A stretch of 48,541 nt of DNA from Chloroflexota bacterium (GTDB lineage: Bacteria > Chloroflexota > Ktedonobacteria > Ktedonobacterales > JACDGC01). The DNA lies in contig JAJYBV010000003.1 in assembly GCA_021778805.1 (NCBI GenBank), forward strand, positions 1 to 48,541, in the 5' to 3' direction. Positions 1-48,541 of this stretch are shown piece after piece. The notes below the pieces were generated by a model, which was not told where the DNA came from, ran no database searches, and saw only the letters and a list, made by a program, of their open reading frames with translations. The position numbers and the translations under genes were made by a program. Position 1 is the stretch's first letter. Every line of letters starts with the position of its first letter.

Positions 1-49
1 TATCCCTGGTTACGAGGTATATCTTATCCCTCTTTAATAATGAAAGTTC
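1..49 (+). repeat. Tail of a dispersed intergenic repeat cut by the window start
   Basis: The first ~33 bases (TATCCCTGGTTACG followed by AGGTATATCTTATCCCTCTTT) recur almost exactly at 260-296, where they follow a complete hairpin core. The window therefore opens inside the 3' tail of another copy of the same repeat family. No coding potential is seen. Confidence 0.6.
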
Positions 50-202
50 ATCATCGTGTGGTGTTCGTTTTGGGGCCGCCTTGGCGCAAATATTTCCATG
101 GAAATATTGTTTATAAAAAAAGATATTTTGGGGACACCCCAATCCCCGCGCAATGGGCATCCGCCCCTTACGTATCCCCATGTGTACCGTGCGGTGGTTG
201 TT
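50..202 (+). repeat. Dispersed hairpin-forming intergenic repeat, long copy
   Basis: It begins with CGTGTGGTGTTCGTTTT (about 56-72), passes through an A/T-rich part ending in AAAAAGATATTTT, then the core with the palindrome TTGGGGACACCCCAA and a second G-rich/C-rich arm pair ending in CCGCCCCTTACG. It ends with TGTACCGTGCGGTGGTTGT (183-201). The head and core are found inverted at 29264-29395; the end sequence recurs at 6691-6709. No ORF is evident, so it is probably a non-autonomous, REP/MITE-like element. Confidence 0.7.
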
Positions 203-300
203 TATAAAAAATGATATTGGAACACCCCAATCCCCGCGCAATGGGCATCCGCCCCTTACGTATCCCTGGTTACGCAGGTATATCTTATCCCTCTTTCATT
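203..300 (+). repeat. Dispersed hairpin-forming intergenic repeat, short tandem copy
   Basis: A second core follows directly after the first (GATATTGGAACACCCCAATCC and then GCGCAATGGGCATCCGCCCC), with the tail at 260-296 that also opens the window. The first palindrome is damaged here (GGAACACCCC instead of GGGGACACCCC), which suggests an older or decaying copy. The tandem placement suggests local amplification. Confidence 0.65.
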
Positions 301-416
301 GTTAAAGATCATTAGCCTATGCAGAGTGTCAATTGTGCGACTTACGTCCACAATGTCAGCGGCTTTACGAGTTTTTGTAAAATTTTTGGGATGGCATAAA
401 TTTGCCCCCTATCTGC

Positions 417-446
417 TTGACAGAATATCAATTAAGAGGGTATCTT
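417..446 (+). promoter_or_regulatory. Candidate sigma70 promoter for the prkA leader
   Basis: A perfect -35 TTGACA (417-422) is followed after 18 bases by TATCTT (441-446, 4 of 6 to TATAAT). Transcription would start near 453, giving prkA a leader of nearly 400 nt. This is the best promoter-like pair seen between the repeats and prkA, but its activity is inferred. Confidence 0.45.
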
Positions 447-447
447 T

Positions 448-840
448 ATTGTAATGGAGCGGAAGAAAACTTTTTTCAGCTCCACTTACCTCTACAATTC
501 ATAAAAACTAACCACCATTTTATCTTACAAACAAAAACTAACCGCGGCGCCAATATTTAAGGATTCGATACGTTTCGATTATGGATGAGCATAATTCCTT
601 CAGATTCGGCAGGCGCGGCTTAGCTCTTATCTTAGGCACAGTAAATGCGCCTGAATGCATGGTATACGTTGCTGTGTACTCTAAAGAGAGAAGCATTAGC
701 GTGTACCATCGGCTCATTGTATGAGATTTCCTGCTTCGATATACAGCGGCGCAATAGAACGCCGCGGCAGGCTGGCACGCAATGATGCGCAACAGATGAT
801 ATTCCCACTGGCGTTTCACGCCAGATAACTTCTGCGGAGG
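448..840 (+). other. Structured, gene-free leader upstream of prkA
   Basis: No convincing ORF is seen here. Several perfect or near-perfect stems occur in succession: ATTGTA 448-453 with TACAAT 493-498 enclosing GGAGC 456-460/GCTCC 479-483; CAGGCGC 610-616 with GCGCCTG 647-653; GGTATACG 661-668 with CGTGTACC 700-707 (one G-U) enclosing TGCT/AGCA; GCGGCG 746-751 with CGCCGC 760-765; and CTGGCG 808-813 with CGCCAG 819-824. The last hairpin ends 11 bases before the prkA Shine-Dalgarno GGAGG (836-840). I do not recognise a known riboswitch class. It may be a regulatory leader RNA, but short stems also arise by chance. Confidence 0.35.
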
Positions 841-847
841 TAAAATT

Positions 848-3800
848 ATGGACCTGATACGAAAATTAGAAGCTTATCGGGAAAGAGAACGTAAACTAAA
901 ATGGGAAGGCAATTTTTCGCAATATTTTGAATTAGTTGTGAAAAATCCGGCATTGGCGCAATTATCCCATGAGCGAATTTACAATATGATTATACAGGCT
1001 GGTACAAACACAACGCCGCAGGGTTTAACACATTATTCATTTTTTGACGGCGAAATATTTGGCCTGGAACGCTCCTTGCAACAATTGATGGAATACCTGC
1101 ATTCCGCTGCGCAGCGCCTGGAAGTGCGCAAACGTATTTTGTTGCTGATGGGGCCGGTTGGCGGCGGTAAATCTACCATTGTTACCCTCTTAAAACGCGG
1201 CCTGGAAGAATATTCCCGCACCGAAGAAGGGGCAATTTATGGTATTAAAGGCTGCCCGATGCACGAAGAGCCATTGCACCTTATTCCTAAAGAAATGCGT
1301 GAAGAAGTGCAAAATGAGTTTAACATCTACATCGAAGGTGAACTGTGCCCGAAATGCCGCTGGATGCTCGAAAATACCTATAACGGCGCCATCGAAAATA
1401 TTCCGGTGGAACGTGTAATGCTCAGCGAAAAAAATCGCACCGGCATTGGTACCTTTACTCCTTCTGATCCTAAATGCGTTACCGGTGATACACTAGTTCT
1501 TACCGATAATGGCCTGCAAACTATGGAAGACCTGTACAGTTCGCTGCCGCAGCGCCCCGGTGAGGATGCGTTTGTTCCGTTTACCGCAGCTGTATATGGC
1601 TGTGAGGGAACGGAAAGTTCTGCCATGTTCTATTTTGGCGGATTCCAACCAATTTTTGAGGTTGAAACAGAAAACGGTCTGATAATTCGAGGCACCGCAA
1701 ATCATCCCTTGCTTGTACAAGACGCCGGTGGCGCAAACAATTGGGTAAAAATTGGCGATTTGCAGCAAGGTGACACCGTACTTGTAACGTGCGGCTCACA
1801 GATGTTCGGCCAAACTGTGCGCTTGCCCTATAGCGCCGCTCCACTGGCGCGCAAACCCGAATTGTTAACCCCAAAATTTGCCCAGTGGCTGGGTGATCTT
1901 TACAATTCTGGTGTTCCATGCAATTGCCATAATACCGTTTCATTTAACCGGCGCTCACAAAAAGAAGCTGACAAACTGGCAGACACAATGGCTGATTTGT
2001 TTGGCGTTACCGGAACAATTCAGAACGATAACTCTTTTTATACAATGAAATTTGAAAGCTTGGAACTGCTTCAATGGCTGCAAGATATTGGCATAGATCG
2101 GGAATTGCGTTCGGCTCCGGCCATTATTTTAACGGCGCCAAAAGATATCCAGGCGGCGTTCATTGAAGGCGTTTTTGCCGGCGCGACGCTGGATTCCATC
2201 GAAGGGGTTGTTGAACTGCGCAATACCTTTTTAGAGGCAGATTTTGCCCGGCATGCGCAAATTATGCTGCTAAACGCAGGGGTTGCAAGCGTACTGAAGG
2301 TGAAAGACGCCCAAAACGGTGTTTATACCTTGGCGATTCCCGAACAGTTTTTAGCGGCTTTGTATCGTTTTGCTCCGGCGCTGCAATCTGCCCAAGTTTC
2401 GTATGCTTACGCCGGCTCCAGCAATACCGGCAGACTCAATATGCCGCGAAGCGCTTCACTCGCGACAGAGCATTCCGCAAGGTTATTGCCTTTTGCTGTG
2501 CGATCTATTCGCCCGGCCGGCATAGAACGGGTATACGATCTGCTGGTTCCGCAAACGCATTCCTTTACTGCAAACGGATTTATGCAGCATAACAGCCAAG
2601 ATATTTCTGAACTTGTTGGCGGCATCGATCTTTCCACAATCGGTGAAGTCGGCGCGGAAAGCGATCCACGGGCATATCGCTTTGACGGTGAATTAAATAT
2701 TGCCAATCGTGGTTTGGTAGAGTTTATTGAAATATTAAAAGCCGATGAGAAGTTTTTATATGTTTTGCTTACGCTTTCGCAGGAGCAGAATATTAAAACC
2801 GGCCGGTTCAGCATGATATACGCCGACGAAATGGTGATCAGTCATACCAACGAAAGCGAATATCAAACATTTGTAGGCAACCGTAAATCAGAGGCGCTGC
2901 AAGACCGCATTATTTTAATTAAAATGCCCTATAACCTGCGGGTCAGTGATGAAACAAAGATCTATGAAAAACTGCTGAAACAAAGTGCGCTGAAAGGAGT
3001 GCATATTGCCCCGCATACCTTGCGAGTTGCCAGTATTTTTGCGATTTTAACCAGGTTGGAAGAATCGAAAAAGCAAAGCATGACCAAAATGAAGAAATTA
3101 AAGGTGTACGACGGCGAGGAGTTTGAAGATTTTAAGAGTAAAGATATTCGCGAATTGCAGGAAGAAGCTATTCGTGAAGGTATGGATGGCATTTCCCCAA
3201 GATATGTCATTAACTCTTTGTCTGCGGCTTTGGTTAAAGATAATGTTACCTGCATTAACGCAATCGACGCGCTCCGCGCTTTACGCGACGGTTTAGAGCA
3301 GCATACCGGCATCAACCGCGAAACCCGCGAACAATATTTGGAATATATCAGTGAGGCGCGGCGCGAATACGATGAGATGGTGAAAAAAGAGGTGCAGCGC
3401 GCTTTTGTGTACAGCTATGAGGAAAGCGCCCGGAACTTATTGAATAACTATCTTGATAATGTTGAAGCATTTTGCAACAAAACGAAGGTGCGCGACCCGC
3501 TGACTGATGAGGATATGGAACCCGACGAGAAATTGATGCGCTCCATTGAGGAACAAATCGGGGTCTCGGGCAATGCAGCAAAAGGTTTCCGTGAAGAGAT
3601 TTTAATTAGAATTTCCTCGCTGGCGCGGCGCGGCCAAAAATTTGATTATAACAGCCACGAACGCCTAAAGGAAGCCATTGAGAAGAAATTGTTTGCCGAT
3701 ATGCGGGATGTTGTTAAAATTACTACTTCGGTCCGTACTCCGGATCCGGAGCAGTTGAAGCGGATTAATGAGGTGGTTCATCAGTTAATAGATAACTACC

Positions 3801-3862
3801 ATTACTGCCCTGTTTGCGCCAATGAACTGCTGCGCTACGCAGGCAACCTGCTGAATCGCTGA
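848..3862 (+). CDS. prkA: PrkA-type serine protein kinase (AAA+/kinase), interrupted by an intein
   Basis: 1004 residues against a usual PrkA length of about 630-650; the excess is one intein (residues 210-582). The N-terminal AAA+ part has the P-loop GPVGGGKS (102-109) and the PrkA signature CPMHEEPLHL near 136. After the intein the conserved SQDISELVGG resumes, followed by RFDGELNIANRGLVEFIE and the C-terminal kinase region ending in YCPVCANELLRYAGN. GGAGG (836-840) sits 7 bases before the ATG. PrkA (YeaG in enterics) is a cytoplasmic stress/starvation kinase that forms a conserved operon with YeaH and SpoVR, exactly as found here. The spliced protein would be about 631 residues, a normal PrkA. 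Splicing is presumably needed because the insertion interrupts the ATPase core. Confidence 0.95.
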   Translation: MDLIRKLEAYRERERKLKWEGNFSQYFELVVKNPALAQLSHERIYNMIIQAGTNTTPQGLTHYSFFDGEIFGLERSLQQLMEYLHSAAQRLEVRKRILLLMGPVGGGKSTIVTLLKRGLEEYSRTEEGAIYGIKGCPMHEEPLHLIPKEMREEVQNEFNIYIEGELCPKCRWMLENTYNGAIENIPVERVMLSEKNRTGIGTFTPSDPKCVTGDTLVLTDNGLQTMEDLYSSLPQRPGEDAFVPFTAAVYGCEGTESSAMFYFGGFQPIFEVETENGLIIRGTANHPLLVQDAGGANNWVKIGDLQQGDTVLVTCGSQMFGQTVRLPYSAAPLARKPELLTPKFAQWLGDLYNSGVPCNCHNTVSFNRRSQKEADKLADTMADLFGVTGTIQNDNSFYTMKFESLELLQWLQDIGIDRELRSAPAIILTAPKDIQAAFIEGVFAGATLDSIEGVVELRNTFLEADFARHAQIMLLNAGVASVLKVKDAQNGVYTLAIPEQFLAALYRFAPALQSAQVSYAYAGSSNTGRLNMPRSASLATEHSARLLPFAVRSIRPAGIERVYDLLVPQTHSFTANGFMQHNSQDISELVGGIDLSTIGEVGAESDPRAYRFDGELNIANRGLVEFIEILKADEKFLYVLLTLSQEQNIKTGRFSMIYADEMVISHTNESEYQTFVGNRKSEALQDRIILIKMPYNLRVSDETKIYEKLLKQSALKGVHIAPHTLRVASIFAILTRLEESKKQSMTKMKKLKVYDGEEFEDFKSKDIRELQEEAIREGMDGISPRYVINSLSAALVKDNVTCINAIDALRALRDGLEQHTGINRETREQYLEYISEARREYDEMVKKEVQRAFVYSYEESARNLLNNYLDNVEAFCNKTKVRDPLTDEDMEPDEKLMRSIEEQIGVSGNAAKGFREEILIRISSLARRGQKFDYNSHERLKEAIEKKLFADMRDVVKITTSVRTPDPEQLKRINEVVHQLIDNYHYCPVCANELLRYAGNLLNR
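1475..2593 (+). mobile_element. In-frame intein (373 aa) within PrkA with a degenerate LAGLIDADG endonuclease region
   Basis: The host sequence GTFTPSDPK is broken immediately before Cys210 and continues at Ser583 as SQDISELVGG. The intein has block A starting CVTGDTLVL, block B with GTANHPLLV (the T-x-x-H splicing motif), block F VYDLLVPQTHSFTANGF and the C-terminal His-Asn, with Ser as +1 residue. This is a complete class 1 set of splicing residues, so splicing is likely. The middle has two LAGLIDADG-like segments, AQWLGDLYNSG and FIEGVFAGATLD. The second has AGA where active enzymes have DAD, and the first has Ser where the catalytic acid is expected. The homing endonuclease is therefore probably dead. 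Boundaries follow from the flanking PrkA conservation and the Cys/His-Asn/Ser rule. Confidence 0.92.
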
Positions 3863-3890
3863 CAGCGGCGCGCCGGGAACTATTAGTGAG

Positions 3891-3928
3891 AGAATGCGGC
3901 GGAATGCTTTATGTTGCCGCATTCTTTT
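3891..3928 (+). terminator. Terminator-like hairpin between prkA and yeaH
   Basis: AGAATGCGGC (3891-3900) pairs perfectly with GCCGCATTCT (3916-3925) across a 15-base loop and is followed by a short T run (3925-3928) and CC. It lies 28 bases after the prkA stop. The short T run suggests a partial terminator or an mRNA-stabilising 3' stem that would lower or separate yeaH-spoVR expression relative to prkA. Confidence 0.5.
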
Positions 3929-4023
3929 CCCTGCCGCGTTCTATTCGCGTCTTGCAATCTAAGCCATGGCAGCTTTTTAACCCAAAAAGGTAAATTGCGC
4001 TGCCTCGGAAAGGAAACTTACCT

Positions 4024-5187
4024 ATGTCTCTCAATCAGCAAGATTGGTCGCTGCACCGCAAAGGCAGTATCGATCAGAAACGCCATATGGAAAAAGTTCG
4101 GGATGCCGTGAAGAAAAATTTAGCGGATATTGTCAGCGAGGAAAGCATCATTATGTCTGACGGGAAACGCGCCATTAAGGTGCCTATCCGGTCGCTAGAG
4201 CAATATCGTTTCCGCTACGATTCCGGCAAACAGGAACACGCCGGGCAAGGAAACGGCAAAAGCAAGGTTGGCGATGTTATTGCCAAAGAGCCACAGCAGC
4301 AAGGGAAAGGAACGGGCAAAGGAAAAGGCGACCCCGGTGAAGAAGCCGGCGATGAATATTATGAAGCGGAAATATCCATGGAAGAGCTGACTGCGCTGAT
4401 TTTTGAGGATTTAGAGCTGCCAAATTTAGAAGAGAAACGCCAAGCAGAGTTGGAAACCGAAACCGTTAAATTTACCGATGTGCGCAAAAAAGGCCCCATG
4501 GCTAATCTCGATAAAAAACGCACCATTATGGAAAATATTAAACGCAACGCCGCTAAAGGCGACCCTACTTTTCACGATATTTCTAATGACGACCTGCGGT
4601 TTAAGGTGTGGGAACCCACTGTGCGATATGAATCGAACGCGGTTGTTATTGCGATGATGGATGTTTCGGGCAGTATGGGTGAATTTGAAAAATATATTGC
4701 CCGCAGCTTTTATTTTTGGATGGTGCGGTTTCTGCGCACGAAATATCAGCATGTGCAGATTGTGTTCATCAGTCACCATACCGAAGCCAAAGAAGTTACT
4801 GAGGAAGAATTTTTCTATCGCGGTGAAAGCGGCGGCACACAGGTATCTTCGGCCTATGAACTGGCGCTGCAGATTATTGCCGAGCGGTTTAATCCCGTTG
4901 ATTGGAATATCTATCCGTTCCATTTCTCCGATGGTGATAATTTGCCTTGGGATAATGACCGCTGCTTAGAATTAGTTGAAGAATTGATGAAACAGTGCAA
5001 TATTTTTGGTTATGGTGAAATTCGTGAAGGCCATTACCGTTCTCCTTCCACCTTGATGTCGGCGTATAACAAAGTTCAGGATCCCAAGTTTATTTCCGTT
5101 ACCATTTCTGATAAACGCGAAGTTTACCCTGCTTTGCGAAAGTTTTTCCATGCTCGCGGCGTCGCTACACCCGACCCAATAGCGTAA
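4024..5187 (+). CDS. yeaH: YeaH/YhbH family protein (DUF444), PrkA partner
   Basis: 387 residues, usual for the family. The N-terminus has the family pattern DRRHKxxI-like (SLHRKGSIDQKRHMEKVRDA), followed by a charged Gly/Lys-rich linker (residues about 75-110) and a C-terminal von Willebrand A-like region with a MIDAS-type motif DVSGS (213-217). An AAAGGA-like ribosome site (4009-4014) precedes the ATG. The protein co-occurs with PrkA and SpoVR across bacteria and is thought to work with the kinase in stress, starvation or sporulation responses; its biochemical role is not settled. spoVR starts 24 bases after its stop, so the two are probably co-transcribed. Confidence 0.9.
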   Translation: MSLNQQDWSLHRKGSIDQKRHMEKVRDAVKKNLADIVSEESIIMSDGKRAIKVPIRSLEQYRFRYDSGKQEHAGQGNGKSKVGDVIAKEPQQQGKGTGKGKGDPGEEAGDEYYEAEISMEELTALIFEDLELPNLEEKRQAELETETVKFTDVRKKGPMANLDKKRTIMENIKRNAAKGDPTFHDISNDDLRFKVWEPTVRYESNAVVIAMMDVSGSMGEFEKYIARSFYFWMVRFLRTKYQHVQIVFISHHTEAKEVTEEEFFYRGESGGTQVSSAYELALQIIAERFNPVDWNIYPFHFSDGDNLPWDNDRCLELVEELMKQCNIFGYGEIREGHYRSPSTLMSAYNKVQDPKFISVTISDKREVYPALRKFFHARGVATPDPIA

Positions 5188-5211
5188 TTCGAGAAAAGAA
5201 GGTTTCTTGGT

Positions 5212-6624
5212 ATGTACGAAGATGAGTTAAAACAATTAGAGGCGAATATTGGGAAAGCGTGGGATCTTGCTGTAAAAATGGGGCTGGACCCCTATCCGGT
5301 TAATTTTGAGGTGGTGCCTGCCGCGATTATGTACGAGTTCGGCGCCTATGGCCTGCCTGGAAGATTCAGCCACTGGACGCGCGGCAAGGCGTATCACCGC
5401 ATGAAAATGTCTTATGACTTTGGGTTAAGCAAAATTTATGAACTGGTGATTAACACTAATCCTTCTTATGCGTTTCTGCTGGAAAATAATACGGTGCTGG
5501 AAAACTCTTTTGTTGCGGCGCATGTTTTCGGCCATACAGATTTTTTTAAGCACAATCTCTATTTTGAGCACACGAACCGAACCATGGTCGATAAGGTTGG
5601 GGCAAACGCCGACCGTATACGTCAATACGAATATGACCACGGTTTAGCTGAAGTGGAGCGCTTTTTAGACGCGGTATTATCTATTGAAGAGCATATAGAT
5701 TATAATTTTCGGATTAAACCTCAGCATAACAACGAAACTCCAGCCACAGAGCCGACCACACCGTATGATGATATTTGGAATTTAGATAAAAAATCCCGAA
5801 ACACCAAAACCAATAAAGAAAAAACTCCAGCGCGACGCAAATTTCCCAAAGAGCCGGTAAAAGATATTTTGCTGTTTCTTGCCGAACACGCGCCGGGATT
5901 AGAGCCTTGGCAACGCGACATTATTATGATTGTGCGTGAAGAAATGATTTATTTTATTCCGCAAATGCAAACAAAAATTATGAATGAAGGCTGGGCCAGC
6001 ATTGCGCATTCGCGTATTATGCGTGATATGGATTTGGATAATTCAGATTTTATGCGCTTTGCGGCGCTGCACACGGGGGTTTTAGCGCCAAGCCGCAGTA
6101 ATTTAAATCCCTATTATTTAGGCTATACAATTTGGCAGGATATTGAAAAACGCTGGGACTCGCCAACTGAAGAAGAAATTGCGCATGGCGCTGTGCCCGG
6201 CAAGGGCAAAGAAAAAATGCTGGAAGTGCGCGAAACTGAAAATGATGTGTCGTTTTTACGCAACTACTTAACCAAAGATTTGGTAAAAGAGTTGGACCTG
6301 TATTTGTACCGCAAAGAAGGTGACGAATGGGTAATTGTCGAAAAAGATTGGCGTAAGGTGCGCGACGGCATTGTGGCTAGTATGACGAATTTCGGCTTTC
6401 CCTATTTAATGATTGAGGACGCCGATTACCGAAAAAATTCCGAGATATATTTGAAGCATTATTTTGAGGGCCAGGAAATGGATTTAAACTACGCCGGAAA
6501 AACTTTGCAATATGTCTATCAAATTTGGGGCCGCGCCGCGCACTTGGAAACGGTTTCCGATGGCAAGCGCACGCTGGTTTCATTTGATGGCGAGAAAATA
6601 AGCCAGCGCGTTTTAGATTCGTAA
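5212..6624 (+). CDS. spoVR: SpoVR family protein
   Basis: 470 residues, close to the usual 450-510. Diagnostic segments are the N-terminal YPVNFEVVPAAIMYEFGAYG, the FGHTDFFKHN segment, and the central NEGWASIAHSRIM followed by FAALHTGVL and NPYYLGYTIWQDIEKRW. The C-terminus ends in RTLVSFDGEKISQRV. A GAAGG ribosome site lies just before the ATG at 5212. SpoVR affects spore cortex formation in Bacillus, but the family (YcgB in enterics) is widespread in non-sporulating bacteria alongside PrkA/YeaH. It is cytoplasmic with no membrane segment. A Lys/Thr-rich stretch (residues about 180-210) looks like a flexible linker. Confidence 0.93.
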   Translation: MYEDELKQLEANIGKAWDLAVKMGLDPYPVNFEVVPAAIMYEFGAYGLPGRFSHWTRGKAYHRMKMSYDFGLSKIYELVINTNPSYAFLLENNTVLENSFVAAHVFGHTDFFKHNLYFEHTNRTMVDKVGANADRIRQYEYDHGLAEVERFLDAVLSIEEHIDYNFRIKPQHNNETPATEPTTPYDDIWNLDKKSRNTKTNKEKTPARRKFPKEPVKDILLFLAEHAPGLEPWQRDIIMIVREEMIYFIPQMQTKIMNEGWASIAHSRIMRDMDLDNSDFMRFAALHTGVLAPSRSNLNPYYLGYTIWQDIEKRWDSPTEEEIAHGAVPGKGKEKMLEVRETENDVSFLRNYLTKDLVKELDLYLYRKEGDEWVIVEKDWRKVRDGIVASMTNFGFPYLMIEDADYRKNSEIYLKHYFEGQEMDLNYAGKTLQYVYQIWGRAAHLETVSDGKRTLVSFDGEKISQRVLDS

Positions 6625-6715
6625 GTATTTTTGGGGACACCCCAATCCCCGCGCAAGGGGCGGCTGCCCCTTACGTAATCCCGGATTTTTTGTACCGTGC
6701 GGTGGTTGTAATGTA
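6625..6715 (+). repeat. Dispersed hairpin-forming intergenic repeat between convergent spoVR and fabH
   Basis: The core contains TTGGGGACACCCCAA (6631-6645) and a perfect second stem AAGGGGC-GGCT-GCCCCTT (6655-6672). It is followed by TGTACCGTGCGGTGGTTGT (6691-6709), identical to 183-201. It lies between two converging genes and its stems could act as a bidirectional transcription barrier. The long left half present at 50-115 is absent. Confidence 0.75.
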
Positions 6716-6753
6716 ATGGTGTTGGGTAGCCAATAGCCCAAAAAAGTTGGCAA

Positions 6754-7743
6754 TTAACTGTTTTTTGCCGTCCACTCAACAACAAGCGCGCCCCAAGTTA
6801 GGCCGCCGCCAAACGCGACCACTGCAATTTTATTTCCATACTGCACTCTGCCGCAAGCAATCGCTTCACACAGCGCAATCGGAATTGATGCGGCAGAGGT
6901 ATTGCCATATTTCTCTACATTCACAAAAACTTTTTCCGGCGGCAGCTCTAATCGGCGCGACGCAGCTTCGATAATACGTAAATTTGCCTGGTGCGGTATA
7001 AATAAATCGATATCGTGCGGGGTAAGCTCGGCCTTTTGCAGCGCTTCTTCTACCGCAACCCCCATTTTACGTGTGGCAAATTTAAATACTTCGCTGCCAT
7101 TCATGTGAATAAATGTTTCGGATTTTCCAACATTTTCCGGCGTTATCGGGCAGCGAGACCCACCGGCAGGGCGATATAGCCGCTCCGGATCCGAGCCATC
7201 AGAGCCAAACGTCCACCCCAGCACCCCGCCTTTCGTTTTGCCGGCAGAAAGCACTACGGCTCCCGCGCCATCACCAAACAAAACGCAAGTAGCGCGATCC
7301 GTAAAATCGGTAATTTTAGATAATGTTTCTACACCGATAATAAGAATATGCTTCATGGCGCCTGCTTTAATAAATTGGCTTGCGGTAATAACACCGTAAA
7401 TCCAGCCGGTGCAGGCAGCTTGAATATCAAACGCCGGGCAAGTCGCCCCAATTTGATTTTGTATTAGATTTGCGGTAGAGGGAAACGAATAATCTCCGGT
7501 TACGGTCGCGACAATAATAAGATCAAGATCTTGCGGCGTTATACCGGCTTTTTCCAATGCCATTTTTCCGGCCTGCAAACCAAGAGTAGAAGGGGTTTCA
7601 TCAGGTCCGGCCATATGGCGTTCTTTAATGCCGGTTCGGGAAACGATCCACTCATCGGTAGTATCAACCATTTTTTCAAAATCTGCGTTCGTCAAAACTT
7701 TTTCAGGAACGGCCATGCCCCAACCTGTAATAACACTGTACAT
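6754..7743 (-). CDS. fabH: Beta-ketoacyl-ACP synthase III
   Basis: 329 residues from the ATG at 7743, chosen because GGAG lies 10 bases upstream and the protein then begins MYSVITGWGMAVPEKVLTN like the family; an in-frame upstream Met gives an unlikely extension. The active triad is visible: Cys111 in AACTGW, His251 in PHQANLR and Asn281 in YGNTSAAS. The glycine-rich GDGAGAVVL segment is also present. FabH condenses acyl-CoA with malonyl-ACP to start fatty-acid synthesis in the cytoplasm. No other fatty-acid genes are next to it, so it stands alone; a role in starting branched or specialised chains is possible. Confidence 0.92.
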   Translation of the reverse strand: MYSVITGWGMAVPEKVLTNADFEKMVDTTDEWIVSRTGIKERHMAGPDETPSTLGLQAGKMALEKAGITPQDLDLIIVATVTGDYSFPSTANLIQNQIGATCPAFDIQAACTGWIYGVITASQFIKAGAMKHILIIGVETLSKITDFTDRATCVLFGDGAGAVVLSAGKTKGGVLGWTFGSDGSDPERLYRPAGGSRCPITPENVGKSETFIHMNGSEVFKFATRKMGVAVEEALQKAELTPHDIDLFIPHQANLRIIEAASRRLELPPEKVFVNVEKYGNTSAASIPIALCEAIACGRVQYGNKIAVVAFGGGLTWGALVVEWTAKNS

Positions 7744-7914
7744 AAACAATAACTCCACATGAATTATTCTTTGCAGAACACCAACGGCAATAGTACAGCA
7801 ATATGGTAGTTCAGCAAGAGAAAACGGCTCAGCAATCGGCATTCCCGAGTGTAACGGCGGTGTAAACTTTTCTCCGGATGCGTCAACAGGCTATAATGAA
7901 ATTATAACCATTGT

Positions 7915-7944
7915 ATCATAGTTCTTTGTAATTGACCATATCAA
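7915..7944 (-). promoter_or_regulatory. Candidate promoter for fabH
   Basis: On the minus strand TTGATA (7939-7944) and TATGAT (7915-7920) are separated by 18 bases. They lie about 170 bases upstream of the chosen fabH start. Both boxes match consensus only partly, so this is tentative. Confidence 0.3.
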
Positions 7945-8008
7945 AAACCGCATTACTTATTTTTTTATCGGCGCCAAATTTGCGTTATACAAGATTAATG
8001 ACTGTTGA

Positions 8009-9190
8009 ATGGACACAGAATATATCAATATGAAAAAATCTTTGCTGATTGCATTGCTTTTCACACTGGGCGGCATATTCGCAATCTTATCAGTTTCCTT
8101 GGCGATGGCGCAGACCCTTGGCAATTTTGCCACATTACCGGCGCACCAAACCGGCGCGGCAATTTCACCGAAACCACAAACCAGAACGGCAGCTTCGCCG
8201 GATCCACAAATTCCGGTCACACTTCCGCCGGTACATGTCACAAATACGCCGCTTCCGGCTAATCAATCAGCAAATTTGCAGATCAACGGCTCGCATATTG
8301 TCAACAGCCTCGGCAAACAAGTCTTTTTAAAGGGGGTAGATATCTCTGCCGAATACCTTTGCGCGCCGGCAAGCAAGTTTAGTTTGCAGCAAATGCAAAA
8401 TGCGCAAACATGGAATATTAACGCAATAAAACTAACCATAAATCCGCAATTTTGGCTGGAAGGACATAATGCGCAAGGGTGCAGTTCCTCACACTATCAG
8501 CAAGCTATTGCGACAGCCATTTCAAACGCCAGGCGCTTGGGTTTATATGTGATTGCGGCGGCCTATGAATGGAGCGGATCTCCACAGGCCGGATTAAAAA
8601 TGGCGACGAAACTAACAAATCAATTTTGGCAAGCGTTTGCTCCTTTATATGCAAATGACACCGGAGTGCTGTTTGAAACATTCAACGAACCGCAAAATAT
8701 TACTCCGGATCAGTGGTTAAACGGAGACACTAGCCAAGGATATGTTGGCGAGCAGCAATTAGTGGATACCATCCGGCAAACCGGCGCAACAAATATCATC
8801 CTCATCGACGGCCCAACATGGAGCGGAAAAATTGGTTTGCTGCTGCCGCAATACGCAGTGAAAGGCAGCAATGTTGCCTACGCGGATCATATTTGGTCTA
8901 ACGGAAGCAACAGAAACCCAAGTAATTGGGCGGCCAATTGGGAGAACGCTGCCGCAACATATCCGATTGTTATCACAGAATTTGGCGATAACTCCCCAAG
9001 TTGTTCTTACACTTCGTGGCTGCAGCAAGTGATGCCGGTTATCGCGCAAAACACCGACGGGATGTTTGCGTGGGCCTTTAACAGTGATGGCGCAATGTGC
9101 GGCAGACCCGATTTAATCGATAAAAACGGCGCGGTCAGCGCATATGGACAGCCAATTTATCAGTTTTTTAAAAATTCGGGCAGCAATTAA
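8009..9190 (+). CDS. Secreted glycoside hydrolase family 5 (cellulase-like)
   Basis: 393 residues. The N-terminus is a signal peptide (MKKSLLIALLFTLGGIFAIL, from residue 8), then a Pro/Ala/Thr-rich linker (about 40-90) and a catalytic (beta/alpha)8 region starting LQINGSHIVNSLGKQVFLKGV. The two GH5 glutamates are visible: acid/base Glu227 in FETFNEP and nucleophile Glu324 in VITEFGD. The pattern (YADHIW, EWSG) is that of endoglucanase-like GH5 enzymes acting on beta-glucan or beta-mannan. Exact substrate cannot be told. Start could also be the ATG at 8030, which begins directly at the signal peptide; neither start has a good ribosome site. It converges on recX. Confidence 0.85.
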   Translation: MDTEYINMKKSLLIALLFTLGGIFAILSVSLAMAQTLGNFATLPAHQTGAAISPKPQTRTAASPDPQIPVTLPPVHVTNTPLPANQSANLQINGSHIVNSLGKQVFLKGVDISAEYLCAPASKFSLQQMQNAQTWNINAIKLTINPQFWLEGHNAQGCSSSHYQQAIATAISNARRLGLYVIAAAYEWSGSPQAGLKMATKLTNQFWQAFAPLYANDTGVLFETFNEPQNITPDQWLNGDTSQGYVGEQQLVDTIRQTGATNIILIDGPTWSGKIGLLLPQYAVKGSNVAYADHIWSNGSNRNPSNWAANWENAAATYPIVITEFGDNSPSCSYTSWLQQVMPVIAQNTDGMFAWAFNSDGAMCGRPDLIDKNGAVSAYGQPIYQFFKNSGSN

Positions 9191-9196
9191 AACACA

Positions 9197-9224
9197 TAGC
9201 GCTAGCAACAATTATTCAGCGCTA
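9197..9224. terminator. Possible bidirectional terminator between GH5 gene and recX
   Basis: TAGCGCT (9197-9203) and AGCGCTA (9218-9224) form a 7-bp stem with a 14-base A/T-rich loop in the narrow gap between the converging genes, overlapping the last codons of recX. There is no strong T run, so the assignment is weak. Confidence 0.3.
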
Positions 9225-9862
9225 AGTTCTTCCCATAACCTATCCAGCGCTTGCCGAATCACCGAAAAAGTAAACCCGCGGCGCTGCAGCGCGGCGCCAA
9301 CATGCGCATTAAACGCTTTGCGATCTTCCCCAAAGCGCCGCTTAGCCGTTCGCGAAGCGGAAGCGCCGGCATATACCGCGCGTTCAATTTCAGAGCCTTG
9401 CTGCGCCACTTCATCAATAATTTCTCGCGATATCCCTTTGCCTGCAAGTTCGTTGCGCAGCATCCGCGAACTGCGCGGCCGAAAGCGATCTCGCTGATCT
9501 ACCCAAAAAGCGGCAAATTCCTCATCATTCACATAGCCTGCCGTTACCAGCAGGTTCAGCGCAGATTCCACTTCATCAGCGGCGGGAGCAGGTTTGTTTT
9601 TGTGAGGTCGCAGCAACATTGTTTTCAACTCTTTGCGGCTCATCGGCCGCGCAGTCAACTTACGCAGCGCAGCGCGCTTCAACGCAATAACCCGCGCCGA
9701 ACGCTGCAGCAATAAGCTCTCTTCTTCGGTCAGTTCGCCGGACGCCGGCAAATTCAGCGAAATATATTCGGTGTAAGAGCACAGAATTTCATCACCGCCG
9801 CTTAAAGTCAGCGCAACTAATTCGGAGTCTGGGCCAACAGTGCGCACATCAATAATCTTCAT
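9212..9862 (-). CDS. recX: RecX-family recombination regulator
   Basis: 216 residues from the ATG at 9862 (a GTG at 9871 overlapping the tsaD stop is an alternative; AGAGTGA before the ATG favours the ATG). It is rich in Arg/Lys/Glu helices and has the three-helix RecX repeats: RPMSRKELKTML, VTAGYVNDEEFAAFWVDQR, RPRSSRMLRNELAGKGISREII and RRGFTFSVIRQALDRL. RecX proteins bind RecA filaments and restrain recombination and SOS activity. It lies 5 bases after tsaD, so the two are translationally linked; recA is not in the window. Confidence 0.87.
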   Translation of the reverse strand: MKIIDVRTVGPDSELVALTLSGGDEILCSYTEYISLNLPASGELTEEESLLLQRSARVIALKRAALRKLTARPMSRKELKTMLLRPHKNKPAPAADEVESALNLLVTAGYVNDEEFAAFWVDQRDRFRPRSSRMLRNELAGKGISREIIDEVAQQGSEIERAVYAGASASRTAKRRFGEDRKAFNAHVGAALQRRGFTFSVIRQALDRLWEELSAE

Positions 9863-9867
9863 TGAAA

Positions 9868-10941
9868 TCACTCTGCCGATGAGGCCGGCGAATACAGCGG
9901 CAACGCCAATTGCGGCGCAACATCCAGCGTTAAGGGTGAGGTTTCGCCGCGATGCAGATGAAAATACGCTGCGCCGGCAATCATTGCTGCGTTATCCGTA
10001 CACCATTCAACCGGAGGAAACCGCAATGTAGCGCCTATTTTCTGAAGCTCAGCCGCTAATTTTTGGCGCAAAGCAATGTTTGCGGCAACTCCCCCGGCTA
10101 ACAATACTGTAGACACATGAAATTCCCGTGCGGCGGCGACCGTTCTAGTCACCAAGGAATCTACAACAGAGTCTTGAAACGCAGCGGCGACATTTGCCGT
10201 ATCTAAAACTTGTCCTTCATCTTGCGCCGCTTGCGCCATTCGATTGACATGAGATTTTATGCCGCTAAAGCTAAAATCATATGGATTCCGCAATTTGGCG
10301 CGCGGTATCCGAATTTTGGCGGCTACGGCAGTGTTTGCCTGTTTGGCGGCGTTTTGAATCGACGGCCCGCCGGGATACCGTAACCCCAATATGCGCGCAA
10401 CTTTATCAAACGCCTCTCCTGCAGCGTCATCGCGGGTTTGTCCCAAAAGCTCATAGATACCGTGGTCGCGCACTATCATCAATTCGCTGTGCGCGCCGGA
10501 TACCAGCAGACATACTAAGGGAAATTGCGGCGCGGCGTCTTCCTTGTTGGTAGATTGCCCGTTTTCCGGAGTGGTCAGCAGCCAATTCGCATAAATATGC
10601 GCCTCCAGATGATTTATACCCAAAAAAGGATTACGCGAGGCAAACGCTATAGTTTTAGCCGCCGTTAAACCAATCAGCAACGGGCCGGCCAGCCCCGGAC
10701 CATAAGAAGCCGCAACCGCGTCAATATCTTCCCAGCGGCAGCCGGCTTTTTGCAGCGCAGTTTCCAGCGCCGGCGCAATTGCCGCTAACTGCTGACGGGC
10801 CGCTACTTCGGGCACAACGCCGCCATACCGCGCATGCAGATCTGCCTGCGACGCCAAAGCGTTCGACAGCACATAGCGACCGTCGCGCACTATCGAAGCT
10901 CCGGTTTCATCGCAAGAACTTTCAATTCCCAATACAAGCAT
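9868..10941 (-). CDS. tsaD: tRNA N6-threonylcarbamoyladenosine biosynthesis protein TsaD
   Basis: 357 residues, normal for the family. It starts MLVLGIESSCDETGASIV, has the metal-binding pair in NHLEAH (His111, His115), the FSGIKSHV segment and the nucleotide-binding LLAGGVAANIALR, and ends with CTDNAAMIAGAAY. TsaD transfers the threonylcarbamoyl group to A37 of ANN-reading tRNAs in the cytoplasm, with TsaB/TsaE as partners (not seen here). A GGAAG site precedes the ATG. recX follows with almost no gap. Confidence 0.95.
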   Translation of the reverse strand: MLVLGIESSCDETGASIVRDGRYVLSNALASQADLHARYGGVVPEVAARQQLAAIAPALETALQKAGCRWEDIDAVAASYGPGLAGPLLIGLTAAKTIAFASRNPFLGINHLEAHIYANWLLTTPENGQSTNKEDAAPQFPLVCLLVSGAHSELMIVRDHGIYELLGQTRDDAAGEAFDKVARILGLRYPGGPSIQNAAKQANTAVAAKIRIPRAKLRNPYDFSFSGIKSHVNRMAQAAQDEGQVLDTANVAAAFQDSVVDSLVTRTVAAAREFHVSTVLLAGGVAANIALRQKLAAELQKIGATLRFPPVEWCTDNAAMIAGAAYFHLHRGETSPLTLDVAPQLALPLYSPASSAE

Positions 10942-11056
10942 TCACATCATCTTCCAAATTCATTTTTCGCGATATTGCGCGCTTTCTCTGTATTTTACGA
11001 TCTTTCTCTGCAATTTCTCCGCAAACCCGAAGGAATTTTAGCGCAAACAGCGCGCA

Positions 11057-12091
11057 TTAATCACCACGCGGCGCTTTATGCTTTTCAATTTTACGCTGCG
11101 ACCACGAGCTAAGCATCGAAACATAATGCGCACGCTCAAACGCCGATGGGTCGGCAACCGAAGATTGCGACATACATCCGCACATTTGATCTACTGAAGA
11201 ATATTCATGCTCAGTCATCCAATCCAGCATGGATGAAATGGTTGCGGTAATATGCGGTGGGCCATTTTGCAGCACCGCAGATGTCATCATGACAACTTTC
11301 GCGCCGGCCATCAGCCCTTTAAGGACATCTTGCGCGGTATGCGCGCCGCCGGTCAGCGCAAAATCCACAGGGATCTGCCGGCTGAGAATGGCAATCCACC
11401 GAAGCGGGAGCCGCATTTCAGAGGAATTGCTCAGCTCAATTTTTGAAATTACCTCCAGTTCCTCTATATCAAAATCCGGTTGGTAAAACCGGTTAAACAA
11501 CGCCGCGCCTTTTGCGCCGGATTGTTTCAGGCGATGTATAAAATTACCTAAGGATGTATAAAACGGGCTAAGTTTCACAGAGACTGGTATGGAAACGGCG
11601 GAACACACCGATTGAACCAATTCAATATATTGCTGTTCCACATCCGCGGCAGAGCGGAACGGATCGCCGGCAACGTTGTAAACATTAATTTCCAGCGCGT
11701 CGGCTCCGGCTTCTTCAATCCACTTTGCGTACTGAATCCACCCGCCACCGGTGGCGCCGTTCAGGCTGCCGATAACGGGGATATCCAGCGCGTGTTTTAA
11801 CCGCTCCACATGCCGCAAATACGATTCCGGGCCAATATTATAGTTTTGCAGATCCGGAAAATAAGTAAGAGATTCGGCAAATGAATGCGCGCCATGTTCC
11901 ATAAAATAATCTAGGTCAATACTATCCCGTATAATCTGTTCTTCAAACAGCGAATACATTACTATAGCCGCGGCTCCGGCGTCTTGAATTTGTTTAGCGG
12001 CGTCGACAGATTTCACGAGCGGTGAAGCCGAAGCCACTAAAGGATTGCGCAGCCGCATTCCAAGATATGTTGTAGAAATATCCGGCAACAT
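11057..12091 (-). CDS. Dihydroorotate dehydrogenase-like flavoprotein behind nifJ
   Basis: 344 residues from the ATG at 12091, selected because AAAGAGG lies 8 bases upstream; a further upstream Met would overlap nifJ. It has a TIM-barrel FMN-binding pattern: LRNPLVASASPLVKS at the start, IPVIGSLNGATGGGWI, ALEINVYNV, IPVSVKLSPF and DFALTGGAHTAQD near the phosphate site. The nifJ-linked group differs from pyrimidine PyrD and no other pyr genes are near. It begins 19 bases after the nifJ stop, so both are one operon. A redox partner role for pyruvate oxidation is an inference from this repeated neighbourhood. Confidence 0.85.
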   Translation of the reverse strand: MLPDISTTYLGMRLRNPLVASASPLVKSVDAAKQIQDAGAAAIVMYSLFEEQIIRDSIDLDYFMEHGAHSFAESLTYFPDLQNYNIGPESYLRHVERLKHALDIPVIGSLNGATGGGWIQYAKWIEEAGADALEINVYNVAGDPFRSAADVEQQYIELVQSVCSAVSIPVSVKLSPFYTSLGNFIHRLKQSGAKGAALFNRFYQPDFDIEELEVISKIELSNSSEMRLPLRWIAILSRQIPVDFALTGGAHTAQDVLKGLMAGAKVVMMTSAVLQNGPPHITATISSMLDWMTEHEYSSVDQMCGCMSQSSVADPSAFERAHYVSMLSSWSQRKIEKHKAPRGD

Positions 12092-12110
12092 TGGCGAACC
12101 TCTTTCAGAA

Positions 12111-15100
12111 TTATTCTTGTACATGCGCAGGAAGAATAGGCTGTTCCTGCGAAAACTGGCTCATTTCTGTATAGCGGCGTTTAGCGTCGTCATCGGCTTT
12201 GTTCAGCATGATTTCGCTGCGCTGCTCATCCATTTGCGCCAATATTTTAAATCGGGTTTCACGCAGCGCATAGGTTGCAAAATCAGTGGTCGGTGGTTTA
12301 CTATCCAAAACCAGCGGATTTTTCCCCTGCGCCAGCAAACTTGGGTTATAGCGATATAACGGCCAGTGGCCGGTTTGCACCAGCAATTTCTGCTGTTCCA
12401 AACCTTTTTCCATGTCGATGCCATGCGCTATGCAGTGGCTATACGCAACGATCAGCGACGGCCCGTCATACGCTTCAGCTTCAACCATTGCGTGCAATGT
12501 TTGGGAGTCGTTAGCGCCCATAGCAACATTGGCCACATACACATTGCCATACGACATTGCCAGCAAGCCAAGATCTTTTTTAGCGGTGTTTTTGCCTTTT
12601 GCGGCAAATTTTGCAACAGCGCCGCGCGGCGTAGATTTAGAGGCTTGCCCGCCGGTGTTTGAATATCCTTCGGTATCCAACACCAACACGTTTACATTAA
12701 AACCCGAAGCCAGCACATGGTCTAAACCGCCGTAACCGATATCATAAGCCCAGCCATCTCCGCCGATTATCCACACACTGCGTTTTTCCAGCGCTTCGGC
12801 GGCGACTAGCATTTCGCGAACCAGCTCTACGGTTTCCGCGTTATACTCCAGCATGTTCTGCTCCGCCAATCGCTCGCGCAGCAGCTGCACACGGCCGCGT
12901 TGACGCAAAATACCTTCTTCATTTGCTTGCTCTGCATGCAGCAAATCAGCGGATAACTGTGGATCTACTAATCCGCGCGCTGTTAGTTTTTGCAGCAATT
13001 CCTGCGCATATTCACGCATTTTATCTAATGTTAAGCGCATGCCCAAACCAAATTCGGCGTTATCTTCAAATAACGAATTTGACCACGCCGGCCCATATCC
13101 GGCTTTATTTGCGCTCCATGGTGTTGTGGGCAGATTGCCGCCATAAATTGAAGAACATCCGGTAGCGTTGGCGACAATTGTGCGTTCACCAAATAATTGC
13201 GTAACCAGTTTAATATAGGGCGTTTCGCCGCAGCCAACGCACGCGCCGGAAAATTCAAATAGCGGCTCCAGCAGCTGCGCTTCTTTTATAACACGCGGAG
13301 AAATTTTTGTGCGATCTATTTCCGGCAGATTCAAGAAATAATCCCACTTAACTTTTTCGCGTTCAAGAATTGGCGGCTGCGGAACCATATTAATAGCTTT
13401 ATGGCCAGCGTGGCTCTTATCTTTTACCGGGCAGGCTTCAACACATAAACTGCATCCGGTGCAGTCTTCCGGTGAAACTTGCAGCACATAGCGGGAATTC
13501 GGAAACTCCTTAAATTGCGCCAGCAAAGAATGAAAATCTTCCGGAGCCGGCTGCTGCTTTAACACGCTTTCGGGCACAACTTTTGTGCGGATTACAGCGT
13601 GCGGGCAAACCATGGCGCATTTGCCGCATTGAATGCAGATAGAGGCATCCCATTCCGGAATATCCAAGGCAATGTTGCGCTTCTCATATTTAGAAGTGCC
13701 AACCGGATAGGTTCCGTCAAACGGCAACGCGCTAACCGGCAAATCATCACCTTGCATATCCAGCATAGCGCCGATAGTATTTTGCACGAATTCCGGCGCC
13801 ACACCGGAAATAATCGGCCTGCGGAAAAATTGCGGCGCATTGTCAGACTCTACGGAGGGGATTGCAACTTCGTGCAGATGGTCTAGCGCGGCGTCTACCG
13901 CGGCAAAATTCCGCTGCACCACAGCTTCGCCACGCTTGCGATATGTTTTTTCAATGCTATGTTTAATGGCGTCGATAGCTTCAGCTTTCGGGAGCACATT
14001 GCTGATTGCAAAAAAACACGTTTGCATAATGGTATTTACACGGCCGCCCATACCAACATCTCGGGCTACTGTTGTAGCGTCAATAACATATAATTGCAAA
14101 TGTTTTTGGCGAATAGTCTGGCGAATCTCTACAGGTAAACGGCTCCAAACTTCATTTGGGCCATATGGGCTATTCAGCAAAAATACCGCTCCATCCGCAG
14201 CTTGCTTCAGGGTATCGAACCGATTCAGCAGCGAAAATTGGTGACAGGCCATAAATTGCGCTTGCTCGATAAGGTACGGTGCATGAATGGGGTCTGGGCC
14301 AAAACGCAAATGCGAAATAGTTACTGTGCCGGCTTTTTTAGAGTCATACACAAAATATCCCTGCGCATAGTTATTTGTTTCTTCACCAATAATTTTTATT
14401 GAGTTTTTATTGGCGCCCACAGTGCCATCTGAGCCAAGCCCCCAGAACACACAGCGCACCACGTTTTCAGGCTCAATTGAAAACGCGGGATCATATTTCA
14501 GGCTAAGGTGGGTAACGTCATCATCAATACCAACGGTAAAACGCGGTTTGGGGCGCGGCGCATTCAGTTCCTGGAAAATTGCCGCAGCCATTGCCGGAGT
14601 AAATTCTTTTGAAGATAAGCCAAAGCGGCCACCGATGATCAGCGGCATTTGCGCAAAGGGCGCAGCGCCATTGGCAACCCCTTCAGAAATTGCGGCGATA
14701 ACATCCAAGAACAGCGGCTCACCTTCGCTGCCAGGCTCTTTAGTGCGGTCTAATACAGCAATGCGCTTTACAGTAGACGGCAGCGCGCGCAGCAGATATT
14801 CAGCGGGGAAGGGGCGATACAGCCGCAAATTAAGAACGCCGACTTTTTCCTGCGTATGGCTGTTCAAATATTTTACCGTTTCGCCAACCGTTACGGCGCC
14901 AGACCCCATAACAACCACAACATGTTCTGCGTCGGGCGCGCCAAAATAATCAGCCAGATGATAAACTCTGCCGGTTACCTCGGCAAAAGCGTCCATAGCT
15001 TTTTGAGTAATTTCCGGCGCTTGCTGATAATATTTATTCACTGATTCACGCGCTTGGAAATATACATCGGGATTTTGGGCCGAACCGCGCAATACCGGGT

Positions 15101-15734
15101 GATCCGGTGACAGAGCGCGCATGCGGTGCGCGCGCACATAATCCATATTCATCAATGCGCGCATTTCTTCTATTGAAAGCTGGTGGATTTTATTAATTTC
15201 GTGAGATGTGCGGAATCCGTCAAAAAAATGCATAAACGGAATGCGAGACTGCAATGTGGCCATGTGCGCCACCATCGCCATATCTTGCGCTTCTTGCGGC
15301 GAACACGAGGCAAGCATCGCAACGCCGGTGCTGCGCGCCGCCATCACATCGGAATGGTCCCCGAAAATCGACAGCGCCTGTGTGGCAATGGAGCGCGCGG
15401 CTATATGAAACACTGCGGGAGTCATTTCGCCGGCAATTTTATAAAGATTCGGAATCATCAGCAGCAAACCTTGCGACGCAGTAAAGGTAGAGCACATAGC
15501 GCCGGTTTGCAGTGCGCCATGCAACGCGCCGGCTGCGCCTCCCTCGGATTGCATTTCAACAACAACCGGTGTGGTATCCCATAGATTTTTTTGATTCAGC
15601 GCCGACATTGCGTCGGCCATTTCGCCCATAGGCGTAGAGGGAGTAATTGGATAAATAGCCATGACATCGCTCAGCATGTAGGCGACGCGACCAGCCGCTT
15701 CATTGCCATCAACGGTAACCCATTTCTGACCCAT
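12111..15734 (-). CDS. nifJ: Pyruvate:ferredoxin (flavodoxin) oxidoreductase, single-chain
   Basis: About 1207 residues. The N-terminal domain begins MGQKWVTVDGNEAAGRVAYM and carries IYPITPSTPMGEMAD. Two 4Fe-4S motifs are visible, CIQCGKCAMVCP (near residue 700) and CTGCSLCVEACPVK (near 757). A proximal cluster Cys pair lies in GACVGCGETPY, and the thiamine diphosphate motif is GDGWAYDIGYGGLDHV with DTEGYSNTGGQASK (near 990). It oxidises pyruvate to acetyl-CoA and CO2, reducing ferredoxin or flavodoxin, in the cytoplasm. The start at 15734 matches family N-termini and has GAGG upstream; an ATG six codons earlier is possible. It leads the two-gene operon with the flavoprotein gene downstream. 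Confidence 0.95.
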   Translation of the reverse strand: MGQKWVTVDGNEAAGRVAYMLSDVMAIYPITPSTPMGEMADAMSALNQKNLWDTTPVVVEMQSEGGAAGALHGALQTGAMCSTFTASQGLLLMIPNLYKIAGEMTPAVFHIAARSIATQALSIFGDHSDVMAARSTGVAMLASCSPQEAQDMAMVAHMATLQSRIPFMHFFDGFRTSHEINKIHQLSIEEMRALMNMDYVRAHRMRALSPDHPVLRGSAQNPDVYFQARESVNKYYQQAPEITQKAMDAFAEVTGRVYHLADYFGAPDAEHVVVVMGSGAVTVGETVKYLNSHTQEKVGVLNLRLYRPFPAEYLLRALPSTVKRIAVLDRTKEPGSEGEPLFLDVIAAISEGVANGAAPFAQMPLIIGGRFGLSSKEFTPAMAAAIFQELNAPRPKPRFTVGIDDDVTHLSLKYDPAFSIEPENVVRCVFWGLGSDGTVGANKNSIKIIGEETNNYAQGYFVYDSKKAGTVTISHLRFGPDPIHAPYLIEQAQFMACHQFSLLNRFDTLKQAADGAVFLLNSPYGPNEVWSRLPVEIRQTIRQKHLQLYVIDATTVARDVGMGGRVNTIMQTCFFAISNVLPKAEAIDAIKHSIEKTYRKRGEAVVQRNFAAVDAALDHLHEVAIPSVESDNAPQFFRRPIISGVAPEFVQNTIGAMLDMQGDDLPVSALPFDGTYPVGTSKYEKRNIALDIPEWDASICIQCGKCAMVCPHAVIRTKVVPESVLKQQPAPEDFHSLLAQFKEFPNSRYVLQVSPEDCTGCSLCVEACPVKDKSHAGHKAINMVPQPPILEREKVKWDYFLNLPEIDRTKISPRVIKEAQLLEPLFEFSGACVGCGETPYIKLVTQLFGERTIVANATGCSSIYGGNLPTTPWSANKAGYGPAWSNSLFEDNAEFGLGMRLTLDKMREYAQELLQKLTARGLVDPQLSADLLHAEQANEEGILRQRGRVQLLRERLAEQNMLEYNAETVELVREMLVAAEALEKRSVWIIGGDGWAYDIGYGGLDHVLASGFNVNVLVLDTEGYSNTGGQASKSTPRGAVAKFAAKGKNTAKKDLGLLAMSYGNVYVANVAMGANDSQTLHAMVEAEAYDGPSLIVAYSHCIAHGIDMEKGLEQQKLLVQTGHWPLYRYNPSLLAQGKNPLVLDSKPPTTDFATYALRETRFKILAQMDEQRSEIMLNKADDDAKRRYTEMSQFSQEQPILPAHVQE

Positions 15735-15965
15735 AGTGTTTTGAAACCTCATAAATATATCGATAGAATTTGCTCACATATGTTTTGAGCGAAAAAAGAG
15801 GCTACGGAAACCCTGAACGTCGAAAACAGCCGGCGATGAGAGCGCTCTGAATCCTGCGCGCCGTTGCGCCATGAGCGAATTCAAATAATTACTTTTATTT
15901 GAACCAGCCATAGTCCATTTTTTAAGTATAAACAGACGAAATCACATTTGTATCACATAACATTC

Positions 15966-17024
15966 TTAGACTATCACATTTTGCGGGACAACGGATATTC
16001 TTGCCGCTTGTTTTTCCCGATGAGACAAATATGTCAATACAAGTATATACACAGCCGCAACAAGCAATTCGCCATGCGTAGGTTTGGCGCCAATATGTCC
16101 GATAAACTCAATAATCGGGGCAATAATAAAAAGAAATAACCCCAAAAAGCCATAGCTCAGCGCTAAAATTTGGCGGTTGCCCCACCCTTCGGCGCTGCTC
16201 CAGCGCCATATAAGCGCCGCCATGCAACTATATATACAAGCAGTGATAATTATAGCCACCAAAGCAGGTATCCGCGGCTGAAAAAATCCACCGCTTACAA
16301 TTTCAAACAGCGAACCAAAAAAGCCAAACAGCCGCAGCAGCCAAAGCTTTGGCGGTTTCACCGGCCTGATTTTGCGGGATCCGCGTGGTTTTTGCAGCCC
16401 TAAGACTATGAAAAGCACACACAGCGCCAATATAGCCAAATACTGCCAAAACGGCGGCGACGAATAACCGACCCCTCGATACAATATAAAACCGAAGAGC
16501 GCTAAACTAATAGCCGAGTCGATTCCAAACACAATTGCAATAGCAATAATACCGCGTTTACTTAGCCAAGGGCGCGACGCAAATTGCGGAAAAATCATCT
16601 CAGCTAAAAAGATTGGAATACTGATGCTGATAACTGCATGAAAAAATGTTAAATTCTCGCCCCAAAGCCAATTGATGCCCCAAAAATCACCATATTGTTT
16701 CAGATAAAGCACATCGGGCCAATGCGTGTTAAACCAAGTGTTGTTGATGAGCGCTTCTTCAAATATCCCATATGCGGCGCCTAACAGCAAAATAGAGCGC
16801 CGGCCCAATCCTAATCTGTAAACAGTTTCGCGAATAAGCAATGCTCCAAAACCATAAAACGCTATTTGAAACACTGCCACGTAGGGGATAAGAAACAATA
16901 AAATCGGTGTTGAAGAGCTAAGAACTTCAGCGGTTAAAGGGGAGAGAATCGCCAGCAACAAAATAGCCTTCCGGGTTTTTTGAGTTTTTTGCGCGGATAA
17001 TTCCATAACTTTCTCGGATGCCAT
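15966..17024 (-). CDS. Multi-pass membrane protein of unknown function
   Basis: 352 residues from the ATG at 17024, which has an excellent AGGAGGTC site six bases upstream. After a charged N-terminus there are about nine hydrophobic segments, for example ILLLAILSPLTAEVL, VAVFQIAFYGFGALL, ISIPIFLAEMIFP and ILALSYGFLGLFLFIIAP. A conserved-looking YGIFEEALINNTWFN lies near residue 90. The Glu-Glu pair recalls CPBP-type intramembrane proteases, but the EExxxR spacing is not met, so I do not assign that family. It ends about 230 bases before nifJ starts, and no functional partner is evident. Confidence 0.75.
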   Translation of the reverse strand: MASEKVMELSAQKTQKTRKAILLLAILSPLTAEVLSSSTPILLFLIPYVAVFQIAFYGFGALLIRETVYRLGLGRRSILLLGAAYGIFEEALINNTWFNTHWPDVLYLKQYGDFWGINWLWGENLTFFHAVISISIPIFLAEMIFPQFASRPWLSKRGIIAIAIVFGIDSAISLALFGFILYRGVGYSSPPFWQYLAILALCVLFIVLGLQKPRGSRKIRPVKPPKLWLLRLFGFFGSLFEIVSGGFFQPRIPALVAIIITACIYSCMAALIWRWSSAEGWGNRQILALSYGFLGLFLFIIAPIIEFIGHIGAKPTHGELLVAAVYILVLTYLSHREKQAARISVVPQNVIV

Positions 17025-17151
17025 TGTTTGACCTCCTAATATTTGTTTTGCGTCACGCAAAGGGTATTTTGCCGGTTATTCAATCAGCTGCTGCAGAATA
17101 CGCCAATGACTCTTTACCCGCATTGCGCAAAATTTTCAAAATAAATGTAAG

Positions 17152-17370
17152 CTATATCACGTGTTTTTCTGCCAGCATATGTAAATCCGGGGCGCAGATA
17201 GTCAGGGCAAATTGTCTGCTGCGAAGATGCTGCAATTTACTTAATAGGTGGTCTTTTTCCGGGTTGTCTTTCATGTGATCGACTTGGGATTGCAGCGCTG
17301 CAATGCGCATACGAAGTGTTTCCGCTTGCACATGCATGCGTAAATCCCAGCGGCTGTATGTTTGCGGCAT
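17152..17370 (-). CDS. Small hypothetical protein downstream of ricT
   Basis: 72 residues, highly helical and charged, with a coiled-coil-like middle (AETLRMRIAALQSQVDHMKD). It begins 17 bases after the ricT stop on the same strand with AAGGAG about 13 bases before the ATG. I recognise no family. The close spacing suggests the last gene of the ANTAR-regulator/ricT operon; being short, it could still be a chance ORF. Confidence 0.5.
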   Translation of the reverse strand: MPQTYSRWDLRMHVQAETLRMRIAALQSQVDHMKDNPEKDHLLSKLQHLRSRQFALTICAPDLHMLAEKHVI

Positions 17371-17387
17371 AGGAAAAGCGCATCTCC

Positions 17388-18254
17388 TTATTTTTTATCA
17401 TGGACCGAGCATTTTATGTCACAATCACCGGATTCGGCTGATTGTGGCGGATCTTTGCGTTTTAAAGGCACGGAGATGATAACGCCGCTTTCAAGCTGCA
17501 CATCGATGCTATATTTCGGCACATTTTGCGCAACCACTTTCCCTGCGCCATCCGAAGTAATAAACTCTTCACCAACATCCGGCATTGATTCTTTTGCTTC
17601 GATATATGTATCGTTTTCAAACGCCAAGCAGCACATAAGCCGGCCGCATACGCCTGATATTTTCGTGGGATTCAAGGGAAGCGACTGTTCTTTTGCCATT
17701 TTAATGGAAACCGCGCCAAAATCTGCCAGCCAGGTAGAACAACAAAGCTGCCGACCGCATGGCCCAAGCCCACCAAGCAATTTTGCGTGGTCGCGATACC
17801 CAATTTGGCGCAATTCTATTCTTGTGTGAAATTGCACCGCCAAGTCGCGCACCAACGCGCGAAAATCTACCCGGTCATCCGAATAAAAATAAAAAGTTAA
17901 GCGAGAGCCATCATAAGCGTATTCCGCTTCGATTAATTTCATTGGCAAATCGTGCTGCAGAACTTTTTCATTACAGCTCTGCAGCGAACTACGTTCCCGG
18001 GATTTGTACTCCAGCATTTGCCGCAGATCGTCATCACTCGCAACAGAATAAATCGGTTTCAGCGGTTCTTCAAGCTCATTCAGCGCAATTTGCTTCGGAG
18101 CAATTACAACCCTGGCTGCTTCTTTTCCGCGCGGGGTTTCAACAATAACATATTGCGAAACACGTACATTTGGGTAATGAGAAGCGTCAAAAAAATAGAG
18201 TTTCCCGGCGCGACGAAAACGGACACCTACAACAATCGGCGTTTGTTCATTCAT
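17388..18254 (-). CDS. ricT: PSP1-domain protein, RicT/YaaT-like
   Basis: 288 residues with the PSP1 domain in the C-terminal half. The signature cysteines are present in GPCGRQLCC (Cys166, 171, 172) and GVCGRLMCC (Cys203, 208, 209), with GYRDHAKLLGGLG just before. In Bacillus the RicT/RicA/RicF complex carries iron-sulfur clusters and affects RNase Y-dependent mRNA processing, competence and sporulation; RicA/RicF are not seen here. The gene starts 15 bases after the ANTAR regulator stop, so it is likely co-transcribed with it. The acidic, Cys-containing C-terminal tail (about 270-288) is extra. Confidence 0.9.
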   Translation of the reverse strand: MNEQTPIVVGVRFRRAGKLYFFDASHYPNVRVSQYVIVETPRGKEAARVVIAPKQIALNELEEPLKPIYSVASDDDLRQMLEYKSRERSSLQSCNEKVLQHDLPMKLIEAEYAYDGSRLTFYFYSDDRVDFRALVRDLAVQFHTRIELRQIGYRDHAKLLGGLGPCGRQLCCSTWLADFGAVSIKMAKEQSLPLNPTKISGVCGRLMCCLAFENDTYIEAKESMPDVGEEFITSDGAGKVVAQNVPKYSIDVQLESGVIISVPLKRKDPPQSAESGDCDIKCSVHDKK

Positions 18255-18269
18255 GAAAACTGCCTGCGC

Positions 18270-18842
18270 CTATAAATCATTCGCAAGTAAAATAGCTTCG
18301 GCAACTTCACGCATACTTCGGCGCGAATTCATACTTGCCCGTTGTATTCTGCGGAAAGCTTCACTTTCGCTGAGGCCTTGTTTTTCCATGAGAATACCTT
18401 TGGCTTTTTCCACAACTTTACGGGTTTGCAGCTGATCCTCCAAATTATCGACTTTCTCTTCCAACTGCCGCAAATCATCGTAGCGGGTAAGAGAAATTTC
18501 AATTGCCGGCTTCAACTCACTTTGATTCCACGGCTTTACCAAATAATTTTGCACATGCGCGGCTTTTGCGCGTTCAATTAATTCCGGATTATTATAGGCT
18601 GTCAACAGTAACGTGGGGGCAAGTTTTTCTTTTGAAATAATCTCAGCGGCGGAAATTCCATCCATTTCCGGCATATTGATATCCAAAATCACCAGGTCCG
18701 GGTGCAGTTCACGCGCCATATTCACAGCGCTTACACCATCGCCAACATCTCCGACAACCAAAAATCCCAAGCGCGTCAGCTCTTCTTTCAAGTCCATGCG
18801 AATTAACGTTTCGTCTTCCGCAAGTAAAATGCGTTTTTGCAT
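18270..18842 (-). CDS. ANTAR-domain response regulator (RNA-binding antiterminator)
   Basis: 190 residues from the ATG at 18842, with AAGAGGG just upstream. The receiver domain (1-120) has the acidic pocket (AED at 9-11), phosphorylation site Asp54 in VILDINMP, Thr81 and Lys103. A coiled coil (about 122-142) joins it to the ANTAR domain (143-187; VEKAKGILMEKQGLSESEAF). ANTAR proteins bind paired RNA hairpins and prevent termination when phosphorylated. No sensor kinase is adjacent, so its input is unknown. It leads an operon with ricT, pairing an RNA-acting regulator with an RNA-processing factor. Confidence 0.92.
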   Translation of the reverse strand: MQKRILLAEDETLIRMDLKEELTRLGFLVVGDVGDGVSAVNMARELHPDLVILDINMPEMDGISAAEIISKEKLAPTLLLTAYNNPELIERAKAAHVQNYLVKPWNQSELKPAIEISLTRYDDLRQLEEKVDNLEDQLQTRKVVEKAKGILMEKQGLSESEAFRRIQRASMNSRRSMREVAEAILLANDL

Positions 18843-18882
18843 GATTTGCCCTCTTTTATGATGTACTCTGATTTCATGATAC

Positions 18883-18891
18883 ATTATAACA
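18883..18891 (-). promoter_or_regulatory. Extended -10 promoter for the ANTAR regulator
   Basis: On the minus strand TGTTATAAT reads as a TGn extension directly before a perfect TATAAT (18883-18888). No good -35 is seen, as usual for extended -10 promoters. It would give a leader of about 34 bases before the ATG at 18842. Confidence 0.5.
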
Positions 18892-19023
18892 TAAATCAAT
18901 TGATTGAGACATAATTTTTTATCAATACAATTATCCTTTGGCTTTTGCTTACCGCACTCACAGCAAATATCTAGAACAGCAAGCGCACCGGAAAATCTTG
19001 GAGCATCTAACAGTTGTACCCTG

Positions 19024-21252
19024 CTAATTTCCCTGCCAAGTATCGGTAATTGCGCCTTCACCGGAACACGGAACAGTATACGTTTGTGCGGGTCCGCTTT
19101 GCATGGTATACGTTCCATCGGCGTGTTCAATAAAATATTTGTATTGAATAGAAGCGCAAGCCGGCAAACTGGCCAATAAAAATTGCGTATTGCCGGTATC
19201 TGGCGTTACCAATGGGCCAATCGCTTTGGTAATAGATAAACTGTTATTGCCAAGTTCCGCAACATTGCCGGTGATATATACGTGGTCACTGTTCGATAAC
19301 GCCGGCAAGCCGTTTAGCGTAAAATTAACCGGAACCTGCGCCGCGCTGGCAACATTTACAGGATATGCGCTGCTGCACCCGGCAGAATTGCAAATTTTAG
19401 CTGTCGTAAGTCCGCCGGGAATCTGCGGGACGGTAACCGATACGGATTGAGCTGACCATTGCATGATTTTTGCGGAAACACCGCCGATTTGCACGGTTCC
19501 GGATGCGCCAAATCCTTGGCCGTCCAAAATCATCGTATCGCCGGGATGCGTCAGCTCTGGTGAAGCGCTTCCCAGCAGCGGAGTGTTGCCGGCCGGCGCC
19601 GTATATTGCCATACGGCTATTTCATTTGGCTGCAGCGTCAGCGCATTGATTGTTCCTTGCGAGCCAACTTGCAGCATGGATCCATTTTGCAGTCCGCCTA
19701 ACACATCCGCATAGGATCCGGCGGGCAGCACAGTTTGCAGATTGGTAAACGAATGCGCCGCGCTTGTGCTGCTGTTTACCGCCGTAACGACTACATTTTG
19801 GCCAAACTGTCGTTCAAATAAATAAACATCGTGAGTTATTTTTATCGGCGCATAATTTCCATACGCCAGCGCCGGATTGGCTCTGCGGAGCGCCGCAAGG
19901 CAGCTAATCAGGTGATACGCTTGGGTAGATGTTGAAAAGCCCGGCATCATCGGCCGATTATACGGATCTTCACCGCTATTGTTGTTGTTTACCAAATATT
20001 GCTCTGTGCCATAATACACAGTTGGAATACCCGGAATCGTCATCATGGCGGTCAGCGCTTCATTCAGCGAAGCGTGACTGCTATTAAGTGACAGGAATCG
20101 CGCCATATCATGATTATCGATAAAATTAGGCAGATCATTCGGCCACAAAAAGTCTTTGCTTTCCTGAAGCAGTGTCGTGTTTATTTCATTTGGTGAGCTT
20201 AACCCAATGCCATACACATCACGCAGCGCAGTATCCACCGGAAAGTTTAAAATCGCCATGCCGCTGGAATTGGCAAATTGCGCCGCTTCCGGATAGGTTA
20301 CAGCGCCTGTTCCTCCGGTCAGGTACCATTCTCCAACCAGATACGACGGCTTTTGCGCTTCAATAGCGTCACTTACTGTTTTCAGCCAGCCGCCGGTTGG
20401 TCCGGGCATGCTTTTCACTGAATCAAACCGAAAGCCATCGGCGCCATGCTGGGTAAATTGCAGAATAGCGCCTTTCAAATAAGCATTTACCGCGGGGTTT
20501 TCCTGAGCAAAATCTGCCAGATCCTCTAACGTTCCATATTCCTGCTGATAAAGGCTGTCGCTTTGTTGATTTTGTGTATGATGAAACCAACTATTGGGAT
20601 CGCTGTCATAGGAAGCTTGCAAAACCCCATTTTTATAAATCGCGCCATCAGCGCCGGTGTTGCGCGGATTCGAGTGATTTGCGGCAAAATCGATAATAAC
20701 TTGAATGCCATGCGCGTGCGCGGTTTGCGTCAACGTATCAAAATCGCTCCACGTTCCAAAATGCGGATCTATCTGGTAATCATCCTGCGCCCAATAGCCA
20801 TGATAACCTGCTTGATTTCCATACGCCGGCTGGGTAATATTTTCCACAATGGGAGTTATCCAAATTGCGGAAACACCCATTCCTGCAAGATAGGGAATTT
20901 TATCCGTAATGCCTTGTAAATCACCGCCCCAATATGCCTGCCAATTTTGGTGAGTGGAATCCATCGGCGCAGTATCACTGGCCGGAATCGATTTATTTGG
21001 CGCGCCTTCAAAAAAACGATCCACCATAATTTCATAAATCAATCCGGATTTTATATCAGCGGAGTTCAAAGGAGTTGTTTGCGGCAATGTGGCGCATGTT
21101 CCCAATGCAGCATTCGATTGCGCCGGTTTCGCGCTGCCATTGTTATATGTATAAATGGCTATAGGAATGCCTCCCGCAACCAACACGAACAGAACAATAA
21201 TCAGAATAAAGACCGATTTCCGAGAAAATTTTGTGGATGAGCGCGCAAACAT
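19024..21252 (-). CDS. Secreted/anchored GH13 alpha-amylase or CGTase-like enzyme with starch-binding domain
   Basis: 742 residues from the ATG at 21252 (AAAGGA seven bases upstream). An N-terminal hydrophobic stretch (about 14-38, FILIIVLFVLVAGGIPIAIY) is a signal peptide or anchor. The GH13 barrel shows IYEIMVDRFF, AANHSNP, the nucleophile Asp277 in GFRFDS, acid/base Glu308 in VGEWYL and Asp382 in NHDMARF. A TIG/IPT-like domain (about 555-635; TILDGQGFGASGTVQIGG-type pattern) and a C-terminal CBM20-like domain (about 638-742) follow. This A/B-C-IPT-CBM20 order is that of cyclodextrin glucanotransferases and related amylases, and hydrolysis versus cyclisation cannot be decided from sequence alone. 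It is the last gene of the maltodextrin operon and would act on starch outside the cell. Confidence 0.88.
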   Translation of the reverse strand: MFARSSTKFSRKSVFILIIVLFVLVAGGIPIAIYTYNNGSAKPAQSNAALGTCATLPQTTPLNSADIKSGLIYEIMVDRFFEGAPNKSIPASDTAPMDSTHQNWQAYWGGDLQGITDKIPYLAGMGVSAIWITPIVENITQPAYGNQAGYHGYWAQDDYQIDPHFGTWSDFDTLTQTAHAHGIQVIIDFAANHSNPRNTGADGAIYKNGVLQASYDSDPNSWFHHTQNQQSDSLYQQEYGTLEDLADFAQENPAVNAYLKGAILQFTQHGADGFRFDSVKSMPGPTGGWLKTVSDAIEAQKPSYLVGEWYLTGGTGAVTYPEAAQFANSSGMAILNFPVDTALRDVYGIGLSSPNEINTTLLQESKDFLWPNDLPNFIDNHDMARFLSLNSSHASLNEALTAMMTIPGIPTVYYGTEQYLVNNNNSGEDPYNRPMMPGFSTSTQAYHLISCLAALRRANPALAYGNYAPIKITHDVYLFERQFGQNVVVTAVNSSTSAAHSFTNLQTVLPAGSYADVLGGLQNGSMLQVGSQGTINALTLQPNEIAVWQYTAPAGNTPLLGSASPELTHPGDTMILDGQGFGASGTVQIGGVSAKIMQWSAQSVSVTVPQIPGGLTTAKICNSAGCSSAYPVNVASAAQVPVNFTLNGLPALSNSDHVYITGNVAELGNNSLSITKAIGPLVTPDTGNTQFLLASLPACASIQYKYFIEHADGTYTMQSGPAQTYTVPCSGEGAITDTWQGN

Positions 21253-21296
21253 AGCTATTTCCTTTTTCCTTAACAGATACAATGTCAATATGAAAA

Positions 21297-21327
21297 TGGA
21301 GCGTTTTCATGAATGGAAAGCGCTCCA
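21297..21327 (-). terminator. Hairpin between malG and the amylase gene
   Basis: TGGAGCG and CGCTCCA (7 bp) flank a further 4-bp TTTC/GAAA stem and, on the minus strand, are followed by TTTTC. It could be a weak terminator/attenuator that sets amylase expression, or a stabilising 3' end for the transport genes. The centre AAAGCGCT also resembles LacI-type operators, so a protein-binding role is possible. Confidence 0.4.
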
Positions 21328-21352
21328 AAACATTAATAAAGAGAATAGAAGA

Positions 21353-22312
21353 TTAACCTTTAACACTGCCAATCGTCAGCCCGGATTGCAAATAGCGCTG
21401 CAGCAGCAAAAAGATGATGACTAACGGCACGGTTACTAAAACAGACGCCGCCGCAAAATAGCCCCATGGTGTTGAATGATTGTTTGCCAGGCTAAATAAG
21501 CCAACGGTAACGGTTATGTTCGACTGATCTGCGTTTGGGGTAAGCACCAAATTTGCAAGCGCAAATTCATTAAATCCCCCAATAAAAGATATCAACGCGG
21601 TAGCTGCGATTGAAGGCGAGGCTAACGGCAGCATAATTTGCCAAAAAGTTCTGAACGGAGAAGCGCCATCAACATAGGCCGCCTCTTCCAATTCTTTCGG
21701 CAAAGTATCAAAATAGCCCTTAATATTCCAAGCGCCGAATATAATACTGCCCGCAGTATAGATGAGCAGCAGACCTTCAAGAGTGCCGGTTAAATGCAGC
21801 GATTGAAGAATTTGATAATACGCTGTTATAGCAAGCAGACCCGGAAAAGCCTGTAACGCCAGCAAAAATGTAAGTGTTGAAAGCCGCCCTTTGAACTTGA
21901 ACCGCGAAAGCGCATAAGCGCCTAATACGGAAATAATTAACCCCAAGAAGGTAGATCCGCCAACAAGCAGAGTAGTATTCAGAAGCCAATGCAAAAAGGA
22001 AGTCTGCCCCAAAATATATGTATAGTCCCCCAATGTAGGCGACTGCGGAAACAGCTGCAGTGTGGTTGTAATTAGCTGCTGTGTTGCGTTAAACGACGCC
22101 TGAAGCACATAATACAAAGGAAAAATCGCAAAAATCGTCATCCCGATTAAAAACAGATATTCCAGTGTTAATCCTATATTTCGTTTCATTTTATAGGACA
22201 AATCAACCGTTTGCGGAGCCGGCACAGCAGGAACCGCGCGGCTGGCGCTCATTGCAGGATTGATATTCTGCGCTGCGGATACAGCATTTTCCGGAATAGA
22301 TTGTTCGCTCAT
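21353..22312 (-). CDS. malG: Maltodextrin ABC transporter permease, MalG-like
   Basis: 319 residues. A Pro/Ala-rich cytoplasmic N-terminus (about 1-40) precedes six membrane segments. The ATPase-contact EAA loop is clear: EEAAYVDGASPFRTFWQIMLP (near residue 211). The family C-terminus RYLQSGLTIGSVKG is typical of MalG. Its start overlaps the malF stop by four bases (ATGA), so the two are translationally coupled. It forms the membrane channel with MalF; the ATPase is not encoded here and is presumably shared. Confidence 0.92.
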   Translation of the reverse strand: MSEQSIPENAVSAAQNINPAMSASRAVPAVPAPQTVDLSYKMKRNIGLTLEYLFLIGMTIFAIFPLYYVLQASFNATQQLITTTLQLFPQSPTLGDYTYILGQTSFLHWLLNTTLLVGGSTFLGLIISVLGAYALSRFKFKGRLSTLTFLLALQAFPGLLAITAYYQILQSLHLTGTLEGLLLIYTAGSIIFGAWNIKGYFDTLPKELEEAAYVDGASPFRTFWQIMLPLASPSIAATALISFIGGFNEFALANLVLTPNADQSNITVTVGLFSLANNHSTPWGYFAAASVLVTVPLVIIFLLLQRYLQSGLTIGSVKG

Positions 22313-23238
22313 TTTGCAGTTTCCTCTCTGTTAAATCCCGTCAGCCGGAACCCGGCAAGAATTGCAATCAGCAGCAAGATAAATACGATGATTGCCGTTG
22401 CAGCGGCTTTGCCATAGTTGGTAAACGCGCCGGTTGTAAAATAATTATAGAAGTACAGCATGACAAAATCAGTAGCGCCGGGCTTTGTAATATCGGTAAA
22501 CGGGCCGCCGGCAGTAATCAGCCACACCGTATTGAACATTTGGAAGGTAGTTATGCCGCTCATCACAGTGATAGGGGTAATTGCGGGAACCAGCAGCGGC
22601 AAAGTAACTTCGCGGAACCGCTGCCATGTTGAAGCGCCATCCACCTTAGCGGCGTCGTTTAATTCTTCAGGGATACTTTGCAATGCGCCAAGAATTACAA
22701 TCGTAAAAAACGGATAAGAAAGCCACAGATTTACAACAACTACCGCAATAAATGCGGGAATTGGGCTTCCCAGCCAGTTAACGCCAGCATTTACATTTTG
22801 AGTGAAATAGCGCAAAATGTTATTAAATGGACCAAAGTTATAATCAAATAAAAATTTCCAAATCAGCGCAGTAACAAAGGACGGCATCGCCCATGGAAGA
22901 ATAATCAGCGCGCGCCATATTTTCAAGCCGCGTATGCGCTTATCATTCAATATCATGGCGGTTAACATTCCAATGATTAAAAACGAGCCAATGCAAATTG
23001 CAACATACAGGAGTGTAAGCAAAACAACCGGAATTAAAGCTGTATTTGCCTCAGATAAAATGGACTGAAAATTTTTCAAGCCAACAAAATGATAGTTTTG
23101 CAAAAACTCATTAAAAGTATTCTCATTTGTAAGCGAGATATAGACAGTATAGGCTATAGGAAAAATATTAATCAAAGCAATAAACAGAAATGTGGGTAAC
23201 AAAAACAGCGCTATCGTTGGTTTTTTCACTTGAAGCAT
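22309..23238 (-). CDS. malF: Maltodextrin ABC transporter permease, MalF-like
   Basis: 309 residues from the ATG at 23238 (GGGAAGG eight bases upstream; an in-frame earlier start is less likely). It has six predicted membrane segments beginning IALFLLPTFLFIALINIFP and the EAA loop ELNDAAKVDGASTWQRFREV near residue 210. It is short compared with E. coli MalF, lacking the large periplasmic P2 loop, as is usual in monoderm-type sugar transporters. It lies between the binding protein and malG in the operon. Confidence 0.92.
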   Translation of the reverse strand: MLQVKKPTIALFLLPTFLFIALINIFPIAYTVYISLTNENTFNEFLQNYHFVGLKNFQSILSEANTALIPVVLLTLLYVAICIGSFLIIGMLTAMILNDKRIRGLKIWRALIILPWAMPSFVTALIWKFLFDYNFGPFNNILRYFTQNVNAGVNWLGSPIPAFIAVVVVNLWLSYPFFTIVILGALQSIPEELNDAAKVDGASTWQRFREVTLPLLVPAITPITVMSGITTFQMFNTVWLITAGGPFTDITKPGATDFVMLYFYNYFTTGAFTNYGKAAATAIIVFILLLIAILAGFRLTGFNREETAK

Positions 23239-23283
23239 ACAATTAGCCTTCCCTTCCGCAACGCGCAATAGCTACTACTGAAA

Positions 23284-23317
23284 TGCGCCAATGGCGGATA
23301 GCACCGCCATCAGCGCA
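23284..23317 (-). other. Strong hairpin between malE and malF
   Basis: ATGGCGG (23291-23297) pairs with CCGCCAT (23304-23310) across a 6-base loop, and TGCGC (23284-23288) pairs with GCGCA (23313-23317) outside a small internal loop. It lies about 50 bases after the malE stop with no T run. Such stems commonly protect the upstream binding-protein mRNA so that MalE is made in excess of the permeases; that role is inferred. Confidence 0.5.
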
Positions 23318-23366
23318 CACAAAACCTTTCAGAATTGCTACTGCAATCCTGGTTTGCTTGCGAAAC

Positions 23367-24632
23367 CTAGTTGCCAGAAATATTCTGCACACCTTTTTGA
23401 ATCAAAGACTGCGCCTGAGACATTGCCGCCGCAGGGGTTGTATTGCCCTGGAAGTCGGCGACTAACGCATTTGCCATCGGGGTCCAAACAGCAGACATAT
23501 ACGGAGTATTCGGGAAAGGAACACCGTTTTTGGTCTGCGCAAAGAATGCGCTGATGACGGCGTTTCCAGTAATCTGCGGATTATTGCCAGCGGCAAGATT
23601 CGCAGGAATTTCGCCGGTCGCTACGCACATAGTAACCTGATTAGATTCGTTGGTGAAGTATTTCATGAACGCTACATCTAACGGAACGTTGGTTGCCGTT
23701 TTTGTAACCATAAATGTTTTGCCGCCGACGAATGGAGAGATTGGTTTGTTGGTGCTGTCTACTGTGGGAAGAACCGCGAAGCCAACATTATTTGCGCCAA
23801 TTGCTTTAGCATACGTGTCATAAGCCCATGGGCCATCGATAGTGGCCGCAGCTTTGCCTTCGCTGAAAAGCGCAGAAGCTGTTTGGTTGTTCAAGCTCTT
23901 CGGAAGATACTGGTTGAAAGACTGCAAGAAAGTTGCCGCTTGTACACTGGCCGGGGAACCAATTTGCGTATTGCCCTGCCCATCGATGTACGAAGCGCCA
24001 TAAGCATAGAAGAATCCGGCATTGTAGTAAGCGTCGTTTGGCGGCCAAACAAGACCATAGTCGCCCGGATGCTGCTGCGCATAGGTTTGCTCAAATGTTA
24101 ACATCTGGCTGGTTGTGGTAGGAAGCTGGCTTGCGCTGACCATGCTTTTATTATAAAACATGGTAACAATCTCGGTAACTTCGGGAATGCCGTACACATG
24201 ATTGTTAAACTGCACTCCGGCCGCTGCGGGAGCGGTATACGTTTGTGCAAGCTGTGCGGCAGATTCATAGGAATCAATCGGCTGAATAACGCCTGCTGTC
24301 GCCAGCGTGCCGATATGGTCTACCGGAAACGCAACGATATCAGGAGCGTTTACACCGCTTTTTTCAGTGGTAATCAATTTATTATCGTCTAAGTTGACGG
24401 TAACCAAATTAATTTTAACATTGGGATACTGCTGCATGAAATTATTGACGATCTGTTGCTTTGCAGAGAGATATGCGCCAGTCCAGTCATCCCAAATAGT
24501 AATTGTGCCACTGTAATTCACCGATGTACCGGAACTGCCTGAAGTAGAGCTGCTGCCGCAGGCAGCCAGCAGCATAGCTGTTGCGGTAATAGCCACAACC
24601 ATGCTCAGCGCAAAGCGCTTTTTCGATAACAT
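23367..24632 (-). CDS. malE: Maltodextrin-binding lipoprotein, MalE-like
   Basis: 421 residues from the ATG at 24632, chosen because AGGAGG lies 9 bases upstream and the protein then starts with a lipoprotein signal MLSKKRFALSMVVAITATAM ending in the lipobox LAAC (Cys25). The mature part begins with a Ser/Gly linker and the sugar-binding SBP fold (GTITIWDDWTGAYLSAKQQ, DGPWAYDTY, GGKTFMV). It would be lipid-anchored outside the membrane and deliver maltodextrins to MalFG. It is first of the transport genes, directly after marR. Confidence 0.92.
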   Translation of the reverse strand: MLSKKRFALSMVVAITATAMLLAACGSSSTSGSSGTSVNYSGTITIWDDWTGAYLSAKQQIVNNFMQQYPNVKINLVTVNLDDNKLITTEKSGVNAPDIVAFPVDHIGTLATAGVIQPIDSYESAAQLAQTYTAPAAAGVQFNNHVYGIPEVTEIVTMFYNKSMVSASQLPTTTSQMLTFEQTYAQQHPGDYGLVWPPNDAYYNAGFFYAYGASYIDGQGNTQIGSPASVQAATFLQSFNQYLPKSLNNQTASALFSEGKAAATIDGPWAYDTYAKAIGANNVGFAVLPTVDSTNKPISPFVGGKTFMVTKTATNVPLDVAFMKYFTNESNQVTMCVATGEIPANLAAGNNPQITGNAVISAFFAQTKNGVPFPNTPYMSAVWTPMANALVADFQGNTTPAAAMSQAQSLIQKGVQNISGN

Positions 24633-24689
24633 AGAATTCGTCCTCCTCATAGTGCGCAAAGCAAAATTCGCGCAGAACTTCACTTTGCA

Positions 24690-24709
24690 AGAGCTTGTCA
24701 TAAAGCTCT
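24690..24709 (-). other. Hairpin between marR and malE
   Basis: AGAGCTT and AAGCTCT form a 7-bp stem with a 6-base loop in the 108-base gap between marR and malE, without a T run. It may separate or stabilise the marR and malE parts of the transcript; function is unknown. Confidence 0.35.
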
Positions 24710-24740
24710 GGGTTTCCTCAAAAACGTGGGTTATGAACAA

Positions 24741-25223
24741 TTAATCTGTTGAAACGTGCACAGAATGTTCACTGCTAAGATATTCATCCAAATTCCCAGA
24801 AATTGTTTGCAGCATCACAAAAAATCTTTTCAGCTCTTTTTGCGGCAAGCTGCTAAACATATTATGAATATGAGAATTATGCCTCTGCAGAATATAATCG
24901 CGAACTTTCCGGCCTTCAGGAGTAAGGGTCAGCAAAAACACTCTGCGATCGTGCGCGGCGGTAGTACGGCGTACATAATGCGCCGCTTCCAGCCGATCTA
25001 CAATTGCGGTTACATTGCTTTTGTCGGTTAAAAGCACTTTGCTTAAATCCACCATTGAAAGGCCGCTTTGTTCATCAAGATGATACAGCGCCCAAAATTG
25101 TCGTGTATTCAGCCCATACTCGTTAAAGAATTGCCGATCGCTGTCATCAAATTGGAGGAAGAGTTTTGTGAGGAGATGATAGATCTCTTGTTCAGATTGT
25201 TGTATATCTTGAACGTTATCCAT
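24741..25223 (-). CDS. MarR-family transcriptional regulator of the maltodextrin locus
   Basis: 160 residues from the ATG at 25223 (GGGAG ten bases upstream; an earlier in-frame Met lacks a ribosome site). The winged helix is clear: recognition region LSMVDLSKVLLTDKSNVTAIVDRL (about 56-78) and wing with HDRRVFLLTLTPEG (91-104). Long helices at both ends form the dimer. It is transcribed from a promoter overlapped by an inverted repeat and is followed by malE, suggesting autoregulation and control of the transport operon. A MarR rather than LacI-type regulator for maltodextrin genes is not the usual arrangement. Confidence 0.9.
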   Translation of the reverse strand: MDNVQDIQQSEQEIYHLLTKLFLQFDDSDRQFFNEYGLNTRQFWALYHLDEQSGLSMVDLSKVLLTDKSNVTAIVDRLEAAHYVRRTTAAHDRRVFLLTLTPEGRKVRDYILQRHNSHIHNMFSSLPQKELKRFFVMLQTISGNLDEYLSSEHSVHVSTD

Positions 25224-25340
25224 TAATTGGTTTCTCCCTTCCCCGGAAGTATTTTTTGCTCTTCTTCGAGATTGCCCGAACACATTATTAAAACACTGCT
25301 GCGGCATCGCTGTTCATTACCATGTTTTCGCGCTACAAGT

Positions 25341-25369
25341 AGTATAACCTAAAATAGTTGTAAAGTCAA
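25341..25369 (-). promoter_or_regulatory. Sigma70 promoter of marR
   Basis: On the minus strand TTGACT (25364-25369) and TATACT (25341-25346) are 17 bases apart, 5 of 6 matches each. Start of transcription would be near 25334, giving a leader of about 110 bases before marR. Confidence 0.65.
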
Positions 25370-25375
25370 CTGTTT
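25352..25375. promoter_or_regulatory. Putative MarR operator on the marR promoter
   Basis: AGTTG (25356-25360) and CAACT (25367-25371) form an inverted repeat lying over the -35 box. Read on the minus strand the site is AACAGTTGA-CTT-TACAACTAT; the same two 9-base words occur at 27331-27354. Binding there would block transcription, consistent with autorepression. Confidence 0.5.
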
Positions 25376-27273
25376 TACATACTAATATTCTGAATTTTAA
25401 CAAAAATCGCCCCATGCGCCGGAATTGTGATTTCTGTATATGGCGCTGTGGTATCCATTTCCTCCATACTATTCGTGATTCGCTTCGCATATACTATCCT
25501 TGTATTCATTTGCTCCCCTTCCACGCCGGTTTGCGGCGCAGCCAATTCACCAATTGCGGCAGTATAGTCTCGCCCTGTCAGATTAAACAGTGTATACAGC
25601 GACATAGAGGGGCATTCTAAGCATAGGCACTGTACATCTTGTTCAAACATATTGCTTCCTTGTGCAGGGTCTACAATAATCTTGCGAAGTTTTCCCAAAC
25701 TTATTTCCGGTTCAGATTTTCTCCAAGCGATTAGGCTTTTATATAGATCCAGCAACGGATTTTTTTCGATATTTTCCCAGATCATAGCAGGGCGGGCATA
25801 GGCGTCGCGGCCGCGCGGGCCGGCAGTTTGATTTAAGCCAATCTCGGTTCCATAATAAATAATCGGAGTCCATGGTAGCATAAATTGAAACACTGCCGCT
25901 TGCAACAGCCGCACAGGATCATTTTCCGCCAGCCACATAAAGCGGTGCATATCATGGTTATCCAGCCCTAAAAATCCTTGCATTGTTGCCGGTTCCATCC
26001 TTTGCGCTTCTATTATATAGTCTACCAAATCACCCAAAGGCCGCGAGCGCTGCGCAAAGACCTGCCGCAGCATGCGGGTAACGGGGAAATTCATATATCC
26101 ATCCAATTTACCGGCATAGCGTTCGATCTCTTTATATCCGACAGTAATTTCACCCAGCAAAAATACTGCCGAATTTTCATCTTTCACTTCTGATTGAAAT
26201 TCACTCCAAAACTCTTCATTGGGGCCAACCACATAATCCAGCCGCAGCGCATCAGCGCCAAAATCGCGGATCCAGCGCCGGGCAGCCGTGTTTAAATAGG
26301 CGCGAACTTGGCCGAGATCGGTTCGCAGCTGCGGCATTTGTTTTACGGAAAAAAAAGCCATATACCCATTTGGCGGCCATTGTTCACCAAACGAGTACCA
26401 ATTTCGCGAGTCACTTTCGGGATGCGCTATCGCTTCTATAAATATGGGATGTTCATCTGAAGTGTGGTTCGCCACAAAATCCAGCATCAGTTTTATTCCG
26501 CGGCGGTGCGCCTCACGCGAAAGCGCCATCAGCGCCTCTGCGCCGCCAAAACGGCTGGATATGGCAGTATAGCTGGATGGGTTATATGAATGATAGGTGG
26601 GGCTTTCACATATCGGAGAAAGCCAGATCATAGTTACGCCAAGATTTTGTATATAGTCCAGTTTTTCAAGAATCCCCCAAAGGTCTCCGCCCCAAAATAC
26701 TTCATACGAATCTTTTGGCTGAATCTGCGGATTAGCTCCAGCTTTGGCAAAACGATCCACAAAAATATGATACACAATTTCGTTGTGAATCCATTGCGGA
26801 TACGACTGCCGATCTGTTTTATACTCAAATATTCTGCCAAACACCTGTGCCTCACCCAGCGGATCTGTGGCGTCGGCGTACCAAATTTGGCGCGAATCGC
26901 GTTCATTCCAGCCTTCCATCCGATAGCGCAAACGCACACCGTCGGCTTGCCCGGGCAATTCCGCGGCCCACTGCTGCACCGGAATCTGCATTTCAGAGCT
27001 AAAATATACTCCAGTTGGTTTAGCGTATACGACATTGCCAATTAGGCACATGCCCATATTGCCGGATGGAATTTTACCGTCAGTGGTAAAATACACAGCA
27101 AGATGATCAATATGTAACGTTGCGTTCGTTTCAGCAAACACCTTCACCGGCTGCCCGGGCAACGGATCCAGCGGCCAAATTTGTGCGCCATGATAGATAC
27201 CCACCGGAACATTAGCTTGGCGGCGTACATCATGCGGAGTTATAAAAGGAGCAAAAAAATAATCATCAACCAT
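25375..27273 (-). CDS. Cytoplasmic GH13 alpha-glucosidase/neopullulanase-like enzyme
   Basis: 632 residues from the ATG at 27273 (AAAGG six bases upstream; GTG at 27282 is an alternative). No signal peptide is present, so it acts inside the cell. An N-terminal beta domain (about 1-155) precedes the barrel starting IVYHIFVDRFA. Catalytic residues are nucleophile Asp346 (ALRLDYV), acid/base Glu375 (LLGEIT) and Asp441 (LDNHDMHRF). The pattern resembles maltogenic amylase/neopullulanase/cyclomaltodextrinase enzymes that cut imported maltodextrins or cyclodextrins. It is upstream of marR on the same strand and diverges from a second GH13 gene. Confidence 0.88.
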   Translation of the reverse strand: MVDDYFFAPFITPHDVRRQANVPVGIYHGAQIWPLDPLPGQPVKVFAETNATLHIDHLAVYFTTDGKIPSGNMGMCLIGNVVYAKPTGVYFSSEMQIPVQQWAAELPGQADGVRLRYRMEGWNERDSRQIWYADATDPLGEAQVFGRIFEYKTDRQSYPQWIHNEIVYHIFVDRFAKAGANPQIQPKDSYEVFWGGDLWGILEKLDYIQNLGVTMIWLSPICESPTYHSYNPSSYTAISSRFGGAEALMALSREAHRRGIKLMLDFVANHTSDEHPIFIEAIAHPESDSRNWYSFGEQWPPNGYMAFFSVKQMPQLRTDLGQVRAYLNTAARRWIRDFGADALRLDYVVGPNEEFWSEFQSEVKDENSAVFLLGEITVGYKEIERYAGKLDGYMNFPVTRMLRQVFAQRSRPLGDLVDYIIEAQRMEPATMQGFLGLDNHDMHRFMWLAENDPVRLLQAAVFQFMLPWTPIIYYGTEIGLNQTAGPRGRDAYARPAMIWENIEKNPLLDLYKSLIAWRKSEPEISLGKLRKIIVDPAQGSNMFEQDVQCLCLECPSMSLYTLFNLTGRDYTAAIGELAAPQTGVEGEQMNTRIVYAKRITNSMEEMDTTAPYTEITIPAHGAIFVKIQNISM

Positions 27274-27327
27274 ATATTTCACCTTTACGTATGTTCATTC
27301 ACTGCGCAACCAAATAATTGTTTGCTA

Positions 27328-27354
27328 TTCAACAGTTGAATATGCTACAACTAT
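27328..27354. promoter_or_regulatory. Putative MarR operator in the divergent GH13 control region
   Basis: TTCAACAGTTGAA (27328-27340) is a perfect palindrome with one central base. Within and after it, AACAGTTGA and TACAACTAT are separated by six bases, matching the two words at the marR promoter where the gap is three bases. The site lies in the 130-base gap between two divergent GH13 genes and could control both. Confidence 0.45.
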
Positions 27355-27403
27355 ATCATAAATTTGCGCAATTCCATTATTCCGAATTCCGAAAGTGACC
27401 TTT

Positions 27404-29257
27404 ATGAAACCACAAACTTGGCTTTCCGGCATCCACCACGACGGCTCTGCCCGTTATGTTCACCACACAACCGGGGAGATCGGTTCTTCCGTTGCCATTT
27501 CATTGCGAACTCCGCGCGACACCCCGATCAGCCGCATTTTCATCCGCTTTGCCCCGGACGGTGAGCAGCAATATGCGCCAATGCGCAAAACCGGTGAAAA
27601 CGGAAGCATACAATGGTGGGAAGGCGAGCTGCAGTTAAGAATGCCCGTTACCAGCTACCGTTTCCATATTATCACTCCCAGTGAAAGTTTTTGGCTGAAC
27701 GGTGAAGGCATTCACTCTTATACTCCTACCGATTCGGCAGATTTTCGCATCATTGCAGGGTATACCGCGCCGCATTGGACACATACCTCGGTTTTTTATC
27801 AAATTTTTCCGGATAGGTTTGCCGATGGCGATCCAGAATCAAATGTTGTTTCTAATGAGTATACGCTTTACGGCAAACCGGTTATTGCGCAGCAATGGGG
27901 TGATGCGCCGCTTCCTGGCGGCAGAGACTTTTTTGGCGGCGATCTGCAAGGCATTATTGACCATTTGGAGTATTTGCAGCAGCTTGGCGTTTCCGCGCTA
28001 TATATTACGCCAATTTTTACGTCACCCAGCAATCATAAATATGATGTATCCGACTTCCGCGAGATTGATCCCCATTTTGGCGGCAATACTGCCCTTGCAA
28101 AGCTTTCATCTGCGCTGCACGCACGCGGCATGAAATTAATGATGGATATTACACCAAATCACTGCGGATCATCCAATTCTTGGTTTCAGCAGGCTGTAGC
28201 AGATCCGAATGCAGAAACGGCCGAATATTTTACATTTCATCATCATCCTGATTCTTACGAATGCTGGTTAGGGGTACAAAGTCTTCCTAAGTTAAATTAT
28301 CGCAGCAAGAAATTGCAGCAAGAAATGTTTGCCGGACCGGATTCCATTATGCGGAAATGGCTGGACGCGCCATATTCCATAGACGCATGGCGGCTGGATG
28401 TAGCAAATATGATGGGACGGCAAGGCGCATTGCAAATGGGCAATAAACTTGGCCGCGCAATTCGCACAGAATTAAAGCGTGACCATTCCCAGTTGTATTT
28501 GCTTGGGGAGCATTTCTTTGACGCAACAACGCACCTTCAGGGCAATGAATTTGACGGTGTAATGAATTATCGGGGATTTTTACTTCCATTGCAGCAGTGG
28601 ATTGCCGATTTTGCTAATGACGCCGGCAACGCTTCCAGCTGGGATTCCAGCCACACAATTTCCACCTATGGATTAACGGCGCAATGGCAAGCTTATTTGG
28701 CAACTATTCCGTGGCAGATTGCGCTGCAGCAATTTAATTTATTGGATAGCCATGATACCGCACGGATGTTTTCAATAGTGCAAGGAAACATGAATAAAAT
28801 GCGCGCCGTAAGCGCATTGTTGTTTACATATCCCGGTATTCCCAGCGTATATTATGGCGATGAAATAGGGATGCAAGGCATGCGAGATCCGGATTGCCGG
28901 CGCTGCATGAATTGGGATCCCGAAGCATGGAACCACGATTTGCTGGAGTGGTATCGTGCGCTTATTCACCTGCGCACGACTGCGCCGGCGCTGATAGAGG
29001 GCGGCTATCAACTGCTATTTGCCGGTATTGATACGCTGGCGTATATGCGCGAGGCGGAAGGGGATATTATCATAATTGCTGCGCAGCGCGCTGATGATGG
29101 CGCCGAAGCAATATCACTACAAAACACCGGCATACCTGACGGCGCACATTTTACAGAGGTAATTAGCGGCCAAACCCAAACCATTACAAACAGTACGCTA
29201 AGCATTCAAGGCATTGCGGCAATCGGCGCACATATATGGAGAATGGCGCGGCACTAA
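27404..29257 (+). CDS. Cytoplasmic GH13 maltodextrin glucosidase (MalZ/neopullulanase-like)
   Basis: 617 residues from the ATG at 27404 (a GTG at 27395 is possible). No signal peptide. An N-terminal CBM34-like beta domain (about 1-120) precedes the barrel starting VFYQIFPDRFADGDP. Catalytic residues are Asp332 (AWRLDVAN), Glu369 (LLGEHFF) and Asp451 (LLDSHDTAR); FFGGDLQGI is the family B-domain entry. This layout fits maltodextrin glucosidases and neopullulanases that trim oligosaccharides after import. It diverges from the other cytoplasmic GH13 gene, sharing the putative MarR operator. Confidence 0.9.
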   Translation: MKPQTWLSGIHHDGSARYVHHTTGEIGSSVAISLRTPRDTPISRIFIRFAPDGEQQYAPMRKTGENGSIQWWEGELQLRMPVTSYRFHIITPSESFWLNGEGIHSYTPTDSADFRIIAGYTAPHWTHTSVFYQIFPDRFADGDPESNVVSNEYTLYGKPVIAQQWGDAPLPGGRDFFGGDLQGIIDHLEYLQQLGVSALYITPIFTSPSNHKYDVSDFREIDPHFGGNTALAKLSSALHARGMKLMMDITPNHCGSSNSWFQQAVADPNAETAEYFTFHHHPDSYECWLGVQSLPKLNYRSKKLQQEMFAGPDSIMRKWLDAPYSIDAWRLDVANMMGRQGALQMGNKLGRAIRTELKRDHSQLYLLGEHFFDATTHLQGNEFDGVMNYRGFLLPLQQWIADFANDAGNASSWDSSHTISTYGLTAQWQAYLATIPWQIALQQFNLLDSHDTARMFSIVQGNMNKMRAVSALLFTYPGIPSVYYGDEIGMQGMRDPDCRRCMNWDPEAWNHDLLEWYRALIHLRTTAPALIEGGYQLLFAGIDTLAYMREAEGDIIIIAAQRADDGAEAISLQNTGIPDGAHFTEVISGQTQTITNSTLSIQGIAAIGAHIWRMARH

Positions 29258-29263
29258 AACGCG

Positions 29264-29395
29264 GCGCACATAACCGGGGATTCGTAAGGGGCGGATGCCC
29301 CTTGCGCGGGGTTTGGGGTGTCCCCAAAAAATATCTTTTTATTTTATTTTCCGATGGGAAATATTGGTGGCCGGGTGGCCATAAAACGAACACCA
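29264..29395 (-). repeat. Dispersed hairpin-forming intergenic repeat, inverted long copy
   Basis: Read on the minus strand it matches 50-180: CGTGTGGTGTTCGTTTT, an A/T-rich part, AAAAAGATATTTT, TTGGGGACACCCCAA (29313-29327 region) and AAGGGGC-ATCC-GCCCCTT (29286-29303). Both stems are perfect while the loop differs from other copies, which points to selection on structure. It lies between the convergent GH13 and TIR-TPR genes. Confidence 0.75.
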
Positions 29396-29489
29396 CACGA
29401 TAAATCATGTGGCTTGTTTCCCCACCTCCACCCATGTGTACTGCGCGGCGTTTGCAAAATGGCAAGGGATCTATGTGGAAACAGAATTG

Positions 29490-32366
29490 CTACTCATTGC
29501 CTTTTGTTTCCTCTGAAAAGGTACTATTCTGAGATACAAAATTTTCGAATAATTGCATCGCATCTCTAAAATGAAATCGCTTTGCATATAATCTTGCTAA
29601 TACTTTTACTGGTTCTTGATATTTTTTATCACATTGTATCGATTGTTTTATGGCCGCTTCGGCTTCATTTTTCCTGCCCATCTCTAAGAGTATTAATCCA
29701 TATTTAAACCATATTCTTGCATTTTTTTTATCTAATTGCAAATACTGTTCGTATACTTTTATTGCTTCTTGATATCGTTTCAGACGATATAACATTACAC
29801 CTTTATTTTCCCATGCATCCCCGTTATTTGGTTGTAATTCTATTACCTTTTCATAACTTTCCAGTGCTTCTTTATACCGCTTCAATTGGGTCAGCGCTAT
29901 TCCCTTATTTCCCCAAGCAAGAGCATATTGGGGATCCAATTCCAGCGCCTTTTCATAATATTCCAGCGACTTTCCCCATTTTTTCTTCCTCATATATATT
30001 ACCCCTTTATTGTTCCATGCATTCGCGTTATCTGGCTGCAATTCTATTGCTTTGTCATAACATACAATAGCGTCTTCATATCGCTTCATTTCTGCCAGCG
30101 CTACCCCCTTATCCACCCAAGCAAGAGCATAGTATTGGGGATTAAATTCCAACGCTTTGTCATAACTTTCTATTGCTTTGTCATAACACTCCAGCGCTTC
30201 TTTATTCCGCTTCATTTCTGCCAGCGCTACCCCCTTGTTTATCCATATATAGGTGTTATCTGGCTGCAATTCCAACGTTTTGTCATAACACTCCAGCGCT
30301 TCTTTATTCCGCTTCAATTTTGCCAACGCTACGCCTTTGTTGTACCATGCGCCGGCGTTATCTGGCTGCAATTCCAACGCTTTGTCATAACTTTCCTGCG
30401 CTTCTTCATACCGCTTCATTTCTGCCAGCGCTACCCCCTTACGCCACCAAGCAAGAGCATATTGGGGATCCAATTCCAACGCTTTGTCATAACTTTCCTG
30501 CGCTTCTTCATACCGCTTCATTTCTGCCAATACTATTCCCTTACTTATCCAAACATAGGTCAATTGGGGATCCAATTCCAACGCTTTGTCATAACTTTCC
30601 AGCGCTTCTGCATATCGATTCAATTTTGCCAACGCGACTCCTTTACTTATCCATATCTTAGCGTTCTGTGGGTCCTCCTCTATTGCCCGTTCGTAGTATG
30701 CAATCGCTTTTGCCCATTGCTGCTCTTCCCTTTCCAGTTCACCTACTGCAAAATATATTTCTCCCAACTCCATTTTCGGTTCTTCCACTTGTTGATAGGC
30801 AGCTATCGCTTCCTCCTCTCTTCCAAGCGCTACACATAATTCCGCTTTGCGCACCCACATTTCCCAACAGTCCGGATATCCTTCCAGTACTTTCTCCAGT
30901 ACGCTCAGCTCCTCTTCCTTCTTGCCCAACTCCTGCAAACAACATCTTAAAATATCCCAGATATCATACCGCTCGGGAGTTTGCTGCACAATCTGCCGAT
31001 ATATGTTTGCCGCCGCTTCCCATTGATCCATTTGCCTATAGACCCATCCCTGACATTCCCTTATTTGGTTCTCTTCCGGTTTCAGTTTTGCTGCGCGCCC
31101 CAATGTTTCTAGCGCTTCTGCATATTGTCCTAGTTCTGCTTGTGCAATGCCATATGAAAACTGTATATCCCAATTCTCCGGATCATATTCTGCTGCGTGT
31201 CGATACGCTTCCTCCGTTTCTTCTTTCAGTTCCATTTCTACATAAATAACTCCGCGAATTTTCCAATAATAAGCTTTTTCTGAACTATATTGCTCTTTCA
31301 TCTGATTCCAAAAATAAGTTTTTGTCGTAAAATATTGCTCCGACATCTGAAATGCTTGCAATGCTTCTTCATAGCGGTGCATTTCTATATACACATATCC
31401 TAATTCATTCCAAGCATCACAATTCGCTTGATTCTGGGCAAGTATCTCCTTATATATTTCCGCTACTTCCCCATATCTGGCAAGATTCATTAACACATTG
31501 CTTTTGATTAATTTAAATCGTTCGTTAGTTGCATATTCTTCATTTTCTTGCTGTATGATTGCATATGCTTCCTCATAGTGTTCTATACTAAGTAATAACA
31601 TGATATAATCAAATAATAGATTAACTGAATGTTTTTTTGCTTTCATTGCATGCCGATAAACTTCCATTGCTTTTTCCGTATCTCCTAATAAATAATATAT
31701 ATATCCTAAATCATCCCACAGCATTTCATCATCTGGATTGGCATCCATAAATGGCAGTAATATTTCTACTGTTTTTCTATATTCTTTTAACTCAAGATAA
31801 ATCCTACCTTTGCGCGTAGCTGCTTTGACCCACGTTGGATCTTGCTGCGCTGCAGTTTCATACGCAATGAATGCCGCTTCATACCGCTTCTGCGCATATA
31901 ACCCATCTCCGCGGATAATCGCTGCTTCTTTGGTTTCTTGCTCAGGCGGTTCCGGCGCATGCGGCTCGGTCGCCGGCGTAATCGCCAGCATGCGAATAAG
32001 CTGCTTTGCAACTTCGCCTTCTTGGCCGGTTGCGATGATTGGTGTGTATGCTTGAAATTCTCCTGGTACCTCTCGCTCCTCCGGCAGTATTGCAAGATAG
32101 GTCATTCCGTTTGTTTCGGCTAACATATGTATTCGGCGCACCACCTGCATGGCATGTTCCGAGGCAGTTAACGTTTCGGTCAGCAAGCATACAATAATCT
32201 TGCAGTGTAAAATCTCTACTTCATAACGCCCCAAAATATCTTCATCAGGATGTATCTGCGCCGGCACAATCTGCGCTCCCGCTGTTTCCAGCGCATGGGT
32301 ATATCGCTCTGCCTGTTCACGGTCTTGCTCTGTGGAGATCAAACATATTTGCGCTGCTTCTGCCAT
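29490..32366 (-). CDS. TIR-like domain protein with a long tetratricopeptide repeat array
   Basis: 958 residues. Residues about 5-125 look like a TIR-type fold: ICLISTEQDREQAERYTHAL, then KIIVCLLTETLTASEHAM and AILPEEREVPGEFQ. Glu70 in the TASEHAM segment is at about the place of the catalytic TIR glutamate, but I cannot confirm it. An acidic linker leads to about 22 TPR units (about 150-945). Units from about 565 to 840 are nearly identical 34-residue copies (AWxNKGVALAEMKRYEEA). AAAGGA precedes the ATG. TIR-TPR proteins are candidates for NAD-consuming defence or signalling scaffolds. No partner enzyme is adjacent. Confidence 0.82.
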   Translation of the reverse strand: MAEAAQICLISTEQDREQAERYTHALETAGAQIVPAQIHPDEDILGRYEVEILHCKIIVCLLTETLTASEHAMQVVRRIHMLAETNGMTYLAILPEEREVPGEFQAYTPIIATGQEGEVAKQLIRMLAITPATEPHAPEPPEQETKEAAIIRGDGLYAQKRYEAAFIAYETAAQQDPTWVKAATRKGRIYLELKEYRKTVEILLPFMDANPDDEMLWDDLGYIYYLLGDTEKAMEVYRHAMKAKKHSVNLLFDYIMLLLSIEHYEEAYAIIQQENEEYATNERFKLIKSNVLMNLARYGEVAEIYKEILAQNQANCDAWNELGYVYIEMHRYEEALQAFQMSEQYFTTKTYFWNQMKEQYSSEKAYYWKIRGVIYVEMELKEETEEAYRHAAEYDPENWDIQFSYGIAQAELGQYAEALETLGRAAKLKPEENQIRECQGWVYRQMDQWEAAANIYRQIVQQTPERYDIWDILRCCLQELGKKEEELSVLEKVLEGYPDCWEMWVRKAELCVALGREEEAIAAYQQVEEPKMELGEIYFAVGELEREEQQWAKAIAYYERAIEEDPQNAKIWISKGVALAKLNRYAEALESYDKALELDPQLTYVWISKGIVLAEMKRYEEAQESYDKALELDPQYALAWWRKGVALAEMKRYEEAQESYDKALELQPDNAGAWYNKGVALAKLKRNKEALECYDKTLELQPDNTYIWINKGVALAEMKRNKEALECYDKAIESYDKALEFNPQYYALAWVDKGVALAEMKRYEDAIVCYDKAIELQPDNANAWNNKGVIYMRKKKWGKSLEYYEKALELDPQYALAWGNKGIALTQLKRYKEALESYEKVIELQPNNGDAWENKGVMLYRLKRYQEAIKVYEQYLQLDKKNARIWFKYGLILLEMGRKNEAEAAIKQSIQCDKKYQEPVKVLARLYAKRFHFRDAMQLFENFVSQNSTFSEETKGNE
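29990..30670 (-). repeat. Near-identical 102-bp tandem repeats inside the TIR-TPR gene
   Basis: DNA units of 102 bases recur; for example the ~49 bases starting at 30379 reappear unchanged at 30481. Blocks such as TTCTGCCAGCGCTACCCCCT occur at three or more positions. Such base-level identity, including silent sites, shows recent duplication or gene conversion. One unit (about 30150-30185) carries an extra in-frame insertion (YDKAIESYDKA), the mark of slipped repeats. Confidence 0.85.
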
Positions 32367-32696
32367 GGGAGGTATCCTTTTCTCGTTACTTGCCTAATTT
32401 CTTGGCTCGGATTCATTGCCGTTTCGCGCCAGTTTCCACTCTGAAACGCGCCATCTGCAGTGAAAATTCGATCGATATTCGCATCATACTACACGAGAAG
32501 CAACAGCGCAAACAAGCGGTAGCGCATTTGCTCTGCGCGACGCACATAACTAGGGATTCGTAAGGGGCAGTTGCCCCTTGCGCGGGGTTTGGGGTGTCCC
32601 CCAAAATATTTTTTTTTAAAAACAAACTCCGCACACCAGCGCTGGTAGTGATAGAGGGGAAATAAGCCAGATGGTTTCACCAAAGCAAAATTGCCG
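32367..32696. other. Gene-free stretch between the TIR-TPR gene and the next gene
   Basis: Apart from the repeat at 32540-32625, nothing is recognised here. No ORF with a ribosome site is seen. It presumably holds the TIR-TPR promoter, but no clear -35/-10 pair stood out. Confidence 0.4.
32540..32625 (-). repeat. Dispersed hairpin-forming intergenic repeat, short inverted copy
   Basis: Contains AAGGGGC-AGTT-GCCCCTT (32562-32579) and TTGGGG-TGT-CCCCCAA (32589-32604), again with stems kept and loop changed, followed on the plus strand by an A/T-rich ATATTTTTTTT end. It lacks the long A/T-rich half seen at 50-115. Confidence 0.72.
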
Positions 32697-33710
32697 TTAA
32701 TTTTGCAGCGGGCAGCCTCCGACAATCAACGTAACAGACGCAGCGCCGGAATGCGATGTAAATCGCACTAAAAGCCGTTGCTGGGTGATGCTGTAGACTA
32801 GAGGCGCAACAGTGATATTTTGAACCGCGCCGGCTGACAGTGTTCCTTGCAGCGGAGATATGGTAACGATGGAAGAATAATTATTGCCGAAAACACTCCA
32901 TTGCATTTCAGATGCGCCAGTGTTGGTAATTGTAAAATTTTGCGCTTCACCAACCTTGCAAGGTGTTTGAATAACAGATGGCTGAATCAACATATAATTT
33001 TGAGTAGTAGAAGTGCTGCCTCCCGCATTTGCCGAAGTTCCCGGAATAGTATATATAAATATCGCGGTCGCAATCAGTATCATTGCCGTTAGAATTGCAA
33101 TACCGATAACATAGCGCGGCTGCAATGAAAATGAACGGCGCCGCGGCACTTTTGGCGCGCGCCATATTCGCAATTGCATTTGTGTTGCGCCATCTAAAAC
33201 CGCAGATTTTATCCGCATAGTTGCAGCGTCTTCGGTAAATATATCTGGCGCGCCGGCTTGCCGACGATGAGTATCTTGCGCAGAAGCAACCGGCCAGTGA
33301 ACAGCACGCGCAATATCAGCAATATATGAGTTGTTATCGCGAATCTGTAGTTTTCCTTGAAGTGATATAAAACCCGCCAAAGTCAGCAGTTCCATTGGAA
33401 GGACCGCGCGATCCACAAATCGATTTGCCGGAGGAAACAATCCCGGATGCAGCGCCAATGAAGGCTGTGAAAATTTTAATCGAACAGCTTCAATACATGC
33501 TTCCGGACCGCTTACCGCAATGACAACATGGCCCTCGCCGTTGGGATATTGCAAGGCGCCGTCATACAGCGCACAACCACACAATACCGCCGGATCCAGC
33601 GTTTCCATAAAGATCTTCCAAGCGCGCATGACCGATGCGTATGAAGAATTTGATAACGCAGTAAATTGTATCCCGATTATTGAACTATTGCGAGTGTTAT
33701 CCTGGTACAT
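32697..33710 (-). CDS. Single-pass membrane protein with extracellular Ig-like domain, unknown function
   Basis: 337 residues. The first ~195 form a cytoplasmic globular region with no family I recognise, ending in a basic stretch (RAPKVPRRRSF). One membrane segment (about 200-223, YVIGIAILTAMILIATAIFIY) is followed by a Gly/Ser/Thr linker and a small beta-rich domain (about 243-335; FTITNTGASEMQWSV) that resembles BACON/Ig-like extracellular folds. The ribosome site is weak. It is downstream of the TPR gene on the same strand (58-base gap) and may work with it; this is inference from position only. Confidence 0.7.
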   Translation of the reverse strand: MYQDNTRNSSIIGIQFTALSNSSYASVMRAWKIFMETLDPAVLCGCALYDGALQYPNGEGHVVIAVSGPEACIEAVRLKFSQPSLALHPGLFPPANRFVDRAVLPMELLTLAGFISLQGKLQIRDNNSYIADIARAVHWPVASAQDTHRRQAGAPDIFTEDAATMRIKSAVLDGATQMQLRIWRAPKVPRRRSFSLQPRYVIGIAILTAMILIATAIFIYTIPGTSANAGGSTSTTQNYMLIQPSVIQTPCKVGEAQNFTITNTGASEMQWSVFGNNYSSIVTISPLQGTLSAGAVQNITVAPLVYSITQQRLLVRFTSHSGAASVTLIVGGCPLQN

Positions 33711-33768
33711 TGTTTTGCTTACTAAATTTCCTCTGCTGAAATATTCTTAGCGCTGCCGCGGCGCGCAT

Positions 33769-35433
33769 TCAATCATGCCGGCTGACATGTGTGATGATAT
33801 AGGTAATATGCTCTTTATATTCCTTGGTTTCTTTAACTGCAATACCAATAGTTATCAGCGCCCTGCTGTCTATTTTGGCAAATTCTAATGTTTCACCCTG
33901 CAACTCTTGTATTATACTTTCACTGGAAATTTTTAACTCCCAAAAGTCATTGGCCATATTTTTCAGATAATATTCCTTCACTTCGTCAATTGGTTTGCGT
34001 ATCTGAAACGTCTGTGTAACAAAACTGCTGGTTGATTGATCGAATAATAGCGCAGCGCCGGGGATAACTTTGATATCGCTGAAAGATCGCGCCGAAAGTT
34101 CTGCGTCTACAGACTCGGATTTTGGTTCAATGGAGGGTTGCTCGGGCAAACGCATAGGCAATTTTCGGAATGTTGGCGCCATAATTTTTATCACATCATT
34201 ATTAAATTCCGGCTCCGGTTTCACTTGAGGCAGAATATACGGCATTTTATTGGTGGCAATATTGTTGGTGGTTATAGCCAACGTTTCCTGAGTTACCCGC
34301 AACGGCTTATCAGGCCGCAAGCGTTTCGCTTCGCGTTCCAGCTCGGCGGCTTCTTGGAAAGAAGCGCGCAGTCGCAGCAGCGCTGCAAGTTTTTCATATG
34401 TATCTGCCAAAAATGGATTTAATTCAAGCGCCTTGCGGTAGTGTTCTTCGGCGGCTTCATAGCGGCCGTTTTTCTTCATAATATCGCCATACACACTTTG
34501 CGCCGCGCCAAAACCCGGCCAAATTTGAATGGCCAGCCGCACGTGATACGCTGCGTCGGCAGCTTCATTCTGTTCCAAACAGGCTCTTGCAAACACCGTA
34601 TGCAAAAAGGGATTATCCGGCGACGCAAATACCGATTGCTTTAGTAATGCATATGCCTCTTTCACTTGGCCATAATCCAGCAATGCTTCGCCGTATGGCG
34701 CTATTATCCGCGGTGATTGCGGGGTCTGCTGCAGCATTGCCATATACATTTCAATAGCCTCAGAGTAGCGCCGCGCCTGAGTATGAACAAACGCTAATGT
34801 TAATTGCGATTCAAATAGCCGCAATACACGGGGATTTTGCGCGGCTAAAATCGCTTCTGCTTCAGCAATGCGGCCCTGCGCGGCCAAAACATACGCCAAC
34901 CCAGTTAACGGAATTTCTAATTGCATTGCTTGTGCGGTCTGGTAAGCGCGTTCTGCTTCGGGAAATCGTTGAGAAATACGGCAGACATCGCCTAATGTTT
35001 TAAATGAATTGGCCACGGCGTTGGAGCCGGAAGCTGCGGCAAACGCCGTCTCATACGCTAAATCATACTTGGCGGCGCCTAAATACGCCATGGCCAAAAT
35101 ACGTTTTGGCAAATCTTCCGCATTCCATTTCAACAAGGCAGATTGCAGCTCTGCCCGGGCCTCGCTTTGATAGCCTTGCAACCCTAGCGCATAGATTCGT
35201 AACAACGCAGGCGCCGGGGTATCCGGTGTTTGTTGCGCAGCATACTGAAACTGTTTTATTGCCGGCTCATATTGTTCATCTTCCAGCAAAGCTAGCCCAT
35301 ATTTCATGGCCACAATTGCGGCGTCGCGCTGTTTGCCATATTTTCGGCTCTGAAAAAACTCTTTAGGCCAAAGGATTCGCCCTAAAACCAAAATAACGGC
35401 AGCCGCGGCAATAATTATTCCGTTAATGACCAC
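33769..35433 (-). CDS. Membrane-anchored TPR protein
   Basis: 554 residues starting with GTG at 35433 (GAGGCG eight bases upstream). An N-terminal hydrophobic helix (about 2-22, INGIIIAAAAVILVLGRIL) anchors it. About nine TPR-like helical pairs follow (about 40-380), for example GRYEAAEEHYRKALELNPFL. A Pro-rich linker (about 390-440) and a C-terminal alpha/beta domain (about 460-554; EYYLKNMANDFWELKI) end the protein. TPR regions mediate protein contacts. It starts 17 bases after the DppA-like gene, so both are probably in one operon. Confidence 0.78.
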   Translation of the reverse strand: MVINGIIIAAAAVILVLGRILWPKEFFQSRKYGKQRDAAIVAMKYGLALLEDEQYEPAIKQFQYAAQQTPDTPAPALLRIYALGLQGYQSEARAELQSALLKWNAEDLPKRILAMAYLGAAKYDLAYETAFAAASGSNAVANSFKTLGDVCRISQRFPEAERAYQTAQAMQLEIPLTGLAYVLAAQGRIAEAEAILAAQNPRVLRLFESQLTLAFVHTQARRYSEAIEMYMAMLQQTPQSPRIIAPYGEALLDYGQVKEAYALLKQSVFASPDNPFLHTVFARACLEQNEAADAAYHVRLAIQIWPGFGAAQSVYGDIMKKNGRYEAAEEHYRKALELNPFLADTYEKLAALLRLRASFQEAAELEREAKRLRPDKPLRVTQETLAITTNNIATNKMPYILPQVKPEPEFNNDVIKIMAPTFRKLPMRLPEQPSIEPKSESVDAELSARSFSDIKVIPGAALLFDQSTSSFVTQTFQIRKPIDEVKEYYLKNMANDFWELKISSESIIQELQGETLEFAKIDSRALITIGIAVKETKEYKEHITYIITHVSRHD

Positions 35434-35450
35434 AAAATATACGCCTCATT

Positions 35451-36287
35451 TCATTCCACCAAAGATCGGGTTATTTGCACTGCTCCAACGAATGACCGAA
35501 AAACCGCTAAATAATCGTCTCCTGTTAAGATTGCCGTTCGCTTGCGGTTTTTGTCAAGCTCTACACCCCGAATAACTGCGCAAGCGGCTGCCATATCGGC
35601 GGTAAGAAACGTAATTTCCATGGTAACTTGCGGTCCAAAAGAGGGTATAACCCGCAGAACACGCAGATCTCTTTGCAGCGACTGAGCAGTTTTTTCCTTA
35701 AGGATAGCACAGGCTTTTTCAGGATGCAACGAAAGCGCCGCAAAACGGGTAATTGATTGCTTTACCTGCACAGGTGTAACATCCGGCGCCCATTTGATAA
35801 ATTCATCAATAGTATCTGCGTCACCGCTGATTAGCGCTATCGGCGTTTGATAATATGCGGCGACCAGCGCGTTAATGGCCGATTCGCCTACGATTTCGCC
35901 GTTTATTTTTACTTCCCAAATCGCCCGTGGATTATATGTGTGGCTTAAGAGCGAACGCGCGCCCATCGAACCATGATAGCCGATAAACAGCGCCGCGTCA
36001 AAAGTTGCATCTAACCCTTCCATCATATATAACGGCTTATGTCGTCCGGTTAACGATGAAGCGCCGCCATGAAGCGCAGCGGGATCGAAGTTGCGCATAG
36101 CGCCATGAGAGTCGTTCACCAGAATATCCGCCATTGCGTCTACAGATAAAACGCCATCAATCACTGCGTTTAATTCACGTGTCAGCAAAGACCGGCCAAG
36201 CGCATAGTCATCACCTGTGCTGCGAATCTGTTCCCAATCTGATACGCCGGCAATACCTTCGGCGTCTATCGAAATAAAGATTTTCAT
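35451..36287 (-). CDS. dppA: D-aminopeptidase, M55/DppA family
   Basis: 278 residues from the ATG at 36287 (a GTG four codons earlier is possible). The zinc ligands of the family are all present: Asp8 and Glu10 in SIDAEG, His61 in NDSHG, His105 in YHGSM and Glu135 in IVGES, with His116 at the position of the proposed catalytic histidine. DppA-type enzymes release D-alanine from D-Ala peptides, possibly in cell-wall turnover, in self-compartmentalising decamers. No peptide transporter is next to it, unlike the dpp operons; it precedes the TPR membrane protein. Confidence 0.9.
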   Translation of the reverse strand: MKIFISIDAEGIAGVSDWEQIRSTGDDYALGRSLLTRELNAVIDGVLSVDAMADILVNDSHGAMRNFDPAALHGGASSLTGRHKPLYMMEGLDATFDAALFIGYHGSMGARSLLSHTYNPRAIWEVKINGEIVGESAINALVAAYYQTPIALISGDADTIDEFIKWAPDVTPVQVKQSITRFAALSLHPEKACAILKEKTAQSLQRDLRVLRVIPSFGPQVTMEITFLTADMAAACAVIRGVELDKNRKRTAILTGDDYLAVFRSFVGAVQITRSLVE

Positions 36288-36371
36288 ACAATCAACCACT
36301 TTCGTAAAAATTATATGACTAAAATTGATTTTAAATTCATCACTATTCAGGCAGTAGTACTATGGGCAAAG

Positions 36372-37586
36372 CTACTGCGCATTTGCAGCAAATATCAGGC
36401 TGCATACGGTACCGGCGCTGGGTTGCGGCGTTATTTGAAATTCAGCGTGTACCATCCGGGCAATCATCTGTACCGTTAACAAACCTATTGGCGCGCCGGG
36501 ATTTTCCGCCAATAGCTGCGCCGGCATAATAGCGCTGCCTTTTTGCAGTAAAAGCAAGATTTCATCGCGGAAACCCGAACCGGTGTCTTTCACGCCAATA
36601 ATAGTTTTCTGCTGTTCCGTTCGGGCAAATAACACAACAGATCCATGTTTGGTATTAAATTTTATTGCGTTAATCGTTAAATTGAATAACGCGCGCCATA
36701 ACATTTGTGAATCACACAGAACAAGCGCGGCGTCATCAGCTTCTATGGTCAGGCGCACCTGTTCCGAATCTGCGGCGTGCTGCAGCTGCTGCGCAATATC
36801 AGCCAGCAAAGGCTGCACAAAAATTTTGGTAAAATTTACGGTGTGCTTTTTCAAATTATCTTGGAAAATAAAATGTAAGTTTTCAATATATTCCATCATA
36901 TCCAGTGTGCTGATGTGCGCAAAACCCAGCATTTCACGCTGCTGTGTATTTAAATCTCCCGCTTCGCCGCTAATCACCATCTCCAAAAAACCATGCGCCG
37001 CGTTGATACGATTTCGCAGGTTATGCGTAATTTCTGACAGGAACACCGTTTCCAAACGCTCACTTTGGGTATTGGCAGGTGTTGTAGAATCTTTTGTTAA
37101 CGCAAAAGCAATCGCAGCGTTCAATTTCGGCAAATGTTCCAGCGCCGCTTGAATATTCTGCTGCGGAAATACTCCGTCATTTCTTTCAAACGCTAAGGAA
37201 ATAATAACGTCCAGCGGCATATATTCTGCATATACAATCATATATTGCCGATGCGCGGAACGGAAGCGCGTTTCATAAATATGCGCTTTCGCGCTGAAAT
37301 GCGGCGCTTGGATGGCGGCATGCACCAAACGTTGTTTTTTCGGTGAAGATAACGTATCACGGTTATCGGTTTCCGGTAAAGTAAAATTTGCTGCGCCGCA
37401 AATATATCGCGGTGTATGCTCAACAATCATAATCGCGCAGCCGGCGTCAGCCGAAATTGCCTTGGCAATTGCGCGAACTTGCGCGCGAAAAGCAGAATCT
37501 GCGCGCAGCAAAGTCAGCGCCCGTTGTGTAGAAAATGTTTGAGCTTCCGGTATAAAATCCTGTGGAAGTTGTGCTCGTACAGCCAT
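36372..37586 (-). CDS. Sensor histidine kinase (GAF-like plus HisKA/HATPase)
   Basis: 404 residues, no membrane segment, so a cytoplasmic sensor. An N-terminal GAF-like region (about 25-165) precedes the phospho-acceptor box with His188 (SEITHNLRNRINAAHGF). The ATPase domain has NLTINAIKFN (N box) and GVKDTGSGF (G1). The C-terminal G2 box is weak (APIGLLTVQMIARM). It begins 37 bases after the stop of the OmpR-type regulator and is almost certainly its partner. Confidence 0.85.
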   Translation of the reverse strand: MAVRAQLPQDFIPEAQTFSTQRALTLLRADSAFRAQVRAIAKAISADAGCAIMIVEHTPRYICGAANFTLPETDNRDTLSSPKKQRLVHAAIQAPHFSAKAHIYETRFRSAHRQYMIVYAEYMPLDVIISLAFERNDGVFPQQNIQAALEHLPKLNAAIAFALTKDSTTPANTQSERLETVFLSEITHNLRNRINAAHGFLEMVISGEAGDLNTQQREMLGFAHISTLDMMEYIENLHFIFQDNLKKHTVNFTKIFVQPLLADIAQQLQHAADSEQVRLTIEADDAALVLCDSQMLWRALFNLTINAIKFNTKHGSVVLFARTEQQKTIIGVKDTGSGFRDEILLLLQKGSAIMPAQLLAENPGAPIGLLTVQMIARMVHAEFQITPQPSAGTVCSLIFAANAQ

Positions 37587-37623
37587 AAAATCAATCCATT
37601 CTTAAACATAGTTAATAATATTG

Positions 37624-38316
37624 CTATTGATTTGAAAATTTATACCCCATACCTCGAACGGTAAGGATAAATTGCGGTTTACTAGGAGATTTCTCCAATT
37701 TTGAACGCAGTTTGCGAATATACGAATCAACAATGTTGCTGTCACCAATATAGGTGTCACCCCAAACAGCATAAATTAAGTCGTCTCGCGATATACCGAT
37801 ATCCGGATGAGACATGAGCTGCTTCAAAAGTTTCATTTCGGTTGGGGTAAGAATAATAGTTTTACCGGTGCGCATAACCACGGTTAATTCACTGATATTC
37901 AGTTCCAGCGATTTCATTTTTATTACTTGGCTGGCCGCAACATGGCCGCGATACACTCGATTCAGCACAGTTTTCACACGCGCCGCCAACAGCGCAGGGG
38001 TAAAAGGTTTAGTAATATAGTCATCGGCGCCAAGGGCGAAGCCCTTTATTTCATCTTCAGTTTCTTTTCTGGCGGTAATAAAAATTACAGGAACATCCTT
38101 ATCCAATTCACGGATTTTGCGATACAATTCGAAGCCGTCTAATTTTTTGGCGCCGAAATTTATATCCAATAAAAATAACTGCGGCATCGAACGCTGAATT
38201 AATTGCAAAGCGCCATCCGGGTTATCAATTTCATCAACTTCATAACCCTCACAGTTCATCAGATATTTGATCATCTGACGATTATATTTTTCATCTTCAA
38301 CGATTAGGATCCGCAT
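37624..38316 (-). CDS. OmpR/PhoB-family response regulator
   Basis: 230 residues. The receiver has Glu7-Asp8 in the acidic pocket, phosphorylation site Asp51 (FLLDINFG) and Lys103 (ITKPF). The loop after Asp51 is two residues longer than usual (DINFGAKKLDG). The DNA-binding winged helix (about 135-228) shows LTPTEMKLLKQLM, DDLIYAVWGD, VDSYIRKLRSKLE and GMGYKFSN. It is followed by its probable kinase gene. GGAGG lies about 12 bases before the ATG. Confidence 0.92.
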   Translation of the reverse strand: MRILIVEDEKYNRQMIKYLMNCEGYEVDEIDNPDGALQLIQRSMPQLFLLDINFGAKKLDGFELYRKIRELDKDVPVIFITARKETEDEIKGFALGADDYITKPFTPALLAARVKTVLNRVYRGHVAASQVIKMKSLELNISELTVVMRTGKTIILTPTEMKLLKQLMSHPDIGISRDDLIYAVWGDTYIGDSNIVDSYIRKLRSKLEKSPSKPQFILTVRGMGYKFSNQ

Positions 38317-38500
38317 GGATAATCTGCGCCTCCAGGCAACTTTGTTTTCAAATCTGCGGGATTAAACCATTGAAAAACCACTCCCAAACAGATGGGAACT
38401 TTCATCATTTTTCTTCTGCCGGTTTGAAGTATAAAAGTTATTTTGAGTTTAGTATACAAAAAAACACCTATTTTATAAAGCTCAAGGGAAAAATGGCGGT

Positions 38501-39931
38501 TTAATCCATTGTATCTGCTAAATGATATTTTCGCAGCCGATGCCGCAAAATGTCCGGAGTTAAGCCAAGTTTAGCGGCGGCGTCTTTCCGTACTCCGCCT
38601 GATTCAACGACGGTTTTATCTAAAATAATTTTTTCTACCGACGCCAAAAATGTATCTATAGCTGGGAATTGCCGGTAAGGCATTGCGTCTAACCAGCGTT
38701 CCGTCTGTTCATCCGGCGAATATTTTCGGGCGTTTTCAGCAGAGTGCGCAATCAGTTCCGGCGCTAAATGTTCAGGCAAAATCATGTTTCCGGAACACAT
38801 AATTAATGCGCGTTCAATAATATTACGCAACTGGCGGATATTGCCGGGCCAGTGATAATTCAACAGCGCGCGCAAAGCCGATTCGCTGATTTTGCATTTT
38901 GGCTTGCCCAGTTCGCGGCCAATCGCAGACATAAAATACGCCGTAAACAGCGGTATATCTTCAAGCCGTTCCCGCAAAGGAGGAATACGCAGAGTAATAA
39001 CATTCAGTCGATAATATAAATCACGGCGGAACTCATTATTTGCTATGGCGCTCTCCAAGTCCTTTAAGGTTGCCGCAATCACCCGGGTATCCACCTTAAT
39101 TTCTCGTTCACCGCCAATACGGTAAAAAGACCGCTGGTCGAGGGCGCGCAATAAATTTGGCTGCAATTTTAGGGGCAATTCGCCGATTTCATCTAAAAAT
39201 AAGGTTCCGGTATGCGCCAGTTCAAAATCACCGCGGCGCAAAGCCCGCGCGTCGGTAAAAGAAAAAGGTTCATGGCCAAATAGTTGATCTTCAATAAGGG
39301 TTTCCGTCATACCGCCGCAGTTCACCGCGATAAATGGTCCCTGAGATCGCTTACTCAAAGTGTGGATGGCGTGCGCAATCACTTCTTTGCCGACGCCGTT
39401 TTCGCCAATCAGCAGCGCTGAGCTGTTTGAAGGCGCAATTTGCTCCACCATTTTCCAAAGCTGCGCCATCGCAGCGCTAACGCCGCGAACAGGAATATCT
39501 TTGCGATTTAAAACTTCACGGCGCAAAAACATCGCTTCGCGGCGCAGCGCGTTCATATTCAACGCGCGGTTTATGGCGACCTCCAGCGCTTCAAACGAAT
39601 ATGGCTTCTCCAAAAAATCGATGGCGCCAAGCTGCATTGCTTTTACCGCTGTTGGTATATTGCTGAATCTGGTCAACATAATAGCCGGGGTATCCGGCGC
39701 AATCTGCGCCATTGCCTGCAGCACATCCAATCCGGTGCCGTCAGGCAGCTGATAATCCAGCAGCGCCAAAGTACATTCAATATGGCGCAGTTTTTCAATT
39801 GCCTGTTCAACATTTTCGGCGATCACCGGCTCGGCTTTGCGCGCAAGTAAAAATCTAGATGCGTACTCTGCCTGTACCGGATCGTCCTCAACAATTAAAA
39901 TCTTTTCTTGCGCTAAAGAAAGAATATCCAT
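38501..39931 (-). CDS. NtrC-like response regulator with degenerate GAFTGA loop
   Basis: 476 residues. The receiver (1-125) has phosphorylation site Asp59. The AAA+ domain has the Walker A GENGVGKE (176-183), Walker B TLFLDEIGE (243-251) and the arginine segment FRRDLYYRLNV. A Fis-type HTH ends the protein (about 430-472, GGVRKDAAAKLGLTPDILRHRLRKY). The sigma54-contacting loop, normally GAFTGA after GHE, reads FSFTDA (223-228). Without the canonical loop it probably cannot open sigma54 complexes and may act sigma70-dependently or as an architectural regulator, as TyrR-type relatives do. It starts 8 bases after the upstream kinase stop. Confidence 0.9.
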   Translation of the reverse strand: MDILSLAQEKILIVEDDPVQAEYASRFLLARKAEPVIAENVEQAIEKLRHIECTLALLDYQLPDGTGLDVLQAMAQIAPDTPAIMLTRFSNIPTAVKAMQLGAIDFLEKPYSFEALEVAINRALNMNALRREAMFLRREVLNRKDIPVRGVSAAMAQLWKMVEQIAPSNSSALLIGENGVGKEVIAHAIHTLSKRSQGPFIAVNCGGMTETLIEDQLFGHEPFSFTDARALRRGDFELAHTGTLFLDEIGELPLKLQPNLLRALDQRSFYRIGGEREIKVDTRVIAATLKDLESAIANNEFRRDLYYRLNVITLRIPPLRERLEDIPLFTAYFMSAIGRELGKPKCKISESALRALLNYHWPGNIRQLRNIIERALIMCSGNMILPEHLAPELIAHSAENARKYSPDEQTERWLDAMPYRQFPAIDTFLASVEKIILDKTVVESGGVRKDAAAKLGLTPDILRHRLRKYHLADTMD

Positions 39932-39939
39932 AACGGTAA

Positions 39940-42165
39940 TTACCCTAATTCACTGCGCAAAGCCGGCAAACGCAATGTAAAAATTGTTCCTTTGCCCGGC
40001 TCGCTTTGCACCTGTTTTTCTCCCTTATGCGCCTCCACAACTTGGCTGACAATAGCCAAACCCAATCCCGATCCATGTTTTTTGCCAAACGTTTTCCGAA
40101 CCTCCCAAATTTGATTCATATGTTCTTTTGGAATGCCTTTGCCGTTATCGGCAATAACAATCTCGGCGGCGTATTGTCGCGAATCGGGCATAAGCAGCGC
40201 AGTTTGCCCGGAATCATCGATGGCAGATCCATCGGCGCCAACGGCTCCGGCTAACGGCTGCGTAGTAGAACGAACAGTTAAAATTAAAGTTCCCCCTTTG
40301 CTCATCGATTCAATCGCATTAACGCATAAATTTTCGATTGCGCGCGCAACCATGCCTTCATCGATAAATAAAGTTACTCCCGGTTCAATATAGGTTTCCA
40401 CCTGAATATCCTGCACAGAGATACGTGGTTTCAAGGTTTGCAAAATAGCATAAACGAAAGGTTCAGCGGCGCAGGATTCAAATTGCGGCATTTTAGGGTT
40501 TGCAAGGTAGCGGATATTTGCCGCCATTTCAGTCAATCTGCTGATTGCTGAATGGATTATCGCAACATCGCTGCGAACTTGGTCATTAAGTTGAAAAGAG
40601 TCCGCCATAATTTCAATACTATTTACGCCGCCAAGCGCGCCCATAATCACATTGCCCATATCATGCGCAATTTGCTCAGCTTCAGACCCCATCATCGCGA
40701 TGCGGTTCATATTTTCCAGTTCAGATTGCAACGCATGGATCTGTGTAATATTTAAAAATATCCACAAGGCGCCAATATCCGATCCGTCATTTTGCCGCAG
40801 AGTAAACGCTTCACTTTCCAAAAACAATTCAGTTCCGTCGGATTTTTTAAAACGCACTTCGCGGCGAAGCACTTCATTGCGTTTATTCAAACTTAACCGA
40901 ATGAGGTGGGGTCCCGGATCTTCAAGCGGCAAAGCTTCTTCGGCAGATTTGCCAATTAACACGGCAGAATCCACGCCTAAAACGCGCGTAGCATAGTCAT
41001 TTACGAATGTAATAACTCCATCCAAATCAACAGAAACATACCCATTCAAGCTATTTTGCAAAATAGCGTCTTTCACACGGGTTTCATTTTGAATACGCTC
41101 TAACAGCATTCGCGCATGGTTGCGGGCATTTTCTGTTTCAGCAAATAATTTAATGCGCTGCAGCGCGGCGCTGGCGATATTTGCAATAATACGCACCAAA
41201 TCCCACTTCAGATTGTCTCTATTTTGCGTTTTTTGAAACGCCAACGCCAATACGCCAATACTATGATTATCATTTTCCAGCGGAAATGCATAAAACGAAT
41301 GTATACCAATTGGCAGCGCAGCTTCAAAAGAAGACCCTGCAACAGAATCCAGCAGCAGCGGCTGCTGTGTTTTAGTAACGTATTTAATAATTTCGGTGGG
41401 AAGCCATTTCACCGATTCTGAACGGGTACGGCTGTTCAGCGCAATCACACAGCGGTCGGCGTTTGTAATGCGCTGTATTTGCCGCTCAACAATAATTGCA
41501 GAGGCTTCAAAATCAATAATTTGGCTGTTCAGCGTAGAAGTAATTTGCAAAATTAACTCTAGCTTCTGTGAATATTCTCGGTTACCGGCAGAAAGCTGAA
41601 AATTATCAATCAGCATTGAAAGCAGCCGGCAAACATCTTTCAAGGCGGAAATATACAGCTGCGATGGCGCAAGATTATCTGCTCCCCACGAAACATCGGC
41701 GTCGCCGGGAAAAAGCATAATGGCGCCGATTAAATTACCATTGCCGATAAGCGGCCCAACTATATGCAATGTGCCATCCTGAAAATTGCCGATAATTTGA
41801 ATACTCCGATTATTCAGCGCCAAAAATTCCTGAGAATCATTCATACTCCATGTATGCGGTATGCCGCTTGGAGCAGTAGCGTTCACAAGCGTCAATGTTT
41901 CTTCTATCAGAAAATACAAGCCAACTTTAGCGCATTGTGTATACTCCGCGCAATACATTGGAGCATATTTAACCAAGTCTGTCAGTGAAGGTAATGAAAA
42001 TAGCTTATCAAATAGTTGTGAAAAGCCGGCAATTGCTGAAACATTGCCAACAGCAGCAGAAGCTTTTGCCTTAACCGGTAAATTTGCCGGATAAGAATCG
42101 CTTAATGTGTTATACGCAAAAGGATCGATTTTCACAAGTTCCATCTCGCTTTCGGGGATCCGCAT
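39940..42165 (-). CDS. Soluble GAF-GAF-PAS sensor histidine kinase
   Basis: About 741 residues (a GTG two codons earlier is an alternative start). Two GAF-like regions (about 63-188 and 205-343), a PAS domain (about 365-478; ILQNSLNGYVSVDLDGVITF) and a kinase core with His501 in AEQIAHDMGN follow in order. The ATPase has NLCVNAIES (N box), DNGKGIP (G1) and GSGLGLAIV (G2). There is no membrane segment, so it senses a cytoplasmic signal. The NtrC-like regulator begins 8 bases downstream; the two form a pair of the NtrB/NtrC kind. Confidence 0.9.
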   Translation of the reverse strand: MRIPESEMELVKIDPFAYNTLSDSYPANLPVKAKASAAVGNVSAIAGFSQLFDKLFSLPSLTDLVKYAPMYCAEYTQCAKVGLYFLIEETLTLVNATAPSGIPHTWSMNDSQEFLALNNRSIQIIGNFQDGTLHIVGPLIGNGNLIGAIMLFPGDADVSWGADNLAPSQLYISALKDVCRLLSMLIDNFQLSAGNREYSQKLELILQITSTLNSQIIDFEASAIIVERQIQRITNADRCVIALNSRTRSESVKWLPTEIIKYVTKTQQPLLLDSVAGSSFEAALPIGIHSFYAFPLENDNHSIGVLALAFQKTQNRDNLKWDLVRIIANIASAALQRIKLFAETENARNHARMLLERIQNETRVKDAILQNSLNGYVSVDLDGVITFVNDYATRVLGVDSAVLIGKSAEEALPLEDPGPHLIRLSLNKRNEVLRREVRFKKSDGTELFLESEAFTLRQNDGSDIGALWIFLNITQIHALQSELENMNRIAMMGSEAEQIAHDMGNVIMGALGGVNSIEIMADSFQLNDQVRSDVAIIHSAISRLTEMAANIRYLANPKMPQFESCAAEPFVYAILQTLKPRISVQDIQVETYIEPGVTLFIDEGMVARAIENLCVNAIESMSKGGTLILTVRSTTQPLAGAVGADGSAIDDSGQTALLMPDSRQYAAEIVIADNGKGIPKEHMNQIWEVRKTFGKKHGSGLGLAIVSQVVEAHKGEKQVQSEPGKGTIFTLRLPALRSELG

Positions 42166-42294
42166 GTTCACTTACTATTTTAACACAATTGGCGCCAACC
42201 TGATCAGATTCAGCCTGTATTCCTACTATTTTTGCAAAATTGCCGCCCAAACACTGCGCAACTATTCAATCTGATAGATTTTTTATGCCGGTAT

Positions 42295-42323
42295 TTGCCA
42301 ACAGCAGTAAAAAGCCATATAAT
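42295..42323 (+). promoter_or_regulatory. Sigma70 promoter of the merR-type gene
   Basis: TTGCCA (42295-42300) and TATAAT (42318-42323) are 17 bases apart, 5 of 6 and 6 of 6 matches. Transcription would start near 42330, giving a leader of about 38 bases. Confidence 0.7.
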
Positions 42324-42367
42324 ATATCTCGAAATAAGGAAAGAATCGGAGCAGTTGCTTCATCGAT

Positions 42368-42820
42368 ATGTATACGATAGATCAGGCCGCCAGTCGTCTA
42401 AAAATTACGAAACGTTCACTTCGCTATTATGAGGAAATCGGCCTTTTGCTGCCTCCGGAACGCACCGAAGGCAATTATCGGCTATACTCTGAGGAAGATA
42501 TTCTGAGAATTGAACGGATTTTGCGACTGAAAGAGGGATTGGGCGTTTCACTGAACGAAATTAAGGATATGGTGGCGTATGAAGATGAGCGTGTTGATTT
42601 AACACATTCCTTTCAATCTTCACAAAACAACCACGATAAAATTATTTTTCTGCGCCGCGGTGAAGCCCTTGCGCTGCAAGAACTGGAGATTATCAAGCGA
42701 AAAAAAGCAGCGCTCAGCAATATTGAAAAAACCACCAAACGGCGGCTGCAACGGCTGCAGCACCTGCGCGAAGAGCTTGAAAAAACATCTCAGCAGCCTC
42801 AGCTTCACCCATTACGTTAA
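42368..42820 (+). CDS. MerR-family transcriptional regulator
   Basis: 150 residues. The winged helix-turn-helix is clear at the N-terminus (MYTIDQAASRLKITKRSLRY, then YEEIGLL and a wing with GNYRLYSEEDI), followed by a long Arg/Lys/Glu coiled coil (about 90-142) and no metal-binding cysteines. It lacks an obvious effector domain, so it may be an HspR/GlnR-like stress or metabolic regulator. Its tail overlaps the convergent unknown gene by nine bases. A GGAG lies about 14 bases before the start, which is longer than usual. Confidence 0.88.
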   Translation: MYTIDQAASRLKITKRSLRYYEEIGLLLPPERTEGNYRLYSEEDILRIERILRLKEGLGVSLNEIKDMVAYEDERVDLTHSFQSSQNNHDKIIFLRRGEALALQELEIIKRKKAALSNIEKTTKRRLQRLQHLREELEKTSQQPQLHPLR

Positions 42821-43924
42821 GTTTTTCAGAAAGGACTCATCTGCTTTTTCTGCGGTAAGCGCCAATTCTTCCCAAATTTGGCCATACTCGCGCAAGACAT
42901 CTGCAGATTGCACAAAACCAGCCTGCAATTTTTGCGCTTCCACAAACGCTGTTAATCGCTGTTTTGCGGCGCTTTTCCGCGTTGCGGCGTCTTCACTCCA
43001 AATTTGAAATACCGCGCCGCTAAGTACCGTTTGCAGTGTTCCAATATAGGGCAGCAGCCGCGCGCCTTGCTCCTTTTTCAGCGTCGCCGGTTTCACCAGC
43101 GCGCGAACTTGCTTCCTTTCAGCGCCATCAAATGTAACACTTTCCGCAAATCCCCGCTGTCGCATCCATTCATGTACGCCATGTACAACGTCGCGGATAT
43201 CACCTACTGGCAATAGTTCGGCAATTTCAGAGTTTTTAGAAATCTGAGCTGAAAGGATGGGCAGAATATTTTCAGTTCCGGGACTGGCAACTCGCCAAAA
43301 CGCGCCCTCATCTTTCGCTATTTTCAGAAGCAGCGCCGGCGCAAACCGCAGTTCAATTTCTTGCGTGGCAAGCTGTTCGGCGCCTTGCAGATGAAACTGC
43401 TCCGCATACTCATCGCCCAAAACATTTTGCAGCGCTGAATCTGCCCAATCTTTTTGGCAAAAAAGCAAGGTTCGGCCAAAGGGGCCAAATTGCAACTGCG
43501 CAAATTCATCCGGAAATAGCGGTTCCAACGTTAAAGCGTTCCAGTGCAGCATCCGTTCATGAAAGCGAATCTGGCCCACAGCGCGCGAATTCAGAAAGCG
43601 ATCAAACTGTGAACCGGCGCTGAACACACCGTTCTGCGTCTCCAAAATTTTGGCGGCGCACAAATTTTGCGCAACGGGTTCTACCAGCGCAGCGCTTACA
43701 CCTAAAAACTCACAAAATCCTTGCACACTATGAATATTTGCCTCACCAACGCAGCGGCACAGGCTCAGCTCTAAATAAGGCTGCTCAATGGGTGTTTGTG
43801 TTTGAAAACGAAAAATAACAGCATAGAACGGCAAATCAATTTGTTTTGCTGCAATAATAGGATAATTCAATGCCTGTTGAATGCGCGTAAGTGTATAAGA
43901 AACATTTTGTTCAATTTGTAACAT
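42812..43924 (-). CDS. Unknown protein encoded with an SF1 helicase
   Basis: 370 residues with no family I recognise, no signal peptide and no membrane segment. Residues about 68-108 (VQGFCEFLGVSAALVEPVAQ followed by NLCAAKIL and GVFSAG) have the length and hydrophobic spacing of a winged helix-turn-helix, which is tentative. The C-terminal third (about 290-370) is helical and charged. It starts 18 bases after the helicase stop on the same strand and ends overlapping merR. The tight linkage suggests it works with the helicase on nucleic acid, for example as a DNA- or RNA-recognition partner. Confidence 0.75.
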   Translation of the reverse strand: MLQIEQNVSYTLTRIQQALNYPIIAAKQIDLPFYAVIFRFQTQTPIEQPYLELSLCRCVGEANIHSVQGFCEFLGVSAALVEPVAQNLCAAKILETQNGVFSAGSQFDRFLNSRAVGQIRFHERMLHWNALTLEPLFPDEFAQLQFGPFGRTLLFCQKDWADSALQNVLGDEYAEQFHLQGAEQLATQEIELRFAPALLLKIAKDEGAFWRVASPGTENILPILSAQISKNSEIAELLPVGDIRDVVHGVHEWMRQRGFAESVTFDGAERKQVRALVKPATLKKEQGARLLPYIGTLQTVLSGAVFQIWSEDAATRKSAAKQRLTAFVEAQKLQAGFVQSADVLREYGQIWEELALTAEKADESFLKNLT

Positions 43925-43942
43925 GGCGCTGATGCTGCTCCG

Positions 43943-46861
43943 TTATTGCGCCGCGCTGAAAAATTCTGCGGCGTTGATTAAAGTTCCATATGTGGTAATA
44001 TGCTCAGTAATTGCGCGCATTGCGCCGGCAAATGTGTCATCTTTTGCGTTGTGCAGTGTGGATGAATCTCCAACAAGTATAAGCTGCCGCTTTGCTCTGG
44101 ATAAAGCAACATTTAATCTGGTTTGTTCGGCCAAAAACCCAACCGCGCGCTGAGCGCTGCTGCGTGTGAATCCAAATAAAATAACATCGCGTTCGCTGCC
44201 CTGAAAGGCGTCTACGGTACTCACTGAATCTCCAATCACTGCTTTTTGTTCGGCGTCAAATTTTTGCAGCAATAAATTTCTGATAGTGCGCGCCTGTTCG
44301 CGATATGGTACGATAACGCCGACACTGATTTGCGGATCTTTCAAAAGAATTTCTCCAAACAGATCCGCCAAAATCTCTGCTTCACGAATATTGAAAAACC
44401 CTTTATGATTAACATTTTGTTTTTCGCGGCGATTAGCCAAATCGGCAGTATCAATAAAAATAATTCGCCGATCGAAGAGCGGAACCGGATTTTCAGCGGA
44501 TTGCGTAACCGAAGCATCAGTATGTATTTCGGAGTGATAAAAAAGTTTTGAGACCAGATCGGCAATTTCAGGAGCCATACGATATTGGATATTCAGCAAG
44601 GTTTTATGCGAATTTGGAGTTGTGGCAAACATCTCGGCAAAAACACTTTTTGCGCGAACATTACGCACAAACGCGCGAGTTTCTTCTGCTTGCTGACTAC
44701 CCGCGCCAGATTTTGCGTCGAACCATTGCTGAAAATCAAATTTCTCCGCCGGCGGCAGCTGCATATCATCGCCGGCTAAAATAGTTTTGCGCGCGCGCGC
44801 CATTGGGATAATTGCATCTATCAGGGAACATTGGCCGGCTTCATCGATGATTACCACATCAAAATATTGCTCCTCCACAGGCAGCGCCGCTGCAGATCCA
44901 ATTGTGGTAGCGGCAATAATCCGCGCAGAGCGTGTAATAGTTTGCGGCAGCCAAGTTTCGCTGCTTTGCAAAGCCGCAGACCAATCTTGCAAAATAGCAG
45001 TTTGCCGCGCGCGCAAATCTGCGGAATGCCCTAAACCTAACAAACGGGTGTTGGCGCGGATCGCTGCGGATTGCGGGACAGATTTAGGAAAATCAAGAAA
45101 AACACCGGCGGCGGCAAAAATATGCTCAATATGTTCAACGATTTGCCGCCAGTTTGTTTCGGTCTCGCTTATTTGCTTATCCAGCGCTAAAATAGGCGGG
45201 CCTTGCAATTTTGCCGTCAATTCGCAGTTCATTGAAAGATATTTCTGCTGAATTGCATTGCTGCGATCAGATATTTGCTGCAGTAACTGCTGCGCGCGCT
45301 GCAAATGATGTTCCGTTTGCCGCAAGCGCCAATTATGAGCAATTTTATTCCAAAAAGTTACCTTGCGCTGCCGCAGATCCGCCAACCGCGTTTCTAACAG
45401 CTGAATTTGCTGTAACGCTGCGTCATACTCATCCAAAGCCTTTGCGTAAGCAGCGCGATTTGCCGGCAGCGGTTTGCGGTATGGCGCGCGTATTTTGCTG
45501 ATTTGTTTTTCTTTTTGCTGCCGCAGTCGAATGATGCTATGTTCAGTTTTTTCGCAAAGCCGCAACTCAGAAACCAATTCATGCTCTAGTTTATGCAGCA
45601 GCTTTGGGCTGCGCGCATATTCTTGAAACTGCTGTAACTGTACTTCACAGTTTTTCACAGCATTTTTTCTCTGCTCATCGGCTAAAAATTCCGCGGTAAA
45701 CTGACGCATTTCATCAGTAATGCGCTCTTCTTTGCCGGCGCGTATGCGCAAACAGACATCCGGCACAGCTTTTAAAGCAGTATCTGCAGCCTTATTGCTA
45801 TGCGCGGTAAGCAGCACTCGGGAACCGTTCTGCGCATAATATGCGGCAAGCTCACCGACTGTTTTTGTTTTACCTGTTCCCGGTGGGCCTTTAATTAAAT
45901 AAACGTCCTTTGCTGCTATAGCATTTTGAATAGCGTCTGCTTGCGTTTGATTCAATGTTTCCGGAGCAATAAAATGTTGCGCGTCTTTTGCCTTAGGTTG
46001 AAAATCTTTGCCTAAAAGCGTTTCTGCAAGAAAGGGATTTTCAGTTGCGCGCTCGCGCATACGCTGTACCGTTTCGGTATAGCGCCACGCCTGAAAAGGT
46101 GAAATTTTTTCGAGAGATCCGGCGGCAGGAATTAAAGCTACATCCGCGTGCGCCATTTTGTTCAGCCGAATACGTGCCAGTGAATCTGCCGCAATCACCA
46201 CTTCCCCTGTAACCTCTGTGTCCGTAAACCGAACCCGGTCTTCTGCCAGTAAATAATTTTCCGCAGCGTTACTAACAAGATCGATACAGTTACGCAGATC
46301 GGAATCTGCTCCATCCGCAAATACCCATTCTGAGTAAGCAATTTTTGTGTGAGCGGTGTCTTTTTCAAAGCGATCCCACAAGGTAATTGCGGTATTCAGT
46401 TCAATTAATTTTTGTGAATATTCCTGAAATTGATGTGAATTTTTTTGTTGATGCTGTGCTTGTTCAGCCAGTTTGCTCCAAGTTTGCAGCGTCGCCAATT
46501 GATTTTCAGAGGTCGTTTTGGGATGGTTAGCGGTATTATCCGCAATGACAAATCGTAAATTCGGCAATTGCAAGCGATACAACTGAGAGGCAGGCAATTG
46601 AAATCCAGTCGGAATGCTTGTAATAGCTTCCAATTGCAACTCAGCGGAGGAAGTGGTAAATGAACAATAGACAGAAATTTGCGGGGCGCAGAATGTTATA
46701 TGGGTATCATCAGCAAAAAAAGCCGGAATATAAGGCAGAGCTTCAAGAGACCTCGCTATGTGATCCATTGGCATCTTTAATTCTGCCATGGCGTTTGCTT
46801 CAACAAGCGGAGCAACCACACATATCAGATCAGAATAGCGCTGTATAGGCAAATACTGCAT
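43943..46861 (-). CDS. SF1B (Upf1/Dna2-like) helicase with long coiled-coil insertion
   Basis: 972 residues from the ATG at 46861, where homology-like sequence begins (MQYLPIQRYSDLICVVAPLV); more upstream in-frame Met residues fall in A/T-rich promoter DNA. Helicase motifs: I GPPGTGKT (near 324), II VVIIDEAGQ (near 670), III AGDDMQLPP, IV LNIQYRMAPEI, V VDAFQGSERDV and VI NVALSRAKR (near 915). A coiled-coil segment (about 400-590) lies between motifs I and II. The ~300-residue N-terminus has no motif I know. Relatives unwind DNA or RNA in repair and in some phage-defence systems. Here the only partner is the unknown protein behind it. Confidence 0.88.
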   Translation of the reverse strand: MQYLPIQRYSDLICVVAPLVEANAMAELKMPMDHIARSLEALPYIPAFFADDTHITFCAPQISVYCSFTTSSAELQLEAITSIPTGFQLPASQLYRLQLPNLRFVIADNTANHPKTTSENQLATLQTWSKLAEQAQHQQKNSHQFQEYSQKLIELNTAITLWDRFEKDTAHTKIAYSEWVFADGADSDLRNCIDLVSNAAENYLLAEDRVRFTDTEVTGEVVIAADSLARIRLNKMAHADVALIPAAGSLEKISPFQAWRYTETVQRMRERATENPFLAETLLGKDFQPKAKDAQHFIAPETLNQTQADAIQNAIAAKDVYLIKGPPGTGKTKTVGELAAYYAQNGSRVLLTAHSNKAADTALKAVPDVCLRIRAGKEERITDEMRQFTAEFLADEQRKNAVKNCEVQLQQFQEYARSPKLLHKLEHELVSELRLCEKTEHSIIRLRQQKEKQISKIRAPYRKPLPANRAAYAKALDEYDAALQQIQLLETRLADLRQRKVTFWNKIAHNWRLRQTEHHLQRAQQLLQQISDRSNAIQQKYLSMNCELTAKLQGPPILALDKQISETETNWRQIVEHIEHIFAAAGVFLDFPKSVPQSAAIRANTRLLGLGHSADLRARQTAILQDWSAALQSSETWLPQTITRSARIIAATTIGSAAALPVEEQYFDVVIIDEAGQCSLIDAIIPMARARKTILAGDDMQLPPAEKFDFQQWFDAKSGAGSQQAEETRAFVRNVRAKSVFAEMFATTPNSHKTLLNIQYRMAPEIADLVSKLFYHSEIHTDASVTQSAENPVPLFDRRIIFIDTADLANRREKQNVNHKGFFNIREAEILADLFGEILLKDPQISVGVIVPYREQARTIRNLLLQKFDAEQKAVIGDSVSTVDAFQGSERDVILFGFTRSSAQRAVGFLAEQTRLNVALSRAKRQLILVGDSSTLHNAKDDTFAGAMRAITEHITTYGTLINAAEFFSAAQ

Positions 46862-46951
46862 AAAAAAATATCCGTTTCTCTCACGCCGGTTGTTTTCTGG
46901 CAGTCTGAAAGGCAGCTCACAAAAAAGCGCCAAACATGATCTACGGAAACT

Positions 46952-46981
46952 AGCATAACGTATAATTCTGAATTTTGTCAA
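46952..46981 (-). promoter_or_regulatory. Sigma70 promoter of the helicase operon
   Basis: On the minus strand a perfect TTGACA (46976-46981) and TATGCT (46952-46957, 4 of 6 to TATAAT) are 18 bases apart. Transcription would start near 46945, about 85 bases before the helicase ATG. The inverted repeats at 47006-47149 lie just upstream of the -35. Confidence 0.65.
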
Positions 46982-47005
46982 GCAAAAAACTATTTGCACA
47001 AATAT

Positions 47006-47149
47006 TATGTTAACATATAAAATATTCATTTTACATAATATTTTATCAGAATAAACGAATTTAAAAAGTAATTTTAAATTCGTTAAAAAACTATTGACTT
47101 TTAGGTAAAAACTGTGTAAAATTGTGTTTACGCAATAGTACTTATTGCG
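47006..47149. repeat. Cluster of four perfect inverted repeats upstream of the helicase promoter
   Basis: In order: the 12-base palindrome TATGTTAACATA (47006-47017); ATAAAATATT (47017-47026) with AATATTTTAT (47037-47046); AACGAATTTAAAA (47054-47066) with its 13-base complement (47072-47084) across a 5-base loop; and CGCAATA (47131-47137) with TATTGCG (47143-47149). None is followed by a T run in a terminator position. They may be regulator operators or remnants of transposon end hairpins. Confidence 0.8.
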
Positions 47150-47362
47150 GTGTTGTGTAAGCAAAGAGGAGGTTCTGACAGCTTGCGTCTGAATGCAAAA
47201 TATAAAACAAATTGATTTATTTCATTTATTCTTTGCCGGCTCTCCGGTATTGCAGAAGACGCAGAAAAAAGGAAGTAAAGGGTTATACATAGATCCTGGA
47301 TCGATTGCAGATCATCCATATTCCATTTCCATGGTAACATAGGGACATAAAGGTAGGTCAAT

Positions 47363-47584
47363 ATGCCGACCAAACATCTCGAACTTTCAATCAGAACCTA
47401 TGTGTGTGAACACTGTGAATTGGTGATAGATCGGGATCTGAACGCCGCTTCTCACTTGAAGTGGCTCTATACCGCCAGTTCGGCGGAAATCGACGCCTGT
47501 GGAGAGTTCGTAAGTCCCCGAGTGCTTGCACATGTGGCTGTCTCAAAGATGCAGGAAGAAAACACTGAAGAAGACAGCGCATAA
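47363..47584 (+). pseudogene. C-terminal remnant of an IS200/IS605-type TnpB
   Basis: The 73-residue ORF holds the second zinc-ribbon Cys pair and last RuvC motif of TnpB (RTYVCEHCELVIDRDLNAAS) and a typical C-terminal tail. The first Cys pair and all upstream TnpB parts are missing, and an in-frame stop lies just before 47363. It is therefore a fragment of a decayed transposon-associated RNA-guided nuclease gene, not a functional gene. The missing parts are not found elsewhere in the window. Confidence 0.75.
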
Positions 47585-47689
47585 GCACTGTCCTATTTGG
47601 GTAAGTTTTTCAGAACGGTTACGGCATGATGCTTTTCTCGCAAAGACGAATATTTGCAAAAAACTATCTAGAACAATGGAGATTTCAAG

Positions 47690-48541
47690 ATGTTTCTTAC
47701 ATTTCGCCGAATGCTGCAAATTTTAGGCGGCATTACTCTCATTGCGCTTATTCTGCCTATGGCAGCATTTGCCCACTCTGCACCAGCTACCCACACAAAA
47801 GGCACAAACACTAAGCATTTTAAATCACATATTGTGTTGTATCCCACCAAGCAGCAGGTACAACGCGAAAAAAGAGTCAACCGCTTTGCCGTTCAAGGAT
47901 CCGGAGATCTGGCTTATAATGGCGGCCCAGTTCAGGAAACACCAATAAGTTATATTATTTTCTGGGGTTCCAGCTGGCTGAATAGTTCTGGTTCGTTAAA
48001 TACAACCGGCCAGGTTGTGGAAAATTATTTAAATGATATGGGTGGAACTTCTTTTGAGAATATTTTAACCCAATATTATGACAATAACACCAATATTGCC
48101 AATTCCAGCAGTGTAAATGGCGTATGGATAGATACTTCTACCCCTCCTTCCGATTCCAGTTGCGGTGGACCTACTATTGAAGATTCTTCTATCCAAAATG
48201 AAGTGAACAACGCCATTTCTGCTAATGGCTGGCCAGCCGATGGCGCAAATTCCCTCTATTTTGTGTATACACCGAACGGTTATTACATTAATGACGGCAC
48301 AGGCGCTTGTTCAATGCAGACCTATTGCGCATATCACAATTATTCCAGCTCCGGTCTTGCATATGCGGCAATGCCCTATCCTATCGATCTTTCAGCGTGT
48401 GGCGTTCCCCAATCACCAAACGGTGATCAAGCCGGAGACAGCCTTGCCAGCGTTTCATCACACGAACAATTTGAAGCTATTACTGATCCTCAGCCCGGCA
48501 GTGGATGGGTAGACAGTTCCGGCTACGAAATTGGCGATAAA
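47690..48541 (+). CDS. Secreted EXORDIUM/phosphate-induced-like protein, 3' end missing
   Basis: An open frame of 284 codons runs from the ATG at 47690 (GGAG eight bases upstream) off the window end. Residues 1-28 form a signal peptide (ILGGITLIALILPMAAFA, cleavage after AFA). After a basic pro-like region (about 30-68) the frame reads LAYNGGPVQETPISYIIFWG, matching the YxGGPV-...-FWG opening of EXORDIUM-like/PHI-1-like proteins, and later SSHEQFEAITDP and VDSSGYEIGDK, the conserved His-Glu region of bacterial members. Function is unknown; the His-Glu segment resembles a metal site. Exported to the cell surface or medium. Confidence 0.75.
   Translation, partial: MFLTFRRMLQILGGITLIALILPMAAFAHSAPATHTKGTNTKHFKSHIVLYPTKQQVQREKRVNRFAVQGSGDLAYNGGPVQETPISYIIFWGSSWLNSSGSLNTTGQVVENYLNDMGGTSFENILTQYYDNNTNIANSSSVNGVWIDTSTPPSDSSCGGPTIEDSSIQNEVNNAISANGWPADGANSLYFVYTPNGYYINDGTGACSMQTYCAYHNYSSSGLAYAAMPYPIDLSACGVPQSPNGDQAGDSLASVSSHEQFEAITDPQPGSGWVDSSGYEIGDK

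What the first reader, a model, noticed from the sequence alone, without database searches (positions are those of the whole stretch)
29490..32366. TIR-TPR protein with recently amplified 102-bp repeats
An N-terminal TIR-like domain joined to about 22 TPR units is unusual in size, and the middle units are nearly identical at the DNA level (49 identical bases 102 apart at 30379 and 30481), with one slipped, irregular unit. Recent expansion suggests changing partner binding, as expected of immune or self-recognition proteins. The TIR catalytic glutamate is not certain.
Basis: partly seen in the sequence, partly recalled or inferred. Interest (0 to 1): 0.55.

Follow-up and report, generated by a model that had tools for sequence, protein, structure and literature searches.

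The report
Disarmed TIR protein with renewing TPR array
A Chloroflexota bacterium carries a protein that joins a TIR-like domain lacking the usual NAD-cutting residue to a long row of binding repeats, some of which were copied over one another fairly recently; the layout itself is common in this bacterial order.

Summary
The 958-aa ORF at 29490-32366 (-) is real. Its N-terminus is a divergent TIR domain: sub-threshold Pfam TIR_2 hit (25.9 of 28 bits), and an AlphaFold model whose best structural matches are TIR domains (Z about 14). The NADase glutamate is valine (V75) and the conserved tryptophan before it is histidine, while 17 of 18 relatives keep Glu and one has Asp. So it is probably not an NADase. 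The rest is TPR: about ten canonical units after a divergent helical stretch. The DNA repeats beat codon shuffles (59 bp against at most 35), but whole units are only up to 82% identical, so 'nearly identical' is too strong. Unit-to-unit dS (0.30-0.64) is below the species-split dS of four genes in a same-genus genome (0.78-1.26), so copying postdates that split. TIR-TPR proteins are common here (four in this genome) and large ones are in print. In two paralogues compared between the two species, one array is conserved unit for unit, while another, syntenic, array has been renewed in each species. Best reading: a catalytically dead TIR sensor or adaptor with a renewing binding array. Immune function and strain-level copy-number change are not shown.

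The parts
29490..32366 (-). whole TIR-TPR gene, 958 aa, stop codon included
   Evidence: ORF list and translation; no in-frame stop; own-genome search places it at G000:C97
31977..32366 (-). divergent TIR-like domain, aa 1-130
   Evidence: Pfam TIR_2 E 1.5e-5, 25.9 bits against cut-off 28; AF2 model pLDDT 75, pTM 0.66; Foldseek and VIA-align best rows are mostly TIR domains
32142..32144 (-). codon of V75, in the column where TIR NADases have the catalytic Glu; H71 stands where they have Trp
   Evidence: alignments A7 and A9; the column holds only Glu/Asp in the relatives in 461 of 500 resampled alignments
31917..31976 (-). Pro/Glu-rich linker, aa 131-150
   Evidence: translation; lowest pLDDT of the TIR model at 132-136
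30663..31916 (-). divergent helical, TPR-like stretch, aa 151-568
   Evidence: weak local HMM TPR hits; helices in the single-sequence model, low confidence; a 45-bp duplication at 31261-31350
29724..30662 (-). canonical TPR array, aa 569-881
   Evidence: 10 strong TPR HMM hits between aa 570 and 881, the slipped unit giving two pieces; Pfam TPR_1 E 9e-112 for the protein
30027..30653 (-). sub-array most alike in DNA, aa 572-780
   Evidence: 102-bp units up to 82% identical; TRF period 102, 4.7 copies at 30175-30653; over all pairs of 8 units 342 of 490 same-residue codons are identical against 229 expected
30369..30427 (-). one copy of the 59-bp exact repeat
30471..30529 (-). other copy of the 59-bp exact repeat
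30120..30245 (-). slipped unit, aa 708-749, 42 aa
   Evidence: unit parse; 21-bp tandem duplication by TRF at 30148-30199

Best explanation
This is a member of the large TIR-TPR family of Ktedonobacterales-type Chloroflexota whose TIR domain has lost its NADase residues. It most likely works as a non-enzymatic sensor or adaptor. The TPR superhelix binds a protein or peptide ligand, and the dead TIR passes the signal on by pairing with Glu-bearing TIR proteins of the same cell (for example the TIR-TPR proteins on contigs C64, C13 and C89), much as adaptor TIRs without the Glu do in animals. The canonical part of the array is kept young by unequal recombination or gene conversion between 102-bp units, and the differences that remain fall mainly on ligand-facing positions. 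Shown here: gene, TIR-like fold, missing Glu, repeat homogenisation, its timing relative to the species split, position bias. Inferred: ligand binding, TIR-TIR pairing, a defence role.
For: TIR identity: Pfam TIR_2 E 1.5e-5; fold matches to RRS1, RPS4, SPARTA and SARM1 TIRs. Catalytic residues: V75 and H71 against Glu in 17 and Asp in 1 of 18 distinct relatives; position robust in 461 of 500 alignments. Family context: 10 TIR_2 hits in the own genome, the window's the weakest and the only one under cut-off; three other own-genome TIR-TPR ORFs; PF13676 in 46 of 47 genomes of the order. Repeat youth: 59-bp run against null maximum 35 in 400 shuffles; unit dS 0.30-0.64 against 0.78-1.26 between species. 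Genus-level precedent for turnover: syntenic C89/C279 arrays, 18 of 18 parsed units closest to their own array, neighbouring genes 84% and 93% identical. Ligand-face bias: p 0.002 in the window array, 0.014 in C89, 0.0004 in C279, absent in conserved C64 (p 0.22).
Against: No partner, ligand or phenotype is known. The gene stands alone among sugar-metabolism and signalling genes, not in a defence island, although a Mokosh MkoA-like helicase lies about 12 kb away. TPR ligand-face variability is general in TPRs (PMC1261162, passages seen), so it shows a binder, not an immune receptor. Unit dN/dS is 0.27-0.61, below 1, so positive selection is not shown. The TIR model has middling confidence (pLDDT 75), and DNPH1-type nucleotide hydrolase folds score almost as well (Z 13.3). 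The relatives used for the Glu count were found with canonical-TIR patterns or TIR_2, which favours Glu-bearing ones.
Confidence: 0.5

Rival explanations
1. Still an active effector: the divergent TIR, or a related nucleotide-hydrolase-like activity, uses another acidic residue, and ligand binding to the TPRs switches on NAD or nucleotide cleavage, as in TIR antiphage effectors.
For: Fold similarity to SPARTA, SARM1 and DNPH1 enzymes; E70 lies near the site.
Against: Both the Glu75 and Trp71 columns are changed, and the VWYDE and SH motifs conserved in the relatives are also lost. No alternative catalytic residue was identified.
Confidence: 0.15
2. A decaying former TIR-TPR effector: the TIR part drifts under relaxed selection and the repeats recombine without consequence.
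For: Weakest TIR_2 score of the genome; residues 1-145 match only the own genome among 400 genomes of the phylum; the slipped unit breaks the 34-aa period.
Against: 958 codons open without a stop; the slipped unit is 8 whole codons longer, so frame is kept; TIR secondary structure is predicted intact; unit dN/dS below 1.
Confidence: 0.2
3. A housekeeping scaffold: an ordinary TPR protein for assembly or signalling in which the TIR-like domain is only an oligomerisation module, unrelated to conflict.
For: Neighbours are starch metabolism, transport and two-component genes; TPR proteins are abundant in this genome.
Against: An array renewed since the species split is unlike C64, whose ligand-facing positions differ between species at 5 of 63 sites against 50 of 243 elsewhere.
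Confidence: 0.15

Closest known systems
Bacterial TIR domains of BPPS group 6 (PMC7075850; passages and two sections read)
   Same: N-terminal TIR plus many C-terminal TPRs in one protein of more than 700 aa
   Different: Mostly actinobacterial; their box 1 and BB-loop consensus (RDFFVSY, WD..PG) is not seen in the window protein
Ktedonobacterales TIR-TPR paralogues (this genome C64, C13, C89; CP126532.1 and other MAGs)
   Same: Same order of domains; several also show DNA-level TPR copying (C89, C279, L087b, L088)
   Different: 17 of 18 relatives (not all TIR-TPR) keep the catalytic Glu and one has Asp; most have the canonical SH and VWYDE motifs
Fungal NLRs with internally conserved WD, ANK or TPR repeats (PMC4986451; abstract and passages read)
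   Same: Tandem repeats homogenised, variation on the concave ligand face
   Different: They have a NACHT or NB-ARC NTPase and the internally conserved class has repeats over 85% identical across 100 aa; the window protein has no Walker A motif and its best 100-aa self match is 73%
Plant RPS4/RRS1 TIR pair
   Same: Best Foldseek rows for the window's TIR model; a receptor pair in which RPS4 TIR interaction is linked to NAD+ hydrolysis (PMC9153377, passage read)
   Different: Plant NLRs with NB-ARC and LRR; similarity here is of fold only, 10-13% identity

Membership tests
TIR domain superfamily (Pfam TIR_2, PF13676) | profile score over the curated cut-off | tested here: not met
   25.9 against 28 bits, E 1.5e-5; own-genome scan 25.7 bits, marked below cut-off
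TIR domain superfamily (Pfam TIR_2, PF13676) | TIR fold (five-stranded sheet flanked by helices) | tested here: met
   AF2 model with alternating strands and helices in TIR order, pLDDT 75; TIR domains lead both lists, TM 0.66-0.68 and Z about 14; DNPH1-type folds close behind
TIR NADase | catalytic Glu (E75 of the survey, four residues after the conserved Trp) | tested here: not met
   V75, with H71 at the Trp column
TIR NADase | NAD+ cleavage | not testable with these tools
   needs an assay
TPR proteins | 34-residue TPR units | tested here: met
   TPR_1 E 9e-112; strong HMM units in aa 570-881
BPPS group 6 TIR-TPR proteins | N-terminal TIR, C-terminal TPRs, over 700 aa | tested here: met
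   958 aa with this order
BPPS group 6 TIR-TPR proteins | group 6 box 1 and BB-loop patterns | tested here: not met
   window reads AQICLIS and PAQIHPDED at these places by inspection of the alignments; patterns quoted in PMC7075850
STAND/NLR receptors | NACHT or NB-ARC P-loop NTPase | tested here: not met
   no NTPase among the 25 Pfam families shown (36 found, 11 not shown) and no G-x4-GK[ST] motif
High-internal-conservation repeats (fungal NLR definition) | over 85% identity over at least 100 aa of repeats | tested here: not met
   best ungapped 100-aa self match 73%; L088 reaches 85%
Known antiphage systems in PADLOC | match to a system model | tested here: not met
   whole protein hits only PrimPol and generic TPR models by its TPR parts; the TIR part only TmtA at E 0.053

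The most novel reading that the evidence does not exclude
TIR-TPR proteins of Ktedonobacterales form a bacterial analogue of fungal NLR repertoires: some members keep a fixed sensor array, while others, including this enzyme-dead one, renew their TPR arrays within each species by recombination, so that a dead-TIR sensor with a renewing array could recognise changing phage or kin ligands and recruit Glu-bearing TIR partners.
Probability: 0.2. Interest if true: 0.75.

Novelty: new variant of a known kind. Interest (0 to 1): 0.38.

Why it matters
If the reading holds, one bacterial genome offers conserved and renewing TIR-TPR arrays side by side, so that repeat renewal of the kind described in fungal NLRs could be tested in a bacterial receptor without an NTPase. 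The enzyme-dead member would ask whether bacterial TIR networks use adaptor TIRs as animals do. If it does not hold, the gene is an ordinary divergent TIR-TPR protein.

Tried and rejected
Orthologue of this very gene: none seen. The same-genus genome G001 breaks off inside both flanking genes (contigs C101 and C237), its search with the gene next door found nothing, and a genome-contig scan with aa 1-540 found no relative (own and near records may be left out there). So comparison of the window array itself between strains or species was not possible; C89/C279 serves as a proxy.

Gene cassette idea: an 81-bp direct repeat lies on both sides of the gene (29260-29340 and 32536-32616, 88%). Rejected as a cassette boundary because the same element has 81 matches in the genome (387 first-look candidates, 40 scored) and 4 copies in the window.

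Assembly artefact: considered unlikely because exact repeats are 59 bp at most and whole units at most 82% identical; reads were not available. A longer case (119 bp exact, L088) lies on a record titled 'chromosome, complete genome'.

Full-length single-sequence AF2 model: mean pLDDT 49, used only for a rough helix count and for the same TIR strand order. Alignments A1 and A8 placed gaps in the window's TIR differently; A9 was chosen from 500 resampled subsets for having few gaps, which favours compact alignments.

Papers: ten searches. None of the listings showed a paper on repeat renewal in bacterial TIR-TPR proteins; subscription journals and most preprints are not held. The numbering E75/W71 is from PMC7075850. 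That the RRS1 TIR is inactive on its own is recalled, not checked.

Full report
What is there. The window belongs to a 3.25-Mb draft genome in 157 contigs. Named relatives are Ktedonobacterales or Chloroflexi MAGs (one is titled Proteobacteria); the same-genus genome G001 shares a 4759-bp contig and an identical TIR row with 'Chloroflexi bacterium isolate YF1.bin12'. The ORF 29490-32366 (-) codes for 958 aa. It stands alone: 330 bp separate it from the next gene upstream, and downstream an alpha-amylase gene converges on it.

The N-terminus. Residues 1-145 hit only TIR_2 in Pfam, E 1.5e-5 and 25.9 bits, under the curated 28. A protein search matched only the own genome among 61 near genomes and among 400 genomes of the phylum. 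AlphaFold2 on a six-row alignment gave pLDDT 75 and pTM 0.66 with strands and helices in TIR order. Foldseek ranks RRS1 and RPS4 TIR domains at the top with TM 0.66-0.67, along with SIS-domain and other Rossmann-like chains. VIA-align gives Z 15.0 to 12.7 for the 50 listed entries, mostly TIR domains, with DNPH1 at up to 13.3. I take it as a divergent TIR.

The catalytic site. In alignments of the window with relatives, the column of the catalytic Glu is V75 and that of the Trp four residues before it is H71. One early alignment placed a gap here instead. In 500 resampled alignments V75 stood opposite only Glu or Asp in 461. Of 18 distinct relatives (10 rows and 8 further ones, three rows being the same loci), 17 have Glu and one Asp; L086 was left out because of a stop. 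PMC7075850 (section read) reports that this Glu is in more than 70% of TIRs, is critical for NADase activity, and is rare in adaptors such as MyD88 and TIRAP. So NADase activity is unlikely but untested.

The repeats. Canonical TPR units score strongly between aa 570 and 881; upstream units are weak. Units in aa 572-780 are up to 82% identical in DNA and 76% in protein. The longest exact repeat is 59 bp against at most 35 bp in 400 codon-shuffled versions, 200 with the codon usage of other window genes and 200 with its own. Over all 28 pairs of 8 units, 342 of 490 sites with the same amino acid share the codon; 229 are expected. The 4 unit pairs above 77% identity have dS 0.30, 0.34, 0.38 and 0.64, against 0.78, 0.87, 0.98 and 1.26 for four gene pairs between the two species. 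Units are short, so these dates are rough. They say that the copying is younger than the species split, not that it is recent at strain level.

Two modes of evolution in paralogues. The TIR-TPR genes C64 (this genome) and C164 (G001) are 80% identical as proteins without a gap up to the contig end of C164. All 9 shared units that I parsed match the same position in the other species best (0.71-0.82); a tenth unit lies beyond the contig end. There is no DNA excess of repeats (79 and 89 of 100 shuffles reach the observed run). By contrast C89 and C279 lie beside the same two genes (84% and 93% identical), yet all 18 parsed units (8 and 10) are closest to a unit of their own array; in three of them the margin is only about 0.01. 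The N-terminus of C279 is beyond its contig end. Of 12 TIR-TPR ORFs tested for exact repeats, 5 exceed all their shuffles: window, C89, C279, L087b (27 against 25 bp) and L088 (119 bp). Some of the 12 are orthologues of each other. The window gene is thus one of several and not the most extreme.

Ligand face. PMC1261162 (passages read) names positions 2, 5, 9, 12, 13, 33 and 34 as the most variable in TPRs, all on the concave face. In the window array entropy there is 1.57 against 0.69 elsewhere (p 0.002), in C89 1.24 against 0.51 (p 0.014), in C279 1.76 against 0.88 (p 0.0004). Leaving the slipped unit out, p is 0.0014; with the five most alike units, 0.022; in C64, 0.22. Between the species, C64 differs at 5 of 63 ligand-facing and 50 of 243 other sites (Fisher p 0.026), as for a kept ligand. 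No multiple-test correction was made, and units for these tests were chosen by a motif. Unit dN/dS is 0.27-0.61, so relaxed constraint or mild diversification, not proven positive selection; PMC5120217 (passages read) reports this pattern for repeats in general.

How common. The own genome has 10 TIR_2 hits in 9 ORFs; the window's is the weakest. Four TIR-TPR proteins are seen in this genome: the window, C64, C13 and C89. PF13676 is found in 46 of 47 genomes of the order. Large TIR-TPR proteins are in print as group 6. The architecture is therefore ordinary.

Mechanism. The best-supported reading is a binder with a dead TIR: the array holds a ligand, and the TIR pairs with active TIR proteins as an adaptor or brake. 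Shown: fold, missing Glu, copying, bias of variation. Inferred: ligand, pairing, defence role. The composition is at the low edge for this contig (GC 0.42 against a mean of 0.47 for 20 other genes, range 0.418-0.541; GC3 0.387 against a range of 0.402-0.519), which may reflect the TPR part alone, since the TIR part has GC 0.51.

What would change the verdict. A second strain with a different array, or contact between this TIR and a Glu-bearing one, would raise the interest; NAD cleavage by the domain would overturn the mechanism.

Noticed in passing
window 29260-29340, 32536-32616, 130-159, 6633-6662: Dispersed intergenic element rich in short palindromes (core about 64 bp), 81 matches in the genome with only 40 of 387 candidates scored, often in arrays of about 90-bp spacing, several at contig ends.
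   Followed up: partly
window 848-3862: PrkA kinase gene carries an intein-like segment (Pfam Intein_splicing, aa 217-582), followed by DUF444 and SpoVR genes.
   Followed up: no
window 43943-47164: Helicase with AAA_11 and AAA_12 domains matching PADLOC MkoA (Mokosh) at E 8.9e-107, beside an unnamed 370-aa gene at 42812-43924.
   Followed up: no
L067 4623-6077 and 2790-4355: A second TIR protein lies head to head with the C89 TIR-TPR gene in the same genome.
   Followed up: no
L087 2423-3931 and 4001-6307: Two TIR-TPR genes in tandem in a Ktedonobacterales MAG titled complete genome, CP126532.1.
   Followed up: no
L088 3869-5290: TIR-TPR gene of CP126532.1 with a 119-bp exact repeat at lag 306, a three-unit duplication that looks more recent than the window's.
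   Followed up: partly
L073 and L074: TIR domains with stretches bearing GTFLMGSD (both) and GNVWEWT (L073, a neighbouring overlapping frame) motifs, resembling formylglycine-generating-enzyme folds (recalled), in the own genome.
   Followed up: no
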